Source: Levilactobacillus enshiensis (lineage in GTDB: Bacteria > Bacillota > Bacilli > Lactobacillales > Lactobacillaceae). Taken from it: a DNA stretch of 64,000 bases. Shown piece by piece: positions 1 to 64,000 of this stretch. Below the pieces are notes generated by a model. The model did no database searches. It was not told where the DNA came from and was given only the letters and a program-made list of their open reading frames with translations. The stretch lies in NCBI RefSeq assembly GCF_007115095.1, contig NZ_SULH01000006.1, forward strand, positions 62,001 to 126,000. Reading direction: 5' to 3'. Numbering within the stretch: the first letter of the stretch is position 1; each line of letters opens with the position of its first letter. The position numbers were made by a program, and so were the translations under genes.

Positions 1-1085
1 TAGTTGCCAGCCTCCAAGCCTGAATAAGTAAGCATTCCGTCTGCAGTTGTCGTTAGTCCCGCTTTAATGATGTTACCGGCACTGTCCAGCAAGTCGTAAA
101 CGGCTCCGGCTAGTTTTTGACCCGTTTCGCTATCCTCTTTAGTCAAAATAACTTCACTGGGGACTTTTTCGTTCCCACTGTTATCACCATTGCCACTTCC
201 AGAGCCTCCCCATGCGATCCGAGCAGTAATGTTCTGACCATTCATCGAAACGGTATTCAGCCACTCTCCGCCAGTCCCTGTAACCGTCGGAATCGTATGA
301 TATGTCATGTTTACGGCCGTCTTGACATTTTCAAACGTAAAGATCAGCGTATTGCCAGCCGCTTCAACCGTGGGCGTTAGCGAACCTCCATCACTGTTAA
401 AGTCCCCCGTCTGTGGATCAAAGTGGCCGGTTGTGGCCTGCACACTCCCATCAACGTACTCCTGATTAGGACCCATGTTGTCAGTAATAACAACTTGACC
501 CATGTTCGTACTGTTCGGGTTAAAGGCCACGTTCCATGTCAACCGCGCTGGCGTGCCATCTGGATTGTGCTCGCTGACCCAGCCAATTTTATTAATGCCC
601 CAATCCAACCCAACGTTTTGGTTCTGTGAACTTCCTTTAACGTAGAACTTCAAGGTCCCCCGTCGGTTCGTCGCCGTGCCAGCTAAGGCATCGTTAAAGG
701 TAATCGTCCCGGTGTTTTCACCCTCCTTAATGGTAAACGTCCCAATCTGCCGACCACTATCATCGTAGAGTGGAAAGGTCACATCTCGCCGACCCACAGC
801 GGAAAATGGAAATGTTACGGTCGCCGTATCACCATTCTGGATAGTCTCGCCGTCCGGTAGCCCCCAAGTGTAATCAACCATATAGTTGTCCCACTTGCTC
901 AAGTCACTTCCATTAGGAATTCGGTTCCCATTAGCATCCGTAATAATAGCATCATTTTCACCCACACCAGAAATCGATATATTACTAGCATGCGCCGTAA
1001 TGCCACCAGCACCGAGGCCTCCGACAAGATAGACGATGATGGCTATCACTATACCCATCACGACAGCGGTTATCTTCCTTCGCAT
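1..1085 (-). CDS. Collagen-adhesin-like surface protein, N-terminal part (runs off the window)
   Basis: The frame is open from an ATG at 1085 (GGAGGA ribosome site just upstream) to the window edge, giving 361 codons. Residues 5-31 are a hydrophobic export signal ending AHAS. A long beta-rich region follows, with features of collagen/fibrinogen-binding MSCRAMM heads (ITDNMGPNQEYVDGS, TVTGTGGEWLNTVSM). From about residue 305 it reads SEVILTKEDSETGQKLAGAV, the start of a Cna-B/SpaA-type stalk domain. The missing C-terminus would be expected to carry more stalk repeats and a sorting signal. A role in adhesion to host or plant matrix is inferred from the family; the ligand is unknown. Confidence 0.8.
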   Translation of the reverse strand, partial: MRRKITAVVMGIVIAIIVYLVGGLGAGGITAHASNISISGVGENDAIITDANGNRIPNGSDLSKWDNYMVDYTWGLPDGETIQNGDTATVTFPFSAVGRRDVTFPLYDDSGRQIGTFTIKEGENTGTITFNDALAGTATNRRGTLKFYVKGSSQNQNVGLDWGINKIGWVSEHNPDGTPARLTWNVAFNPNSTNMGQVVITDNMGPNQEYVDGSVQATTGHFDPQTGDFNSDGGSLTPTVEAAGNTLIFTFENVKTAVNMTYHTIPTVTGTGGEWLNTVSMNGQNITARIAWGGSGSGNGDNSGNEKVPSEVILTKEDSETGQKLAGAVYDLLDSAGNIIKAGLTTTADGMLTYSGLEAGN

Positions 1086-1485
1086 CGTAATCCTCCTCCA
1101 ATTTACTTTAAAGCAGCAGTTGCCATCATTAAAACAGTAATTCTGGTAATCACTGGCCTCATAAGCAACTTATTTCAGACAATACTTCGACTGCCTTGTA
1201 TTCACTATAACTGGTATTTAATTAGGTGGCTTGTCAGCAAGAAAAAATTAGGGTCGTTGAAAAAGAGAGAACTAGTAACCCTGCCTTGACGTTGTATTTC
1301 TATTGACCAGCGAAAAAAATTATCACCACTAACGTTGTCCTGACGCCATTTGTCGGCTTATGAACTAAGTGGGTAATTGGCTTGCCAGTCAGATTTGACA
1401 CCCATCACACAATTAAACGTTTTATATCCGCGTTAGTCCTCCTGCTGCCAAGGATGGGCCTCACTAATCTCATAAACCCGATAAG
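1086..1485. other. Intergenic, no gene seen
   Basis: About 400 bases of AT-rich sequence between the adhesin start and the pgi terminator. It should hold the adhesin promoter. I see no ORF with a ribosome site, no RNA gene and no convincing repeat. Confidence 0.5.
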
Positions 1486-1524
1486 CCAAAAAATACCCCA
1501 CCAATAATCTTGGTAGAGTATTTT
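1486..1524 (-). terminator. Rho-independent terminator of pgi
   Basis: On the minus strand a 14-bp stem (1511-1524 with 1490-1503, two G-U pairs) and 7-base loop are followed by six Ts. It lies 20 bases after the pgi stop codon. Confidence 0.85.
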
Positions 1525-1544
1525 ATCAGTCACTTTAATTAGGA

Positions 1545-2891
1545 TTAAAGACGTGCGTTTAATTCCTTACCTAACTTTTCAAAGCCAGGCTTGCCTAACA
1601 ACGCGAACATGTTCGTCTTGTAAGCTTCAACACCAGGTTGGTTGAATGGGTTGATGCCGTTCAAGTAACCTGAGATGGCAACAGCCACTTCGAAGAAGTA
1701 GATCAAGTAGCCTAACGTGTAAGGTGTTTGGTCTGGGATGTGCACGCCCATGTTAGGTACGCCACCATCGGTATGAGCCAAAACAACACCTTGATAAGCC
1801 TTGGTGTTAACAAAACTCATTGGCTTACCTTCCAAGTACTTCAGACCATCTAAGTCATCACTAGCACTAGGAACGTCAACATCATTTTGTGGTTGGTCAA
1901 CCGTAATAACGGTTTCCATCAAGTTCCGCCGACCTTCTTGGATGTATTGGCCCAAGGAGTGCAGGTCGGTCGTAAAGTTTGCGGAAGATGGGTAGATTCC
2001 CTTTTGGTCTTTCCCTTCGGATTCACCCATCAATTGCTTCCACCATTCTGCAAAGTACTGGAGCCGTGGTTCATAGTTTTCCAGTAGTTCCGTGGTGTAA
2101 CCCTTCCGGTACAAAATGTTCCGTAAGGCAGCGTATTGGTAAGCTTCGTTCTTAGTCAAATCAGGATTTGTGTAAGCATCCTGAGCATCCGCAGCTCCCT
2201 TCATCAGTTCATCGATATCTGCGCCAGAAGCAGCGATTGGCAATAATCCAACAGCCGTCAAGACAGAGTAACGACCACCAACACCGTCAGGGATAACGAA
2301 TGATTCGTAACCAGCAGCGTCGGCTTCAGTCTTCAGTGCGCCACGGGCCTTATCAGTCGTTGCGTAGATACGGTCTTTAGCACCATCAACGCCGTATTTC
2401 TTGATCAGCATGTCTTTGAAAATCCGGAAGGCAATGGAAGGTTCCGTCGTCGTCCCAGACTTTGAAATGATGTTGACAGAGAAGTCTCGGTCGCCGATCA
2501 AGTTGATCAAGTCGTGAACATAATCAGGACTAACCGAATTCCCAGCGAAGAAGACTTGGGGGCCTTGCCGCTTTTCGGCTGGTAAGTAGTTAAAGAAAGT
2601 GTCGTGTAAGAAATCCACGGCCATCTTCGCGCCCAAGTAAGACCCACCGATACCAATCACAACGAGCACTTCGGAATCGGAACGAATCTTCTTAGCCGCA
2701 GCCTTAATGCGTGCAAATTCTTCCTTGTCGTAATCGTGTGGCAAAGCCAACCAGTCACGGAAATCACTACCGGCACCAGTCCCATTACGGAGTTCACTAT
2801 CCGCAGCGGTAACGAGCGCTTGCATTTCCCCTAACTCATTGTCATGAATAAACGGGTCAAGTTTGGAACGATCAAAGGCGATATGTGCCAT
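1545..2891 (-). CDS. pgi: Glucose-6-phosphate isomerase
   Basis: Interconverts glucose-6-phosphate and fructose-6-phosphate in the cytosol. The 448-residue length is normal for the short Gram-positive form. Visible motifs are [13 protein letters not shown] (about 77-89) in the sugar-phosphate isomerase fold, [10 protein letters not shown], the active-site segment [12 protein letters not shown] and the C-terminal [12 protein letters not shown]. The ATG has a GTGAGG site upstream. The gene is monocistronic with its own terminator. Its promoter is flanked by two NagR-type operators, so it probably responds to amino-sugar status as well as serving glycolysis and the phosphoketolase route. Confidence 0.97.
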
Positions 2892-2917
2892 ATTTAGATA
2901 ACCTCACTTTTATTATT

Positions 2918-2971
2918 ATTGACTAGTCCATTATAACGCATTTCTCTAAAATGTAAATGGTCTAGTCCAGA
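2918..2971 (-). promoter_or_regulatory. pgi promoter with two NagR-like operators
   Basis: Minus-strand promoter TTTACA-16-TATAAT. One palindrome, AAATGGTCTAGTCCAGA (2955-2971), lies just upstream of the -35. A second, ATTGACTAGTCCATT (2918-2932), begins right after the -10. Their centres are 39 bp apart. Both match the WTGGTCTAGACCAW operators of GntR-family NagR regulators also seen here at nagB and glmS. Confidence 0.65.
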
Positions 2972-2984
2972 CTTTTTGGGAAAT

Positions 2985-3014
2985 AAAAAAGGCCGACAAC
3001 GCCCGTCATCAGCC
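2985..3014 (-). terminator. Terminator of the glucose uptake gene
   Basis: On the minus strand a 10-bp stem (3005-3014 with 2991-3000, several G-U pairs) and GGGC loop are followed by six Ts. It lies just after the stop codon at 3024. Confidence 0.75.
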
Positions 3015-3023
3015 CGTTTATAA

Positions 3024-3884
3024 CTATTTCATTATGCCGAGAGTTACCCCACCAGCAACGACTAAAAGTGACCCAATCGTAATGTAGACCATTTCACGAC
3101 TAGTCTTCTTTTCACCCAGTAACCAGATGCTTCCGAACGTCGAGATAACAATCCCACATTGTGCCAGCGAGTAGCTAATCGCCAATCCAACCGATGGAAT
3201 CGCCATGAACATAAAGAAGTTCCCAATGCCCCAGACCAGTCCGGTAATCATGTTCTTGGCAGTGGCCTTATGCCAAACCTTCTGCCGTGAGAACATGACG
3301 AAAATCAAGGCACCCAGAATCATCCCGATGGATTGTGGGAAAATAATGGTCTTCGATGAAATCCCAGACATGTTCACAATCACGGTGTAGAGCACATAAC
3401 CAATCGTTGAGACAACGATTGCAACGGATCCCTTACCGGCTTCCATGTGTTCCGTACCAGCAACCGCTTTCTTATCACGCAAGGAGGTTAAAGCTGCACC
3501 GGCAATTAAGACGATAACAGCAATGGTGCCCATCGTGACCATCTTAGTGGTCTTCCATTCATGGAAGAGTAAGACACCGGCCAATGCCGTGCCGACTAAT
3601 TGCAGACCAGTTGAAATTGGCACCGTTCGTGAAATACCAATAAACTTCATAGCCTGAAACTGTTCAAACTGTCCAACGGCCCAGCAGAGTCCAGAAGCAA
3701 CCCCAACCAACATTGCCATCCCAGTCAATTGACTGTGGAAGTACACTAAGGAGAAAATCCCAAAGATGACGGCCCCGGCGGTCATCCCCAACGTTTGTTG
3801 GTAAGATGTCCCACCTAATCGACCACTAATTAATCCAATACTACCCCAACACACCGTTGGAATTAAAGCTAATAATACACCCAT
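3024..3884 (-). CDS. glcU: GRP-family glucose uptake protein (GlcU type)
   Basis: 286 residues with about ten hydrophobic segments, as expected of the glucose/ribose porter family within the drug/metabolite transporter superfamily. The N-terminus LLALIPTVCWGSIGLISGRL and internal WAVGQFEQFQAMKFIGISRT are typical of GlcU. The family moves glucose, probably with protons, independently of the PTS; the sugar then needs glucokinase. ATG with a TTGAGG site 7 bases upstream. Transcribed alone between two terminators. A partial CcpA site lies downstream of its promoter. Substrate is inferred from family. Confidence 0.85.
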   Translation of the reverse strand: MGVLLALIPTVCWGSIGLISGRLGGTSYQQTLGMTAGAVIFGIFSLVYFHSQLTGMAMLVGVASGLCWAVGQFEQFQAMKFIGISRTVPISTGLQLVGTALAGVLLFHEWKTTKMVTMGTIAVIVLIAGAALTSLRDKKAVAGTEHMEAGKGSVAIVVSTIGYVLYTVIVNMSGISSKTIIFPQSIGMILGALIFVMFSRQKVWHKATAKNMITGLVWGIGNFFMFMAIPSVGLAISYSLAQCGIVISTFGSIWLLGEKKTSREMVYITIGSLLVVAGGVTLGIMK

Positions 3885-3925
3885 TTGTAAACCTCAACTC
3901 TCGTTTCAATTCTGACTTTTCTCTC

Positions 3926-3982
3926 TGTAAGCGCTTCTTAATTTGCAATAGTAAGTTTAAATGTTTCCATTCCAAAAGTAAA
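3926..3982 (-). promoter_or_regulatory. glcU promoter with cre-like site
   Basis: Minus-strand promoter TTTACT (3977-3982), 17-bp spacer, TAAACT (3954-3959). A cre-like TGTAAGCGCTTCTT (3926-3939, 11 of 14 consensus positions) sits about 15 bases downstream of the -10, where bound CcpA would block elongation. Confidence 0.5.
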
Positions 3983-3993
3983 CCATTGTTGTC

Positions 3994-4037
3994 TAAAAAA
4001 ATACCGATTGGCAAGTGGTCTATCTTACCAATCGGTA
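3994..4037 (-). terminator. Terminator of the rRNA methyltransferase gene
   Basis: Inverted repeat TACCGATTGG...CCAATCGGTA (4002-4011 with 4028-4037), extended by a few imperfect pairs. A run of Ts follows on the minus strand. It lies about 30 bases beyond the stop at 4067. Confidence 0.85.
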
Positions 4038-4066
4038 CTTATTATGCTAGTTTTCAATCGTTTTCA

Positions 4067-5215
4067 TTAAACGACTAATAGTAGTAAACCCTTTAATGAT
4101 TCACTGTGTCGGTCTGAAGGATTGCTTTGGAAATCGTCTGGTGACTGGAAAGTTGTGGAAACACTTACAGAACCGGTATAATTTTCAACGGCATCGTTTA
4201 CCGTCTGCCGTAATCGTTTCAAATTGTACGTTGGTGTCGTCGTTGTGACCAGCACCTGTGAACCGGTATGGGTCAATTTCAACGCCTGTTCAAGGACTGC
4301 TTGCAGGTCTTGTTCCAAGGTAAAGGCCCGTTTCTTTCCCCGAACGAAAGCTGGTGGGTTGATGGCAATCGTGTCAAACGTCAACTGATGCTTCACGGCG
4401 TAGTCCAAATAGTTGGTCACATCCATGGTCCGCATTTCAACGGCGGCTTGATCCAGGTTGTTGGCATCTAATTGCGCTTGTGTCGCCGTTGTTGCCCGGT
4501 TCGTTGGATCAACGGTCACGGCTTCTACCGCACCACCGACCATCGCGGCCGTGACAACTCCTGTTTCGGCACTAAAGAGGTTCAATACACGCTTTTGGGC
4601 GCTGTCTGTCTTGACCCAGTCCCGAATGTCGCGGAACTCTAAAGCTAATTGTTGGCGCCCGGACGTCAAGTCAACGGGATAAGCAATGCCATTTTCCATG
4701 ACGGTCATGGGTTGCTTGCCTAAATCCCCACGAACAAGTTGGGCCTTTTCCTGACCAGTGACCACGGAAACAATGGGGAAGGTCTTCCCCACGATTCGAT
4801 CAAAGGCAGAGTAGATCAATCGTGACTGCTGCTTCAAGGCCTGATTTTCCCAACGGAAGACGTACACTCCGTTGTAAACGTCGATGATTAAGCCACCGAG
4901 ATTATCCCCAACGCTGTTAAACAGCCGGTAAGCTGCTGCGTCAGCGAAGGCTGAGCGCCGAGCCAGTGCTGCCCGCAGTTTGCCAGCAAAGAACCGTTCG
5001 TCGATTGCTTCATTTTCCCGAAGACTCAGCACGTAGCCGATGCCTCGGTGTTGTTTTGCAAAGTAAGCTGTGGCGACGAAATGGCCGTGGTTTTCCAGTT
5101 GAATCCACGCGCCGTCCTCAAAGTCATTATGGTTTTCTAGGTCTGTTAAAGATACGATGGGATAGCCGTCCTCGAACTTACGGACGGATTTTCCGGTAAT
5201 TTGTACTCGTTTCAA
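4067..5215 (-). CDS. Class I SAM-dependent rRNA large-subunit methyltransferase (RlmI/PUA type)
   Basis: Start chosen at TTG 5215 (382 residues) because AAGGAGGA lies 6 bases upstream; the ATG at 5269 has no such site. The N-terminal 80 residues (VQITGKSVRKFEDGYPIVSL) look like a PUA RNA-binding domain. The C-terminal half is a Rossmann methyltransferase with VLNLFSAETG as SAM motif I (aberrant: E replaces the usual glycine-rich segment) and INPPAFVRG as the NPP(A/F) motif of m5C methyltransferases. Related proteins methylate 23S rRNA cytosines; the exact target is not visible here. Confidence 0.85.
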   Translation of the reverse strand: MKRVQITGKSVRKFEDGYPIVSLTDLENHNDFEDGAWIQLENHGHFVATAYFAKQHRGIGYVLSLRENEAIDERFFAGKLRAALARRSAFADAAAYRLFNSVGDNLGGLIIDVYNGVYVFRWENQALKQQSRLIYSAFDRIVGKTFPIVSVVTGQEKAQLVRGDLGKQPMTVMENGIAYPVDLTSGRQQLALEFRDIRDWVKTDSAQKRVLNLFSAETGVVTAAMVGGAVEAVTVDPTNRATTATQAQLDANNLDQAAVEMRTMDVTNYLDYAVKHQLTFDTIAINPPAFVRGKKRAFTLEQDLQAVLEQALKLTHTGSQVLVTTTTPTYNLKRLRQTVNDAVENYTGSVSVSTTFQSPDDFQSNPSDRHSESLKGLLLLVV

Positions 5216-5278
5216 AAGTTTCCTCCTTAAATGGTTCCCCTCATTGTAACATGTCACGCGGTTCAGCACAGCTCCAGA

Positions 5279-6748
5279 TTACTCGACTGGCTTGGCGCGT
5301 TCAGAATTCGTCTGATGTTGGTCGGGGAAAATGACGGTAAAGGTCGTGCCGACCCCTTCCTTACTGGTAGCACTGATCTTCCCGTGATGCAGTTGAACCA
5401 GCTGATGCACGATGGACAAGCCCAGACCGGACTCCCCATACTTGGTGTTCTTTCGTGACGGATCGGCCTTGTAATACCGTTCCCAAATGTTCTGAAGTTG
5501 CTTATCAGACATCCCCATTCCGGTATCGGCAACCTTCACGATAGTCTCTTCATACCCCCGTTGGGCAGAAATGGTAATATCCCCGTGCTGGGTAAACTGA
5601 ATGGCGTTCTGGGTGATATTGAACATGATCTGGACAAACCGGTCGTAATCGGCATACACCGGAATTTCTTTAGGAGCCTGCAACTCCAGTGTATCCCCAC
5701 TGTCATCAGCCTTTTGTTTCAGCTGTTCCACAATGTTATGGAGCGCATCGATAGCGTTAAACTCATGCAAATTGAGCATAATCTGGTCCGATCGAATCTT
5801 TTCGTAGTCCAAGTTCTCGTTGACCAAGCGAATCAGTCGACTGGTCTCACTACGCATGAGTTCGATACTTTCTTCCTTGCTCTCCTCAGGAATCGCATCG
5901 TAGGCCAATCCCTCTAACAGACCATTGATGGTGGTCAGTGGCGTCCGCATTTCGTGCGATGCATTGGCCATGAATTCCCGACGCCGTTCTTCCTGCCGCT
6001 GAATCTCTTCTTGTGAATCTTTCAACGAATGTGCCATGCCGTTAAAGTCGTTGATCAGGTCATCAATTTCGTCTCGATTACGGCTAGCCATTTGCACGTC
6101 ATAATTTCCTTTCGCCACTTGATTGGTTGCTTTTCGTAGCCGATTAATTCGTGACGTGTAGTAGCGGGCCAAAATATAACTGGCGATGATTGCCACCAAA
6201 CAAGAGACTAGCAGCGATTTGATCAGATTACGATTGATCTGGTTGACGTTAGTATTGATATCGGAGACGAAGGCCCCCATCACAACGACCGCAACCAGCT
6301 TATTATTATAGAAGTAAGGTTTCATCACTTCGGTCACCGCGGGACCCACCTGTCCGTTTTTATTGCGGACGCGTCGATCGACAACTTTGTGAATAATTTG
6401 ATTATTCTTTAACTTCTTCCAATCGGAACGATCGATGGATTGTTGATAGACATTCGCCGGGAAAACGATCCGGTTCGACGCATTATAAATGGCCGTACTG
6501 ACTGCTTGATTTTGCAACAACTGTTCACTATTCTCCAGCGCCGTCGTGTCAAAGTTAACGGTCTTGGGTTGCTGCGAGCTAATGCGTAACGATTGCTCAA
6601 TTAGACTGTTGGAGTACTTCTCCAGAGAATTCCACGTATTGCTGTACACCATGTGCCGGGTCATCTGCGAATAGGACACGCCCATTAGAACCAGAATAAT
6701 TGTGATGGCCGCAAAGAATCCCAACATTTGTTGATACATTAACTTCAT
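5279..6748 (-). CDS. Sensor histidine kinase
   Basis: 489 residues. TM1 is about 9-26, an extracellular sensor about 27-175, TM2 about 176-196, then HAMP and a HisKA domain with phospho-acceptor His265 in NASHEMRTPLTTI. The ATPase domain carries ITQNAIQF (N box), VADTGMGMS (G1) and GESGLGLSIV (G2). The start codon at 6748 lies two bases past the response-regulator stop, so the pair is one translationally linked operon. The signal is unknown; the sensor shape resembles kinases that monitor cell envelope state. Confidence 0.92.
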   Translation of the reverse strand: MKLMYQQMLGFFAAITIILVLMGVSYSQMTRHMVYSNTWNSLEKYSNSLIEQSLRISSQQPKTVNFDTTALENSEQLLQNQAVSTAIYNASNRIVFPANVYQQSIDRSDWKKLKNNQIIHKVVDRRVRNKNGQVGPAVTEVMKPYFYNNKLVAVVVMGAFVSDINTNVNQINRNLIKSLLVSCLVAIIASYILARYYTSRINRLRKATNQVAKGNYDVQMASRNRDEIDDLINDFNGMAHSLKDSQEEIQRQEERRREFMANASHEMRTPLTTINGLLEGLAYDAIPEESKEESIELMRSETSRLIRLVNENLDYEKIRSDQIMLNLHEFNAIDALHNIVEQLKQKADDSGDTLELQAPKEIPVYADYDRFVQIMFNITQNAIQFTQHGDITISAQRGYEETIVKVADTGMGMSDKQLQNIWERYYKADPSRKNTKYGESGLGLSIVHQLVQLHHGKISATSKEGVGTTFTVIFPDQHQTNSERAKPVE

Positions 6749-6750
6749 TG

Positions 6751-7476
6751 TTAGTTTGCTCCACTATCGTCAAATTTATAACCCACCCCCCAAACCGTTT
6801 GGATAATCTGGGGACCAACCTTTTCGATTTTTTGCCGTAATTTTTTAATGTGGGCATCCACAGTACGTTCGTCACCGTAGTATTCGTAATCCCACACCAA
6901 CTGCAGGAGTTGTTCCCGCGAGAAGACCTGGCGTGGCTTCTGGGCTAGCGTCTTGAGTAAATCGAATTCCTTAGGCGTTAAGTCTTGAATCTGCCGACCA
7001 TTTAAATAGGCTTCGCGGGTCTTCGTGTTGAGCTTAAAATTCTCAGTGACCACGTCAAATGATTCCGTATCGTTCAATGGCTTAGGGGCCGACTGTGAAA
7101 TTGGTCCCAGCTCGGCTCGTCGATGCAACGCCTTGATCCGGGCAATCAGCGTAATTGGGCTGAACGGCTTCGTGACGTAATCGTCCGCGCCCATTTCAAG
7201 GCCTAAAACCTGATCGCTTTCTGAATCCCGAGCCGTCAACATGATGATCGGCACAGTCGGCGAAAGCTTGCGAATCTCGGCGCTGACCTGCATACCGTCC
7301 ATACCGGGCAAGTTCAGGTCTAGCGTGACCATATCCCAGTCATTGGGTGCGGCGGCAAACATCTCGACCGCCTCGTTGCCATCGTAGGCAAATTGCGCGT
7401 CCCACTGCTCCTTCTTAAAGAACATGGACATCATCTGTGATACTGAATGGTTGTCTTCAATCATTAATAACTTCAT
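6751..7476 (-). CDS. OmpR-family response regulator
   Basis: 241 residues from the ATG at 7476, preceded by GGAGG at 5 bases; an upstream TTG in frame overlaps that site and is rejected. The receiver domain (1-120) has the acidic pair ED, phospho-acceptor Asp in VTLDLNLPGMDG, the conserved Thr/Ser of IIMLTARD and Lys of VTKPFSP. The C-terminal winged helix ends RTVDAHIKKLRQKI...VWGVGYKF. First gene of the operon with the kinase that follows. Target genes cannot be read from the sequence. Confidence 0.93.
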   Translation of the reverse strand: MKLLMIEDNHSVSQMMSMFFKKEQWDAQFAYDGNEAVEMFAAAPNDWDMVTLDLNLPGMDGMQVSAEIRKLSPTVPIIMLTARDSESDQVLGLEMGADDYVTKPFSPITLIARIKALHRRAELGPISQSAPKPLNDTESFDVVTENFKLNTKTREAYLNGRQIQDLTPKEFDLLKTLAQKPRQVFSREQLLQLVWDYEYYGDERTVDAHIKKLRQKIEKVGPQIIQTVWGVGYKFDDSGAN

Positions 7477-7705
7477 TGCTACCTCCAAAGGTTCAGTCTT
7501 TCACGTATTCGGAGCCGGCAAAAAGCTAGTGAGTCATAGTGTCTTGAACTTAACAGGTTAATCAGACATCCCCATGATAGAATCATGAAGTTTCTGTAAC
7601 TTTTCGCCGGTCACTTATTTTTGGCCGTGTGGGCCCTTAATTACCTATTATACTATACCGTAGTCGTTGATATTTCCTTAAATTAGCTGCAACCGAACGA
7701 AATAG

Positions 7706-7734
7706 TTTTCACAACCGTTGAGGTATGCTACACT
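7706..7734 (+). promoter_or_regulatory. Promoter of ssrA
   Basis: TTTTCA (7706-7711), 17-bp spacer, TACACT (7729-7734). It starts a transcript about ten bases before the mature tmRNA 5' end. Confidence 0.6.
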
Positions 7735-7750
7735 ATATGAGTATCGTCAT

Positions 7751-8118
7751 GGGGCCGTTCTGGATTCGACTGGTATAGGTTGAAGCTTGACTGCGCGTCG
7801 TAGCGGCATCTACGTTAAAAGGTCCAGTTTATTATAACTGCAAAAAATAATAACAATTCTTACGCTTTAGCTGCTTAATAGGCGCTTAACGTAGATCCTC
7901 CTAGGCTTGCCCGCGGTCTAGATCTGGGTCCTAAATTTAACGGGCTTACGCTAACGGCTCCCACCTGAAGTACGTTAGAAGAGATGAATCAGGTTAGCTG
8001 AGTATGTGGGCCCTGACAGGCGGCAAGTTATTCAGTGAAACTTTAAGTAGTCTGCCTATGCGTGTAGACGTTAAGTTGGCAATATGCTAGGACGCGGGTT
8101 CGATCCCCGCCGGCTCCA
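7751..8118 (+). ncRNA. ssrA: Transfer-messenger RNA
   Basis: The 5' end GGGGCCGTTCTGGATTCGAC and 3' end GGTTCGATCCCCGCCGGCTC followed by CA are the tRNA-like halves; the acceptor GGGGCCG pairs with CGGCTCC and CCA is encoded. The tag frame at 7840-7878 reads AKNNNNSYALAA then stop, the known Lactobacillus tag, whose ALAA end directs ClpXP-type proteolysis. The RNA rescues stalled ribosomes together with SmpB, encoded here at 57564-58037. Confidence 0.98.
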
Positions 8119-8150
8119 TAAATGCCAGTACGTTTAAAACCTATGACGAG

Positions 8151-8183
8151 AAAAACCACATTCCTTCGCGAATGTGGTTTTTT
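8151..8183 (+). terminator. Terminator of ssrA
   Basis: AAAAACCACATTC, loop CTTCGC, GAATGTGGTTTTTT: a 13-bp stem ending in Ts, 33 bases after the tmRNA CCA. Confidence 0.9.
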
Positions 8184-8223
8184 GTACGGGCTTAAATCCA
8201 GCACCAATAAACCATCGATGAAC

Positions 8224-8316
8224 AATGAACCGCCTCTCCCGTAAGTATACTGGGAAAGGCGGTTCATTTCATCATATGGTTACGAGGGTAGAGCGAAGCG
8301 ACACCCTCAGAGAGTT
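8224..8316. terminator. Two hairpins between ssrA and the TetR gene
   Basis: A 17-bp inverted repeat AATGAACCGCCTCTCCC (8224-8240) pairs with 8252-8268, with one C-A mismatch that becomes a G-U pair on the minus strand. A second, GAGGGT...ACCCTC, lies at 8284-8308 and is followed by six Ts on the plus strand. They probably stop the convergent ssrA and TetR transcripts, but only the second has a clear T run. Confidence 0.5.
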
Positions 8317-8324
8317 TTTTGTAC

Positions 8325-8885
8325 CTATTCTCCTCGTAACAACTGTTGCGGTGACAACTGACGACTCGCCGTGAAGATCTCGTACGCCTCCTGTGGCTGC
8401 TGAATTGGCTCTTGGGTCAACCAGAAGCACACAAAATCCCAGATTCCCTGCGTGACGATCTCCTGAGCAAAATTCACGGGAATCTTGGTATTAGCCACTG
8501 GTCGACCAATGACATTTGCAATGACCGGCTTAATTCGGGCTGCCAACTGCGAGGCCGGACTGTTGATCAGGGCGACAACCAATTGTCGTTGACGATAGAG
8601 ATAGTTAAACATCTGCTGAAAGGCGTTTTTCTCACTATTGGTCTCAGTGTTGGGCTTCGGATAGCGCTCAAAGATAAGCTGAATCGCCGTGACCAAATCA
8701 TTTTCATAGTGCGTTAGCAAATCAAACTTATCTAAATAGTGGAGGTAAAAGGTCCCACGATTGATCTGCGCCAGCTGACTTAACTGTTGGACCGTCAAGT
8801 GGTCAAATCCCTCCCGCATCACCAATTTAATAAAGGCTTGCTGAATTTTTCGTTCTGTACCGATCATTTTTAAATTCGTTTCCAT
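8325..8885 (-). CDS. TetR/AcrR-family regulator
   Basis: 186 residues from the ATG at 8885, 9 bases after GAGGGG; the ATG three codons earlier abuts that site and is less likely. The N-terminal helix-turn-helix reads IQQAFIKLV...FDHLTVQQLSQLAQINRGTFYLHYLDKFDLL, typical of TetR proteins; the rest is a ligand domain of low similarity. It is divergent from the YhgE/Pip gene, and the shared spacer has repeated TTGTTGATTG motifs, so it probably represses that gene and itself. The inducer is unknown. Confidence 0.88.
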   Translation of the reverse strand: METNLKMIGTERKIQQAFIKLVMREGFDHLTVQQLSQLAQINRGTFYLHYLDKFDLLTHYENDLVTAIQLIFERYPKPNTETNSEKNAFQQMFNYLYRQRQLVVALINSPASQLAARIKPVIANVIGRPVANTKIPVNFAQEIVTQGIWDFVCFWLTQEPIQQPQEAYEIFTASRQLSPQQLLRGE

Positions 8886-8970
8886 GCCAATCATCCCCTC
8901 AACACCCCGTTGATTTTGTTATCAGCTTAAAACTTTTTGCAACTGCTGCCAATCGTCAATCTCACCAAAT

Positions 8971-9113
8971 TTGTTGATTGCTTGCTAACTACCTATGCCA
9001 CAGTTTCCCTTTGGTGCTCAGTAAACCACCTGCATTTCAACTCACCATGACCCCTTAAATTGTTGATTGCCCCATCAAAATTGTCCTGCTATTCTGTAAC
9101 CGTTCAATCAACA
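8971..9113. promoter_or_regulatory. Candidate TetR operators in the divergent spacer
   Basis: TTGTTGATTG occurs at 8971-8980 and again at 9060-9069. Its inverse CAATCAACA is at 9105-9113. Three near-identical half-sites between a TetR gene and its divergent neighbour suggest binding by that regulator. Confidence 0.45.
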
Positions 9114-9142
9114 CCATGTTTATTTCAAAGGGGCGATTTCCA

Positions 9143-10540
9143 ATGTTCAAAAGTGAATTGAAGTTTTTATATCACCATAAGATGATGCTCGTGGTTCTCC
9201 TCATGATTGCCATCATCCCCGCTATCTACTGCTATCTCTACCTCTCCTCAATGTGGAACACGTACGGTCATACCGATGACATCCCCGTTGCCGTCGTCAA
9301 TCACGACCGCGCTGTCACCATTCATGGTCAAGCCATTGCGATTGGCCAGCAGCTTACTCATAATCTCGATAACTCTTCCTCACTAGACTTTCATCAGCTC
9401 AGTGCCCAGGCTGCCCACCGCCAGTTAAAGGCCGGTAAGCTCTACATGGTCGTCACCATTCCTCGAAAATTTTCTTACAACGCCACAACACTTCTCACGG
9501 CGGCTCCTCATCAAATGGTGCTTCACTACGACCTGAACTCCGGTGCTAACTACATCGTTTCCAAAATGACGACCGGGGCTAGCACCGCCATCACCAATAA
9601 GGTCAGTCATCAGGTGACTCAGCTGGAGACTAAGGTTCTTCTAACTGCACTAAATGGTGCTACTGCAGGCATGACCCGGGCTGCCGGTGGCAGTACACAA
9701 TTAGCGACCGGGTCACAACAACTCCTAGCCGGCAATCAAAAATTGCTAGCTGCTACTGCACCATTGAAAAGTATCGCGTTGACCACTGGCCTCACCGCCA
9801 CTCAACACGGCTTAACCCAAGTTCAAATGGGCAGTCAGGCTTTGAGTCGGTCCTTAACCAGTGGTAGCTTGCGTTTAGCGACCATTGCCACGCGACCAAC
9901 CACGGCGGATGCATTGGCGACCCCCGTTGTCGCGGCCACCCACGATATTGCTAGTGTACCGAACAACGGAACAGGCATGGCGCCATTTGCCATCGCCATT
10001 GGCCTCTATGTTGGCGGCATTGCGTTAGGCACCATGTATGATGGCCGCCGCACCTACAGCGATCCACACTCTGCATTCGCTTGGTGGGGCAGTAAAGCTG
10101 GCATTATCGCTGGGGTCGCCCTCTTACAGAGTGGCTTGCTTGATTTTACCTTACATCAGGCAAACGCCCTCACCACCCGCTCTAACGCTCGGCTATTTGC
10201 CGCCATCTTACTGGGATCACTACTCTTCTTATCACTCATCTTCTGCCTTCGCTTACTACTCGGTGGCTTTGGGACTTGGCTCATTTCCATTGTCCTGGTC
10301 ATGCAATTAGCGAGCTCTGGTGGCCTGTACCCACTCCCACTCGTCAGCAGCTTTGCCCAAGCACTCAATCCCTGGCTGCCCATGACCTATCTGATTCAGG
10401 TCCTGCGCTCAGCCATTTCGACCAACATCAGCTTGCCCAATGCTTGGCTAATTATGATATTAATGACGGTTGGGTTTAACCTGTTGATCATGCTTCGGTT
10501 CCACCTGGATTTGAAGCGGAATCCCCTCACCCACGCTTAA
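9143..10540 (+). CDS. YhgE/Pip-type ABC-2 family membrane protein
   Basis: 465 residues from the ATG at 9143 (AAAGGGG upstream). One N-terminal membrane segment (about 15-36), an extracellular region of about 230 residues with SQQLLAGNQKLLAAT-like repeats, then about five C-terminal membrane segments. This is the YhgE/Pip layout but about half the usual length: the long coiled extracellular part is shortened. Relatives act in phage infection, export of drugs or fatty-acid tolerance. Pairing with a divergent TetR gene suggests induced efflux; function is inferred. Confidence 0.8.
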   Translation: MFKSELKFLYHHKMMLVVLLMIAIIPAIYCYLYLSSMWNTYGHTDDIPVAVVNHDRAVTIHGQAIAIGQQLTHNLDNSSSLDFHQLSAQAAHRQLKAGKLYMVVTIPRKFSYNATTLLTAAPHQMVLHYDLNSGANYIVSKMTTGASTAITNKVSHQVTQLETKVLLTALNGATAGMTRAAGGSTQLATGSQQLLAGNQKLLAATAPLKSIALTTGLTATQHGLTQVQMGSQALSRSLTSGSLRLATIATRPTTADALATPVVAATHDIASVPNNGTGMAPFAIAIGLYVGGIALGTMYDGRRTYSDPHSAFAWWGSKAGIIAGVALLQSGLLDFTLHQANALTTRSNARLFAAILLGSLLFLSLIFCLRLLLGGFGTWLISIVLVMQLASSGGLYPLPLVSSFAQALNPWLPMTYLIQVLRSAISTNISLPNAWLIMILMTVGFNLLIMLRFHLDLKRNPLTHA

Positions 10541-10560
10541 CCATTTACATTTTAAAAATC

Positions 10561-10598
10561 AAACTGGGTTTGGGATAGCTATCTCAGACCCAGTTTGT
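10561..10598 (+). terminator. Hairpin after the YhgE/Pip gene
   Basis: Two 19-base arms with no free loop, CAAACTGGGTTTGGGATAG and its G-U-tolerant inverse, 20 bases past the stop codon. The G-U pairs form on the plus-strand RNA. The T run after it is weak. Confidence 0.7.
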
Positions 10599-10894
10599 GT
10601 GTTAACTTTGGTTGAGATGCACGCTCCAAGCTAAACAACGCCGATTTCTTCTTTATTTACCCACCGCGTACAGCTTAGCATGGCCATCTCCACAGAAGCG
10701 CGGACCGACCTTCAATTTTCATGTTTGCCTAACTAAGTGCAATGATCAGCCTACAAGTTATTAATGAGGCGTAACATCTCTCGTCATTAAATTGTCGTCC
10801 AGTCTTTACTTAACTGAAACGGCGGCGCAACGTGACTTCCCTAAACTAATAGTTGTAGTCGTCATCGCAGACTACCAAATACTTAATCATTGGA
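10599..10894. other. Intergenic, no gene seen
   Basis: About 300 bases before the NlpC/P60 gene. I looked for a c-di-AMP (ydaO) riboswitch, which often precedes wall hydrolases, and found no match to its conserved core. No supported ORF. Confidence 0.5.
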
Positions 10895-11485
10895 GTGAAC
10901 ACTATCAATACCACTACGAAAATTTTGATCAGCACATTCGGGGCCGCAGCCCTGTTCCTATCCGGGGCCACAACGGCTTCCGCACATATGTCAACCGCAA
11001 CTGGGACTGCCGGAACCCAGCCAACCACGCAGGTCAGTTCACCGGCGACCACGACCAGCCATTCAACTCATACGACGGCTACCCAGACAGCCTACCACCA
11101 TCAAGCCACGGCCAACACAGCCGCTCAATCGGCCACAGTGACTGGTGGTAACGGTGTCGCGACTGCGTTAGCCATCGCTAACAGCGGCACCCCTTACGTT
11201 TACGGTGGGAGTACCACTGCCGGCTTCGACTGTTCTGGTTTGGTCCAATATGCTTTGGGCCTGAGTGCTCGGACAACTTATCAACAAACCCAACTGGGCA
11301 CACACCACTACGATGTGGCCAATGCGCCAGCTGGGGCTATCCTCTTCTGGGGTTCAGAAACGGCTCCTTATCACGATGCCATCTCTTTAGGTAACGGAAC
11401 CTACGTTGCCGCGCAAAACGAGAATGACGGTATTGGTGTCTTTAGTCAAACTTACTGGGCACCTAGCTACTACATCGTCCTTTAG
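10895..11485 (+). CDS. Secreted NlpC/P60 peptidoglycan endopeptidase
   Basis: 196 residues. Signal peptide of about 30 residues ending TTASAH, a Thr/Ala/His-rich linker to about residue 85, then an NlpC/P60 domain: TPYVYGGSTTAGFDCSGLVQ with the catalytic Cys, and APYHDAISLGNG with the catalytic His. The family cuts D-Glu-diaminopimelate bonds in stem peptides, so this is probably a minor autolysin. The GTG start at 10895 overlaps its TTGGAG, so the exact start is uncertain. A full copy of the dispersed repeat follows the stop codon. Confidence 0.88.
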   Translation: MNTINTTTKILISTFGAAALFLSGATTASAHMSTATGTAGTQPTTQVSSPATTTSHSTHTTATQTAYHHQATANTAAQSATVTGGNGVATALAIANSGTPYVYGGSTTAGFDCSGLVQYALGLSARTTYQQTQLGTHHYDVANAPAGAILFWGSETAPYHDAISLGNGTYVAAQNENDGIGVFSQTYWAPSYYIVL

Positions 11486-11526
11486 TAAAAATTCGATAGC
11501 GTGGATATATCTACGTTTAACGCAAA

Positions 11527-11745
11527 AGTCTGGAACATTACTCAAAAATCAGTTTTTTCAGAAGGCGGGATTGGCCATATTTTCTTCTGAGAAAACTGAT
11601 TTTATTTTTTGCCATTATCATATCGAAACGTGCGCTACCAGGCAGTTTGTTGCGCTTAACCCGAGACCAGAAATTATACCAAAACCCGGCATAACCTCTG
11701 GTCTCACGTTAATGCTCGCAAACTAACCGCCTGATGTCCCACTCT
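11527..11745 (+). repeat. Dispersed double-hairpin element, copy A
   Basis: About 219 bp. It starts AGTCTGGAAC and ends GTCCCACTCT, near-inverted ends. Inside are a short hairpin (TTTTTTCAGAAG...CTTCTGAGAAAA plus T run) and a long imperfect one (CAGGCAGTTTGTTGCGCTTA against TTAATGCTCGCAAACTAACC). It is close in sequence to 36796-37005 and, inverted, 42055-42256. Lies 40 bases after the NlpC/P60 stop; the short hairpin can act as its terminator. Confidence 0.85.
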
Positions 11746-11800
11746 GCCATGTACAGCTATTATTGACGGTTGAAGCGATCATTAACTGCGACAACTCATT

Positions 11801-12739
11801 CTATTTGATCACCGATCGTTGCTGAAAAAAACCAGCCGAGCTTGAATAGATCCAACTTGCATCAACCAGTGGCTTAAAGTTCTCACTGTCCCCCGTGACA
11901 ATGACTCCTGAAAACTTAGCCGTCTTTAAGGTTGGATTTTGTTGCGCGTACGTCTTGGCATATTTGTGCAGGCTAAAGTTATTATAGCTACTATCCCAGC
12001 CTAGTTTAACGAACTCTGTTAAGGCCCGGTGAAAGCTCTGGTAGTCATTTTCATCCTTCGTTTGTCGTAAATGGCCTTGTGCATCTGCCTGCACACCTAA
12101 ATAATTATTATCCATAAACGTGGCGTCGGCCTTGGGGCTCACGCCGGCCCAGTACCAGACAGCATGCAGTTTCTTCGGTAAACGTTGTTGAATCTGTGCG
12201 TAGGTCAGGGGACGTTCAAAAGAAACGGCTACTTCGGCAACGGCGCCCTTGCTCCCAGCTACTTTGTCAATATCGGTAGCACGCTTAATGTCCGGTTGCT
12301 TGACCTGTGGGTTGTAAAAAAGTGGCACCTTATGTTGTGTCAATCGATCATAGGCGGCCGTTGTTGTCTCATCCACCGCATTCATCGTTTCGCTTGATTG
12401 ATTGCCCAACCAACTCCAGGAGTATGCCTGCACCATTGGTGACCACGACTCCCGATAGCCTTCGATTTCCTTATAACGATGGCTCGTCACCTTGCCGCCC
12501 ATAAAGTTCGTATCCGCTAGATAGCGGTCACTAACCGTAATGTTGGGGGCCATCACTTGCGCGGCCAATTCCATAAAATGATCATCCGCCTTAGATGCTT
12601 TTCCGGCTTGTTTTTGCGTCAACCAGTATCCGCCGATGGCCGCCAAAAATAGGACGACTATGCTGATTCCAATGGTGATTAACCAGCGTGTGATCTTTAC
12701 CCGAATGGCTAACCGGCGAAATTGTTTCTCGTCATTCAT
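11801..12739 (-). CDS. Anti-sigma factor (sigma-regulator N/C-terminal domain type)
   Basis: 312 residues from ATG 12739, chosen because GAGGAG lies 8 bases upstream and the ATG overlaps the sigma stop as ATGAATGA. The cytosolic N-terminus (about 1-15) is short, followed by one membrane segment about 16-38 (WLITIGISIVVLFLAAIGGY). A long extracellular part ends in the region typical of the Sigma_reg_C domain (VIVTGDSENFKPLVDASWIY). Overlap with the sigma gene implies coupled translation. It should hold the sigma factor inactive at the membrane until a wall or envelope signal arrives. Confidence 0.8.
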   Translation of the reverse strand: MNDEKQFRRLAIRVKITRWLITIGISIVVLFLAAIGGYWLTQKQAGKASKADDHFMELAAQVMAPNITVSDRYLADTNFMGGKVTSHRYKEIEGYRESWSPMVQAYSWSWLGNQSSETMNAVDETTTAAYDRLTQHKVPLFYNPQVKQPDIKRATDIDKVAGSKGAVAEVAVSFERPLTYAQIQQRLPKKLHAVWYWAGVSPKADATFMDNNYLGVQADAQGHLRQTKDENDYQSFHRALTEFVKLGWDSSYNNFSLHKYAKTYAQQNPTLKTAKFSGVIVTGDSENFKPLVDASWIYSSSAGFFQQRSVIK

Positions 12740-13214
12740 TTTGTTCACTCCTCGTCATAATCTTTTCTAACTTCTTGTGGACCCGATGCAACCGCATTTT
12801 AACCGCACCTGGCCGAACCTTTAACTGAGCTGCCACTTGTGCGATCGACAAGCTTTGGTCATAACGCAGCAATAATAAATGGCGTTCCTTAGATGACAAT
12901 TGCGCCATTGCTTGTTCAACTCCCGAATCCACCGGTTGTGGTGGTATCATGGCTGCCGGTCCAAGATAGCGCGTGACTAAATCCTGATAACGTTGGGTGC
13001 GACGATAATAATCCAAGTAAGTTGACCAAGCAACCCGATACATGTAGGGACGCAACTTATCTGCCGGCAGGACCAATTGCATCTCTAATAATTTAACGAA
13101 AACATCCTGGACGATGTCCGCCGCAACATCGCTTTGTGCTCCCCGACTCACCAAATAGCGCTGAAGTTCTACGGCCATCTGTGCCATTTGATTTTCATAT
13201 TGCTGTAATCGCAT
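12732..13214 (-). CDS. ECF-type RNA polymerase sigma factor
   Basis: 160 residues. Region 2 includes AADIVQDVFVKLLEM and LRPYMYRVAWSTYLDYYRR; region 4 includes LSSKERHLLLLRYDQSLSIAQVAAQLKVRPGAVKMRLHR. This is the two-domain layout of extracytoplasmic-function sigma factors. ATG preceded by GGGGAGGAGG. First gene of a two-gene unit with its membrane anti-sigma. The target promoters are not evident in this window. Confidence 0.88.
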   Translation of the reverse strand: MRLQQYENQMAQMAVELQRYLVSRGAQSDVAADIVQDVFVKLLEMQLVLPADKLRPYMYRVAWSTYLDYYRRTQRYQDLVTRYLGPAAMIPPQPVDSGVEQAMAQLSSKERHLLLLRYDQSLSIAQVAAQLKVRPGAVKMRLHRVHKKLEKIMTRSEQNE

Positions 13215-13351
13215 GTCAACCTCCTCCCCTTACACCTATGTAACGAATGAGTTGGTAAAAAGTAACGGTTCATTTTTGATTTTTTTAAATCTGTCCGCTT
13301 CAGTATACGGGAAAACGGGGGTACTAGGAATCCATCTGGAAATTTCCCGTC

Positions 13352-13383
13352 AAAAAAAGAAGCCTTGCCTATCGCTTGGCTTC
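13352..13383 (-). terminator. Terminator of fumC
   Basis: GAAGCC (13359-13364) pairs with GGCTTC (13378-13383); seven Ts follow on the minus strand. Located 90 bases after the fumC stop. Confidence 0.7.
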
Positions 13384-13471
13384 CCTGCTAAGAACTATCG
13401 CTAAGTTTATTGACCGACTGCGACCACCCCGCACTTCCCTATTCACGTTTCTAACGTTGCTTAACCGATCA

Positions 13472-14860
13472 CTAGTTCTCTTCTCGATTCAAGTTCGTCA
13501 TGGCCAACGGATCGACCCATTCGTCAAACTGTGCTGCCGTGACCGCCCCCGACTTCAGCGCCGCCACACGCAAGGTCGTCCCATTCTTTTCCGCTGCCTG
13601 CGCAATTTCTGCGCTGGCATGGTAGCCGATGTGGGGCGATAACGCCGTGACCGTCATCAGTGAGTTGTCGACGAGTGACTGCATGTGTTCGGCATTGACC
13701 GTCAATCCGTGGACTAATTTTGTTGTAAAGCCAGTCAGCGTGCCTTGGAGTAAGTCCGTGGACTCCAAGAAGGTTGCCAACAGAACTGGCTTATACACGT
13801 TCATTTCAAAGTTCCCCTGCGAGGCGGCAACCGTGATGGTGACGTCATTACCCATGACTCGCGTTGCCGCCATCGTTAATGCTTCTGCCTGAGTGGGATT
13901 GACCTTCCCAGGCATGATTGACGACCCTGGTTCATTTGCCGGAATATTCAGTTCGTTATAACCCGCCCGGGGACCACTCGCCAAAAAGCGGATGTCATTC
14001 GCAATTTTCAAGAGATCACTCGCCAGCGTTTTAATCGCGCCGTGAACGACATTCAACCCGGAGTGGGCCGCCAAACCAAAGAACTTATTCGTGCGAGCCG
14101 TAAACGTTTGACCATACGCTTGACTTAGCTGTTCCGCCACCGCTATGTCGAATCCCGGTGCAGCGTTCAATCCCGTGCCAACGGCCGTGCCGCCAATTGG
14201 CAGTTCCAGTAGTGTATCCGCCAACGACTGCAGGTAGCCCAAATCATGTTCCAACATGCTGACCCAACCACTGACTTCCTGACCAAATGTTAAGGGCGTC
14301 GCATCCTGTAAATGGGTGCGCCCAATCTTAACCACCCGCCAATAGGTTTGTTGCTTCACTTTTAACTCATCGATAAGTTTCTGAACGCTCGTTTCCAACC
14401 CTACGACGGCCATGCGTGACGTCACCGCCATTGCCGTGGGAAACGTATCATTTGAACTTTGTCCGTGATTGACGTCGTCGTTGGGCAGCACGCCACTGGT
14501 TGGCTCATACGCCATGGTTTGGTGGGCAATGACCTCGTTGACGTTCATATTCGTCTGCGTCCCAGACCCCGTCTGATACACGTGTAACGGAAAATCTGGC
14601 CGCAACTGAGCATCCGGTAAGGCCAGCAACTCATCAGCCGCCCGAATAATCAGTTGGGCCTTAGCTTCTTGCAGTTCACCCAGATCACGATTGGCGACCG
14701 CCGCCGCCCGTTTCAGCTGTAGCAATGCTCGAATCACTGGCATCGGCATCAGTGGGCCCGTTGTAAAATTGTGGCGGCTCCGTTCCGTTTGCGGTCCCCA
14801 TAGCGCATTCTCCGGTACGTTGACCGTTCCCAATGTATCTGCTTCTTGACGGTATTTCAT
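13472..14860 (-). CDS. fumC: Class II fumarate hydratase
   Basis: 462 residues from the ATG at 14860 (AGAGGAAGA upstream); the longer frame to 14923 lacks a site. Motifs: TGSGTQTNMNVNEVIAHQ, NDTFPTAM, and the family signature GSSIMPGKVNPTQAE with the catalytic Ser. Oxygen-stable, interconverts malate and fumarate. It stands next to a dicarboxylate transporter and an LDH-family enzyme with an MDH-like residue, which suggests the reductive branch from oxaloacetate through malate to fumarate or succinate, as known from other lactobacilli. Confidence 0.95.
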   Translation of the reverse strand: MKYRQEADTLGTVNVPENALWGPQTERSRHNFTTGPLMPMPVIRALLQLKRAAAVANRDLGELQEAKAQLIIRAADELLALPDAQLRPDFPLHVYQTGSGTQTNMNVNEVIAHQTMAYEPTSGVLPNDDVNHGQSSNDTFPTAMAVTSRMAVVGLETSVQKLIDELKVKQQTYWRVVKIGRTHLQDATPLTFGQEVSGWVSMLEHDLGYLQSLADTLLELPIGGTAVGTGLNAAPGFDIAVAEQLSQAYGQTFTARTNKFFGLAAHSGLNVVHGAIKTLASDLLKIANDIRFLASGPRAGYNELNIPANEPGSSIMPGKVNPTQAEALTMAATRVMGNDVTITVAASQGNFEMNVYKPVLLATFLESTDLLQGTLTGFTTKLVHGLTVNAEHMQSLVDNSLMTVTALSPHIGYHASAEIAQAAEKNGTTLRVAALKSGAVTAAQFDEWVDPLAMTNLNREEN

Positions 14861-14940
14861 CACAGTCTTCCTCTCAGTTTTGTCGTTAAATTTAGCATAC
14901 CCATTATGACAACGTGTCGTCAACTATTCCGGCCCACAGC

Positions 14941-14974
14941 AAAAAAGAAGTCCCGCTAGTTTCCCACGGACTTC
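14941..14974 (-). terminator. Terminator of the DASS transporter gene
   Basis: GAAGTCC (14947-14953) pairs with GGACTTC (14968-14974); six Ts follow on the minus strand, 20 bases beyond the stop at 14994. Confidence 0.85.
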
Positions 14975-14993
14975 TCTTCGTCACTGAATCGCA

Positions 14994-16415
14994 TTACCAC
15001 ATGCCGATCATCTTTAACCACAACGACCCAATGCCAAACCACACAAGAATGTAGAACACCCCAAGAATGGCGTTCATCCGCCACCAGTCATTTTGTTTCA
15101 CATAACCCGTTCCAAATAAAATCGTGGCTGGTCCACTGGCGTAGTGCGTCGTGGAACTAAACAGCGCCCCACAAGTTGCGAGTAACATTGCCGCCAAGGT
15201 CGGGGGCACCCCCGCAGAAATTGCGACTCCTAGTAGCGCCGCATACATGGCGCTCACGTGAGCGGTGCCACTCGCAAACAGGTAGTGGGAGTAGAAATAA
15301 AATAGCAGCAGAATTGCTAATACGAAGATCCAATTGATCCCATGAAGACTGCCACCCAGCGTTTTGGATAACCAGGGAATAAAACCCAGTTTATTTAACT
15401 CGGTCGCCATAAAGATTAAAATGGAAAACCAAATCAGCGTGCTCCAAGCACCCTTTTCATTTAAAATATCGTCGACCGTCAGCACCCCGCAGACCACCAG
15501 AATGGTGACGGCCAGAAAAGCAACCAGCGTGGCATCCATGCCAATAAAACTGGATGCGATCCAGAGTATCAGCGCTAGTGCGAAGACGGCGCACATGATT
15601 TTCTCGGCGCGGCTCATCGGCCCCATTTTAGCCAGTTCCGCTTCCGCCCATGGCTTGGCATTAGGCGTATCTTTAATCTCCGGTGGGTACATTTTGTAAA
15701 TTAAGAACGGTACAGCAATCAAGCTGATGACGCCGGGAACGATTCCCGCTAAAAACCAGCCCATCCAAGTCAGCGTGACGTGATCTGCTTTAGCCAACGA
15801 AACCGCCAACAGGTTCGGGGCCATGGCCGTCATAAACATCCCCGACGTAATCACGTTTGCCTGAAACGCAGTGAAGGTTAGGAAGGAGCCAATTTTGCGT
15901 TCCGTTCCCTCCTTAGGCGTCGACCCAAAAGTCGCCGCCAGCGAGTCAATAATCGGATAGACAATCCCACCAGCCCGGGCCGTATTACTAGGTGTCGCCG
16001 CAGCCGTCAGCAGGTCGACACCCATTAATGAATAGGCCAGGCCCAGTGTCTTCTTGCCAAATAATCGAACGAAGATCAAGGCGACTCGGCGACCAAACCC
16101 CGTTTTTATAAAGCCCCGCGATAAACAGTACGCCATCACAATTAGCCAAACGGTCTTGTTGCCAAAACCTTCAACGGCCACATCCATGGGAACAACGCCG
16201 AATAAGACCGTCACCGTAAAACCAACTAAGGCGACACCAGCAATCGGTAGTGGTTGCGTGATGCACCCAATAATCGTCGCCACAAAAATCGCCAAAATAT
16301 GCCAAGCTGCTAGCGAAACACCAACTGGCTTAACGGGTACCGCTAACCAGATAACGAGCCCCACCAGCAGTGGCCAAAAGAATTTGCGATACTTAATATT
16401 CGCTAATGATGCCAT
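14994..16415 (-). CDS. DASS-family dicarboxylate/citrate transporter
   Basis: 473 residues with about 12 membrane segments. Two family signature regions are visible: TAAATPSNTARAGGIVYPI (about 135-153) and CGALFSSTTHYASGPATILF, equivalent to the paired SNT sites that bind sodium and carboxylate. The closest known types exchange succinate, malate, fumarate, 2-oxoglutarate or citrate. ATG with GGGGGAAG upstream. Between fumC and the LDH/MDH-like gene on the same strand but separated by terminators, so each may be transcribed alone. Probably imports malate or citrate, or exports succinate. Confidence 0.88.
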   Translation of the reverse strand: MASLANIKYRKFFWPLLVGLVIWLAVPVKPVGVSLAAWHILAIFVATIIGCITQPLPIAGVALVGFTVTVLFGVVPMDVAVEGFGNKTVWLIVMAYCLSRGFIKTGFGRRVALIFVRLFGKKTLGLAYSLMGVDLLTAAATPSNTARAGGIVYPIIDSLAATFGSTPKEGTERKIGSFLTFTAFQANVITSGMFMTAMAPNLLAVSLAKADHVTLTWMGWFLAGIVPGVISLIAVPFLIYKMYPPEIKDTPNAKPWAEAELAKMGPMSRAEKIMCAVFALALILWIASSFIGMDATLVAFLAVTILVVCGVLTVDDILNEKGAWSTLIWFSILIFMATELNKLGFIPWLSKTLGGSLHGINWIFVLAILLLFYFYSHYLFASGTAHVSAMYAALLGVAISAGVPPTLAAMLLATCGALFSSTTHYASGPATILFGTGYVKQNDWWRMNAILGVFYILVWFGIGSLWLKMIGMW

Positions 16416-16719
16416 GTGACTTCCCCCTTACGCGCCTATGCCAATATCAGTTGCCAATCGCGTTTGGTCAAAGGTCTCTCTGGGCATTTAACCGTTCCTG
16501 TTGCTCATCCTACCGTGTTTTGCCGTAAAGGGGCTGGCGGAACCGGTTGCCAAAAATTAGGTTCCCCCGCTGAGCTAATTAACCTGCCAGTCATGGGGCG
16601 AAGCTTGCATTTTCCAACCCTTAGCCAGGCAGCTTAAATTAATAATTGAACCATCCCCAGACTATTTGGTAATTATTCTGGTATAGCATCACTCCCTATT
16701 TTCCCAATATAAATTCGAC
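16416..16719. other. Intergenic, no gene seen
   Basis: About 300 bases upstream of the transporter gene, which must contain its promoter. No ORF with a ribosome site and no clear regulatory palindrome. Confidence 0.4.
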
Positions 16720-16763
16720 AACACGAAAGGAGCTGCCTTAACGCTGACAACTCCTTTCGTGTT
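16720..16763. terminator. Terminator of the LDH/MDH-like gene
   Basis: AACACGAAAGGAG (16720-16732) pairs perfectly with CTCCTTTCGTGTT (16751-16763), 24 bases after the stop at 16788. The loop is 18 bases and neither side has a long T run. Confidence 0.7.
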
Positions 16764-16787
16764 TCAATTATTTAAGCTATATCGCCG

Positions 16788-17738
16788 TTAACTCGCAAAT
16801 GCAGCCGACAGCACCGATTGCACGGCGCCGGCGGAATGGGCCATCTTTTCTTGTTCCTCAGGGCTCAACGGGAGTTCCAAAATGTGATCAATGCCATTCG
16901 CATTAATGACTGCCGGTGTTCCCAAATACAGGCCATGCTGATGATACTGCCCATCAAGGTAAGCGCCCACTGGTAACACCGCATTCTCATTAGCCAGAAT
17001 GGCCCGGCTGATACGGGCCAAACACGTCGCAACGCCATAAAAGGTCGCTCCCTTCAAGCCAATAATTTTGCCACCTTTAGTGCGCGCCGCTGCTTCTATA
17101 TCCATCAATTCTTGATTCGTAATGCCCCGCTGCTGCGCAATCTCTAACAGTGGTCGTCCCCCCAGCCTTCCCGCACAGAGCGCCGCAAACTCAGTATCCC
17201 CATGTTCACCAATCACATTGACCTCCAGTTGTTGTGGCGCCACTTGGAGGCGTTTCGCTAATGCCACTTTGAAACGGGCCGTATCGAGGGACGTTCCCGT
17301 TCCAATCACTCTAGCTGGGGGAAATCCTGACAATCGCTGTGTGGCAGCCGTCAAAATATCAACAGGATTGGCCGCAACTAGGAAGATCCCGGCAAATCCG
17401 CTGGCCACGATGGGTGTGACGATCGACCGCAAAATTTTCAAGTTCTTATTCACCAAATCCAACCGGGTCTCACCAGGTTGTCGGGGAACACCCGCCGTGA
17501 TGACAACGAGGTCAGCATCACGGGCATCCGCATAAGTCCCCGGTCGTACCGTTTTAGGCGTTGACCACAGTTGCGTGTCCTCCAGATCCAAACTATCCCC
17601 GACACAGTGTTTCTCTGCAATATCCACAATCACCAGTTCATCCATCACTGGCTGCTGCAACATCAGCAACGCATACGATGACCCAACAGCGCCATCCCCG
17701 ACCAAAACAACCTTTTGGTGTCGCGTTTGATTGAACAT
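16788..17738 (-). CDS. L-lactate/malate dehydrogenase family enzyme (MDH-like specificity residue)
   Basis: 316 residues from ATG 17738. The NAD site is VVLVGDGAVGSSY; the catalytic set is Arg92 (GETRLDLV), Asp152/Arg155 (GTSLDTAR) and His179 (IGEHGDTE). Overall it is closest to L-lactate dehydrogenases of lactobacilli. The specificity loop, however, reads GVPRQPGETR where lactate enzymes have APQKPGETR, so Arg86 takes the place of Gln102 (standard numbering). Arg at this position is what malate dehydrogenases use to bind oxaloacetate. With fumC and a dicarboxylate transporter beside it, a malate dehydrogenase role is plausible; a second L-LDH is the alternative. Confidence 0.88.
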   Translation of the reverse strand: MFNQTRHQKVVLVGDGAVGSSYALLMLQQPVMDELVIVDIAEKHCVGDSLDLEDTQLWSTPKTVRPGTYADARDADLVVITAGVPRQPGETRLDLVNKNLKILRSIVTPIVASGFAGIFLVAANPVDILTAATQRLSGFPPARVIGTGTSLDTARFKVALAKRLQVAPQQLEVNVIGEHGDTEFAALCAGRLGGRPLLEIAQQRGITNQELMDIEAAARTKGGKIIGLKGATFYGVATCLARISRAILANENAVLPVGAYLDGQYHQHGLYLGTPAVINANGIDHILELPLSPEEQEKMAHSAGAVQSVLSAAFAS

Positions 17739-17870
17739 GGGTCCCCATTCCCCTCTCCAAAATATTCTCACTATCGACGTGATGGTTAAATTTCAGCTCG
17801 ACTATAACACAGCGGGGCTAAAACACAATTGATTCGGACTTTGGAACGAGGGGCCAAACCTGTAACCACC

Positions 17871-17898
17871 AAAAAAGTCGGCCCCCAACAGGACCGAC
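17871..17898 (-). terminator. Terminator of the AP2-domain gene
   Basis: GTCGG(C)CC pairs with GG(A)CCGAC at 17877-17898; six Ts follow on the minus strand, 40 bases after the stop at 17939. Confidence 0.75.
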
Positions 17899-17938
17899 TC
17901 ACTTGGCTTCTATTACTTTGCTGGTGAATCCGCTGAAT

Positions 17939-18433
17939 TTAGCCTTCAGCCGAGGCCTTTAAGTTTAACTCGTTTTGCTTTGCCAATTTTTGTTCCGCTT
18001 CCTTACGCGCAGCAACAGCATCGTAAAATTCTGTAAACGTCTGGTTTAAGATGTAACGACCATGGTAGAATAGACGTGCGGCCCACTTGCCAGAGCGCTT
18101 ATCAAAGCTAACGCCGATAACGCCTGAAATGTTGCGGGAGCTAATCTTAGTTAAGGCTGCAACGTTAGAGCCATTCACTAATGGCAAATTGGTCGCATTG
18201 CCAATCTGCTTCCGGGTCCGTGGATCCTTGGTCAACCGAGCCTTACTAATGTCACGCCGGTAACAGCCACAGCTCACCGTGATTCCGTGACGCAGCCGAT
18301 AACTATCCACTGTAACTAAATTACCACAGCTACACTTACACAGCCACGTTGCGTTACCATTCTTCGCGGTGCCATCTCGTCGAATAACCGTCAGTCTGCC
18401 GAATTGTTGTCCACTTAAGTCTAGGAGTCTCAT
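17939..18433 (-). CDS. AP2-domain DNA-binding protein, homing-endonuclease-like without HNH
   Basis: 164 residues from ATG 18433 (GGAGGAA upstream). Residues 1-60, LDLSGQQFGRLTVIRRDG then WLCKCSCGNLVTV and VSCGC, form the small zinc-finger-like module found in front of HNH/AP2 endonucleases of phages and lactic acid bacteria. Residues 105-150, SGVIGVSFDKRSGKWAARLF, match the AP2 three-strand DNA-binding domain. No HNH nuclease motif is present, so it may be a domesticated regulator or a remnant of a homing element. Surrounding genes give no clue to its target. Confidence 0.75.
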   Translation of the reverse strand: MRLLDLSGQQFGRLTVIRRDGTAKNGNATWLCKCSCGNLVTVDSYRLRHGITVSCGCYRRDISKARLTKDPRTRKQIGNATNLPLVNGSNVAALTKISSRNISGVIGVSFDKRSGKWAARLFYHGRYILNQTFTEFYDAVAARKEAEQKLAKQNELNLKASAEG

Positions 18434-18647
18434 GGGTAATTCCTCCATTCAAAATTTCATAAGGTCTGTCATGACGCCATTCTCCCCGCGAATGACCCAA
18501 GCTCCCCTGACGTAAATATCCTCACTTAACTATTCTACACGCCAAACTAAAAATTAGCTTAAAGTAAGAAACATTTCTAGTCTCAACCGCTTATCCAACG
18601 ATTCTTTACTCTACTATACTAGATTTTATAAAGGGAAGGCAATTATC

Positions 18648-19019
18648 ATGACTATAATTTTAACCATCTTAATCTATTTCGTCGCAATTGAGCATCTGGG
18701 CATCATGGGCATCGAAATCTGGGGCACCCCCACCAAGCAAGCTGAGCTATTTGGCATGCCACTAAGTTTTATTAAACAACCGCAAGCCAAAGCTGCGCTC
18801 GCCAATATGGGCATCTACAACGGCATGCTCGGCCTCACCCTCGGGTTGACGCCCCTATTTCTCTCTGGTCATAATCAGCTCGTTATGACGGCATTACTTC
18901 TTTTATTTGTGATTGTTGTCGCAATTTTCGGCAGTTTGACCGTAAAAAAGCAGATTTTTTGGTTCCAGGGAATGCCGGCATTAGTGACGTTTCTCGTTTT
19001 ACTAACTCAGTTAGTTTAA
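18648..19019 (+). CDS. DUF1304 family membrane protein
   Basis: 123 residues with four membrane segments (about 2-18, 50-70, 76-95, 103-122). The N-terminal VAIEHLGIMGIEIWGTPT and GIYNGMLGLTLGL match the DUF1304 pattern. ATG preceded by AAGGGAAGG; a possible -10 TATACT lies 27 bases upstream of the ATG. No function is established for the family. Confidence 0.85.
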   Translation: MTIILTILIYFVAIEHLGIMGIEIWGTPTKQAELFGMPLSFIKQPQAKAALANMGIYNGMLGLTLGLTPLFLSGHNQLVMTALLLLFVIVVAIFGSLTVKKQIFWFQGMPALVTFLVLLTQLV

Positions 19020-19039
19020 CCGAATCTTTAATTTTGTGG

Positions 19040-19068
19040 TTTACAGACCCGGCTCGCCACGTTATAAT
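19040..19068 (+). promoter_or_regulatory. Promoter of the candidate RNA at 19075
   Basis: TTTACA (19040-19045), 17-bp spacer, TATAAT (19063-19068). No ORF follows before a terminator at about 19177-19205. Confidence 0.6.
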
Positions 19069-19074
19069 GAACTT

Positions 19075-19210
19075 ACATATTCAGGTGAGAGCCTGCCACG
19101 GGTCTTCAATCGTTGGAGGAGTTAATTGACATTTAGCCATTATTAACACCGTTGAAGCCGTACACATACTTCTATTCTGCTGGTTGCGTCCTTACGTAAC
19201 TAGCTTTTTT
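19075..19210 (+). ncRNA. Candidate structured RNA of unknown type
   Basis: It follows a near-consensus promoter. The transcript can fold into a small CAGG/CCUG hairpin, then a nested stem CUUCAAUCG...CGUUGAAG enclosing GUUAAU...AUUAAC, which sequesters a GGAGGAG motif. It ends in GUUGCG/CGUAAC followed by UAGCUUUUUU. The only reading frame after GGAGGAG is six codons from a UUG. I do not recognise a known riboswitch class. No gene follows on this strand for nearly 1 kb, so a stand-alone sRNA or leader-peptide RNA is likelier than a cis riboswitch. Confidence 0.45.
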
Positions 19211-19232
19211 ATTGCCAAAATTTACACAAAGC

Positions 19233-19306
19233 GGGCCTGAGACAAAAATCACAAATCAGTTTTTTGCCCTTATGGTGTCGAAACTAACCGCCTTATGTCC
19301 CACTCT
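19233..19306 (+). repeat. Deleted copy of the dispersed double-hairpin element, copy D
   Basis: Keeps the outer parts (GGGCCTGAGAC...AAATCAG, TTTTTTGCC, GTGTCGAAAC, CTAACCGCCTTATGTCCCAC) but lacks both hairpin interiors. The large deletion joins at AAAC, a 4-base sequence present at both breakpoints in the full copies. Confidence 0.7.
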
Positions 19307-19334
19307 GTTTTAGACGCCAAATACCGATAATCAA

Positions 19335-19386
19335 AACATGGGACAAAAAGCTGTCAATGAACGTTGACCACTTTTTGTCCCATGTT
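19335..19386 (-). terminator. Strong hairpin after the 38-residue gene
   Basis: A 23-base arm beginning AACATGGGACAAAAAG pairs with its inverse, with two mismatches and a 5-base loop. On the minus strand it directly follows the small membrane-protein gene and is trailed by TTTTGATT. Confidence 0.65.
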
Positions 19387-19392
19387 GTTTGG

Positions 19393-19509
19393 CTAATAAC
19401 TACTTGCCACTATCCAGAGGCTGACCATGTGATAGATCACATCAACCATCACACCTAAAAAGGCCACACCACCGAGGTAATAGACATAATACACTGCTGG
19501 ATGCTTCAC
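19393..19509 (-). CDS. Small single-span membrane protein, 38 residues
   Basis: GTG at 19509 preceded by AAAGGGGGG; stop TAG at 19393. The protein is mostly one hydrophobic helix (VYYLGGVAFLGVMVDVIYHM) with little outside the membrane. Ribosome site, helix and a terminator just downstream support a real gene. Not recognised; it could be a regulatory peptide of a membrane complex or a toxin-like peptide. Confidence 0.55.
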   Translation of the reverse strand: MKHPAVYYVYYLGGVAFLGVMVDVIYHMVSLWIVASSY

Positions 19510-19593
19510 TGTTGTCGCCCCCCTTTGTAACCTCATAAGCTTACCATGGGACGGTTCTAACTCAGTCAAACGGCCTTCAGTAACGCCAGTAGC

Positions 19594-19773
19594 TTAACCA
19601 ACCGGCGCGACTTCACGGCGTTTCGCAGCAGCCATAATGGCTTCCTGCTCAGCAATGGTGGCGGTGAACTGTCGCATCAGATCCCGCTCAACCACTTGGG
19701 CACCGTGTTGCTTGGCCCGCCAAGTAATCATTTGAAACTTCTTTTTTTCTTCCGACAGCTTTTCTGTTAACAT
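19594..19773 (-). CDS. Conserved-looking 59-residue soluble protein, function unknown
   Basis: ATG at 19773 preceded by GGGGGGAG; stop TAA at 19594. Charged and mostly helical (MLTEKLSEEKKKFQMITWRA at the N-terminus), without a membrane segment or cysteine. Stands 84 bases before the 38-residue gene on the same strand, so the two may share a transcript. I do not recognise the family. Confidence 0.6.
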   Translation of the reverse strand: MLTEKLSEEKKKFQMITWRAKQHGAQVVERDLMRQFTATIAEQEAIMAAAKRREVAPVG

Positions 19774-19919
19774 ATGGCTCCCCCCAAATACGCTTCGCCA
19801 GTGTTCTACTGCTTGTCCCCTACATTATAAGCATATTCCGCTAAGCGGTCTACCCCTATAAGTCATTTATTACAAAATATTTACATAAACCCTTTAACCT
19901 CAGTACCGGTGAAATCATT

Positions 19920-19973
19920 GATATTTGTCCGGATTAATTGTGCCTATTTATTAATAAAATAATCGGACAAATC
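19920..19973. promoter_or_regulatory. Long inverted repeat between divergent genes
   Basis: GATATTTGTCCGGATTA (19920-19936) and TAATCGGACAAATC (19960-19973) are inverses with two single-base insertions, centres about 38 bp apart. They lie in the roughly 390-base spacer between the divergent 59-residue gene and the OsmC gene. It looks like a pair of operator half-sites; there is no T run. Confidence 0.4.
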
Positions 19974-20164
19974 GAAATTGGTATACCTGGTAAGTGCAAC
20001 CGTTTGTCACAATGCTAAACCTTAGTTTGGCACAACTGTTTAATGAATAAACGGTCATTGGTTTACCCTATCGGAAAGCCCTTACATTTTCTGCCGAATT
20101 CATTGTTTTTTTCAGCTAACCGGCGTAGTCTTAAGTTAAATCATTAAGAAAGAAGCTGACGCTG

Positions 20165-20617
20165 ATGGCAATTGATCGTGAAAAATTCCCGCCCCTCTAC
20201 CGCACCGTCGCTAACAATGACGACGGGCTTGAGAGCCACTCCTATGTTCCCGGTGGGCTAGACGTGCTGACGAGTCACCCACTTGAAGATGTGCCTGGCG
20301 CTAATCCCGAACAGTTTATCGGTCTGGCGCTGAGTACTTGCCTTAACGCCACCCTTGAAGCTATCGAGAAGAAGCGGGAACTCCCACATACTTCACAAGT
20401 CCATACCATTGTAGAAATGGCCCGGGACCGCCGCGGTTTTCAATTCTATCTGACAGCTGAGGTCAAAATTCCCGGTGTCGATCTGGAAACGGCAACTGCC
20501 ATGGTCGATCTGGCTGAACGGCGTTGCCCGGTTGCCAAGTTATTGCATGGTAGTGATAACGTTCAGGTTAAGCTCGTCCAGGAGTTTACGCCAGTCACCG
20601 CTGTCGATGCGGGTTAA
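20165..20617 (+). CDS. OsmC/Ohr-family peroxiredoxin-like protein
   Basis: 150 residues. The two redox cysteines of the family are visible in ALSTCLNATLEA (about 59) and ERRCPVAKLL (about 119), with the EQFIGLALS stretch before the first. Ohr enzymes reduce organic hydroperoxides using lipoylated partners; OsmC proteins do the same with other thiols. ATG with a weak AAGAAAG site. The MarR regulator at 20908-21351 could be its OhrR-like repressor, but it is separated by a small gene and lies on the opposite strand. Confidence 0.85.
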   Translation: MAIDREKFPPLYRTVANNDDGLESHSYVPGGLDVLTSHPLEDVPGANPEQFIGLALSTCLNATLEAIEKKRELPHTSQVHTIVEMARDRRGFQFYLTAEVKIPGVDLETATAMVDLAERRCPVAKLLHGSDNVQVKLVQEFTPVTAVDAG

Positions 20618-20630
20618 GCGTTCGGCACGC

Positions 20631-20670
20631 AAAAAGGGCCACACTTCCCGCAATGGGATCGTGTGGCCCT
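20631..20670. terminator. Bidirectional terminator between OsmC and a small gene
   Basis: GGGCCACAC pairs with GTGTGGCCC around 20636-20669. Five Ts follow on the minus strand and TCTTCATTT on the plus strand, so it can serve both convergent genes. Confidence 0.85.
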
Positions 20671-20676
20671 CTTCAT

Positions 20677-20850
20677 TTAACGCCGGTTCAACCGGTCCTT
20701 TACGCGTTCCCACAATGACCGCTGTGTTGGTTCCCCATACACGAACGACCGCGATTTTCGTGGCGACCGTTTGTCATCGTGACCATCGTCCATGAAGACA
20801 ATCTTGCGCCAGCGCTTGGCCTCTTCGTCACTCATGCGCTTTTTGCTCAT
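20677..20850 (-). CDS. Small basic protein of 57 residues, function unknown
   Basis: Start chosen at ATG 20850, 10 bases after GGAG; a TTG three codons earlier abuts the site. Rich in Lys, Arg and Asp (MSKKRMSDEEAKRWRKIVFM, ending VKDRLNRR), with no membrane segment. Transcribed toward the OsmC gene and ended by the shared terminator; 57 bases downstream of the MarR stop, so likely in the same transcript. Not recognised. Confidence 0.55.
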   Translation of the reverse strand: MSKKRMSDEEAKRWRKIVFMDDGHDDKRSPRKSRSFVYGEPTQRSLWERVKDRLNRR

Positions 20851-20907
20851 TGACTTCAATCTCCTTTTTCCCCAACGCTAGTCCGCTGGGCTCTCTGTAG
20901 CCGTAAC

Positions 20908-21351
20908 CTATTTCTTCATGCGGGTAATCTGGCTGAACTCCCGGATGAAGTTCAAAATTTCGTGGGCCCGGTCATCGCCATAAACGTCGACCCATCCCTG
21001 AAAGCGACTATTGATGCGCTGCCGAATGACGCGCTCCGCCTTAGCGCCTGCGGGTGTCGCCAACAGGTAAAGCCGCCGCCGATCATTCTCATCAGGTTGC
21101 TGCCGCAGATATCCCTGCTTCAACAACACTTTGATCTGCCGCGAAATGGCGCTACGCGTAACTTGCCGTTTACTAGCAATGTCCATTAGCGTCACGTCTT
21201 TATTCTGCGTAATATCACGCAAAATCAAATACTGCTCGAACGAAAGATGAAACTCCTTAGCGGGCTCAGAAACAAACTCGTCCAGATATTTGAGTGAACT
21301 CATGTAGACGTCAATAAAAGCGTCTAGTAATGATTCTTCTCGTTCAGCCAT
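20908..21351 (-). CDS. MarR-family transcriptional regulator
   Basis: 147 residues. Winged-helix region LSFEQYLILRDITQN, VTLMDIASKRQVTRSAISRQIKVLLKQGYL and wing DENDRRRLYLLATPAG are all typical. No Cys is present in the N-terminal helix, so it is not an OhrR-type thiol sensor as such. ATG with AGGTGG upstream. Neighbouring genes (OsmC/Ohr and a small basic protein) suggest a stress role; the ligand is not visible. Confidence 0.88.
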   Translation of the reverse strand: MAEREESLLDAFIDVYMSSLKYLDEFVSEPAKEFHLSFEQYLILRDITQNKDVTLMDIASKRQVTRSAISRQIKVLLKQGYLRQQPDENDRRRLYLLATPAGAKAERVIRQRINSRFQGWVDVYGDDRAHEILNFIREFSQITRMKK

Positions 21352-21981
21352 ACTATCCCACCTACATTTCTCAAAATACGATTTTTATCTTAGCATTTAC
21401 GCTTACTAAATACCAGCCTTTTTCCTAGCGTTTCCCCAGTGGTCTGGACCAACCTATGTTAAACTATAAGTAGCGCTATGGCCGGGTTTAGTTCGCCTAG
21501 TGAGCGACTTGCGTTGTCTGAATGGTGACTAGGCAATGGGTGATCAGGTACAAAACTGGTAAACCGGTATCTAGCGACCACATAACTTACATTGTAGTCC
21601 TATGACAGCATTAGTTTAACCTTGTCAGCCTGTCAGTTATTCAATTCGAAAACGTGGTCATTTGACCAAGTCGCTGATCGTTAGTGAACAACCCTTATAG
21701 TGAATTTAGCTACAAATAAACCTCAGCTTAGCTGCCCATCCGTAATAGTACCCGATTACTAGACCAACTGCCATTCATCTGCTGTCATCTGCGCCGGATA
21801 TTAAGCAAATATTGGAAATTCTTAACTATCTGGCATGGCAGGGTCAGTTTCAAACCGAACCCTAAGGCCATTCCGCAAGCTACAGGTGGTTCCCACGGAT
21901 ACCGAAGTTCCGAGTGTTCTATTTGATTTGCTTCCAGATGACAGCGCTTAATCACACAAATTTCCAAGGGGGAAAGTAGTC
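21352..21981. other. Long intergenic stretch, no gene supported
   Basis: 630 bases between divergent MarR and lipoprotein genes. It contains a perfect-arm palindrome TGGTCTGGACCA at 21440-21451, one base from the NagR-type operator seen elsewhere in the window. The open frames here are short and lack ribosome sites. AAGGGGGAAAG before 21982 belongs to the lipoprotein gene. Confidence 0.5.
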
Positions 21982-22590
21982 ATGTCACACGTTAAAAATA
22001 TCGCCGCTTTGGGGAGCCTGCTCCTATTGCTAGCAGGTTGCGGGTCACCCAGTCAACAAGAACCGGAAACGGGCAGTCATCGGCAATCCGCATCGACCAC
22101 CGCTCAACGTTCCAGTTCCAGCTCTAATTCTAGTTCCAGCCAAGCAACCTCATCCAAAAAAGTCAGCGCTAGCAGCTCATCGCAGGCGAAGACTGCCACC
22201 TTTAGTCAGCAACAATTCACCATTAATCACGTCACGTTCAAGCTGACCGGGGAAAAGGTGACTGCCAGCGCCACGGCCAATCGAAACTTGTTTGTCCTCT
22301 ATTATACGGTGACCAACCATCAGGCCAAGGAGATCATTCCCGCCGACATCTGGCAGGCCGCCGTTAGTGCCACCCAGAACGGCAAGAAGTTGGGCACCGG
22401 CAACCTGGCCTTCACCACCAGTCAGACCACGGACAATAATAAATTGAACCGGACCGTGATGCCCGTCAAGGCTGGTAAAACCGTCACGGGTCTGGCGACA
22501 TTTGAACCCAAGACGACCCAACCTGTGACTATCACCTTCAAGGACACCCATCATCAGGTCGTTCACGTCAGCCATTACCCACTCAATTAG
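21982..22590 (+). CDS. Lipoprotein of unknown function
   Basis: 202 residues. Signal peptide with lipobox LLAGC, so the mature protein is lipidated at Cys20 and held on the outer face of the membrane. Residues 30-75 are a Ser/Gln-rich linker. The C-terminal 125 residues form a beta-rich domain (FSQQQFTINHVTFKLTGEKV, LFVLYYTVTNHQAKEI) resembling the DUF4352/DUF5067 immunoglobulin-like lipoproteins. Strong AAGGGGGAAAG site. The LicD gene starts 22 bases after its stop, so they may be cotranscribed. Confidence 0.82.
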   Translation: MSHVKNIAALGSLLLLLAGCGSPSQQEPETGSHRQSASTTAQRSSSSSNSSSSQATSSKKVSASSSSQAKTATFSQQQFTINHVTFKLTGEKVTASATANRNLFVLYYTVTNHQAKEIIPADIWQAAVSATQNGKKLGTGNLAFTTSQTTDNNKLNRTVMPVKAGKTVTGLATFEPKTTQPVTITFKDTHHQVVHVSHYPLN

Positions 22591-22612
22591 CGTTTCAGGA
22601 AAGGACTCACCT

Positions 22613-23434
22613 ATGCCGCGTTTAATCGATCGCATTCATCAAGTCGAACTGGGCAATCTCGCCCAATTCATTCAGCTTTGTCACCAACTCGACCTCCCTT
22701 ACTTTCTCATGGGAGGCTCGCTACTGGGCGCAATTCGCCATCAGGGATTTATTCCCTGGGATGACGATGTCGATGTGGGCCTACTACGGACCGATTATGA
22801 CCGTCTGCTAGCCCAGGCACCCCAGTTACTGGCCGATACCCACTATTTCTTACAAACGCCCACTAGCGACGAAAATTACGGCCTCAGCTATGCCAAGTTA
22901 CTCGACCGCAACACTTATATTGAAGAAAAAAACAACGTCAACAATGCCCGTAAAGGTATCTTTATCGACATTTTCCCGTTGGACCGCATCCCACTAGATA
23001 CCAGTCTGCAACGGGAACAAATGGCCAAGTTTCAACTGCTGAACACCCGCATTCTCTTCCAGCTACGCTACCATTTGGTCGATAATCCCTTACGTAAACT
23101 GCAAAGTCCACTGTCACCGGAACAGCTCGCCGAGACGGCTGCGTTGAAGACCGAACGCGATGCGGTCATGACGCAATATCAAGACGACACCTCACTCCTG
23201 CAGGTTAAGAATCTCGCATCACAATATGGCTACATGAAAGAGGTCTTTCCCGTTGCGGAGCTAAGCGACCTAACCCCCGTTCCTTTTGAGCATCTAACGG
23301 TTCAGGTTCCCGCGACATATGCTATCATTTTGACGCGTATGTATGGCGACTACATGGCCCTTCCGCCGGAAAATCAGCGGACTGAAAAGCACTTGGAACG
23401 GGTGATTATGGATAATCAAGTCTTTACCGACTAA
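22613..23434 (+). CDS. LicD-family phosphotransferase
   Basis: 273 residues. The nucleotidyltransferase-like core is clear: YFLMGGSLLGAIRHQGFIPW then DDDVDVGLLRTDYDRL with the metal-binding acidic residues, and later GIFIDIFPLDRIP. LicD proteins transfer phosphocholine or related groups onto teichoic acids or surface glycans. ATG with AGGAAAGGA upstream. It sits between a lipoprotein and the polyphosphate operon; no choline-activating genes (licA-C) are nearby, so the donor group is unknown. Confidence 0.88.
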   Translation: MPRLIDRIHQVELGNLAQFIQLCHQLDLPYFLMGGSLLGAIRHQGFIPWDDDVDVGLLRTDYDRLLAQAPQLLADTHYFLQTPTSDENYGLSYAKLLDRNTYIEEKNNVNNARKGIFIDIFPLDRIPLDTSLQREQMAKFQLLNTRILFQLRYHLVDNPLRKLQSPLSPEQLAETAALKTERDAVMTQYQDDTSLLQVKNLASQYGYMKEVFPVAELSDLTPVPFEHLTVQVPATYAIILTRMYGDYMALPPENQRTEKHLERVIMDNQVFTD

Positions 23435-23460
23435 AAATATTAGGGAAAGTAGATGAGTTT

Positions 23461-24990
23461 ATGGCTGATGATTATTTTGGCGCCATCCTAGTAAATGTCT
23501 CTAGCATGGAATTATCGATTGTTAATCTGAAAACAGGAACCCAAATTGAACGGGTAAAATCGACCGTTGCCATTGGGGAAAATATTTACAACCATGAAGA
23601 AATCGATTTTGAAACCGTTGCTGATGCTGTCGAGGCCCTTCGTGGGTTTCTCCAGGTCATCAAGGACGACGGTGTGACCAACTACCGGATCTGGGGCTCA
23701 CAAGCCCTCTCCACGGCACCCAACGCCGAGTTTATTCGCGATCAACTCTTTGTTCGCACCGGTTTACACATCGAGTGGCTCTCTTTAGGAGAAGAATCCT
23801 TCGTCCGTAATGAGGCGATTGCCTTGAACCTCACCAACTACGCTGACCTCGTTCAGGATCACGCCGCCATTATTGGGCTGAACTCCGGGAGCACGACCTT
23901 GTCCTTCTTTGGCAATGGCAACCTGGTTGCTTCACACAACATGAAGCTTGGCCCCATCCGGATCAAGGAAGTCCTCCAAAATCTGCGGGCCACCGCACCC
24001 AATCCGGTCGATGTCCTCGACGACTACATCAATAGTAAGGTCGACGACTTCTATCGCTTCTTGCCCCATGACCTGCGGACCTCTTCCAATCAAGTGATTC
24101 TCATTGGGGCCGCTCCCATAAATAATTATTTTATTCCCAATGACCAGATCAGTCACACCTTGTCACGCAAACAATTTACTAAGTTTACAAACGAAGTGGC
24201 CGGGGCCTCGGATCAGTACTTAATGGAACGCCTACATCTGACCGAGGAGAACGTTGAACTGGTCTTACCAGAAGTCTTATTGATTCAAAAGCTGCTGACC
24301 GTGGTTCACGCGGACAAGCTCCATCTGGTCAACCTCAACGTACTCGATGGGCTAACCACCAACCAGGCCATTGAAGCCGGCTACCACAAGTATCACTTTG
24401 AGAACCAAATTCTAGCGGCTGCCGATGATCTCGCCCACCGTTACCGCGTTGAACCGCATCACATGGCCTTGGTTCGCAAATTTTCCTTGCATTTATTTGA
24501 TCAATTACGCACGTTACACCACCTGACCTCGCGTGACCGACTATTACTACAAGTCGCTGCCATCGTCCACGATATCGGTGGCTTCATCGACACCCACGAA
24601 CACTATTTGCACTCCGATTACGTGCTAAAGCAATCCGAAATGTTGGGGCTGTCCGCCGAGGAAACGCAGATCATCGCGGCCGTTTCTCGCTACCACAGCA
24701 CCCGAACGCCCGCTGAAGATCTGGCCCACTTCCGGTTGCTAGATCCTGAAAAACGCCTGACGGTTGCCAAACTATCCGCTATCTTACGGCTAGCAGACGC
24801 CCTGGATGACGCCCATCAACAGACCATCCAGAAGATCTCCGTCTCCGTGCGCACCAACAAGGTCATCATCACCGTCTTCAGCGACGACGAACTGTCATTG
24901 ATTCGCTGGGCGTTTAACTATAAAGCTCAATTTTTCACTGACGTCTTCGGGCTCCAACCCGTATTGAAACAAAGGAGGTTACACAAATGA
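23461..24990 (+). CDS. Ppx/GppA-like protein with C-terminal HD domain, degenerate N-terminal motifs
   Basis: 509 residues. N-terminal half has the actin-like exopolyphosphatase fold; the C-terminal half (about 330-509) is an HD domain with LLLQVAAIVHDIGGFIDTHE and YHSTRTP. The two phosphate-loop motifs are changed: ILVNVSSMEL replaces IDLGSNSVRM, and IIGLNSGSTTL replaces VDTGGASSEL, both of which the third gene of the operon keeps. The key acidic residues seem to be lost. It overlaps ppk by four bases (ATGA), so it is translated with it. It may bind rather than cut polyphosphate, or regulate PPK. Confidence 0.88.
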   Translation: MADDYFGAILVNVSSMELSIVNLKTGTQIERVKSTVAIGENIYNHEEIDFETVADAVEALRGFLQVIKDDGVTNYRIWGSQALSTAPNAEFIRDQLFVRTGLHIEWLSLGEESFVRNEAIALNLTNYADLVQDHAAIIGLNSGSTTLSFFGNGNLVASHNMKLGPIRIKEVLQNLRATAPNPVDVLDDYINSKVDDFYRFLPHDLRTSSNQVILIGAAPINNYFIPNDQISHTLSRKQFTKFTNEVAGASDQYLMERLHLTEENVELVLPEVLLIQKLLTVVHADKLHLVNLNVLDGLTTNQAIEAGYHKYHFENQILAAADDLAHRYRVEPHHMALVRKFSLHLFDQLRTLHHLTSRDRLLLQVAAIVHDIGGFIDTHEHYLHSDYVLKQSEMLGLSAEETQIIAAVSRYHSTRTPAEDLAHFRLLDPEKRLTVAKLSAILRLADALDDAHQQTIQKISVSVRTNKVIITVFSDDELSLIRWAFNYKAQFFTDVFGLQPVLKQRRLHK

Positions 24991-27152
24991 CATTGGACTA
25001 TACAAAACCTAAATACTACACCAACCGGGAACTCAGCTGGCTCGACTTCAACGACCGCGTTTTGGAGGAAGCCCGGGACAAAACCATTCCCCTGCTTGAA
25101 CGGGTCCGTTTCCTAGGAATCACCCAAAGTAACGTCGACGAATTCTTCATGGTCCGCGTGGCCTCACTCTCCAAGTTGGCCGCTGTTAATTACCCCAAGC
25201 CGGATGCCTCCGGAATGACTGCCGAAGCGCAGCTGCTAGCCGTTAACGCGAAGGCCCACGACCAAGTCGTTAAGCAATACTCGACGCTCAACCGGATGCT
25301 GCTGCCGTTGTTGGCTAACCTGAACATCCACGTTCTCACGCCTCGCGAGTTAACACCGCAACAGTACAAATTCATTGAAAAATACTTTAACGATGAGATT
25401 TCACCGGCCCTCACACCCATGGCCGTCGATAGTTCGCGACCATTTCCATTCATCGGCAACAATACGTTGAACATTGCGTTGCGGCTCTACAAGAATGGTG
25501 ACAAGAAGGACAAACGGTTTGCCACCGTTCAGGTCCCTGAGATTTTCCCCCGGACCGTTAACCTCCCCGGTGCCGATAACGATTTCATTATGCTGGAGGA
25601 TATCATCAAGACCTTTATCGGCAACCTCTTTATCGGCTATCAAGTCAAGGAAGCGGCTAACTACCGGGTCATCCGGGACATGGATTTAGACGTTGCCGAA
25701 GAGGACACGTCCGACCTGCTGAAGGAAGTCGAACAGCAACTGAAGAAACGGGAACACGGTGGTGCCGTCCGACTGGAAGTCGAAGCCGGGATCAGTCAAT
25801 CACTACGAGAGCGCTTGACCTCATCGATCAAAGTTCCCGAATATGCTGTCTACGAGATTGGTGGCCCCATCGACCTGACTTTTCTCAGTAAACTGACCAA
25901 GCAGATCGACGGTCATGCCGATGAGAGTTACCCCAAGTTCACCGCTGCCCGGACACCTGGTCTCCAGCCCGATGATGACGTCTTCAAGACCATTCGCCAA
26001 CACGACGTCTTGGTTCACCACCCCTATGACACTTTCGCGGCCGTGACCGAACTGATTCGCCAAGCCGCCTGTGACGATGGCGTTCTAGCCATTAAGATGA
26101 CCTTATACCGGGTCTCCGCGAACTCCCCGATTATTAAGTACTTAGGAAATGCCGCGCAAAATGGCAAGCAAGTCACCGTGTTGGTCGAAGTTAAGGCGCG
26201 TTTCGATGAAGAAAACAACGTTCACTGGGCCCAGCAACTAGAAAAAATGGGCTGCCACGTCATCTATGGGCTGATTGGATTGAAGACGCACTGTAAGCTG
26301 ACCTTGATTGTCCGGCGAGAACCGGACGGCATTCGGCGCTACATGCACATGGGGACTGGGAACTACAACGATGTCACTGCCCATTTCTACACCGACCTCG
26401 GCCTAATGACCACCAACACCGATATGGGGATCGACGCCTCCAACATTTTCAATATGCTGTCGGGCTACTCGGAGCCGCCATACTTCCACCAGTTGCACAT
26501 GTCGCCAGATGGCATTCGGGACTTCATCACGGCGAAGATCGACCAAGAGATCGTCAATGCCAAGGCGAACCAGCCCGCTTGGATTGAAATGAAGATGAAT
26601 TCCCTGTCTGATTCGGCCATGATTGCCAAGCTCTACGAGGCCTCCCACGCGGGGGTTCACGTCAAACTACTCGTGCGGGGAATCTGCTGCCTAAACGTGG
26701 GTATTCCCGAAATCAGTGAAAATATCGAAGTTCACTCCATTGTTGGCCGGTACCTTGAACATAGCCGAATCTACGGCTTCGCCAATGCTGGCGACCCGCA
26801 AGTTTACTTATCCAGTGCCGACCTCATGACGCGGAACCTTAACCGCCGGGTCGAGCTGCTCTTCCCAATTTTACAGTCCGACTTACGCCAAGCAGTCTTT
26901 GATATTTTTGCCACGCTCTGGCATGATAACGTCAAGACACGGGTCCTGCTAGCCGACCGGACCTACACCCGTGTTGACCGGCGGGGTCTAGAACCATTGG
27001 ATGCACAGGAAGACTTTATGGCGCAAGCTACAGCCCGGATCAAGGCTGCCACCACCCATCATGCGACAGCGACCAACGCCCCCCGGCAGTTTAAACCGAT
27101 GTTGAGTCCCAAGAACCAACCAAAATCCCCTATTGATCGGAGTCCTGAATAA
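24987..27152 (+). CDS. ppk: Polyphosphate kinase 1
   Basis: 721 residues, full length. It polymerises ATP gamma-phosphate into polyphosphate, reversibly, at the membrane. N-terminal YYTNRELSWLDFNDRVLEEA, RFLGITQSNVDEFFMVRV, then the two phospholipase-D-like halves with GLIGLKTHCKL (phospho-His), YMHMGTGNYNDVTAHFYTDL and RYLEHSRIYGF (second His). AAAGGAGG precedes the ATG, which overlaps the upstream stop. Flanked on both sides by exopolyphosphatase-family genes, an order known from other lactobacilli. Confidence 0.97.
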   Translation: MTLDYTKPKYYTNRELSWLDFNDRVLEEARDKTIPLLERVRFLGITQSNVDEFFMVRVASLSKLAAVNYPKPDASGMTAEAQLLAVNAKAHDQVVKQYSTLNRMLLPLLANLNIHVLTPRELTPQQYKFIEKYFNDEISPALTPMAVDSSRPFPFIGNNTLNIALRLYKNGDKKDKRFATVQVPEIFPRTVNLPGADNDFIMLEDIIKTFIGNLFIGYQVKEAANYRVIRDMDLDVAEEDTSDLLKEVEQQLKKREHGGAVRLEVEAGISQSLRERLTSSIKVPEYAVYEIGGPIDLTFLSKLTKQIDGHADESYPKFTAARTPGLQPDDDVFKTIRQHDVLVHHPYDTFAAVTELIRQAACDDGVLAIKMTLYRVSANSPIIKYLGNAAQNGKQVTVLVEVKARFDEENNVHWAQQLEKMGCHVIYGLIGLKTHCKLTLIVRREPDGIRRYMHMGTGNYNDVTAHFYTDLGLMTTNTDMGIDASNIFNMLSGYSEPPYFHQLHMSPDGIRDFITAKIDQEIVNAKANQPAWIEMKMNSLSDSAMIAKLYEASHAGVHVKLLVRGICCLNVGIPEISENIEVHSIVGRYLEHSRIYGFANAGDPQVYLSSADLMTRNLNRRVELLFPILQSDLRQAVFDIFATLWHDNVKTRVLLADRTYTRVDRRGLEPLDAQEDFMAQATARIKAATTHHATATNAPRQFKPMLSPKNQPKSPIDRSPE

Positions 27153-27153
27153 T

Positions 27154-28089
27154 ATGGAAAACTTAGTCGTCATTGATCTGGGATCGAACTCGGTCCGAAT
27201 GACCATCAGCGAGATCGACGATGCCGGCAACTACAAAACCGTTAACCAAGTCAAACGCTATGTCCGGTTGTCAGAGAACATGGGGGATGAACAACTCCTC
27301 CAACCCACTGCCATCGACCGAACGTTGGCCGCATTGGCCGACTTTAAAACCATCTATGACCAGCTTGAGCACAAGCAAATCAAGGCTGTAGCTACGGCTG
27401 CGGTTCGCCAAGCCAGCAACCAGAAACAGTTTTTGAAACAGGTCAAAGAAGAAACCGGCTTGACGCTCACCGTCATCTCTGGCGCTAATGAAGCCCGCTA
27501 CGACTATCTGGGCGTGGTTAACACCCTCCCAATCGTCAACGGCCTGTTGGTCGATACCGGCGGGGCATCATCCGAATTGATTCTAGTGCAAAACCGTCAA
27601 ATGAAGCAGGTCGTCTCCATTCCGTTAGGATCTGTGACCCTCTCACAGGCCTACCTGGAAAGCGACCGCATTCAAGCCGATTCCCTATTCTCTGCCATGA
27701 CCTTCGTCAACAATGTCTTGAACGATGTCTGGTGGCTCAGGGAAGCTGCCAACCTGCCCGTCATTGGGTTAGGTGGCGCCAACCGGACGCTGGCCAAGAT
27801 CAACCGCCGCAAGAAAAACTTTCTCAACTTTGAAGACGTTCACGGCTACAAACTCACGGCCACTGACGTTTACGCCACACTAACGCAACTGTTAGGACTC
27901 GACTTAGCTGGTCGAAAAAAGGTGCCCGGTTTATCTAAGGATCGCGCTGACATTATCATCGGCGGCCTAATTCCAGTTGCCCTGCTCATGCGGCTCCTGG
28001 ATTCACAACAAATCACCTTTTCTAATGCTGGCTTGCGAGATGGTATCCTCTTTGACCGCATCAACGAGATCAAGAGTCATCCGGAATAG
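27154..28089 (+). CDS. ppx: Exopolyphosphatase, short form
   Basis: 311 residues from ATG 27154, one base after the ppk stop; an in-frame TTG at 27133 inside ppk lacks a site. The motifs are intact: VVIDLGSNSVRMTIS (phosphate loop 1), SGANEARYDYLG with the catalytic Glu, LLVDTGGASSELIL (loop 2) and GLGGANRTLAKI. It lacks the HD domain of larger PPX proteins. Releases phosphate from chain ends, opposing PPK; degradation and synthesis are thus encoded on one transcript. Confidence 0.93.
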   Translation: MENLVVIDLGSNSVRMTISEIDDAGNYKTVNQVKRYVRLSENMGDEQLLQPTAIDRTLAALADFKTIYDQLEHKQIKAVATAAVRQASNQKQFLKQVKEETGLTLTVISGANEARYDYLGVVNTLPIVNGLLVDTGGASSELILVQNRQMKQVVSIPLGSVTLSQAYLESDRIQADSLFSAMTFVNNVLNDVWWLREAANLPVIGLGGANRTLAKINRRKKNFLNFEDVHGYKLTATDVYATLTQLLGLDLAGRKKVPGLSKDRADIIIGGLIPVALLMRLLDSQQITFSNAGLRDGILFDRINEIKSHPE

Positions 28090-28137
28090 TTTCCGGTTGT
28101 CGAACATTAAATTAGTCTAAAACGATCACCTGCGGCT

Positions 28138-28210
28138 GTCAGAGATTCCGCCGGCTGTGGGGACCGCCTGCGGCCTGAGAAACGGTCCTCCGGCTGGCTA
28201 CATCTCTGAC
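28138..28210. repeat. GC-rich imperfect palindrome downstream of ppx
   Basis: Outer arms GTCAGAGAT (28138-28146) and ATCTCTGAC (28202-28210), inner arms GGGGACCG and CGGTCCTC, with repeated CCGGCTG/GCGGCCTG words between. Markedly richer in G+C than its surroundings. It has no T run on either strand, so it is more like a palindromic repeat than a terminator. Confidence 0.6.
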
Positions 28211-28429
28211 CTCCTCCGGTTACGTTAGCTGATTACCCTGATAACGATGTAATCAATCGTTGGTATGACAGTATTTAACCATAGTTTTGGCCTACCAGTT
28301 GCGTAGCCGTGAATGAGCAAAATTTGGCGAACGGTAAGGCGGTAATTTAACACTATGTTGCCAATATTTCAGCAATTGGATCTACCAAGGTAGGCAGATG
28401 TTTTTAAATTTACAGCCTTTAGATTCTTA

Positions 28430-28480
28430 CAAAAAAGGAGTTGTTTCAGCCCTTAACGGTTGAAAACAACTCCTTTTGTA
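28430..28480. terminator. Bidirectional terminator between ppx and the heme operon
   Basis: AAAAGGAGTTGTTT...AAACAACTCCTTTT stem with A and T runs on both sides. Suitable for ppx (plus) and the heme ATPase gene (minus). Confidence 0.85.
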
Positions 28481-28603
28481 TTTCGATTTAAAGGTTGAAT
28501 GCTGAAATTCAGGGTCCATCCCCATAATGATCAGCATTCATACCATTAAGTTAGTCTCAGTATCACCTGAGAACGCAATGTAAGCTGGTGGTTGTTCATC
28601 GCT

Positions 28604-29365
28604 CTACGCCTCTGGAATCTGTACAATGTAAGGCCCCAATCGCGGGACGTCCACGATTTCAATCGGCGTTTGGAATGCGTCAGCCAGCAGGTCTGCTTGT
28701 CGTAGATCTTCTGGTTGACCTTGCGCTATCAACCGACCCTGTTTGATGAGCCAGAGCCAGTCGCTGAACCGGAACGCCTGATTGATGTCGTGGAGCACCT
28801 GAATCACGGTGATGCCCGTAGCTGCCAGTTGGCGGAGCTGGCGCATCAGGTCTTGCTGATAGTGCACATCGAGATACGTTGTGGGTTCGTCCAGCAGCAA
28901 AACCGTTGGCTCTTGTGCTAATGCTGCAGCCAGCCAGACTCGTTGTTGCTGCCCACCCGAGAGGTCTTGCACGTGGGTGGCTGCTAACTGCGTCAGACCC
29001 GTTACTTTGAGAAATGGGACCACCTCATTTGGCGAAATTGCCTGTAGCAAGCCGTGATAGGGCAAGCGTCCCGTCTGAACGACCTCACTGACCGTCATGT
29101 CATCGTATAGCTGATGGTGCTGGGTCACCATGGCAACCTGTTGGGCAAATGCTTTAGCTGTGTACTGGTCCACCGATTTCCCCGCTAGTGTGATCTGCCC
29201 ACTGGCCGCAACGAGTTGGTGGGCCAACAGCTTTAACAGCGTTGACTTGCCTGCGCCGTTTGGACCGATGATGGTCGTCACTTGACCTGGTGGAAACGTC
29301 CCCGTGACATCCGTGATACCCGTATTTTGGTGCGGGTACTGATAACTAACGTGTTGACAATCCAT
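28604..29365 (-). CDS. Heme/iron ABC transporter ATP-binding protein (FecE/HmuV type)
   Basis: 253 residues from ATG 29365 with GGGGCGGGGA upstream; the start overlaps the end of the permease gene. Walker A GPNGAGKSTLLKLL, signature [17 protein letters not shown], Walker B VLLLDEPTTYLDVHYQQDLM, and switch His in VIQVLHDINQAFRF. Family members energise uptake of siderophores, cobalamin or heme. Last gene of an operon with NEAT proteins, so heme is the likely cargo. Confidence 0.92.
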   Translation of the reverse strand: MDCQHVSYQYPHQNTGITDVTGTFPPGQVTTIIGPNGAGKSTLLKLLAHQLVAASGQITLAGKSVDQYTAKAFAQQVAMVTQHHQLYDDMTVSEVVQTGRLPYHGLLQAISPNEVVPFLKVTGLTQLAATHVQDLSGGQQQRVWLAAALAQEPTVLLLDEPTTYLDVHYQQDLMRQLRQLAATGITVIQVLHDINQAFRFSDWLWLIKQGRLIAQGQPEDLRQADLLADAFQTPIEIVDVPRLGPYIVQIPEA

Positions 29366-30314
29366 GTCGTCCCCGCCCCCGTTGTAAGAGAATAATGACA
29401 AATGGGCCCCCGATAACGGCCATCATGGTTGCCGCCGAGATTTCACTGGGAACAATCACTGTGCGTCCCAGCGTATCCGCTGCCAACATGAGCCAAGCCC
29501 CGGCCAGCATGCTAAACGGAATCACCGATTGATAGTCGTGGCCCACTAACCGCCGAGCCACATTGGGGACCACAATACCGACAAACGGGATTGCGCCAAC
29601 GACCGCCGTCACGCTGGTTGCCAGGTACATCCCCAGCAACAGCAGACTCCAGCGAATCACCTTGACCGGTACCCCAACATTTTTTAGCGCCGCATCTGTC
29701 AGCTTTAAATAGTTTGCCCAGGGCGCCACTAACAACGCTGCGACTAAGCCAATGACGCCTAGAATCAGAAGCGTCGTGGCATCCGCCCACGTGAGACCAT
29801 TGAACGTACTGTGACTGACCTGGGTTGCACCGCTGCTGAGCAACCGTTGCAAGCCCACAAAGGTCGCATCCAGGGCGACCCCCACAATGATCAAGCGGTA
29901 GGGGTCGGCCAGCGCACGGCCACTAGTCAAAATAACCAGGGCAATGAAACCGCCCAGCAGTGCCATTACCCACGCACGACCAGGCAGCCAAGGCAAGAGC
30001 ATGGCCCCGCCCAATTTGAAGAAATCCGCCGCCGAGCTGATGCCCAAGATGCTGGGATCGGCAATCGGGTTCCGAAAGACAGCCTGAAACAGTGCCCCAG
30101 CCACGGCCAAACTCCCGCCGCACACCAGGCTACTCAATATTCGTGGTACCCGTAACGAAAAGACCGTGACGAAGGCCTGGCTGCCAGGGTCGCTAAGGGC
30201 GATGCTTAGTTGCCGTGGCCCCAGCCATACCGTCCCGGCCATAAGTGCAATCACGATGGTCACCAGCAAGAGGATTATGACCCCACCGTACCACCAACTG
30301 GCGTGTTGCTTCAT
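29346..30314 (-). CDS. Heme/iron ABC transporter permease (FecCD/BtuC type)
   Basis: 322 residues from ATG 30314, whose ATGA overlaps the binding-protein stop; AAGGGGGCGG lies upstream. Nine to ten membrane segments with FecCD motifs RVPRILSSLVCGGSLAVAGA, FRNPIADPSILGISS and IPFVGIVVPNVARRLVGHDY (ATPase coupling loop). One permease gene only, so the transporter is a homodimer. Its C-terminal 20 bases overlap the ATPase gene. Confidence 0.93.
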   Translation of the reverse strand: MKQHASWWYGGVIILLLVTIVIALMAGTVWLGPRQLSIALSDPGSQAFVTVFSLRVPRILSSLVCGGSLAVAGALFQAVFRNPIADPSILGISSAADFFKLGGAMLLPWLPGRAWVMALLGGFIALVILTSGRALADPYRLIIVGVALDATFVGLQRLLSSGATQVSHSTFNGLTWADATTLLILGVIGLVAALLVAPWANYLKLTDAALKNVGVPVKVIRWSLLLLGMYLATSVTAVVGAIPFVGIVVPNVARRLVGHDYQSVIPFSMLAGAWLMLAADTLGRTVIVPSEISAATMMAVIGGPFVIILLQRGRGRHGLSTR

Positions 30315-31204
30315 GCAGCCGCCCCCTTCGGATACAGCCACCGACTGACCTGATTCAGCGCCGTCACAACGTGCATATTAGCGGTCGCGTCAAAGGTCGG
30401 TTCTTGGAGATCATAGACGCGGTGGTGCTTGACCGCTGACGTTCGTGACCACATGGTATTTTGCTTGAATTCTTGATTAAATTGCTTCGTTACCATGGCT
30501 GGCATCGCATGTTCCAGTCGTAAGATGACTTGCGGGTTAGCCTTCTGGATCGCTTCATCGTTCGGTTCCATATACTCCTGGGTCTGACTAGTAAAGACAT
30601 TCTGACCACCTGCCAAATGGACCAGATCACCCACATAAGCATGATTGGTCGCAATCATGTAACTGGCCCCCGGAAGGCCCATCAGGACCAAGACCCGCGG
30701 TTTTTGCCGATTCTGGGACCGTTTTTTGGCCCGTTGCTTCGCTTGATCGATCTCCCGTACCTGTTGCCGTGCCGCAGTCTGTCGATTATACCGCTTCCCC
30801 AGTTGCGTCAGGGTCTGCTCAAGGTGGGCCACACTCGTCAGGTCAAGGAAGTGTGGCGTCACGTGCTGGGCCTTAAATGCCTTACCAAACTGATCATCAA
30901 GTGTCGTGACGGAATAAACGGCCGTGGGCTTTAGCGCCGCAATTTTTTCCACACTAGGATTCATGGGATTGCCCACCTTCGCCAACTTCCGATAACTCTG
31001 GGGCAAGGGATTACTGGTCGTGGGTACCCCCACTAAAGGTAGATTCAGCTTGTCGGCAATCTGAACGATAGCATAGGTCGTTGCGACGATTCGTGGCTGA
31101 TGACGTTGGGCGTGCTGACGTTGCCAGGCAATGCCACCACCAATCAGACCAATCACGATCAAAACTGCCAGGGAGATGAGTCCCACTTTTCTCGGATCTT
31201 TCAT
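30311..31204 (-). CDS. Heme-binding protein of the ABC transporter, membrane-anchored (IsdE/FhuD-like)
   Basis: 297 residues from ATG 31204 with GGGGGTGG upstream. Residues 8-27 (LISLAVLIVIGLIGGGIAWQ) form an N-terminal anchor, and there is no lipobox Cys, unlike most IsdE proteins, so it is probably held by an uncleaved helix. The type III periplasmic-binding fold is suggested by RIVATTYAIVQIADKLNLPL, KVGNPMNPSVEKIAALKPTA and HAYVGDLVHLAGGQNVF. It should accept heme from the NEAT proteins and deliver it to the permease. Confidence 0.88.
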   Translation of the reverse strand: MKDPRKVGLISLAVLIVIGLIGGGIAWQRQHAQRHQPRIVATTYAIVQIADKLNLPLVGVPTTSNPLPQSYRKLAKVGNPMNPSVEKIAALKPTAVYSVTTLDDQFGKAFKAQHVTPHFLDLTSVAHLEQTLTQLGKRYNRQTAARQQVREIDQAKQRAKKRSQNRQKPRVLVLMGLPGASYMIATNHAYVGDLVHLAGGQNVFTSQTQEYMEPNDEAIQKANPQVILRLEHAMPAMVTKQFNQEFKQNTMWSRTSAVKHHRVYDLQEPTFDATANMHVVTALNQVSRWLYPKGAAA

Positions 31205-31215
31205 GATGCCACCCC

Positions 31216-32004
31216 CTAGTGCCGACCGAAGTACCACCAACTACCACCACCGACAAGAACCACAATGGCAATTGCACCACCAATTAGGCCACCCCAATGT
31301 ATCTTTTGTTTGGGGACTTGGTCCGCCGCACTGGTTGCCTGGGTTTTGGTTGACGATGATGATGCTGTTGGTGCTGACTGACTGTGCCGACTTACGCGAC
31401 TGCTATTACGCTTAGCCTTCGCCGTGGGCTGCTTAGTCGATGCGGGTTGCACCGCATGCGACGACTTCTTAGCCGCAGGTGTCTGCTTGGTAACGGTCGC
31501 ACGGGCTGGTTGTTTGACCGCCTGTGACTTGTGACTAGTAGCCGTTTTGGTCGTCTTGGGGGTCATTAGTGCCGGTAGCCCCTGCGTTTTAAATTTAAAC
31601 GAAATGTTATGTGTTGCCTTGTAGACCTTGGGCACGTCAATGTAGAGTTTGGCGTTGATATCGTGCTTCAAATCGGTCGTGGTAAACGAATAGTATAAAT
31701 GGGAATTACCAGCACTGTCTTTGGTCTTGCGGACATTTTCTGGTGCGCCGCCGTTGACCGACAACACCTTAACCGGCCAATTCGTTAACTTTTTGGCGGT
31801 CTTAATATCCATCGTGACCACGTACGCGTGATTTTTCACGGTGACTTGCGCTGGGCGGACAAAGTACCCGCTCGCCATCGATGTCTGCGTCGTTCCATAT
31901 TTCAACGCCGAATACGAAATGGCTTGCGCGTGGGCTGTGAGTGGTAAGATGCCCACAACCATGAGAAATGCCAAACCTAAGCCCCATTTGATTACTCTAG
32001 ACAT
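31216..32004 (-). CDS. NEAT-domain protein with C-terminal membrane anchor
   Basis: 262 residues. Signal peptide ending LTAHAQA, one NEAT domain (about 30-140, containing the lip motif TSMASGYF and HLYYSFTTTDL), a long Lys/Ser/Thr linker, and a C-terminal membrane helix GGLIGGAIAIVVLVGGGSWW without any LPXTG. It would sit at the membrane, passing heme from wall-bound NEAT proteins to the binding protein. Start overlaps the upstream gene by eight bases; the binding-protein gene starts 11 bases after its stop. Confidence 0.88.
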   Translation of the reverse strand: MSRVIKWGLGLAFLMVVGILPLTAHAQAISYSALKYGTTQTSMASGYFVRPAQVTVKNHAYVVTMDIKTAKKLTNWPVKVLSVNGGAPENVRKTKDSAGNSHLYYSFTTTDLKHDINAKLYIDVPKVYKATHNISFKFKTQGLPALMTPKTTKTATSHKSQAVKQPARATVTKQTPAAKKSSHAVQPASTKQPTAKAKRNSSRVSRHSQSAPTASSSSTKTQATSAADQVPKQKIHWGGLIGGAIAIVVLVGGGSWWYFGRH

Positions 32005-33232
32005 GGCGCTGGCCCCCTCGAATCAACAGAATGCCTGCGAGCAAGCCGACCACGCCCACGAGTGCTGCTGAGGATTGACGTTCACCGGTCGCTGGCAATT
32101 GTTGTTTGGCCGTCTTAGCGGTCTTATGCGTGTCACGCGCCGTGGCCATCGCCGCTGGCTCAGCTGCTCGTTGCGTCGTTGTTTTCTTAGGCAGTGCCGC
32201 AACGGCTGCAGCCTGTTGTTGCGTCTTGGACCCGCTGGCAGCAAACTGAAACCGCACGGGGAACGTCTCATTGATGTGCATAATAGGCACCGTCACGTGA
32301 ATTTTGCCTGGAATCAGACTACGCGTGAGGTCACTGGTTCGTTTGATATTGAACCCATAGACCATGGTATAGTTCTTACCCATTTCACTGTAGGTCACCT
32401 GACTATCCACAATCTTTTGACCGTCGATCGACTTCGGCACCACGGCCTCCGAGCCTAATTTCAACGACTTGGCGTAACTGACCATGAGGGTCACGCGGTA
32501 ACCACCATCAGCCGGTGTGACGCGGGCAATGCCGGTGTAGTACTTATTGGCGTCCGACAGACTCATCTGATCACTCTTCAAGACCTGATACTTCCAGTAC
32601 TTGTTCTGTGCGGTTGTCTTAGTAACCGCCGTGGAACTACTCTTGGTGCTCGAACTCGTTTTAGTTGCCGATGATGGCTTCACTGACGTTGATGAACTGC
32701 TGGTCGCTACCGATTGACTGCTAGTCGTCGTGGCCGCTTGCGCTAGCGTCGTGGCTTGACTTAAGAGCTCAGTCGTCGCGGTTTGACTGCTCAACTTTTC
32801 GGCAGCCGACCAAGCTAGCGTCAGGCAAGCTTTTTCGTTCATTGCTCCCACCGGCGTGGTCAGTTGAAAGGCGGTTGTGAGTGGACTCGTCTGTTTCGTC
32901 AAATTAAATTGGTAGATGGCCTGTGAATCGATCTTCTTGACCAACGTCACGGTTTGATTATTGACCTTCATCGACTTGATGTATTGCGCACCATTGGAAG
33001 TGAGCAGAACGGTATAGTGGTTCCCATTAACGCGGACCACCGCCTGCTTGCCAAAAAACTGATTAGCATCCGATGTTGCATTGGTTTTTTCCTTAATTAT
33101 TTTGACGGGGACCTGGTAGATGCCGTTACCGCTAACTGCGGCTTTGGCCGTCATACTTTGGCCCCAATTGACGACTAAAATCCCCCCTATCATGATTCCT
33201 AGTAGCTGCAATAACCGTTTAACCCAGTTCAT
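31997..33232 (-). CDS. Wall-anchored protein with two NEAT domains
   Basis: 411 residues from ATG 33232 (GGGGGAG upstream); the longer frame has no site. Signal peptide to about 32, NEAT domain 1 (about 35-140, lip TSDANQFF), a Ser/Thr linker, NEAT domain 2 (about 210-330, lip SLSDANKYY), a Lys/Ala linker, then LPATGE with a hydrophobic helix and RGGQRHV tail. A sortase links it to peptidoglycan; NEAT domains capture heme or hemoproteins. First gene of the five-gene heme operon; a possible -10 TATAAT lies at 33328-33333. Confidence 0.9.
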   Translation of the reverse strand: MNWVKRLLQLLGIMIGGILVVNWGQSMTAKAAVSGNGIYQVPVKIIKEKTNATSDANQFFGKQAVVRVNGNHYTVLLTSNGAQYIKSMKVNNQTVTLVKKIDSQAIYQFNLTKQTSPLTTAFQLTTPVGAMNEKACLTLAWSAAEKLSSQTATTELLSQATTLAQAATTTSSQSVATSSSSTSVKPSSATKTSSSTKSSSTAVTKTTAQNKYWKYQVLKSDQMSLSDANKYYTGIARVTPADGGYRVTLMVSYAKSLKLGSEAVVPKSIDGQKIVDSQVTYSEMGKNYTMVYGFNIKRTSDLTRSLIPGKIHVTVPIMHINETFPVRFQFAASGSKTQQQAAAVAALPKKTTTQRAAEPAAMATARDTHKTAKTAKQQLPATGERQSSAALVGVVGLLAGILLIRGGQRHV

Positions 33233-33462
33233 GGTTGCTCCCCCATTCGTTATAGTTATGCCCAACTTAAGGCACACCGAACACTATGTATGCAACCGTC
33301 ATTTAGCCGGTTGCCACTCATGGTTCAATTATAAAATTAATTGCTTACTTAAATTATACCAGGATTGACCTGTAAGGGCGGTGGTCATTATCCGCACAAA
33401 TCGCCACTTGCTCCTTTAGGCCCGACTAACTGGTCGTTTTTTCACATCCGCTTGCATTTAGT

Positions 33463-33495
33463 AAAAAACCACCACCTTTTCTGGCAGTGATTTTT
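33463..33495 (-). terminator. Terminator of the secreted NEAT gene
   Basis: On the minus strand a 13-bp stem AAAAATCACTGCC with GGTGGTGGTTTTT (G-U pairs), loop AGAAAA, ending in six Ts just after the stop at 33500. It separates this gene from the operon that follows. Confidence 0.8.
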
Positions 33496-33499
33496 ACAC

Positions 33500-34264
33500 T
33501 TACTTGACGATTACCGTCTTGGTAACAGTCTTGTACCCGGCTTTAGTTGCCGTCACTTTTAATTTCCAGTTCTTCTTAACGGCCTTCTTCAACTTGACCG
33601 TGTAAGCGGCTTTCTTAGTCGTCACCTTGCCTAACGTGGTCTTCCCGCGTTTGACGGTAACTTTGGCCCCTTTAGTCGTGGTGCCATGGATCTTCTTAGC
33701 CTTGTTCTTGACCGTCTTGGTGGACAACTTCACCTTGGCCTTGGCTTTAGTCGTCTTTTTGGTCGTCGTTGCTGGCTTAGACGTGGCTTTCAACGTGCCG
33801 GTCTTAAAGGCTAACGTCGCCGATTCCTGCATGGTCACATCTTTTCCATTCATGGGAACCGTTAACTTAAAGCCCAGTACTTGGTTCGCCGTGAGATCGA
33901 CGTCACTAAAGGTGTACGTATTTCCCGTTGCAGCTTTAGTGACCTTGGCTGTTTGCTTCCCCAAAGTGAGCCCGTCTATGTAGTTTGCCGCCGCGGCGGT
34001 CGCCGTTAAGGTCACGGTTGCCTGCTGATCCTTTACGGTAACCTTAGCTTCTGGATTGAAATACCCAGCCGCCTCAGAAGCGGTCGTAGTTCCCGTCTTG
34101 AAAATATTGAAACTAACGGTGTACGTGCCGTTGGCTAGTTTCGCTGGGTTCAAAGCAGCCGCTTGAACCTGTTGGGTTGGCGTTACAGCTTGACTCAAAG
34201 GGATGCCGGCCCCCACACCAGATAACATCAATAAAGCACTCATCACAGTCAGTGATTTTTTCAC
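33500..34264 (-). CDS. Secreted NEAT-domain protein with Lys-rich C-terminal domain
   Basis: 254 residues from GTG 34264 (GGAGGG upstream); the upstream frame is not supported. Signal peptide ending VQAAA, one NEAT domain (about 37-155; lip TTASEAAGYF), then 100 residues rich in Lys and Thr (KLSTKTVKNKAKKIHGTTTK, ending KAGYKTVTKTVIVK) that look like one or two small Ig-like beta modules. No LPXTG or membrane anchor, so it is probably released or held by charge to the wall: a possible hemophore. Own terminator, separate from the operon downstream. Confidence 0.85.
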   Translation of the reverse strand: MKKSLTVMSALLMLSGVGAGIPLSQAVTPTQQVQAAALNPAKLANGTYTVSFNIFKTGTTTASEAAGYFNPEAKVTVKDQQATVTLTATAAAANYIDGLTLGKQTAKVTKAATGNTYTFSDVDLTANQVLGFKLTVPMNGKDVTMQESATLAFKTGTLKATSKPATTTKKTTKAKAKVKLSTKTVKNKAKKIHGTTTKGAKVTVKRGKTTLGKVTTKKAAYTVKLKKAVKKNWKLKVTATKAGYKTVTKTVIVK

Positions 34265-34364
34265 GATAATCCCTCCAAAGTAAAAACTAGTAAATATATT
34301 TATGAATCCGTTTTCATAGTAGCACGATTGCTCATCAAGCACCACAATTTAGCGCCTAAATCAT

Positions 34365-34396
34365 TAAAAAAAGGAAACGGATTTTTAACCGTTTCC
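34365..34396 (-). terminator. Terminator after the 102-residue gene
   Basis: GGAAACGG (34373-34380) pairs with CCGTTTCC (34389-34396); seven Ts follow on the minus strand. About 150 bases after the stop at 34545. Confidence 0.8.
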
Positions 34397-34544
34397 CAAA
34401 TAAATAGTCAAATTCAATTTTGAAGGATTAGTCACTTATCGCTTGATTGATAGGAATCACATGATAAATAGCTTTGAAAACGTTTATTGCTATTGCTAAT
34501 GATGTTGTACGATTCTGAGAAAATAAGGAACTGCTGAGTAAAAT

Positions 34545-34853
34545 CTACCCAATATGATTTTCATGCAGGATGGCATCGACTTCTTTTTGTTGTGCTTCGG
34601 GTTTCGCCCATTCCTGGAACTCTGTAAAGTCCTCAGTGGGCATCTCGTAATTCTCGTTTACATAGTCCTCGTAAGCCTGAACGTGGGGCGTATGGGCAAT
34701 GTTCAATTGAAGAATCCGGACTTGTTTGATCAATTTTCGTTCAACCGCTAACTCTGCCCGTCCGTTTTGAACCATATTGCTGATCTCCATGTACTTGCTA
34801 CCATCCAGTCGCGTAATTTCTTCGATCAATGTAAACGTTTCGTGACTTTTCAT
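34545..34853 (-). CDS. Hypothetical 102-residue acidic helical protein
   Basis: ATG with GGAGG 9 bases upstream. Mostly helical and acidic (AYEDYVNENYEMPTEDFTEF), no signal, membrane segment or cysteine. Two predicted helices flank a central stretch RAELAVERKLIKQVRILQLN. I do not recognise the family. A plausible -10 TATACT lies about 90 bases upstream (34946-34951 on the minus strand), separate from the small RNA promoter further up. Confidence 0.7.
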   Translation of the reverse strand: MKSHETFTLIEEITRLDGSKYMEISNMVQNGRAELAVERKLIKQVRILQLNIAHTPHVQAYEDYVNENYEMPTEDFTEFQEWAKPEAQQKEVDAILHENHIG

Positions 34854-34965
34854 TTCAACTTACCTCCGTACAATGTTTGGCTGCCCCATAATCTTCGTTG
34901 CCAGTCACTTCTGACCGTCACTGATCCAGTCAGCCCAATAGGTCTAGTATACCGTGATTTTGGGC

Positions 34966-35049
34966 AAAACAAAACCACTACCAGGGAATGGCAGTGGTCG
35001 GCATAAGAGAGAAAGAGAATTGATTAGAAGGTAATTATTAATACCTTAC
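34966..35049 (-). ncRNA. Candidate CcpA-controlled small regulatory RNA, about 84 nt
   Basis: Starts just after a consensus promoter carrying a cre site. The RNA has a 5' hairpin (AAGGUA...UACCUU), a single-stranded CU-rich stretch UCAAUUCUCUUUCUCUCUU, and a Rho-independent terminator ACCACUGCC/GGUAGUGGU followed by UUUGUUUU (34966-34998). It contains no reading frame. The CU-rich segment is complementary to Shine-Dalgarno-like AG-rich sequence, the layout of Gram-positive sRNAs that block translation. Length and transcription are predictions. Confidence 0.6.
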
Positions 35050-35056
35050 AGGTAAT

Positions 35057-35085
35057 AATATACCCATTTTTGTAAGCGCTGTCAA
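35057..35085 (-). promoter_or_regulatory. sRNA promoter overlapped by a perfect cre (CcpA) site
   Basis: Minus-strand TTGACA (35080-35085), 17-bp spacer, TATATT (35057-35062). TGTAAGCGCTGTCA at 35071-35084 matches the cre consensus TGWAANCGNTNWCA at every position and covers the -35, so CcpA should repress it when preferred sugar is present. Confidence 0.75.
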
Positions 35086-35282
35086 TAGGTTTCTGAAAAT
35101 AGTTACTATTTTTGACTGTTACTTGGGATTATCAGTTGGACTACTAACCACTTACCCTCTACTCCTACATGGGTTTTGCCACCACCAGACGGGGGAAGTG
35201 TTGGAACGCAAAAATATTTAACTTTCGTGCCGTAATTGAAAGCCACCAGCGTTATTCCATTTATACCACCCAATTGGGGGAC

Positions 35283-35317
35283 AAATAAAAGAGGCCGGAA
35301 AGCCACGCCTCCCGACC
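35283..35317 (-). terminator. Terminator after tagH
   Basis: On the minus strand GGTCGG pairs with CCGGCC (35312-35317 with 35293-35298), followed by TTTTATTT. About 140 bases after the stop at 35459. Confidence 0.6.
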
Positions 35318-35458
35318 CCGCCATTTAGTCTTCACCAAATGAGAGATAAAACCTCTATTCAATTCATTGGGAAATCAAATAAAGGGGTAAATAAATGGTA
35401 ACTTAAAGATACCACGTCACATGTTAAAAATCTATTTGTTTTATCATTATTTTCTAAT

Positions 35459-36544
35459 TTATTTAACGTTCGCCGTTGCATTGTTGTCATGCAAGACCGT
35501 TTCCGGGCGAATCAGGTTGCCAGGATGTTGGACCACATCGCTTAATGAGCGTCCCGAAACATTGACCAGACAAGACAGCACAAATACAACACCCACTGCG
35601 AGGGTTAAAATGCGGTTCCCCCAGCTCATCTTTTCACTGATAACAGAACCGTAGAAGTCCTTCTTGACCTCAGCAGCCACATTCCCATCATTAGGTTCCG
35701 CCGCCTGACGCTCGGCAACCACCTGTTTTTGGTAGGCATCGATATCAAATGACTTTTGATTGGTCTTCATCTGCCGTTGGAAATGCTTCTTTTCCTTCTT
35801 GGTCTGCGTTTTGAACCACTTTGTGAATTCGCGGTAGTGTTTAACCACGTCACTGGTCAAGCCAATTTCCTTCAACGTCCCATAGTGAATCCAGGCAACC
35901 CGATCACACAAGATTTCAACTTGCTTCAAGGAGTGACTGACAAAGACGATGGTCTTGCCTTCATCCTTAAATTCAGAAATCTTATCCACACACTTTTGGT
36001 AGAAGGTATCATCCCCAACAGACAAGGCCTCATCAATAATCAGGATATCTGGGTTCACGTGCACGGCAATGGAGAATCCCAGCCGTGACTTCATCCCTGA
36101 GGAGTAACTCTTGACGGGTTGGTATAAGAAATCACCAATATCCGCAAAGGAAACAATATCGTCCATCAATGCATCGATTTCTGGATTAGTTAGCCCCTGC
36201 ATTAACGCCTTCAACCGAATATTTTCCAGTCCGGTCAGATTCCCCCGTAAACCAGCACCAATGGCAATGATCGAGGTATCCCCTTTAACATCCACTACCC
36301 CCGTCGTTTGCGGAATGATTCCAGAAATGATGTTAGAGAGCGTTGACTTACCAGAACCGTTGACCCCAATCAAGCCCAACGTTTCACCGGGCTTAACTTC
36401 CAGTGAGATGCCCATCAATGACCAGAAATGTGGCACCTTAGAATTGCGTAGCGAAAAGAAGGCCCGGAGCTTTTCGGATTGGCTCTTATACAGGTCATAC
36501 TCTTTCGTGACGTTTTGAACCTTAATTTTGTAAGAATTATCCAT
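35459..36544 (-). CDS. tagH: Teichoic-acid export ATP-binding protein (TagH type)
   Basis: 361 residues. N-terminal ABC ATPase: Walker A GVNGSGKSTLSNII, signature SYSSGMKSRLGFSIAV, Walker B DILIIDEALSVGD, switch IVFVSHSLKQ. After a charged linker there is one membrane helix (about 308-328, ILTLAVGVVFVLSCLVNVSG) and an extracellular tail, the layout of TagH. With TagG it exports wall teichoic acid. No tagG permease is next to it, unlike the usual tagG-tagH pair. ATG with AGGAAG upstream; TATAAT promoter about 75 bases before the start. Confidence 0.88.
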   Translation of the reverse strand: MDNSYKIKVQNVTKEYDLYKSQSEKLRAFFSLRNSKVPHFWSLMGISLEVKPGETLGLIGVNGSGKSTLSNIISGIIPQTTGVVDVKGDTSIIAIGAGLRGNLTGLENIRLKALMQGLTNPEIDALMDDIVSFADIGDFLYQPVKSYSSGMKSRLGFSIAVHVNPDILIIDEALSVGDDTFYQKCVDKISEFKDEGKTIVFVSHSLKQVEILCDRVAWIHYGTLKEIGLTSDVVKHYREFTKWFKTQTKKEKKHFQRQMKTNQKSFDIDAYQKQVVAERQAAEPNDGNVAAEVKKDFYGSVISEKMSWGNRILTLAVGVVFVLSCLVNVSGRSLSDVVQHPGNLIRPETVLHDNNATANVK

Positions 36545-36795
36545 GAATTAAACTTCCTAACTCAATTATTAACGTTACCTATACGGCCCGTCAGCAAACC
36601 GGGCTTAGTCTGTTGTATTATACCAAAAAAATCGGGCTAGTGGGAATTTTCTAGTCGAGCTTAGCCTTTTCTTTACCCCCATCGTACCTGCCACCTAGAA
36701 TTGGCCCGTACCAAGCGATGACTAGCCACCCCCACGACCGTTGACCGTAAAGTTAACAAGACACCATGCCGTTTCCAATAACGCTCAAAAAAACG

Positions 36796-37005
36796 AGTCT
36801 GGGACGTAACTCAAAAATCAGCTGTTTCAGAGAAGAATATTCTCTTCTGAAACAGCTGATTTCATTTTTGGCCATTATCGTGTCGAAACGTGCGCCACCA
36901 GGCAGTTTGTTGCGCTTAACCCGAGAACAAAACTTATGCCAAGACCAGGCATAACCCCTGTTCTCACGTTAATGCTCGCAAACTAACCGCCTGATGGCCC
37001 ACTCT
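36796..37005 (+). repeat. Dispersed double-hairpin element, copy B
   Basis: About 210 bp, starts AGTCTGGGAC and ends GGCCCACTCT. Short hairpin AAATCAGCTGTTTCAGAGAA with its inverse, then the long imperfect hairpin of the family. Directly follows the stop codon (37028, minus strand) of the glucosaminidase gene, so the element lies at a gene 3' end as in copies A and C. Confidence 0.85.
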
Positions 37006-37027
37006 CGCCCGATAAAAACTTGTTTAA

Positions 37028-38476
37028 CTAACTAAGTGCCCGTGCATCGACCCAGTAGTTGGTCTTGTTCCCACTGAACTGAATCCGATACCACGTGGTT
37101 TTATACGCCGTTTTGATGCCCCGTAAATTAACGGTCACCTTGGTTCCCTGTTTGCTTCCGGCAGGCCAATTGAAAGTCTGCTGGTCGAAATGGGTCTTCT
37201 TGACGTGGTTATACAACGTAAACTTGCTAAATTTACTGCTAAGCTTCTTCGTGCCAGCGGCCGCCGAATACGCCACGGCATCATACTGGGGACTCACAGC
37301 CGGTTCACCAGCTGCAACCCAATACTTCTTCGTGCCGACCTTGATGCGGTACCACGTACTCTTAATCCCATCTTGTGTCCGTGTCGCTTGATTATCAGCC
37401 GCATAGCTCTTGGCAGTCAACTGAGTCAACTGTCCCACAGCCTTGGCCAGGTAGGGTGAATTATAAACGTGATCATAATAATAGCCACTGGACGCACTGT
37501 CTACTTTGACAGTTGCCGCCCCTTTTTTATATTTCACCGTTGGCAAGGTCAGCGCACTGTCGTAGACCCAGTACTTCTTCGCGGTTGCACTTCTGCTAAA
37601 CCGAATACGATACCACGTCGTCTTCTTACCAGACGTTGCCGACTGTTTAACACCACGCATATCCAAATAGACTGGCTTGTCAATCGTAGCACTCACCTTT
37701 GTCCAGGCTGTCTTCTTCACACTCGCCCGAGTTCCTTTAATGTGGTTATACAGGCGATAGCTCGCATATTTACTGCTGAGCCGTCCCGTTTGCCCACTGT
37801 CACCACCATAGTATTTCGCGGTGTCATAAACCACGGGTTTGGTGGTGCTGGAGCTGCTAGACGAACTACTGCTAGCACTGGAGCTGGAACTGGAACTGGA
37901 ACTAGAACTACTTGAGTTGCCATCTAAACTATTCAAATTGTACTGCTGAATCAACGAAATTAAACTGCTACCATAGACTGGCGATGTCGCATACGTATTG
38001 GTCAGGGCATTCGCTGCATCCGCATAGGTCGCTGCGTTCTCGCGCCAAGTGCCGCTGTAAATGGCCGGATTATAACTCGTTCCGTTACGGAGCAACGTGG
38101 CATTATCCGTCATTGAGGCCTTGGCATTCGGATATTTCCGAAAACTAGCATTGGTATAATACAACTGCCCATTCGCATCGTATTCCGCCGTCTGCATGGT
38201 CACAGACTGGCCATTGTAACTGCCCTTGATCCCAAAGTAATTGTTCGCCTGGGTCGTTAGTGCACTGGTCCCCCAACCACTCTCTAACGCCGCCTGAGCC
38301 ATCATGACCGACGGGTACAGCTTATACTGGTTGGCAACCGTCTGGACCGGACTCTTTAATTGCGAAATAAAGGCCTGGGGATTCGTCGTTGCCGCATGGC
38401 TGTCCGTGATACTGATGCCACCTGTGACCGCTCCCAACATGAGGACGGCCGCAAGCCACCATTTCGTTCGTTTCAT
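37028..38476 (-). CDS. Secreted N-acetylglucosaminidase autolysin with SH3-like wall-binding repeats
   Basis: 482 residues. Signal peptide ending SHAA, then a glucosaminidase domain (about 33-185) with catalytic Glu in QAALESGWGTSAL and NYFGIKGSYNG, NATLLRNGTSYN. A linker of about 25 Ser residues follows, encoded by a GGAACT-like repeat on the plus strand. The C-terminus has three modules of about 80 residues (YRLYNHIKGTR, YYYDHVYNSP, FTLYNHVKKTH) each with TTWYRI and YWV, resembling GW/SH3_8 wall-binding repeats. It cleaves glycan chains, probably in cell separation. Confidence 0.9.
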   Translation of the reverse strand: MKRTKWWLAAVLMLGAVTGGISITDSHAATTNPQAFISQLKSPVQTVANQYKLYPSVMMAQAALESGWGTSALTTQANNYFGIKGSYNGQSVTMQTAEYDANGQLYYTNASFRKYPNAKASMTDNATLLRNGTSYNPAIYSGTWRENAATYADAANALTNTYATSPVYGSSLISLIQQYNLNSLDGNSSSSSSSSSSSSSASSSSSSSSSTTKPVVYDTAKYYGGDSGQTGRLSSKYASYRLYNHIKGTRASVKKTAWTKVSATIDKPVYLDMRGVKQSATSGKKTTWYRIRFSRSATAKKYWVYDSALTLPTVKYKKGAATVKVDSASSGYYYDHVYNSPYLAKAVGQLTQLTAKSYAADNQATRTQDGIKSTWYRIKVGTKKYWVAAGEPAVSPQYDAVAYSAAAGTKKLSSKFSKFTLYNHVKKTHFDQQTFNWPAGSKQGTKVTVNLRGIKTAYKTTWYRIQFSGNKTNYWVDARALS

Positions 38477-38577
38477 CTTACAAGTTCCCCCTTAAAATCG
38501 CTTTCAGGACAAGAATACCATACCACGGCAACTCGGAGAAAGAAAATTTTATGCAGAAACTTGTTTAATTTTTCAAG

Positions 38578-39300
38578 CTAGTCTAATTGGCTAGCGGCTG
38601 CCTCGTCGAGAATGACAGTCACGTTCGGATGAGTCTGCAAATAGCTGGCTGGTACATCTGGCGTGATAGGACCTTGAATCATGGCAGCAACGGCTGCGGC
38701 CTTGGCTTCACCGTAAGCAACAATCAAAATCTGCTTGGCTTGAAGGATGGACCCAATCCCCATCGAGTAGGCAAAACGAGGAACTTCATCGGCATTGTCG
38801 AAGAAACGTGCGTTCGCAGCGATGGTCGAGTCGGTCAACGCCACCTTGTGCGTTGTCGACTTAGGATCAGTTCCGGGCTCGTTGAAGCCAATGTGGCCGT
38901 TTTGACCCAAGCCTAACAGTTGCAAGTCAATCGGGTTCTCTTTAATAATGGCATCGTAGCGCTTAGTTTCCGCTGCTGCATCCGCATTAGTGCCATCCGG
39001 TACGTAGGAATGTGCGAATGGCTTGGCGTTGAACAGGTGCTGTTGCATAAAGTAACGATAGCTTTGTGGATGATCAGCGTTCAGCCCAACGTATTCGTCT
39101 AGGTTGACTGAGGTTAATTGACTGAAGTCCAGGTCACTGGCCACCAATTGTTCATAAATGGTTACCGGTGTGCTCCCCGTAGCTAGTCCCAAAACCTTTG
39201 CGCCATTGGCTAAGGCTTGCTCAAATACCTTAAAGCCGGCTTGGCCCCCTGCTTGCTTGTCACTAACAACCTGTACATTCATATTCGTCAATTGTTTCAT
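38578..39300 (-). CDS. nagB: Glucosamine-6-phosphate deaminase
   Basis: 240 residues from ATG 39300, with GAGGGAG ten bases upstream; the longer frame begins inside the operator region. Motifs: [35 protein letters not shown] with the catalytic Asp, [16 protein letters not shown]. Converts glucosamine-6-phosphate to fructose-6-phosphate and ammonia, feeding amino sugars to glycolysis and opposing GlmS. Promoter overlaps two NagR-type operators. About 240 residues is normal for the Firmicute monomeric form. Confidence 0.96.
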
Positions 39301-39321
39301 ATCATTCAGTCTCCCTCTCTT

Positions 39322-39364
39322 AATGGTATAGTCCAATTATAAATGCTCTAGACCAGTTTTGCAA
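39322..39364 (-). promoter_or_regulatory. nagB promoter overlapped by two NagR-like operators
   Basis: Minus-strand TTGCAA (39359-39364), 17-bp spacer, TATAAT (39336-39341). AATGCTCTAGACCAGTT (39342-39358) fills the spacer; AATGGTATAGTCCAATT (39322-39338) covers the -10 and start point. Centres are 20 bp apart, two helical turns, so two dimers could bind one face. Confidence 0.75.
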
Positions 39365-39594
39365 GTATTTCGCTCAAACAATCTAAATTGACTTGGAATC
39401 CAGCGTTTCATCTGAAAAATTTAATTAAGCTTCCTAATCATTGAAACAACCACTTATTCTTCCAACTTCTTTTTGAATGTGAAAATTAATCTTTTAAAAG
39501 TTTTCACGTTCAAGACCCCTAAACTATTTTGGCATCCTGGTTGTCAATCCAAAGAATGACTTACCCCTCACTTACCTAACCCCCATTGACCGTA

Positions 39595-39628
39595 CAAAAA
39601 AGGACGTCACCGTCTTCCGATGTCGTCC
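39595..39628 (-). terminator. Terminator of the 40-residue gene
   Basis: GGACG (39602-39606) pairs with CGTCC (39624-39628) through an imperfect inner stem; six Ts follow on the minus strand. The stem overlaps the stop codon. Confidence 0.75.
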
Positions 39629-39750
39629 TACTTCCGCCGAATACCCCGGCGATTGGCGCTTAATTCATTTTGTTGTTTCCGGAATTTCTCAAACGTCGCA
39701 TCACGTTGTTTCTGGTTTTTATGGGCATCAACCCGTTTTGTATATTTCAT
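39628..39750 (-). CDS. Small basic protein of 40 residues
   Basis: ATG 39750 preceded by GCAGGTG; stop TAG at 39628. It reads MKYTKRVDAHKNQKQRDATF and continues basic to RRGIRRK, with no membrane segment. A promoter TTGCGA-17-TATAGT lies immediately upstream and a terminator directly follows, so this is a complete single-gene transcription unit. The composition suggests RNA or ribosome binding; function unknown. Confidence 0.7.
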   Translation of the reverse strand: MKYTKRVDAHKNQKQRDATFEKFRKQQNELSANRRGIRRK

Positions 39751-39856
39751 TGTTTTCACCTGCGTTTTCATTTTGCATTTGTGTGTACTATACAACGAAA
39801 ATCCGATTTTCGCAAGTAAAGGTCCCCCGGGTAACCTGCCCTACGCAACACTAAAG

Positions 39857-39890
39857 ACAAAAAGAGCGACCACCTAGCATGGCCGCTCTT
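39857..39890 (-). terminator. Terminator of glmS
   Basis: AGAGCG...CGCTCT hairpin with inner pairs, followed by five Ts on the minus strand, 17 bases past the glmS stop. Confidence 0.85.
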
Positions 39891-39906
39891 CCAAATTCAG
39901 GTTTAA

Positions 39907-41724
39907 TTATTCAACAGTAACACTCTTTGCCAAGTTACGTGGCTTATCAACATCTAAGCCCTTGTTCAAACTCGTGTAGTAAGCCAACAACTGGGCTGGG
40001 ACAACACTCAACAATGGCATCAACATTTCGTCAACGTCAGGCAAGATCAAATCGTCACCATCCATCGCTAAGCCCTCACGCACGATCGTCATGGTCTTAG
40101 CGCCACGGGCAATCGTTTCTTGCAAGTTGCTACGAGTCAAGCCGGCTGTCTTTGCCTGGGTAATGAACCCAATCACTGGTGTATCCTTTTCAATTAAAGC
40201 AATTGTTCCGTGCTTCAATTCACCAGAAGCGAATCCTTCACATTGAATGTAAGAGATTTCCTTCAGCTTCAAAGCAGCTTCCAGTGAAACGGCGTGGTCG
40301 AGTCCCCGGCCGATGTAGAAGGCCCGGTTTGTATTCATCAGGTAGTCGTTAGAAATCTTTTCCAACTTGTCCTTTTCATCGACGATGGCTTGCATCCCCG
40401 TCGCAACCAAACCAAGTTGTTGCCGGATGTTGAAGTCTTGCGCCACGATTTGGCCCGTCTTTTCGCCCAGCGCTTTTGCCAAGATTGCTTCCAGTGCAAT
40501 CTGCGCCGTGTAAGCCTTGGTTGAAGCCACGGCAATCTCAGGACCAGCATGTAGCAACAACGTGAAGTCGGCTTCACGAGACAACGTGGAGTTCTGAACG
40601 TTGGTAATGGTCAGGCTTGGGTAGCCAGCATCGTTGACGTTAACCAGCACTTCACGACTGTCAGCCGTTTCACCAGACTGCGTCAAGAAAATGAAGAATG
40701 GCTTCTCAGACAGCATTGGTTGCTCGTAAGCAAATTCGGAAGAAACGTGAACTTCCGTTGGAATGTGCGCTAATTTTTCAAAAAGCCGCTTCCCAACTAA
40801 CCCGGCGTGGTAACTAGTCCCAGCACCCACGATGTACAACCGGTCAGCCGCACGCATCGCGTCGATCAGCTTACTGTCAAATTGAGGTTCGCCGTGTTCT
40901 GACAAGTAGGTTTGGGCCAACTTGCGCATCACGTTAGGTTGTTCATCAACCTCTTTCAACATGTAGAATGGATAAGTCCCTTTATCGGTTTCGTCAGCAT
41001 TCATGTCAACGTGGAATGGCTTCCGTTCTACGGCATTCCCATCGGCATCTTCAATGGCAACCTTGTCAGGCGTAATGGTAACGACTTCACCATCCATTAA
41101 TTCCAAGAAGTCGTGTGTTTCACGCAACATGGCCAAAGCATCTGAGCAGACCACGTTAAAACCATCAGCAACACCAATTAACAATGGGCTCTTGCTCTTG
41201 GCAACGAACAACGTGTCTGGTTGTTCACGGTCCATCATCAGGAAGGCGTATGAAGACCCCTTTAAGAGACTCAACGTCTTCAAGAAGGCCTGCTTAGCAT
41301 CCAAGTTGTCTTCAATAGCGAACTTGTCGATCAATTGCACAACCACTTCAGTATCCGTTTGGCTTCTGAAAGGCACGTCACTCAGGTACTTCGCTTTTAA
41401 TTCTTGGAAGTTGTCAATGACCCCGTTGTGGACCAGGTAGAACCGGTCATCGTTAGAGAAATGTGGGTGCGCATTGTCCACGCTAACCACACCGTGGGTT
41501 GCCCAACGTGTATGGCCGATCCCAGTTGACCCGTGAACTTCCGGTGTGATCTTTGACCGTAATTCGGCGATCCGCCCCTTAGTCTTGACTAAGTAGTCTT
41601 GCCCCTTCTGGTCGTTAACGTAAATTCCGGCTGAATCGTAGCCGCGGTACTCCAACTTTTGAAGACCATCAACTAAAATCTTAACGGCATTGTCATTACC
41701 CGTAACTCCAACAATTCCACACAT
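39907..41724 (-). CDS. glmS: Glutamine-fructose-6-phosphate aminotransferase
   Basis: 605 residues from ATG 41724 (AAAGGAAG upstream), giving MCGIVGVTG so that Cys becomes the N-terminal nucleophile after Met removal. Glutaminase domain 1-240 (GIGHTRWATHG, VHNGVIDNF), then two SIS isomerase domains (GTSYHAGLVGKRL, LTQSGETADSREV, CEGFASGELKHG), ending LAKSVTVE. Makes glucosamine-6-phosphate for wall synthesis. Its leader lacks a glmS ribozyme; instead the promoter carries NagR-like operator sequences. Confidence 0.97.
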   Translation of the reverse strand: MCGIVGVTGNDNAVKILVDGLQKLEYRGYDSAGIYVNDQKGQDYLVKTKGRIAELRSKITPEVHGSTGIGHTRWATHGVVSVDNAHPHFSNDDRFYLVHNGVIDNFQELKAKYLSDVPFRSQTDTEVVVQLIDKFAIEDNLDAKQAFLKTLSLLKGSSYAFLMMDREQPDTLFVAKSKSPLLIGVADGFNVVCSDALAMLRETHDFLELMDGEVVTITPDKVAIEDADGNAVERKPFHVDMNADETDKGTYPFYMLKEVDEQPNVMRKLAQTYLSEHGEPQFDSKLIDAMRAADRLYIVGAGTSYHAGLVGKRLFEKLAHIPTEVHVSSEFAYEQPMLSEKPFFIFLTQSGETADSREVLVNVNDAGYPSLTITNVQNSTLSREADFTLLLHAGPEIAVASTKAYTAQIALEAILAKALGEKTGQIVAQDFNIRQQLGLVATGMQAIVDEKDKLEKISNDYLMNTNRAFYIGRGLDHAVSLEAALKLKEISYIQCEGFASGELKHGTIALIEKDTPVIGFITQAKTAGLTRSNLQETIARGAKTMTIVREGLAMDGDDLILPDVDEMLMPLLSVVPAQLLAYYTSLNKGLDVDKPRNLAKSVTVE

Positions 41725-41811
41725 AATTTTTCTTCCTTTGCTCGACACCAGTCTCGGGTTACCGAAAGGGTCGGATAATTTTATGATTGAAAATGTATCA
41801 GTTTTCTTCTA

Positions 41812-41917
41812 AATTGGTATAGACTGAAACAAACTGAAAAACATTTCTGAATGACTATACTTTACAGCGTTTAAGCGGGGTTGTCAATTATAAAAATCTA
41901 GAATGGTCTATGATTAT
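41812..41917 (-). promoter_or_regulatory. glmS promoter with NagR-like operators
   Basis: Minus-strand TTGACA (41882-41887), 17-bp spacer, TAAAGT (41859-41864). Operator-like sequences: AATTGGTATAGACT in the leader (41812-41825), TGACTATACT at the start point (41852-41861) and TGGTCTATGA upstream of the -35 (41904-41913). Each is an imperfect match. Confidence 0.55.
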
Positions 41918-42054
41918 TTTCATAATCATTTTTCACGAGAAATTCAGGCGGTCAATGCCTTGACTGGTAACGATTAGGCGGCAACATCATTATCCCATGA
42001 AAAGAAAGTATTCAACAATTATTTTGTTTGAGAATATTTTCTGAAAGAACCAAA

Positions 42055-42256
42055 TAGTGCGCCATCAGACGGTTAGTTTGCGAGCATTAACGTGAGAACA
42101 GGGGTTGCCTGGTCTTGGCATAATTCCGGTTCTCACGTTAAGCGCAACAAACTGCCTGGTGGCGCACGTTTCGACACGATAATGGTAAAAAAATAGCCTT
42201 TTCAGAAGCCAAAAATCCTTCTGAAAAAGCTATTTTTTTGCGTTATGTCCCAAACT
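42055..42256 (-). repeat. Dispersed double-hairpin element, copy C (inverted)
   Basis: About 202 bp, the reverse of copies A and B, between glmM and glmS and right after the glmM stop. The short hairpin TTTTTCAGAAG...CTTCTGAAAA has T runs on both strands and looks like the glmM terminator. The long hairpin lies at 42061-42165. Confidence 0.85.
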
Positions 42257-42300
42257 CTTTCTTATGTTTCAAACATCTATAATCACTATTAAATTAAAAT

Positions 42301-43656
42301 TTATTCCACGCCAACTTCGGCCCGCACAACGTCTGCGATTCGGGCAACATAGCCCGCAACGATTTCTTCGGTTGGGGCTTCCGCCATGACCCGCAGAAGG
42401 GGTTCTGTTCCGGAAGGCCGGACTAAGACTCGTCCATCACCATTCATTTCCTTTTCAACGGTGGCGATCATCGCTTGAACTTGTGGATTCTCCAAGGCAG
42501 CTTGCTTGTCAGCAACCTTGATGTTGACTAGCTTTTGTGGGTAAGTCGTCACGTCAGCAGCCAATTCAGACAGCTTCTTACCTGTGACCTTCATGATGTG
42601 CAACAACTGTAGACTAGTCAGCAGGCCATCACCAGTCGTGTTAAAGTCTAAGAAGACGATATGGCCAGACTGTTCGCCACCCAGATTGTAGCCAGACTTG
42701 AGCATTTCTTCAACCACGTAACGGTCCCCGACCTTCGTCTTAACTGACTTCAGTTCATGGGCAGCCATGGCCTTGTACATCCCCAGATTACTCATGACCG
42801 TGGTCACAATCGTATCCTTCTTCAGACGACCGTGTTCCGCCATGTACTTGCCACAGATGTACATGATCTTATCACCATCGACAATGTTACCCGCCTCGTC
42901 GACTGCAATACAACGGTCACCGTCACCATCAAATGCCAGCCCAACTTGTGCTCCCTTTTCCAGCACAAACTTTTGCAACTGTTCTGGGTGCGTCGAACCA
43001 ACCTCGGCGTTGATGTTCAACCCATTAGGCGTCGTAGCAATCGTGTCAAAGTCCAAGTTCAGGTCAGCATATAGCCGGGAAACTAGACTGCTCGTGGCAC
43101 CGTTAGCAGAATCGACCGCAATGTGTAACCCCTCGAGGTCATCGGCAATGGTCTGTTCCAAGAACTGAATGTATTTTTGACTACCTTCTGAGTAGTCCTC
43201 AACCGTTCCTAAACCATCAGTCGTTGGCCGTGGCAGTTCATCCTTCTCACCGTCTAAGAGCGCTTCGATTTCCTCTTCCATCTCATCGGATAGCTTGTAA
43301 CCATCGCTCCCAAAGTACTTGATTCCGTTATACTCAACGGGGTTGTGGGAAGCCGTGATCATGACCCCGGCAGCAGCACCCTGTGTCCGTACCAAGTAAG
43401 CCACAGCAGGCGTTGAAATAACGCCTAACCGTAAGACCTCAATTCCGACGGACAATAGACCAGCAACCAAAGCATTCTCCAACAATTGACCGGAGATCCG
43501 GGTATCCCGGGCCACTAAAACTTGGGGGTGGGCATTTTGACTGTCCGCGTGTTGGGTTAAAACGTACCCGCCGAAACGACCAACTTTAAAAGCTAATTCA
43601 GGCGTTAGTTCTTGGTTAGCAACCCCACGCACACCATCGGTTCCAAAATACTTCAT
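42301..43656 (-). CDS. glmM: Phosphoglucosamine mutase
   Basis: 451 residues from ATG 43656 (GAGGAA upstream). Converts glucosamine-6-phosphate to glucosamine-1-phosphate for UDP-GlcNAc. Motifs: [10 protein letters not shown], phospho-Ser loop [15 protein letters not shown], metal loop [23 protein letters not shown], and the phosphate-binding [12 protein letters not shown]. Third gene of the conserved cdaA-cdaR-glmM unit; GlmM proteins are known to bind and inhibit CdaA, linking wall precursor supply to c-di-AMP. Confidence 0.97.
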
Positions 43657-43690
43657 CGTAAAATTCCTCATTTCTCAACTTTGTTTTTCG

Positions 43691-44662
43691 TTATTTTGAG
43701 ACGGCCTTGACCGTAACCTTAACGGTCGTTGGATCAAAGGCTGTCACTTTGTTATCGCTAGCATCGAGTGTCACGGTCTTCGTCGCCGTCTTCTTGACAT
43801 CACTGACATCGACATCCACGGTCGCTTGATTCAGCGCTTTAAGCTCCGCTGCGCTCCCATAAGCCGTGACCTTGTTCACGTTACTAGTTAGTTTGTACGT
43901 CGTTCCGGACGAGCCATTTTGCGCATTCAAATTCAGACTGACTTTCTTACTCTGACCATCGGATGTCACCGGCAGACTGACCGTCGTGGTAGATGGTGTC
44001 AAGATGACATTGACCGTCTTCCCACTACTGTCAAGTGCCTCAATGACGGCTTGACTATTAATGGTCTTCTTCGTGTTCTGTGGCACCGTCAGTTGCGCAA
44101 CAACTTGTTTCACCCGCGCAATCTCATTGGCCGCACCCGTGGCCTTAACGGTCGTGGTGTCAGTCGTAGCCTTTCCAGCGGTATACCCTGCCGCAATATT
44201 GCGGCTAGCGTACTGTACTTTTACTGGGAAGGACACGGTTCGCCGCGGCTCAATGTCCACGGAGATTTTTGCCGGCGAAATGGTCGACTCAATCTCGTGG
44301 TTCAAGCCCTCCTGGTGTAGGGTCACTTTATGTTTCCCTACTCCCAGATTGCTCAGTGCCGCGTAGACCTTGAAGTTTTGCGTATTGGCAGTCGTTGTCA
44401 CTAACGCCAGGGGTCCCCGTAAAGTCACTTTGACCTTTTGAGGGTACCCGGTCACAAAGTACTTGTTGCTGTTCACGTTCAACTGTAGCGGTACCGAGAC
44501 CGTCATCGTCTTGGTTGCCGTCAGCGACGTGTTGTTGGTTGAATTGGTCGACTGCGAATTGCTTGAGCTGGACTTAGTGCTGTTGACGTAGAAAAATAAC
44601 AGCACCGCCAAAATCAAGGCTAGGATCCGGTATAGCCACGTGGTGTAACGCTCGTTTTTCAT
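43691..44662 (-). CDS. cdaR: YbbR-domain regulator of the diadenylate cyclase
   Basis: 323 residues. One N-terminal membrane helix (about 10-26, ILALILAVLLFFYVN), a Ser/Asn-rich stretch, then three YbbR repeats of about 80 residues outside the cell. CdaR homologues bind CdaA in the membrane and adjust c-di-AMP production. The ATG shares its first base with the cdaA stop codon, so translation is coupled. Confidence 0.92.
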   Translation of the reverse strand: MKNERYTTWLYRILALILAVLLFFYVNSTKSSSSNSQSTNSTNNTSLTATKTMTVSVPLQLNVNSNKYFVTGYPQKVKVTLRGPLALVTTTANTQNFKVYAALSNLGVGKHKVTLHQEGLNHEIESTISPAKISVDIEPRRTVSFPVKVQYASRNIAAGYTAGKATTDTTTVKATGAANEIARVKQVVAQLTVPQNTKKTINSQAVIEALDSSGKTVNVILTPSTTTVSLPVTSDGQSKKVSLNLNAQNGSSGTTYKLTSNVNKVTAYGSAAELKALNQATVDVDVSDVKKTATKTVTLDASDNKVTAFDPTTVKVTVKAVSK

Positions 44663-45510
44663 TAGCGCCGCCCCCCTCGAAAGCGCTCATCAAACCAATC
44701 GAGCGCCTTGACTAAGAAGTTCCCTTCATTAGGGGCTTCTTCACTAACCAATTCATTACGTAAAAACTTCAGGTAATCGGCCTGTGTCAATCCCCGCAGT
44801 AACTCGTTGTTCTTCGTGATCGACACTTCACCCGTTTCTTCAGAAATGACGATCGTCAATGCATCCGTCACCTCAGAAATACCGACCGCCGCTCTGTGCC
44901 GTGTCCCCAGTTCCTTAGGAATGAGATTGCTCTCAGACAAGGGCAGGTACGCCGCCGCAACGGCGATCCGATTGTCCCGAATGATGACTGCCCCATCATG
45001 CAAGGGCGTGTTCGGGATAAAAATATTGATCAACAGTTCGCCGGTCAACTCGGCGTCCAGCTTAATCCCCGTCTCGATATAGTCTTCCAGTCCCGTGTCT
45101 CGCTGAATGGTCATTAACGCCCCAATCCGCCGTTTAGACATGTACTGAATGGCTTTATCCAAACCTTCGATCATTTTGGTGGCCGCTTCATTCTCGTGGC
45201 GAACGCGGACAAAAATCGACCCGCGACCTAAGTGCTCCAGTCCCCGCCGAATTTCCGGCTGAAAGACAATGATGATTGCAATGACACCCCAATTGATGAC
45301 TAAGTCGACCAACCATGATACCGTATTCAACCCCACGTAAGTACTAATGAACTTAACGATCAAGATCAGGATCACACCGCGGAAGAGCTGAATTGCCTTG
45401 GTTCCGCGTAGCATCACAATCAGCTCGTAAATAACGAACCAAACGACCAAGATGTCGAGTAGGTTGACTAAATTCCCTAACGTAAGGAGTTTTCCCCAAT
45501 CTAGGTTCAT
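44662..45510 (-). CDS. cdaA: Diadenylate cyclase, membrane bound
   Basis: 282 residues. Three N-terminal membrane helices, then the DAC domain with the two catalytic motifs: DGAVIIRDNRI (DGA) and GTRHRAAVGISE (RHR). Makes c-di-AMP from two ATP, the signal controlling potassium and osmolyte uptake and wall integrity. ATG with TTGGAGGG upstream. First gene of cdaA-cdaR-glmM. Confidence 0.97.
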   Translation of the reverse strand: MNLDWGKLLTLGNLVNLLDILVVWFVIYELIVMLRGTKAIQLFRGVILILIVKFISTYVGLNTVSWLVDLVINWGVIAIIIVFQPEIRRGLEHLGRGSIFVRVRHENEAATKMIEGLDKAIQYMSKRRIGALMTIQRDTGLEDYIETGIKLDAELTGELLINIFIPNTPLHDGAVIIRDNRIAVAAAYLPLSESNLIPKELGTRHRAAVGISEVTDALTIVISEETGEVSITKNNELLRGLTQADYLKFLRNELVSEEAPNEGNFLVKALDWFDERFRGGRR

Positions 45511-45757
45511 GACTTTCCCTCCAAATCGAATTCAAATTTTATTATAGCACGGCGGCCTCAACATTTCGCCTTGAATCCCAACAAGTCGTGGAAAGTCGCT
45601 GGGAACGACAACTAAAACTTACGGATTCCTTAAAGTATAACCGTGGCGTTATTTTCAGGAAAATAATCTGTTACCATAGAAGTCATATTCTGTTTACTGA
45701 CAGCGATTTCGCTGTAGAATGGAAGTAGAAACTTGGCGAAAGGATTGGTGATGGCTT

Positions 45758-46417
45758 ATGAATCGGCGTGCCCGCTGGGAAATTCGGATTTTCTTTGTCG
45801 CGTGGCTCATTTTTCTTTTTTTCCGCGCGAAGGACCCGTTCTCATTCTTAGTCCTCAACACCTTCTTGGGCTACATCCCCATCGAACTGAGCTTCCACAT
45901 TGGCCGGCAGCGGCCACGTGCCTGGCTCTTTTGGCCACTGGTGCTCCTCTGGCTGCTATTCTATCCCAATGCGCCTTACCTCCTGACGGATCTGTTTCAC
46001 CTGTCCTTACTGCAACCTTACGCCGTCACTGGCCTGTTACGGGTCACCCCGCACCTCTGGATCTACTTCACGTATATGATCATTAGTGCCATCAGCTGTT
46101 CGTTTTTGGGCTTCTGGAGTCTCAATTACGTCAGTGAGTGTATCAGTCTCAGACTGGGAAACGGTCATGCGGTGGTTCGGTTACTGACCGTCATGATTCT
46201 AACTTTTCTCACATCGGTTGGGCTCTACATTGGCCGGTTTCTACGGATTCACACGGTCTACCTGTTTCTGAATCCTGAACAGTTCATTCGGCCGCTGATG
46301 AACATGTGGACGCCGAATATGTGGATCTTCGTGGGCTTGATGACGCTCATCCAGCTCTTCTGCTACTGGGTACTCTACCTCATCATGACTAACAGCCGCC
46401 AGCCAGCTGACGATTAA
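45758..46417 (+). CDS. DUF1361 membrane protein
   Basis: 219 residues with six or seven hydrophobic segments. FFRAKDPFSFLVLNTFLGYI, WLLFYPNAPYLLTDLFHL and TSVGLYIGRFLRIHT are the family-defining stretches. The family has no established function. ATG has a weak, distant site (AAAGG at 14 bases). Transcribed divergently from cdaA. Confidence 0.85.
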   Translation: MNRRARWEIRIFFVAWLIFLFFRAKDPFSFLVLNTFLGYIPIELSFHIGRQRPRAWLFWPLVLLWLLFYPNAPYLLTDLFHLSLLQPYAVTGLLRVTPHLWIYFTYMIISAISCSFLGFWSLNYVSECISLRLGNGHAVVRLLTVMILTFLTSVGLYIGRFLRIHTVYLFLNPEQFIRPLMNMWTPNMWIFVGLMTLIQLFCYWVLYLIMTNSRQPADD

Positions 46418-46743
46418 ACTGATGACGTTACTTAGCGTCAGTTGCTTCCAGCTAGACACTACTAATTTAATGGTAAACTCATTAATGAACTTGAGCACCT
46501 CAATCTGTTTTGGATTGAGCTGTTTGGGTTCTTTTTATATATCCCTCTGCAAAGAGAATTCGGTTCAAGCTTGGCAAACGGCAGTTGGCTTCAAAGCGAG
46601 CGAAAAGACTGGTGCTCTTCCAGTCTGAAGTGCCCGCCACCGTCCTACACCCAATTTAGCCTAATTTAACGGTGTACATGCTTATCCCAAAACTGGAATG
46701 TAGCCTGAATTTCAGTTTTAGAACCTCTTTAACTGCCAATATC
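46418..46743. other. Intergenic, hairpins only
   Basis: 326 bases with a small CTCAATC...GATTGAG hairpin near 46500 followed by a loose T-rich stretch, probably a weak terminator of the DUF1361 gene. No supported ORF or RNA gene. Confidence 0.4.
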
Positions 46744-46789
46744 GAAAGGACCCCACCAACTGTATCTCAGCAGTTGGTGGGGTCCTTTC
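46744..46789. terminator. Strong bidirectional terminator
   Basis: GAAAGGACCCCACCAACTG (46744-46762) pairs perfectly with its inverse at 46771-46789. It lies between convergent DUF1361 and antiporter genes. Confidence 0.85.
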
Positions 46790-46834
46790 AATTTACAATC
46801 CAATTATAGAAACGGATCAGCTACCAACGAAATG

Positions 46835-48967
46835 CTAGCCTTCCTCATTGTTCAAAGACATTACCAAAACATTTTCGGAGTAGTTGACATATTGTCGAAG
46901 ATGCGACGCCATATTCCAGGTGATGTTGCCCGCCTCGAGTAGGTTTTGAATGCCCGACCGTTCGGCCCCGAGTGCCCGCACCCGCAGTTTGTTGATCTGA
47001 TGTTGGTACTCTTCTTCGTGGGTCGGCGCCGTTTCCGCTTTGGCCCGTTCAATGCGATTTCGGTACTGAACCAGCAAATGATAGACCGCTTGATTATCGA
47101 ACTGCGTCTCGTCTACATCAGAACTTGAGAGATACTGCGACAATGACTTAATGGCTGCCTTTGCCGTCTCCCGTTCGATTAAATTATTCTCGGCATGCAG
47201 CCGCTCCGTATTTTCCGAATGTAGCCAGTAGGCCGCGTTTCGAAACATGTGCTTGAAGAAAACGCGCCAGTATTTCAGTACACTTGGCATGGTGTGTCCG
47301 GCGACCTGCGTCAACCGGCTCTCCATATTTTCAATTCGCCGCAGTGCCCCGACGTAGCTGGTCTGCGTAATTTTCTCCGCCTGGCGCAACTCCTTTAACG
47401 ACTCACGCTCACCGGCTAACGTCACTTGCCGTAAGCGAATCTCATCGTCCAGGACCTTCTGCATGGCCGTGTCGGCCCGGTAGTTCATTTCCAACCGGCG
47501 AATAATAAATTGATAGTCCAAGATCAAGTCATAGGCCGCCCGTTGATTGTTCGGTCGTCGCAACTCTTCAATCTTCGAAATGGCCAGCCGCATGATGTAG
47601 GCGCGTGCTTCGTCCTCACTGATCTGACGTACCGGCTCGGCAGGAATCTCCTCACCATCGGCATCCAAATCGATCTCGTTGGCGCCCTCATCACTCGCAC
47701 TTGCCCGGGTCTGCAACGGTTGCCCGGACGTTGAAATCAACGGCAAGGTAATCGTTGCGGCCACCAAACTGATAATGATGACCCCCGAAGCCACGAAGAG
47801 CATCAACGCTCGCGTGGGAAAACCAGCTCCGGATGCGATGGTCATTGGCACGGAAAGTACCCCGGCCATGGTCACGGCTCCCCGCACACCAGACAGGCCA
47901 GACAGGATCGACATCCGAATACCTGGCCGTTCCTTTCGCGAGCGGTTATTCAAGCGTTCGTACAGCACGTACCCATACGTCCACACCGTCCGAATCACCA
48001 CGATGATCACCCAGGTCATTAGGGCAAAGAATAAGGCTTCCCACGTGTTAAATTGACCACCCTTGATGACCTGTGATGTGGCCACGGGCAGTTCAATTCC
48101 TAGAATCACGAAAACAATTCCGTTTAACGAATAGATAATAATATCCCAAACTTTTTCTGTGACTAATTTTAATTCCGGTGAATCCTCTACAATCCGATTT
48201 TCCCGGGCATGATAGAGGACGCCGGCCGTTACCACCGCAATAACTCCCGATGCATGCGTAATCTCTTCAGTGACCAGATAGACCACAAATGGTGTGGCAA
48301 TCTGTAAAACCGTATTGAAGATAACATCATCGATACCTTGCCGCCGCAGAATATCCATCAACAACTGAATCGCCGTCATGATGATCAGTCCGGATAAGAA
48401 GCCGACGATACTGATATAGAAGAAATCACCGACCGCCGTTCCCATTGAGAAGGCTCCCGTGACCGTGGCCGCAATGGCATATTTAAAGGCAATCAGTCCA
48501 CTGGCATCGTTGATCAAACTTTCGCCACTGACCAAATGCATGAGACTTTCTGGTAACTTGGCTTGCTTCGAAATCGACTGCACCGCCACCGGATCGGTCG
48601 GTGATAAGATGGCTGCTAACGCAAACGCCACCGTTAATGGCATCTTGGGGATCAACTCGTAAATCAAGAAGCCCCCTAAAATCGTGGTTAAGAAAACTAA
48701 CCAAATGGCATTTGCAAAAATAGGTCCCCGTAATCGCCAGAGTTCGCGACGGGGAAAACGCCGACCATCGTTATACAGCAATGGTGCAATGAACAAGAGC
48801 AAGAACCAATCAGTCTCCAATGGCACCTCAAATTGCCAGACTAAGGCAACGATGAGGCCCAACGCAATTTGAATCAAACTGACTGGAATAAACGTGAGGT
48901 AGTGACTGATAATATTAGAGAACAGAACTAACACGATCAACAGGATCACTGCTTCAACAATAGGCAC
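46835..48967 (-). CDS. CPA1-family Na+/H+ antiporter
   Basis: 710 residues from a GTG at 48967 with AGGGGG eight bases upstream. The first 400 residues contain about 12 membrane segments with AAILSPTDPVAVQSI and the ion-binding ESLINDASGLIAF (ND pair). The C-terminal 300 residues are soluble, charged and helical, as in NhaP/NhaG-like proteins where they tune activity. Exports sodium (or potassium) for protons, important for pH homeostasis in acid-producing bacteria. murB lies 17 bases upstream in the same direction. Confidence 0.92.
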   Translation of the reverse strand: MPIVEAVILLIVLVLFSNIISHYLTFIPVSLIQIALGLIVALVWQFEVPLETDWFLLLFIAPLLYNDGRRFPRRELWRLRGPIFANAIWLVFLTTILGGFLIYELIPKMPLTVAFALAAILSPTDPVAVQSISKQAKLPESLMHLVSGESLINDASGLIAFKYAIAATVTGAFSMGTAVGDFFYISIVGFLSGLIIMTAIQLLMDILRRQGIDDVIFNTVLQIATPFVVYLVTEEITHASGVIAVVTAGVLYHARENRIVEDSPELKLVTEKVWDIIIYSLNGIVFVILGIELPVATSQVIKGGQFNTWEALFFALMTWVIIVVIRTVWTYGYVLYERLNNRSRKERPGIRMSILSGLSGVRGAVTMAGVLSVPMTIASGAGFPTRALMLFVASGVIIISLVAATITLPLISTSGQPLQTRASASDEGANEIDLDADGEEIPAEPVRQISEDEARAYIMRLAISKIEELRRPNNQRAAYDLILDYQFIIRRLEMNYRADTAMQKVLDDEIRLRQVTLAGERESLKELRQAEKITQTSYVGALRRIENMESRLTQVAGHTMPSVLKYWRVFFKHMFRNAAYWLHSENTERLHAENNLIERETAKAAIKSLSQYLSSSDVDETQFDNQAVYHLLVQYRNRIERAKAETAPTHEEEYQHQINKLRVRALGAERSGIQNLLEAGNITWNMASHLRQYVNYSENVLVMSLNNEEG

Positions 48968-48984
48968 ATATGGTTCCCCCTTTT

Positions 48985-49896
48985 TTAGTTTGCGGTCGTT
49001 GGCTTTTCACCAATGATCCGGACTTCCGTCTCCAAGTGGACGTTGTCTTCTTTCAAGATAACTTCCTGAATATGGTGAATCAATTCCAAATAATCCGTGG
49101 CCGTTGCGTGGTCAATATTCACGATGAAGCCGGCATGCTTGGTAGAAACCTGTGCGCCGCCCCACTTTAGACCCTGTAAGCCAGCCTCTTGGATCAGCTG
49201 ACCGGTATAATGGCCCTCTGGCCGTTTAAAGACGCTCCCACAGGAAGGCAAGTCCAACGGTTGTTTGGCGGCTCGCCGGGCATTCAGGTCATCCATTTTG
49301 GCTTGAATGGCCACCCCATCCCCTGGCGTCAAGGTAAAGGTTGCCGACAAGACGATGTCGTGATAGTCCTGAATGGAACTGTGCCGGTACCCAAAGTCGA
49401 GCTCTTCGTTCGTCAACGTCCGAATTTCACCTGCTGGCGTCAAGACCTCTGCCGACAAAGCGACCTCGCTGATTTCACCGCCGTAAGCGCCGGCATTCAT
49501 GAAGACCGCACCACCCACACTACCGGGAATTCCCGCAGCAAATTCAAAGCCGCTCAGTGCGTGACTTTGAGCTACCTGGGTCGTCTTGATCAACGATGCC
49601 CCCGCTTCGGCAGTGACCGTTTGACCCGTGCTAGTGATTTTCTTCATTTCAGTCAAAATCATCACCAAGCCACGAATACCGCCGTCACGAACGATTAAGT
49701 TACTGGCATTCCCCACCACCGTCACGGGCAACTTTTCTTGCTTAGCATAAGCCAACAAGGACTTGGTCTCCTGAACGTTCGTTGGAAAGGCTAAATAGTC
49801 AGCAGGACCCCCGGTCTTGGTATGCGTGTAGTGCGCTAAAGGCTCGTTACGCAAAATTTTTACCGCAGGAAATGCCGTTGCTATATCTTCCATCAT
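48985..49896 (-). CDS. murB: UDP-N-acetylenolpyruvoylglucosamine reductase
   Basis: 303 residues from the first of two adjacent ATGs (49896) with AGAGG nine bases upstream; the frame to 50049 lacks a site. FAD-binding [43 protein letters not shown], and the catalytic Ser in [13 protein letters not shown]. It is the short type II form. Makes UDP-MurNAc with NADPH. Upstream of the antiporter gene on the same strand. Confidence 0.96.
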
Positions 49897-50137
49897 CGTG
49901 ATTATCCTCTCGTTTCGCAAAGATTTACGTTCCGTTTTGCCAATGACTGGTCTAACGGAATTAATCGTCAATAGCCCTATTTTACCATGAAAACTAGCCA
50001 GACCGACGGCGAACGCTTCATTTCCAATAAAATCTCTTAATCCTGACAAGGACGGGGGTACGCGGCCGTTAAACGCTCTGCCACGTTACCGCCCCCTTTT
50101 TCTGGTATACTAAAATGAGTTAGTGGAGGTGCCGAAA

Positions 50138-50902
50138 ATGAAATTTATTTCGTGGAATGTAAACGGCCTACGGGCAATTGTAAAGAAAAATTTCGTTGAA
50201 ACTTTTCAGGATTTGGATGCTGATTTCTTTGGCATTCAGGAAACTAAGTTACAGGAGGGCCAGATTGATCTCGACCTCCCTGGTTACTATCAATATTGGA
50301 ACTACGCCGAACGTAAGGGGTATTCCGGAACGGCGCTCTTTACCAAACACAAGCCATTGCATGTCCTTTATGGTATCGATGCCCCTGACTTTGACCACGA
50401 AGGCCGGACGATTACGTTGGAGTATCCCGATTTCTATGTGCTGACCTGTTACACGCCCAATTCTGGCAGTGGACTAAAGCGGCTTGACTTTCGCATGGGT
50501 TGGGAACAAGCTTTTCTGGCGTTTGTGAATAAGTTGGATGCCAAAAAGCCCGTTATTTTCTGTGGTGACCTCAACGTGGCCCACACGGAAATCGATTTAC
50601 GAAATCCCAAAACCAATCATAAGAACGCTGGCTTTACAGATGATGAACGGGAAAAAATGACAGCGTTACTGGCCGCCGGTTACACCGACACCTTCCGCTA
50701 CTTCAATCCGGATGCCACCGACCGGTATTCCTGGTGGAGCTATCGATTCCACGCCCGCGATAACAACGCTGGGTGGCGGATCGATTACTTTATTACCAGC
50801 CAACGCCTCGAACCACAACTCAAGCAAGCAGAAATTCTAGATCAAATCATGGGGTCCGACCACTGTCCGGTAGAATTGGATGTCGATGGACTCACCGTTT
50901 AA
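50138..50902 (+). CDS. exoA: Exodeoxyribonuclease III / AP endonuclease
   Basis: 254 residues from ATG 50138 with GGAGG eight bases upstream. Motifs: MKFISWNVNGLRA, FFGIQETKLQ with metal-binding Glu, YSGTALF, FCGDLNVAHTEIDL and GSDHCPVEL. Cuts DNA 5' of abasic sites in base-excision repair, like ExoA of Bacillus. The exonuclease gene that follows starts 26 bases later and may be cotranscribed. Confidence 0.95.
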   Translation: MKFISWNVNGLRAIVKKNFVETFQDLDADFFGIQETKLQEGQIDLDLPGYYQYWNYAERKGYSGTALFTKHKPLHVLYGIDAPDFDHEGRTITLEYPDFYVLTCYTPNSGSGLKRLDFRMGWEQAFLAFVNKLDAKKPVIFCGDLNVAHTEIDLRNPKTNHKNAGFTDDEREKMTALLAAGYTDTFRYFNPDATDRYSWWSYRFHARDNNAGWRIDYFITSQRLEPQLKQAEILDQIMGSDHCPVELDVDGLTV

Positions 50903-50928
50903 ATCAATTAAGAGAGGAAGATGTCTTT

Positions 50929-51465
50929 GTGAATTTTGTTGCCATGGACTTTGAAACGGCCAGTGGCAAGCGATACAGCGCTTGTTCCTTAGCCCTGACC
51001 ATCGTCCGAAACAGTCAAGTCGTCGATGAATTTTATACCTTGATCAAGCCAGATACTGATTTTTTCTGGCGCAATGTCCAGATCCACGGCATTCACGAAG
51101 CTGATGTTGCCAATGCACCAGCCTTTCCGGAGGTTTGGCAGCACATTGCGCCCCTCTTCCAACGGGATCGCCTCGTGATTGCCCACAACGCACCATTTGA
51201 CAACGGCGTCTTACGCAGCACGTTGGAACACTACAACTTACCGACCGCACGCTACCTGACGTTAGATACCGTGAAGACCAGTCGTAAGTTCTTCCCCGAG
51301 TTCCCCAACCACAAGTTGAACACCGTCTGCGATGAACTCAACATTGACTTGCATCATCATCACAACGCGCTCGACGATAGCCTCGCCTGTGCTAATATTC
51401 TGCTGTATGAAGCCAACCATTTTGGCACGCAACCGCTGAAATCCTTTGTGACGGTCAATGCTTAG
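50929..51465 (+). CDS. DEDDh 3'-5' exonuclease (DNA polymerase III epsilon-like)
   Basis: 178 residues from GTG 50929 (AGAGGAAG upstream); the longer frame overlaps exoA and is rejected. Exonuclease motifs: VAMDFETA (Exo I), HNAPFDNGVL (Exo II) and HHHNALDDSLACANI (Exo III, DEDDh). No BRCT or polymerase domain, so it is a stand-alone proofreading-type or RNase T-like enzyme. Its pairing with exoA suggests DNA repair. Confidence 0.9.
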   Translation: MNFVAMDFETASGKRYSACSLALTIVRNSQVVDEFYTLIKPDTDFFWRNVQIHGIHEADVANAPAFPEVWQHIAPLFQRDRLVIAHNAPFDNGVLRSTLEHYNLPTARYLTLDTVKTSRKFFPEFPNHKLNTVCDELNIDLHHHHNALDDSLACANILLYEANHFGTQPLKSFVTVNA

Positions 51466-51495
51466 GCTGTGCTTAAAATTAGCAACCCGTTAAAT

Positions 51496-51542
51496 GAAAA
51501 AGATTGACACCATCTTATGCGGATAGTGCCAATCTTTTTTTA
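51496..51542. terminator. Bidirectional terminator
   Basis: AAAAAGATTG...CAATCTTTTTTT stem between the exonuclease gene (plus) and the aldo/keto reductase gene (minus). Confidence 0.9.
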
Positions 51543-51552
51543 TTTCATTAAT

Positions 51553-52569
51553 TTACTTCTTATCCCAATCAATCGGCGCTTGTTGCGCTAAAATTTGGTC
51601 GATTTGATTCAACTCATCCGTTGTGAAGTCCAGATTCTTCAGAGCCGCGACGTTATCGACGACCTGTTCGGGACGACTAGCACCGATCAGCACACTGGCA
51701 ATTGCTGGTTGTCTGAGGTTCCAAGCCAATGACATTTGCGCTAGGCTTTGATTGCGTTGTTTGGCAACACCATTTAGTGCGCGAATCGTCTGCAGGGTCT
51801 GTTCAACTTGAGCGGGATGTAAGAACGGAATCGTGGCTTTATTTGCCCGTGAGTCCGTTGGAATGCCGTTCAAATATTTCGTTGTTAGCAAACCTTGGCA
51901 CAACGAGCTGAAGCTGATTGCCGACTTGTGATTCCGCAGTAAAACGGGCAATACATCGTTCTCAATCTCCCTGTTCAGCAGATTGTAGCGTGGTTGATGA
52001 ATGATAAACGGTGTATGTAGGTCCTCGAAAATGTTGGCGATGGCCTGGGTCTGTGCGCCGTTGTAGTTTGAGATTCCCACATAAAGGGCTTTCCCCGAGC
52101 GCACGAGTTGGTCTAATGCCAAAGCAGTTTCTTCTGGATTAGTTGCTGGGTCAGCACGGTGACTGTAGAAAATGTCAAAATAGTCCAACCCCGTCCGTTG
52201 CAGGCTCTGATCAGCACTAGCAATGATGCTTTTCCGTGAACCCCAGTTACCATAAGGACCGGGCCACATCACGTAACCAGCCTTACTGGAAATAACCATT
52301 TCATCACGATAAGCATGCATGTCGGTCGCCATGATCCGGCCAAAGTTTTCCTCGGCACTCCCAGGCTCTGGTCCATAATTATTAGCCAGGTCATACGACG
52401 TAATCCCCAGATCAAAGGCCTGATGGATGATGGCACGTTGATTATCATACGCGTCCACGCTACCAAAGTTATTCCAAAGACCTAAACTAATGGCAGAAAG
52501 TTTCAACCCGCTATCCCCAATTCGGTTATAAACCATTTGGTCATAGCGATGTTCATTTGCCTGATACAT
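51553..52569 (-). CDS. Aldo/keto reductase (YghZ/Gpr-like)
   Basis: 338 residues from ATG 52569 (GGAGGAATTTGGAG upstream). The catalytic tetrad is visible: Asp in TSYDLANNYGPEPGSAEENF, Tyr in the same stretch, Lys in VISSKAGYVMWPG, and His in FDIFYSHRADP. NADPH motif IASVLIGASRPEQVVDN near the end. Matches the methylglyoxal/glyceraldehyde reductase subgroup of AKR enzymes; substrate is inferred. Monocistronic. Confidence 0.9.
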   Translation of the reverse strand: MYQANEHRYDQMVYNRIGDSGLKLSAISLGLWNNFGSVDAYDNQRAIIHQAFDLGITSYDLANNYGPEPGSAEENFGRIMATDMHAYRDEMVISSKAGYVMWPGPYGNWGSRKSIIASADQSLQRTGLDYFDIFYSHRADPATNPEETALALDQLVRSGKALYVGISNYNGAQTQAIANIFEDLHTPFIIHQPRYNLLNREIENDVLPVLLRNHKSAISFSSLCQGLLTTKYLNGIPTDSRANKATIPFLHPAQVEQTLQTIRALNGVAKQRNQSLAQMSLAWNLRQPAIASVLIGASRPEQVVDNVAALKNLDFTTDELNQIDQILAQQAPIDWDKK

Positions 52570-52729
52570 CTCCAAATTCCTCCTCATTAATCACTGATTC
52601 TTAATGACACCATAGGTTAAGGATAACGCTTTCATCTAAAACTTGCACCGAAAACTCGTTACCCCCAGCCACTACGAAAGTCCTAACTCATCCGTTTTCG
52701 GCTCACATTGTGGGTGTCTTTGACCGCTA

Positions 52730-52768
52730 CCAAAAAGAGGGGTTGAGATCAAAAGTCTCTGCCCCTCT
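52730..52768 (-). terminator. Terminator of the GNAT gene
   Basis: AAGAGGGG...CCCCTCTT hairpin with inner GAGA/TCTC pairs; five Ts follow on the minus strand, 50 bases past the stop at 52820. Confidence 0.85.
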
Positions 52769-52819
52769 TACTGTTATGATCGAAACGGATTCCAAACAAA
52801 ACACCCAATTTGGACGGTT

Positions 52820-53335
52820 TCAGTCTTTATGCAACGGATACACCATTTCCACTGCTGTGACCTGCTCGCCATCATCGTCCGTCACCATTTCTGGTGGTGT
52901 AGCGGTGCGCACAAACCCCAGCTTCTGGTAGAGCTTCATCGCAGCCACGTTGCGTGTTTGGACAATTAAGCCCACGGCCTCCAACTCGCTGGCCGATTCA
53001 GCCCAGTACAACGCTTCATCGACTAAAGCGGTACCGATGCCCATGCGCCAATACTTCTTTTCCACGGCAATCCCGAGCTCCCCCACATTGCCTTGTGGCG
53101 TCGGGGAAATCGAACAGACACCCAGCAACTGCTTGCCGAGACTCGCCACTAGCAATAAGTGCCGGGGACTCTGCCGAATCTGGTCAAGTTGGTCGGCCTC
53201 TTGGGCAGCACTGATTGGATCGTCGGCATCGACCAGACTAAACGTATCACTCTCTTGCTGTAATCGCGCTAGTAGCGCCAATAATTTCTTGGCATCGGCT
53301 GCTTCTGGTAGCCGAATGCTGACTTCTTCACTCAT
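52820..53335 (-). CDS. GNAT-family N-acetyltransferase
   Basis: 171 residues. Acetyl-CoA motif YWRMGIGTALVDEAL with the preceding VGELGIAVEKKY; C-terminal MKLYQKLGFVRTATPPEM is the usual GNAT tail. The ATG overlaps the tsaE stop as ATGA. A tsaE-GNAT order suggests ribosomal-protein or general acetylation, but the substrate cannot be told; it is not clearly RimI. Confidence 0.9.
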   Translation of the reverse strand: MSEEVSIRLPEAADAKKLLALLARLQQESDTFSLVDADDPISAAQEADQLDQIRQSPRHLLLVASLGKQLLGVCSISPTPQGNVGELGIAVEKKYWRMGIGTALVDEALYWAESASELEAVGLIVQTRNVAAMKLYQKLGFVRTATPPEMVTDDDGEQVTAVEMVYPLHKD

Positions 53336-53805
53336 GCTTGTGCGTCCTCCAGGTGTTGAACCAGTTGACTAAACCGTTCCCCCACGGGTTCAAACCGTAA
53401 CGTGCGTTGATTCTCGCCGGCATCATCGTCACGCTTGAAGACCACCCGCAGATAGTCCGCCGGCAACTCATCAGCAATGAAGGTTGACCATTCGATGACA
53501 TTGACCCCGTCACCATTGAAATACTCGTCGAGGCCCAGCTCATCCCCGCCGCCTTCTTCCAACCGGTAAACATCCATGTGGTACAACGGAATCCGGCCAC
53601 CCTGATATTCACGGATAATGGTAAACGTTGGACTTTTCACGTTACGCTTAATCCCTAATCCCGCTGCCAATCCTTTGGTAAATGTTGTCTTGCCGGCGCC
53701 AAGATCGCCGTCCAATAAAATAACATCGCGCGGCTGTAGCCATGGTGCTAACTGTTGACCCAAAGCCATGGTGGCCTCTGGCGTCGTGACTGTCACTTCA
53801 AACAT
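53332..53805 (-). CDS. tsaE: tRNA t6A biosynthesis ATPase
   Basis: 157 residues from ATG 53805 (AAAGGGG upstream). Walker A GDLGAGKTTFTKGLAAG and VKSPTFTIIREYQGG, HMDVYRLE, NVIEWSTFI are hallmark TsaE motifs. Works with TsaB, TsaC and TsaD to put t6A37 on ANN-decoding tRNAs. Those partners are not in this window. Followed by an overlapping GNAT gene. Confidence 0.96.
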   Translation of the reverse strand: MFEVTVTTPEATMALGQQLAPWLQPRDVILLDGDLGAGKTTFTKGLAAGLGIKRNVKSPTFTIIREYQGGRIPLYHMDVYRLEEGGGDELGLDEYFNGDGVNVIEWSTFIADELPADYLRVVFKRDDDAGENQRTLRFEPVGERFSQLVQHLEDAQA

Positions 53806-53945
53806 TCGACTAACCCCTTTAACGAACAAAATAATTTACGCAACAGTGCTAACTAAGCCGTTACGATCGAGCCTGTGTGCCCGTCATTGGTAATTCTCTC
53901 ATTCAAATACTAACACGACGAGCCTTAATTTCAACCTCACAAATA

Positions 53946-53980
53946 ATACCCGGACTGCTGATAAATAGCAATCCGGGTAC
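53946..53980 (-). terminator. Terminator of pta
   Basis: TACCCGGA..TGCT with AGCA..TCCGGGTA (53947-53980), trailed by TATTATTT on the minus strand, 30 bases past the pta stop. Confidence 0.75.
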
Positions 53981-54012
53981 TCATTTGACGTGATTAAATT
54001 TAGTAACTCATT

Positions 54013-54990
54013 TTATTTAATGGATTCGGCCGCCGTGATGATGGCAACCTTGTAAACGTCTTCTTCGTTGCAACCACGAGACAAGTCAGAAACTGGCTTG
54101 TTCAAGCCTTGTAAGATTGGCCCGATTGCTTCAAAACCACCGAAGCGTTGGGCAATCTTGTAGCCAATGTTGCCGGATTGAAGTTCTGGGAAGACAAAGA
54201 CGTTCGCGTGACCAGCGACCTTGGAGTCCGGTGCCTTCTGAGCAGCAACGCTAGCAACAAAGGCAGCGTCAAACTGCAATTCCCCGTCAACGTCTAAATC
54301 AGGTGCCGTTTCGTGGGCAATCTTGGTTGCTTCTTGAACCTTAGTGACCATGTCGCCCTTAGCAGAACCCTTAGTGGAGAAGCTTAACAGGGCAACCTTA
54401 GGGTCGATATCAAAGACCTTGGCCGTTTGAGCACTCTCAATGGCCACTTCAGCCATCCCTGCAGCATCGAGTTCAATGTTGATGGCACAATCAGCGAAGA
54501 CGTAACGTTCGTCACCCTTTTGCATGATGAACGCACCACTAATGCGCCGAACACCCTCTTGCGTCTTGATAATTTGTAAGGCAGGACGGACCGTGTCTCC
54601 AGTAGCGTGAACCGCACCAGAAACCATCCCGTCAGCTTGGCCCATGTAGACCATCATCGTGCCAATGTAGTTAGGATCTTCCAACATTTTGGCGGCTTGT
54701 TCCGGGGTGTTCTTCCCTTTACGGCGTGCCACTAGAGCATCCAGCATTTCTTTGTGCTGGTCAGCAGGAATGTTAGCTGGATCGATCAGTGTGATGGGTG
54801 TCAGATCGATGGCGTGGTTCGTTGCCGTCGTTTCAACATCACTTTGCTTACCCAAAACAATAACCTTGATCAAACCATCAGCGGCTAAACGACTTGCGGC
54901 GCCTAGAACCCGTGGGTCCTCCCCTTCAGGGAAAACGATGGTTTTGTTTTTACCAGTAATTTTTTGCTTAAGACTATCGAAAAGTTCCAT
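54013..54990 (-). CDS. pta: Phosphate acetyltransferase
   Basis: 325 residues, the short form without a regulatory domain. VFPEGEDPRVLGAASRL, YMGQADGMVSGAVHATGDTV, LLSFSTKGSAKGD and the C-terminal GRGCNEEDVY-like DLSRGCNEEDVYKVAIITA are conserved. Interconverts acetyl-CoA and acetyl phosphate, which feeds ATP production in phosphoketolase metabolism. ATG with GGAGG. Follows ung by 42 bases in the classic ung-pta order. Confidence 0.97.
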   Translation of the reverse strand: MELFDSLKQKITGKNKTIVFPEGEDPRVLGAASRLAADGLIKVIVLGKQSDVETTATNHAIDLTPITLIDPANIPADQHKEMLDALVARRKGKNTPEQAAKMLEDPNYIGTMMVYMGQADGMVSGAVHATGDTVRPALQIIKTQEGVRRISGAFIMQKGDERYVFADCAINIELDAAGMAEVAIESAQTAKVFDIDPKVALLSFSTKGSAKGDMVTKVQEATKIAHETAPDLDVDGELQFDAAFVASVAAQKAPDSKVAGHANVFVFPELQSGNIGYKIAQRFGGFEAIGPILQGLNKPVSDLSRGCNEEDVYKVAIITAAESIK

Positions 54991-55032
54991 AGATGATGAC
55001 CTCCATAAAATATCCCACGAATCAATTCTCTT

Positions 55033-55752
55033 CTATGCCTGGTTGGATGCGGTGGTTGGCCCATCATCAACGGTAACGTGTTCTGGCAGTTGCCAATCGA
55101 TGGGGGTTTCCCCTAATGATGTGAGTGCGATGTTGGTCTTTGAAAATGGCTTGGAGCCAAAGAAGCCGCGATAAGCGGACAGTGGGCTCGGATGGGGTGA
55201 CTGCAAAACGATATTGGTCTGCGTATCGATCAATTTAATCTTTGAACGTGCCGCGCTCCCCCATAGAATGAAGACAACGGGTTCGGGACGTTCAGATAAT
55301 TTTGCAATGGCAGCATCCGTTAACCGTTCCCAGCCGTGGCCCTGATGTGAAAAGGCCTTGCCATCACGAACGGTCAACACAGAGTTCAACAAGAGTACCC
55401 CCTGCTTCGCCCACTTTTCCAAATAGCCATGGTTAACTGGCTTGATTCCGAGATCACTCTCGAGTTCCTTATAAATATTCTGCAACGACGGTGGAATCGG
55501 CGTTCCTGGCATAACAGAAAAGCTACACCCGTGTGCTTGTCCTGGATTGTGGTAGGGGTCCTGCCCCAAAATCACCACTTTGACCTGACTAAACGGCGTC
55601 CAATCGAACGCTGTAAAAATATGGTACATATCCGGATCAATGCGGTAGTGCTGATACTCTTCCACTAAGAATTGACGAAGCTCTTGGTAGTAGCTCTGCT
55701 CAAATTCGGGTTCAAGTACCGGCCACCAGTCATTATGAATAAACGGTTTCAT
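55033..55752 (-). CDS. ung: Uracil-DNA glycosylase
   Basis: 239 residues from ATG 55752 with GAGGTG nine bases upstream; an ATG three codons earlier overlaps the site. Family 1 motifs: [17 protein letters not shown] with catalytic Asp, [20 protein letters not shown], and [20 protein letters not shown] with catalytic His. Removes uracil from DNA. Confidence 0.97.
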
Positions 55753-55875
55753 TCCCAACACCTCGCCTTTTATTCTATCATAACAACAGTCGAAATGATA
55801 TTATCGAACGTCTCCTCGCAAAACATGTTAAAATGGGGTCAACTGGTGTTACTAACCAAATTAAGGAGGTGCCCC

Positions 55876-56433
55876 ATGCGTAAATTGTACCTGAATCAGG
55901 CTGCCCTTTCCGCTCGGGCAACTACGGTTATTCGGGATACGGATAATCAGTCATGCTACCTTCTAGTTGGTAAATGGGGAATGCGTGCGGACGTGCTGTC
56001 CGTCTACACAATTGCGGGGGAACTAGAAGCTGAAGTTAAACAGGAAACGTTAGGTTTATTGCCAAAATTCCGTCTACTCTACCATCGACAAACGGTGGGC
56101 CGTGTTAACAAGACGTTTGGGGTGATTCGCGAAGTGTTATTTGTTCGCGGACTTAATTGGGTCATTCTGGGAAATCTTAACAACGGCCACTTTCGTATCA
56201 CGCATGGTAAGGACACAATTGCCACAATTGACCAAGTTCGTGCATCTGGCGGCGCCACGGTGGAACTCACCATTGATCAGCCCGACCATGAAGCACTGGT
56301 CATCTGTTTAGCGGCCATTCTTGACCGGTGGGCTAAGCATCAACAACACGCCTTTAATCCCTTACGGAGTCGCGCACTCGATCCCGGCACATTGCCTTCT
56401 GGCGCGGTTCCCTTCACCACTAAAAATAAATAA
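55876..56433 (+). CDS. LURP-one-related (YxjI-like) protein
   Basis: 185 residues from ATG 55876 (AAGGAGG upstream); the longer frame overlaps the divergent ung start. Beta-barrel-like repeats typical of the family: RKLYLNQAALSARATTVIRD, CYLLVGKWGM, TYTIAGELEAEVKQ-like VYTIAGELEAEV and ITHGKDTIATIDQVRASGG. The fold is a tubby-like barrel that may bind lipids; no function is known in bacteria. Monocistronic with its own terminator. Confidence 0.85.
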   Translation: MRKLYLNQAALSARATTVIRDTDNQSCYLLVGKWGMRADVLSVYTIAGELEAEVKQETLGLLPKFRLLYHRQTVGRVNKTFGVIREVLFVRGLNWVILGNLNNGHFRITHGKDTIATIDQVRASGGATVELTIDQPDHEALVICLAAILDRWAKHQQHAFNPLRSRALDPGTLPSGAVPFTTKNK

Positions 56434-56443
56434 ATTAAACGCA

Positions 56444-56480
56444 AAGCGACCCGGGACACTGTCTCGGGTCGCTTCTCTCT
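56444..56480 (+). terminator. Terminator of the LURP-one gene
   Basis: AAGCGACCCGGGAC with GTCTCGGGTCGCTT (56444-56457 with 56461-56474), then TCTCTC; ten bases after the stop. Confidence 0.8.
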
Positions 56481-56648
56481 ATTCTGTGGCTGGGTTGAGT
56501 CTTATGTATCAACTCTTTATCAAATAATACCACATTTCGTTGATAATTTAAATGAATAACCCTTGCAATATTTTCAATTTAAAAGTTTAATCGGACAACT
56601 AACTTTTAGTTTAAGATTGAACCTGTCCCGCCTAATTGTCTAGTCACT

Positions 56649-56688
56649 AAAAAAGCCTCAGGGTCAAAACCGCTCCTCAGGCTTTTTT
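56649..56688. terminator. Terminator of the amino-acid ABC gene
   Basis: AAAAAAGCCT...AGGCTTTTTT stem with inner AGG/CCT pairs, 48 bases past the stop at 56736; symmetrical A and T runs. Confidence 0.9.
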
Positions 56689-56735
56689 CACCCACATTCG
56701 GTGAATGGCAACGTGACAATTTAACGAAATATGAG

Positions 56736-57482
56736 TTAAACGTTCAACACCTTATCCAAAAACGCTTGCGTTCGGACATTCTTGGGGTGTTCAAAGACAT
56801 CAGTCGGCGTGCCAGACTCCTGAATCATCCCATCGTCCATAAAGACAACCTGATCAGCAACATTTTTAGCAAACCCCATTTCATGCGTCACAACCACCAT
56901 GGTCATGCCCTTCTCGGCCAACTGCTGCATGACGTGGAGGACATCCCCCACCATTTCCGGATCAAGTGCAGAGGTCGGCTCGTCGAACAACATGATTTCC
57001 GGATCCATGGCTAGTGCCCGGGCAATCGCCACCCGTTGTTGTTGTCCACCTGATAGTGAATTGGGCATGGCGGTTGCTTTATCCTCTAGGCCAACCTGTG
57101 CTAGCAACTTTTCGGCCTGAACATTTGCCGTAGCGGTACTCATGCCTTTTAGTTGGATTGGCCCCAGGGTGATGTTCTTTAAAACTGACAGATGGGGAAA
57201 TAAGTTAAAGTGCTGAAAGACCATGCCGATATTCTCGCGAATCTGATTGAGGTTGACGCGTGGATCACCAATCCGCTGACCGTCAACTTCCACCGTCCCA
57301 CTTGTCAGGTTCTCTAACCCATTCAGACAGCGTAAAAAGGTACTCTTCCCAGAACCCGAAGGTCCAATCATACACAGGACCTCCTGTGCGTAAACGTTTA
57401 ATGTAATGCCCTTCAAGACCTCGTTACCGGCGAAGGCCTTGTGTAAATCTTCAACATGGATCTTAATTTGAGTTGTGCCCAT
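56736..57482 (-). CDS. Polar amino-acid ABC transporter ATP-binding protein (GlnQ type), orphan
   Basis: 248 residues. Walker [20 protein letters not shown]-loop [20 protein letters not shown], signature [17 protein letters not shown], Walker [17 protein letters not shown] and switch [10 protein letters not shown] are those of the glutamine/arginine/cystine importers. No permease or binding-protein gene is adjacent, so it must serve a complex encoded elsewhere. ATG with GGGAGG upstream. Confidence 0.93.
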
Positions 57483-57516
57483 AACCTGTTAACCTCCCAA
57501 ATCAACCATTCTAGAC

Positions 57517-57556
57517 AAAAGGGGAAGGTCCTAGCCATTCAGCTAGCCTTCCCCTT
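57517..57556 (-). terminator. Terminator of smpB
   Basis: AAAAGGGGAAGG..CTAGC with GCTAG..CCTTCCCCTT (57517-57556), TTTTG on the minus strand, eight bases past the stop. Confidence 0.85.
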
Positions 57557-57563
57557 ATCTTGA

Positions 57564-58037
57564 TCAGTAATGTTTCATGACCCGAGCAATCTGACGGTCT
57601 TGTTCCCGCCGTTTAATGGTTTCTCGTTTGTCAAATTCACGTTTCCCTTGGGCAATGCCAATTAACACCTTGGCAAAGCCGTGCTTCAAGTAAACCTTCA
57701 GGGGAACCAAGGTCACCCCTTTGTCCTGCGTTGCGATTCCCAAACGTCGAATCTCCGTCTTGTGTAAGAGGAGCTTTCGGTTACGTAAGGGATCGTGATT
57801 GAACCGGTTCCCTTGAACGTACTCACTGATATGCACGTTCATCAGCCAAGCTTCATTATTTCGAATCTGAGCAAAGCCATCCTGCAACGTGATTCGACGT
57901 TCCCGCATCGACTTGATTTCGGTTCCCGTCAAGACGAGTCCAGCCTCAATCGTATCCGTCACGGTATACTCATGACGTGCTTTTCGATTTTGAGCTAAAA
58001 CATTATCTGGTGTTTTCTTGGACTTTTTCTTGGCCAA
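57564..58037 (-). CDS. smpB: tmRNA-binding protein SmpB
   Basis: 157 residues from a TTG start at 58037 with GAGGTG upstream. Motifs: [46 protein letters not shown] and the Arg/Lys-rich tail [20 protein letters not shown] that contacts the ribosome A site. Partner of ssrA at 7751-8118. Last gene of secG-est-rnr-smpB, 15 bases after rnr. Confidence 0.97.
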
Positions 58038-58052
58038 GTTCTGTCACCTCGC

Positions 58053-60470
58053 TTAGTGACGACCACCTTGTGAGTTACTGCGGTGTTGACCGCCATTACC
58101 ATTGGAATTACTCCGTTGGTGATTGCTGCCATTGCCACCGCGTTGGTTCGATGGTCGTTGATTCCCGTTACGGTGGTTTCCATTCCGGTTACCGCCGCTG
58201 TGTTGATTGTTTCCATTCCCGCGACCGTTACTGTTGTTGCTCCGACCGTGGAAATTGCCACCACGTGAACGGTGCTCACGGTGTGGTAATAAATCACTGG
58301 TTGGTGCTGCCTCTGGATTTAACAATTCAAAGTCAATTTCGCTTTGTTCTTTATCAACGTGAATGACCTTAACCCGAATTGGTTGGCCAATTCGGTAGGT
58401 CCGCCGCGTATTACGTCCAACCAAAGCTAGGTACTTTTCAACGTATTCGTAATAGTCATCTTGCATCCGGCTGATGTGAATCAACCCTTCGATGGTGTTT
58501 GGTAATTCGACGAACATCCCAAACTTCATGACGGAGCTAACCACGGCATCGAATTCTTCGCCAACGTGATCAGCCATGTATTCAGCCATCTTCATGTCGT
58601 TAGTATCACGTTCTGCATCAATGGCCCGCCGTTCAGCTTCGGATGTGTGCACACCGATCTCTTCCAAGATTGGGGCAAACTTTTCCTTGCTGGCATCGTT
58701 GATTCCATGATCTTCATAGTAGTGAATCATCCGGTGAACCATCGTATCTGGGTAACGCCGAATTGGCGACGTAAAGTGGGTGTAGAATTCTGCACCTAAC
58801 CCAAAGTGACCCAAAGATTGATCGGCATACCGCGCTTGCTTCAAGCTCCGTAACATCATCACGGAAACCATGGCTTCTTCTGGCTTGCCGGCGACCTGCT
58901 TTAGGACCCCTTGCAGCATCTTAGGCCGCAAGTGGTTTGGGTCACCCTTAACGTTGATCCCGAAGGCCGTTAAGAATTCAAAGAAGCTCCGGACACGGTC
59001 GCCATCTGGCGTTTCGTGGACCCGGTAAAGGAATGGCACTTTGGCACGGAAGTAGTGTTCCGCAACCGTTTCATTGGCAGCTAACATGAAGGATTCAATC
59101 ATCCGTTCAGCCAAACCACGTGTCCGTAGCTTAACGTCAATTGCGTGCCCCTTGTCATCCACAATAATTTCGGCTTCGCGGTCATCAAAATCAATTGCCC
59201 CACGACGCTTCCGTTGCTTCAACAGAATCTTGTGTAATTCACCCATTTGTTCAAACATTGGGACGAGATCCTTGTAACGGTCCATGGTTAATTGATCATG
59301 AGATTCCAAGATCTGATTAACGGCTGTATAGGTCATCCGGGCCTTAGAACGCATAACGGAAGGGTGAATTCGGTGCTTGACAACGTGACCTTCTGGATTG
59401 ATTTCCATGTCACAGCTCATGCACAAACGGAGTTCGCCTTCATTTAACGAACAGATTCCGTTGGACAAACGCCGCGGCAACATTGGAATGACCCGGTCAG
59501 TCAGGTACACACTGGTGCCCCGCTTGTAAGCTTCCTTATCCAAGATAGAATCTTCTTGAACGTAATGCGAAACATCCGCAATATGAACCCCTAAGTGGTA
59601 GTTCCCATTAGGTAATTTCCAAACAGTAACGGCATCATCCAAGTCTTTTGAGGATTCGCCATCAATAGTGACCAAGTCTTGCTTGGTGATGTCTTCACGA
59701 CCAGCCATTTCTTCTGGTAAGACGTGATCTGGAATTTCGTCAGCGGCCTGCATGACTTCTTCAGGGAATTCTGATGGAATGTTGTGTTGGTAGACAATCT
59801 GTAAGATGTCGATACCAGGATCGTCCACACTACCGATAACTTGCTTGGCGATTCCGACCATAGCGTCCGGATGCTCAGCGCTTGGATATTCCGTAATTTC
59901 TGCGGTCACCACTTCACCCGGCGTTGGGTTTAGACCAACATTGGTCACGTAGAACTTGTACTTCATAATCTTTTTGTCAGTCAAGCGTACTTGGCCTAAA
60001 TAGCCGGCATCGTCATCGGTTTGGAAGAATTCACCGACGACTTGTTCGTAGTGATGTTCTACGATTTCCGTGACTTTACCTTCAGGACCCTTACCGCTTC
60101 TAGGATCACCGGCACGCACGATTTCAATTTTAACCGTATCACCGTTTAAAGCCCGCAAGGTATTGTCAGGCGCAATATAAGCGTCTGGTTCAATCTTGTT
60201 TTCATCGTAAGCAACAAAGCCGAAGCCCTTGTCGTTACCATGGAAAATTCCTGTCAACGTCCGTTGGCTAGGATCCAACTGAAAATGACCGTGATCGGTA
60301 ACTTGTACCAAACCATCCCGTTCCAGTTGTGCTAATTCTTGTACGATCAGCTTAAAGGCAGCTGAGCCGTGGTAATGTAGCGCATCTGAAATATCTTCTA
60401 CTGTGTAGTTCTGGTCCGAGTGTGCTCGGAAGAACGCTGTTAAATCGGTTCTTAATGTATTATCTTGCAC
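58053..60470 (-). CDS. rnr: Ribonuclease R with long basic Asn/Gly/Arg tail
   Basis: 805 residues from a GTG at 60470 (GAGGAATCG upstream). N-terminal winged helix (1-65), two cold-shock domains, RNB catalytic domain with DLVTIDGESSKDLDDAVTVW, GVHIADVSHYV and GTSVYLTDRVIPMLP, then S1 (FDAVVSSVMKFGMFVELPNT). The last 70 residues (about 735-805) are Asn, Gly, Arg, Ser and His repeats (RSNNSNGRGNGNNQHSGG). Degrades structured RNA and tmRNA-tagged messages. Located between est and smpB. Confidence 0.96.
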   Translation of the reverse strand: MQDNTLRTDLTAFFRAHSDQNYTVEDISDALHYHGSAAFKLIVQELAQLERDGLVQVTDHGHFQLDPSQRTLTGIFHGNDKGFGFVAYDENKIEPDAYIAPDNTLRALNGDTVKIEIVRAGDPRSGKGPEGKVTEIVEHHYEQVVGEFFQTDDDAGYLGQVRLTDKKIMKYKFYVTNVGLNPTPGEVVTAEITEYPSAEHPDAMVGIAKQVIGSVDDPGIDILQIVYQHNIPSEFPEEVMQAADEIPDHVLPEEMAGREDITKQDLVTIDGESSKDLDDAVTVWKLPNGNYHLGVHIADVSHYVQEDSILDKEAYKRGTSVYLTDRVIPMLPRRLSNGICSLNEGELRLCMSCDMEINPEGHVVKHRIHPSVMRSKARMTYTAVNQILESHDQLTMDRYKDLVPMFEQMGELHKILLKQRKRRGAIDFDDREAEIIVDDKGHAIDVKLRTRGLAERMIESFMLAANETVAEHYFRAKVPFLYRVHETPDGDRVRSFFEFLTAFGINVKGDPNHLRPKMLQGVLKQVAGKPEEAMVSVMMLRSLKQARYADQSLGHFGLGAEFYTHFTSPIRRYPDTMVHRMIHYYEDHGINDASKEKFAPILEEIGVHTSEAERRAIDAERDTNDMKMAEYMADHVGEEFDAVVSSVMKFGMFVELPNTIEGLIHISRMQDDYYEYVEKYLALVGRNTRRTYRIGQPIRVKVIHVDKEQSEIDFELLNPEAAPTSDLLPHREHRSRGGNFHGRSNNSNGRGNGNNQHSGGNRNGNHRNGNQRPSNQRGGNGSNHQRSNSNGNGGQHRSNSQGGRH

Positions 60471-60488
60471 TATCGATTCCTCGTTATT

Positions 60489-61232
60489 TTAAAAGATTGT
60501 GTGTAAAAAAGTTAAAATATCTGTTTCCAGAGCATGGTGAGCCGCATTCACGGTTAGAACATGGCCCGCTCCCGCATACTCATGGAAATCAATTTGATTA
60601 GTTGGATAAGCATCCGCCAACCACTTACCGGACCGGGGATCGATCATCTGATCGGCATCTCCCTGAGCGATAAAGACGGGCTGCTTGATTTTGTCTAAGT
60701 GAGTCGCCGTCGTATCCGCAAAAGCTTGAATGGCTGTTAACTGCGCACCAAGATGTGCTTGCACCCAAGCCAATCGTTGCGCGAGCGCTTCACTAGGCAG
60801 GTGTTGTGCTTTATAAGCTGCACGTGCCATTTCAATAAAGGCACTGGGAACATTAGTCTGTCCCTTGAAAATCACCGGGGACGCAATCGTTCCCCCACCT
60901 AACAGATCAGCATCCATTTGTAAGGCCCGAGTGGCAAATAAACCACCTAGTGACAAGCCAAAGATGGCGATCTGCTGATAACCACGTTGCCGCAAAAACG
61001 CGATGGCGTCTTGCGTATCTTGCCACCAACGCTGTGGTGATCCTTCTTTCAGAATATCCGCAGGGTCACCCGTTGCATGGCCAGTAAAAATCGGTGCCAG
61101 CACGGTATATTGCTCGGCTTCTAACCGTCGCGCTAATAAGCGCATATCGTTTGAGCTCCCCGAATAGGCATGGAGCAGAATAACTGCTTGGGGTCCCTGC
61201 TCGAAAAAGAGCGGGGTTGGTTTTCGAATCAT
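60489..61232 (-). CDS. est: Carboxylesterase, alpha/beta hydrolase (Est30-like)
   Basis: 247 residues. Nucleophile Ser in IFGLSLGGLFATRAL, HAYSGSSNDM as the oxyanion region, Asp in VFIAQGDADQMIDPRSG and His in AGAGHVLTVN complete the triad. Acts on short-chain esters; the natural substrate is unknown. Sits between secG and rnr in a gene order common in Firmicutes, separated from secG by a terminator-like hairpin. Confidence 0.9.
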   Translation of the reverse strand: MIRKPTPLFFEQGPQAVILLHAYSGSSNDMRLLARRLEAEQYTVLAPIFTGHATGDPADILKEGSPQRWWQDTQDAIAFLRQRGYQQIAIFGLSLGGLFATRALQMDADLLGGGTIASPVIFKGQTNVPSAFIEMARAAYKAQHLPSEALAQRLAWVQAHLGAQLTAIQAFADTTATHLDKIKQPVFIAQGDADQMIDPRSGKWLADAYPTNQIDFHEYAGAGHVLTVNAAHHALETDILTFLHTIF

Positions 61233-61269
61233 ATCAAACCACCACTTTCCGCAATTTTTAGATAGTCTG

Positions 61270-61304
61270 TAAAAAAGCCCCCTGTAACAAACGAACAGGA
61301 GGCC
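61270..61304 (-). terminator. Terminator-like hairpin after secG
   Basis: GGCCTCCTGT with ACAGGGGGCT on the minus strand, followed by six Ts. It lies between secG and est, so it may reduce but not stop readthrough into est-rnr-smpB. Confidence 0.75.
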
Positions 61305-61310
61305 ACTTCT

Positions 61311-61547
61311 CTAGTGTGAAGATAGATATACTAAAGCCATTGCCAGTCCAAAGAAGAGTGCACCCAAGACAACCGTGACCTTTTGCATGAATGCTTCAAA
61401 GCCCCGGGGCTTCTGCTTCGCAAATAAATCGTCCGCACCACCAGATAAAGCGGACAACGCGTCGTTGGTCTTAGCGGGCTGCATCATTACCGCGATAATG
61501 ATGAGCACGGCGACAATTAAAATACACGTCATTAAAAAATTATACAC
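61311..61547 (-). CDS. secG: SecG protein of the Sec translocase
   Basis: 78 residues from GTG 61547 with GGAGG seven bases upstream. Two membrane helices (about 5-23 and 53-73) with LSGGADDLFAKQKPRGFEAF between them, the classic SecG loop. It aids SecYEG protein export. First gene of secG-est-rnr-smpB. Confidence 0.95.
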   Translation of the reverse strand: MYNFLMTCILIVAVLIIIAVMMQPAKTNDALSALSGGADDLFAKQKPRGFEAFMQKVTVVLGALFFGLAMALVYLSSH

Positions 61548-61644
61548 AAATTTGCCTCCTACCTATTCAAATAGGTCTAATAGGTCTAACTATACTCTTC
61601 CTAATTTATCATAGTCAGCCCGTTTTTACCAGTCCCGAGCTTGC

Positions 61645-63207
61645 TTAATTCGGGATATTCTGATGTGAATCGTTACGCCGAATCCCATCCAGCTGTTGAC
61701 GCACATACGCACGATTTTGGCGATACGTGAAAATAATTAACGTATCTCCCGTTCTGAGAATGGTGTCACCATGGGGAATCACCTCACGCTCACCTCGCCG
61801 CACGCTAACCAGTAGTGAACCGACTGGCCAAGATAAATCACGCACCTGCTCGCCAGCAATTTCAGAACTTTCTTCAACCGGGTATTCTAGTCGATCCGTG
61901 GGTCCTTGCGAGCTGGAAACAGCCGGTTTAACCATTCGTTCCAACATTGCTTCATAAATTGGCGCGCCGCCTAAAATATCAACCGTAATGTAAGCCACAA
62001 TCGACACGACCGCTAACGGCATCAAATGTTGCAAGGTTCCGACCATTTCCGTAATCAGCAGAATTGCCGTAAATGGCGCCTTCGAAATTCCGGCAAAGTA
62101 GCCGGCCATCGCGTAAATCATGAAATTAGCAACGAATATTCTCGGCAACCAGCCAAGTTCAACAAAACTCCGTGCCCCGATTGCCCCTAACAAGGCCCCC
62201 AACGTCAGAATCGGCAAAAAGATACCTCCAGGCAATCCCGAACCGTAACTAATCGTTGAAAAAATGAAGCGGAGAATAAAGTAACCAATCAGTGGTAGCA
62301 ATAGCGGGGTGTGCTGCGCGAACCCAACAATCATTTGGTTCCCACCACCCAGCGTCTCAGGCCACAATAACCCAATTGGAATCACTAGTAAAAATGGGAC
62401 GACGCCGTTCAGCCACTGCGGAAGCACCTTTAGTTTAGCATACCAATCCCCACTATGTAACGTTGCCCACTGATAACCAAAACCCAGTAGCCCCAAACCA
62501 ATCCCTAAGATAAGGAGAAGTCCATAATATTTCAATGGCAAGGCCTGCTGAAAATTGATATGTAGGACTGGGGTGAGCCCAAAAATCTCATTCGACACAA
62601 AATTAGCGACTACCGCACTCGTTAGTGCCGTCAACCATACGAGTGTTGAAAAATTATGATAGACCTCTTCTAAAATGAATAGCGTCGAGGCAATGGGGGC
62701 ATTAAACGCGGCTGAAAGCCCTGCTGCCGCCCCACCAGCAATCATTAAGCGCCGCCGAGATCCTGTGAAATTTAGTCGTTCCGCGACCCCTTGCGCAACG
62801 GTCCCACCAAGTTGAATGGAAGGCCCCTCACGCCCCAGAAAGAGGCCTGAACCAATACCCAAAATGCCACTAACAAACTTTTTCCAAAGAGCAGGCCACC
62901 ATGCATAATCCAGTTCACCAGCCAGTTGCCCCTCAATCTGTGGAATCCCAGACCCTTTGATCATTGGTGTCTGCTTTGTCCAGCGACCGACAATGATAGC
63001 TAGAACTAACATGAAGAGTGCCCAAGGAATGAGCCACAGTGAATGCTGACCAAGCCACCCGTAACATCCTTGCACTAAGATCAGGAAGTGCTCAATGGCC
63101 AAGCGAAACACACTCACGACTGCTCCAGCTAATAACCCGACTAAACTTCCAAAGGCAATGGCGTTTAGTCGGGTCAGGTCGTGTTGTGTTGGTTGTTTCT
63201 GTTTCAT
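61645..63207 (-). CDS. ClC-family chloride channel/antiporter with RCK-C domain
   Basis: 520 residues. The selectivity motifs GSGIPQIEGQ, GREGPSIQLGG (gating Glu) and GSGLPGGIFLPIL are intact. C-terminal 75 residues (LEYPVEESSEIAGEQVRDLS...GDTLIIFTYRQNRAYVRQQL) are a TrkA-C/RCK-C ligand domain, so the channel is probably gated by a small molecule. Possible function in acid resistance or charge balance. ATG with GGGGGGA upstream. Confidence 0.93.
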   Translation of the reverse strand: MKQKQPTQHDLTRLNAIAFGSLVGLLAGAVVSVFRLAIEHFLILVQGCYGWLGQHSLWLIPWALFMLVLAIIVGRWTKQTPMIKGSGIPQIEGQLAGELDYAWWPALWKKFVSGILGIGSGLFLGREGPSIQLGGTVAQGVAERLNFTGSRRRLMIAGGAAAGLSAAFNAPIASTLFILEEVYHNFSTLVWLTALTSAVVANFVSNEIFGLTPVLHINFQQALPLKYYGLLLILGIGLGLLGFGYQWATLHSGDWYAKLKVLPQWLNGVVPFLLVIPIGLLWPETLGGGNQMIVGFAQHTPLLLPLIGYFILRFIFSTISYGSGLPGGIFLPILTLGALLGAIGARSFVELGWLPRIFVANFMIYAMAGYFAGISKAPFTAILLITEMVGTLQHLMPLAVVSIVAYITVDILGGAPIYEAMLERMVKPAVSSSQGPTDRLEYPVEESSEIAGEQVRDLSWPVGSLLVSVRRGEREVIPHGDTILRTGDTLIIFTYRQNRAYVRQQLDGIRRNDSHQNIPN

Positions 63208-63275
63208 CCGTAAGTCCCCCCACCAGTAAATAAATGTCTATTTACCAGTCTATCCTATCACAGTTGACGGAACGT

Positions 63276-64000
63276 TTAACGGACAAATCGTCGATAGAGC
63301 CATCCAGCAACCAAACTAAGCAGTAAGCCTAGTCCCATCACTTGTGTCGCGGACCGAGAGTCGTTAGTCTGTGGTAACGTTTTATCAGCCCTAGCAGTGT
63401 TAGAGCTAGTTGTTGTTTTTGTTGCGCCTGCAAGTCGTTTTTGCTTTTCGTTGTGTTTCTGCTTTCTTTGTGGTTTATCGCTATCGGAGACTGAATCTCC
63501 CAGATCTTCTGCGGCCGCTTGACTACTGGGCTTCGCTAATGGTTCAGATACTGGCTTAGGTGCTGACAACGTCGATCCTTGCGCCGATGCAGTATGACGA
63601 TCATTAGCATTCAAAACTGAAGTTTTACTTGGCAGATTTGCCGAATGATGTGCACCCTGTAGGTTCGTGCTAGTATCTGGTGTTGGTGTTGGTGTTGGTG
63701 TTGGTGTTGGTGTTGGTGTTGGTGTTGGTGTTGGTGTTGGTGTTGGTGTTGGTGTTGGTGTTGGCTCTGGTTTGGGCTCTGGTTTGGGCTCTGGTTCTGG
63801 TTTGGGTTTTGGCTCTGGTTTTGGCTCTGGTTTTGGCTCTGGTTTTGGCTCTGGTTTTGGCTCTGGTTTTGGCTCTGGTTGTGGTGCCGGTTCCGGTTTG
63901 GGTTGTGGTTGTGGTTGTGGTTCTGGTTCTGGTTGTGGTTGTGGTTCTGGCTCCGGTTTGGGTTGTGGTTCTGGTTGTAGTTCTGGCTTCGGTTTGGGTT
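63276..64000 (-). CDS. LPXTG wall-anchored protein with Pro-rich stalk, C-terminal part (runs off the window)
   Basis: The frame is open from the edge to the stop at 63276, 241 codons seen. It begins with Pro at every second residue ([15 protein letters not shown]...), continues as 14 Thr-Pro units, then a hydrophilic stretch and LPQTN with a hydrophobic helix and RRFVR tail. LPQTN is a sortase A-type signal. The stalk would hold an N-terminal adhesin or enzyme away from the wall; that domain is outside the window. Any internal ATG/TTG is not the start. Confidence 0.9.
63679..63762. repeat. Hexanucleotide repeat (GGTGTT)14 encoding Thr-Pro
   Basis: Fourteen perfect head-to-tail GGTGTT units. 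In the minus-strand gene each unit encodes Thr-Pro, so gain or loss by slippage stays in frame and alters stalk length. Confidence 0.97.

Follow-up and report, generated by a model that had tools for sequence, protein, structure and literature searches.

We identified in Levilactobacillus enshiensis a free-standing, unannotated small RNA gene that is family-wide and has a conserved promoter, terminator, and cre control, a conclusion drawn with high confidence from sequence comparison. The gene lies within a stretch of 64,000 nucleotides, referred to here as the window. The explanation that we favor, and consider probable, is that the gene encodes a trans-acting antisense small RNA that is repressed by CcpA, works in the manner of RsaI, and is not homologous to any Rfam family.

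In the mechanism proposed, CcpA would occupy the cre across the promoter and block transcription while a preferred sugar is present. When sugar is low the block would lift and an RNA of about 84 nt would accumulate. Two hairpins display an unpaired CU-rich segment, which sequence comparison shows to be unchanged across the genera read. This segment would pair with AG-rich translation starts and lower translation. In Levilactobacillus the putative targets are nagB and the mRNA for 2,3-bisphosphoglycerate-dependent phosphoglycerate mutase (gpm); gpm would also be a target in several other genera. As a net effect, CcpA would, by repressing the RNA, indirectly keep the target genes on while sugar lasts.

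Promoter, folding, and terminator of the small RNA gene

An initial annotation of the window had described a minus-strand promoter overlapped by a perfect 14-base cre, followed by a 5' hairpin, an unpaired CU-rich segment, and a terminator, all without an open reading frame, and this anatomy was confirmed (Table 1). The promoter hexamers, separated by 17 nt, agree with the consensus at 11 of 12 positions, and the site ranks first among 12 promoter-like sites in 4 kb (shuffled sequences have a mean of 6.6 sites). The cre shows zero mismatches to the consensus TGWNANCGNTNWCA, the form used for L. sakei (PMC3146418). The RNA start, at about 35049, was placed from the position of the promoter and the 3' end from the terminator. 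The 6-bp 5' hairpin was recovered by folding. The terminator stood as well, with the tail UUUUGUUUU; only the length of its stem needs qualification, because the 9 bp claimed become 11 if flanking pairs are counted. Folding of 87 nt gave a minimum free energy of -22.3 kcal/mol; the 200 shuffles averaged -10.3 (sd 2.2), and not one was as stable. The locus thus has a promoter of its own and a GC-rich, covarying stem followed by a U tail, as expected of a small RNA gene with an intrinsic terminator.

Table 1. Positions in the window of the small RNA gene, its control elements, and associated features
Feature	Position	Strand	Basis or remark
Small RNA gene, 84 nt	34966..35049	minus	Ends inferred from promoter and terminator
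-35 hexamer TTGACA	35080..35085	minus	Promoter scan; invariant in 28/28 aligned genus loci
cre (CcpA operator) TGACAGCGCTTACA	35071..35084		Overlaps -35; strict consensus in 69/79 named relatives
-10 hexamer TATATT	35057..35062	minus	Promoter scan and genus alignment
5' hairpin AAGGUA/UACCUU, 6 bp	35028..35047	minus	Folding
Unpaired 19-nt CU-rich core AUCAAUUCUCUUUCUCUCU	35006..35024	minus	Presumed targeting segment
Intrinsic terminator, stem-loop and U-rich tail	34966..34999	minus	Folding and covariation
102-aa protein gene (c0)	34545..34853	minus	Conserved downstream neighbor; separate gene
Predicted nagB target site AAGAGAGGGAGA	39310..39321	minus	Ribosome-binding region; Levilactobacillus only

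Conservation and distribution

The RNA was matched in all 35 genomes of the genus, and named Levilactobacillus records carry the same RNA. In an alignment of 28 of the 30 genus loci fetched (2 were dropped because of a different U tail after the terminator stem), the 84-nt stretch falls into 3 near-identical types. Twenty loci, the window itself counted, are identical to the window sequence; 6 differ by a single G-to-A change, with the terminator pair preserved; and in the remaining 2 this change is accompanied by one additional base in the hairpin loop. The -35 hexamer and the cre are invariant over the 28 loci and the upstream flank has diverged. A near-identical stretch beside a diverged flank indicates that the conservation exceeds chance.

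In one genome of the genus (G034) the promoter and the RNA body are split by an insertion, which is a natural disruption of the small RNA gene. At this locus (L080, 1556-3158) the promoter lies about 1.5 kb from the RNA body, and the two matches overlap by 8 bases, likely a target-site duplication. Between them is an open reading frame for a 427-aa transposase-like protein, which we take to belong to the ISL3 family.

A lack of conservation in relatives, set out beforehand as a finding that would count against the proposal, is not what the searches showed. A covariance model built from 40 sequences (alignment A1) has one match per genome in 186 of 397 Lactobacillaceae genomes, in 15 of 40 genera, with genus g11 counted as a carrier by search scores alone. 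Left out of A1 were the insertion-split locus, one locus with masked bases, one Lentilactobacillus-type locus, and near-duplicates. A DNA search at E values up to 0.01 matched 199 of the 397 genomes; 12 of these matches were weaker than 1e-5, and none of the 12 is among the covariance-model matches. Named carriers include Levilactobacillus, Lactiplantibacillus, Secundilactobacillus, Lentilactobacillus, Limosilactobacillus, Ligilactobacillus, Liquorilactobacillus, Loigolactobacillus, Latilactobacillus, Furfurilactobacillus, Paucilactobacillus, and Periweissella, with L. plantarum, L. reuteri, L. brevis, L. salivarius, and Latilactobacillus species among the carrier species. The names cover 80 of at least 119 stretches, and the absence of a genus from the list means nothing.

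Outside the Lactobacillaceae, a search of 395 genomes of the order that allowed up to 2 mismatches yielded no exact match to the 19-nt core. The 32 places with 1 or 2 mismatches in other families compare with about 35 matches there to the reversed pattern that served as a control, and none of nine mismatched loci inspected, eight of them outside the family, has the hairpin and terminator context of the RNA. When cmscan was run against all 4227 Rfam families, none matched the window at this locus, nor did any family match the locus in six relatives at E values up to 1. Among the titles listed for open full texts, none seems to describe this RNA. The small RNA family is probably new, of an already known functional kind. 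A tmRNA at 7751-8121 (plus strand) is the sole Rfam match in the window at the gathering score.

Probable CcpA control of the promoter

A cre that lies across a promoter confers repression, and control of this type had been suggested for the small RNA from the window alone. Comparison of relatives strongly supports the suggestion. Within 60 nt upstream of the RNA, a strict cre is present in 69 of 79 named loci, at the -35 in 59 and at the -10 in 10; a weaker site has one mismatch in 9 of the 79 loci and two mismatches in 1. This count omits 1 of the 80 named loci, whose contig offers just 25 nt of the promoter region. Among 3,950 shuffled control sequences there were 1 strict cre and 34 one-mismatch sites.

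The operator has been relocated in most of the named Limosilactobacillus loci. In nine of these 13 a strict cre (TGAAAACGCTATCATAAT-like) covers the -10, in L. reuteri the cre over the -10 has one mismatch, and 3 of the 13 retain the cre at the -35. Similarly, six loci of genus g5 read by eye have the cre at the -10 in four cases and at the -35 in two. For two Loigolactobacillus loci the best one-mismatch site is upstream of the -35, where a repressor role is not clear. The effect of a cre depends on where it is (PMC6309078). The sequences thus have a CcpA operator placed where it would block the promoter. Because the cre relocates while the RNA stays fixed, we argue that the operator is under selection, and CcpA control appears to have been kept by selection.

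A frozen core and a varying terminator

The core and the terminator stem differ in how they vary. When up to 2 mismatches were allowed, the 19-nt core had 0 mismatches in all 32 Lactobacillaceae genomes where that search hit the locus. The identity of the core in the 80 named loci is by construction, because these loci were found with the core as the pattern; the genus search, the family DNA search, the 2-mismatch search, and the covariance search are free of this bias. Alignment A1 has 29 invariant columns, 27 of which lie in a run that takes in the 3' arm of the 5' hairpin and the core. At the terminator, 8 of 9 stem pairs have changed on both sides in compensatory fashion. In this test 93.5% of the cells pair, and the covariation score is 0.305, compared with 0.162 after shuffling and no more than 0.152 for slid controls. 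The 5' hairpin is paired in 97.9% of cells with zero two-sided changes; because it hardly varies, covariation provides little evidence for it. In the six g5 loci read, the 5' hairpin is longer and the core is the same.

The claim that the CU-rich segment is unpaired also held up. Over 80 folded loci the mean P(unpaired) of the core is 0.93 and the lowest value is 0.51. Two hairpins flanking a conserved unpaired segment constitute the layout of the csRNA type. No known target accounts for the freezing of more than 30 nt.

Phosphoglycerate mutase as a predicted target

The expectation that the CU-rich segment would silence AG-rich mRNA starts fared unevenly. Pairing with the start of gpm co-varies with the presence of the RNA across genera, and pairing with nagB is found in Levilactobacillus only, but pairing with AG-rich starts as a general rule was not borne out. 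In two partial genomes there was no clear genome-wide excess of strong pairing at gene starts. For example, the tenth-best pairing energy in one genome was -21.5, versus -21.4 for shuffled cores. Among 259 orthologue pairs from the two partial genomes, the best conserved pairings were with a gene for a 57-aa protein (-23.8) and nagB (-23.7); the best pair of shuffled cores had a mean of -20.5 (sd 1.7, lowest -25.6). At the fifth and twentieth ranks the real core did not clearly outdo the shuffles. The gpm start reached -30.5 in one genome and was masked by a wrong start in the other. Gene starts were assigned mechanically here and in the comparisons across genera below, and some nagB and c0 starts look wrong.

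Within Levilactobacillus, the gpm start at 30 of 35 loci paired with a mean energy of -23.4, compared with -16.8 for shuffled cores, 0 of 200 of which were as good. At 30 of 35 loci for nagB the mean was -20.8 versus -14.9, with 3 of 200 shuffled cores as good. Both genes were picked as top hits, and therefore these genus statistics are inflated.

The comparison across genera was made with 70 of the 111 genomes that have a gpm match, consisting of the 30 best-scoring loci and 40 that we chose for genus coverage. In this set the gpm start paired at -16.4 kcal/mol in 43 carrier genomes (15 genera) and at -10.7 in 27 noncarriers (15 genera; p 1.5e-6). With Levilactobacillus excluded, the value for carriers was -16.0 (p 6.8e-6), and genus means were -15.9 with the RNA and -10.4 without it (15 versus 15 genera, p 2.5e-4). 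Part of the raw difference is explained by the richer purine content of carrier gpm starts (0.74, versus 0.64 in noncarriers). Fully shuffled cores matched the carriers, own genus excluded, in 2 of 200 cases and the noncarriers in 171 of 200; for cores in which C and U were permuted the figures were 7 and 159 of 200, a modest excess. Pairing is strong in genera g24, g1, g38, and g6 and weak in the carriers g25 and g30. These comparisons lend moderate support to trans-acting silencing with gpm as a target, and with similarly moderate confidence the start of the phosphoglycerate mutase mRNA can be considered the best predicted target.

Expression of gpm3 in L. sakei falls on ribose (PMC3146418). 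We did not count this response as support because gpm pairing is weak in g25, which was taken to be Latilactobacillus. In another genome (G030), the gpm gene with the strong pairing site (L438) has an internal TAA, and a second gpm-like match is present there. A role for nagB as a family-wide target was rejected: in a test of 30 loci from the 83 genomes with a match, the pairing was absent outside Levilactobacillus (12 loci with the RNA versus 14 without, p 0.26).

There is no long, nearly perfect antisense site conserved throughout the genus. A 19-nt GU-tolerant pattern with one mismatch found the gene itself in 35 of 35 genus genomes plus 14 scattered matches, two of which are the gpm start in two closely related genomes. 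In L. enshiensis there are 12 occurrences of the 12-nt GU-tolerant complement GRGRGRRRGRGR versus 4 of the reversed pattern, and 6 of the 11 non-self sites are 3 to 9 nt before an ATG. A purine-rich pattern is expected to favor Shine-Dalgarno regions, and thus the positions of these sites are suggestive only. The six starts are those of gpm, nrdE, mutS2, two genes that we presume to encode a nuclease-like protein and a ThrE-like exporter, and a gene for a 128-aa membrane protein. In NCBIfam comparisons gpm matched TIGR01258 above the cut-off (the G018 protein was scored), the nrdE and mutS2 fragments matched TIGR04170 and TIGR01069 below the whole-protein cut-offs, and the nuclease-like and exporter-like fragments had no match.

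Alternative explanations

The frozen core might instead be mainly a binding site for a protein, such as an Hfq substitute, a cold-shock protein, a KH-domain protein, or another, with the RNA titrating or guiding that protein and mRNA pairing secondary. We regard this as unlikely while noting that the unpaired bases are invariant across genera beyond what one variable mRNA target explains, and that the two partial genomes have no clear excess of complementary starts. A protein site has also been suggested for the conserved nonamer of the csRNAs, and hfq is apparently lacking in lactobacilli (PMC3091779). What speaks against it is that gpm pairing tracks the presence of the RNA across genera.

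It is considerably less likely that the RNA acts in cis on the downstream 102-aa gene, as a leader or attenuator with conditional read-through of the terminator. The arrangement that would favor a leader is common: of the 72 named loci that reach far enough, 70 have the gene next on the same strand, and in one of the other two it may be hidden by a longer overlapping frame. However, the gene was found in 393 of the 397 Lactobacillaceae genomes, among them genera that lack the RNA, and therefore it is not specific to the RNA. It encodes a near-universal Lactobacillaceae protein without an assigned domain family (no Pfam or NCBIfam match). In three Lactiplantibacillus loci the RNA is about 0.5 to 1.2 kb away from the next conserved gene, and a Liquorilactobacillus locus has 0.5 kb between them. 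This gap in carriers, together with the presence of the gene where the RNA is missing, makes a leader function unlikely. Furthermore, 26 of the 28 aligned Levilactobacillus loci have a TATAAT- or TATACT-like element 3' of the terminator. Regulation of this neighbor by pairing was likewise rejected, as the core pairs with the c0 start no more strongly than shuffled cores do. Used as a control (1 of 50 loci was dropped for want of a match), the c0 start paired at -12.9 in 36 carrier loci and -11.0 in 13 noncarrier loci, a slight difference (p 0.03).

The other neighbors are less constant. Upstream genes vary by genus and include genes like the teichoic-acid exporter gene tagH, glmS-like and glmM-like genes, and others. 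In 13 noncarrier loci from g15, g21, g23, g26, g32, and g36, and in one short g14 genome, the 102-aa gene is near tagH-like, glmS-like, or other genes and no RNA of this kind lies between; these loci (L312-L321, L325-L327, and L331) were read by eye. As judged from these sequences, the RNA was lost, or never gained, in the sampled noncarrier lineages.

We give somewhat less credence still to the possibility that the partners of the RNA, as a sponge or antisense, are not mRNAs but a stable RNA or a second small RNA. RsaI also binds other small RNAs (PMC9266662), and the core is frozen along its whole length, but the 19-nt GU-tolerant antisense pattern with no mismatch finds nothing except the gene itself in each of the 35 genus genomes, and thus no second locus of long complementarity. 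Translation of a micropeptide from the ATG in UUAUGCC is highly improbable, because this ATG, the sole one on the RNA strand, opens a frame of just 8 codons in the window without a Shine-Dalgarno sequence, is absent from the named Lentilactobacillus loci, and is followed by letters that in other genera change freely along with the terminator stem.

Comparison with known regulatory RNAs

For a CcpA-repressed antisense RNA, the closest functional analogue is, by its reported mode of action, RsaI of Staphylococcus aureus, which we take to be the same as RsaOG. RsaI is repressed by CcpA and derepressed on glucose starvation, and it represses translation by pairing with Shine-Dalgarno regions, including that of glcU_2 (PMC9266662). 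The host family and the predicted targets of the lactobacillar RNA are different, it does not have GGGG motifs such as those reported for RsaI (PMC9217828), and no Rfam model, that of RsaI/RsaOG included, matches at the locus.

The csRNAs of streptococci share the layout of two stem-loops and a conserved unpaired stretch, which in their case is complementary to Shine-Dalgarno sequences and start codons (PMC3091779). In contrast, csRNA promoters are activated by CiaR, were sought as TTTAAG repeats, and occur several times per pneumococcal genome (PMC3091779), whereas the RNA described here has a cre in place of the CiaR repeat, no TTTAAG in its promoter, and one match per genome. In anatomy and promoter the RNA thus resembles RsaI and the csRNAs and, as far as these sequence features indicate, is a member of neither.

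The cre consensus TGWNANCGNTNWCA is the same for the RNA as for genes of the CcpA regulon of lactobacilli. In the portions of PMC3146418 and PMC6309078 covered, no small RNA under a cre is mentioned. For L. casei BL23 and L. salivarius UCC118, noncoding RNAs have been reported (PMC8220740, PMC5643018), and none in the main-text portions covered matches the locus.

Implications

If the favored explanation is correct, the RNA would be a carbon-use riboregulator kept across much of the Lactobacillaceae, a family for which little seems to be known about small RNAs. It would give CcpA an indirect, testable means of maintaining a step of glycolysis. The genera with and without the RNA, and the occurrence of the same RNA under a cre at the -35 or at the -10, offer a natural experiment. 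The RNA also makes a case for finding the Hfq replacement.

A more far-reaching possibility, which we consider doubtful, is a family-wide sugar-starvation RNA in bacteria that are thought to be Hfq-less. In that case, the core, over 30 nt long, would have stayed unchanged from a time before the carrier genera diverged because it silences many mRNA starts (lower glycolysis, nucleotide reduction, and amino-sugar breakdown) and is also held by a dedicated protein partner; the CcpA operator would have been repeatedly reinvented at new promoter positions; and the gene would be cleanly missing in several lineages.

Two observations concern the DNA beyond the 102-aa gene. The minus strand at 28604-34273 encodes a NEAT-domain protein (PF05031) and, as read by eye, further secreted-looking open reading frames and ABC-transporter-like open reading frames; a lactobacillus may thus have a haem-uptake locus here. 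A cre-like sequence, TTGAAAACGTTTATTGCT, also noted by eye, lies at 34474-34491, in the interval separating the NEAT gene from the 102-aa gene.
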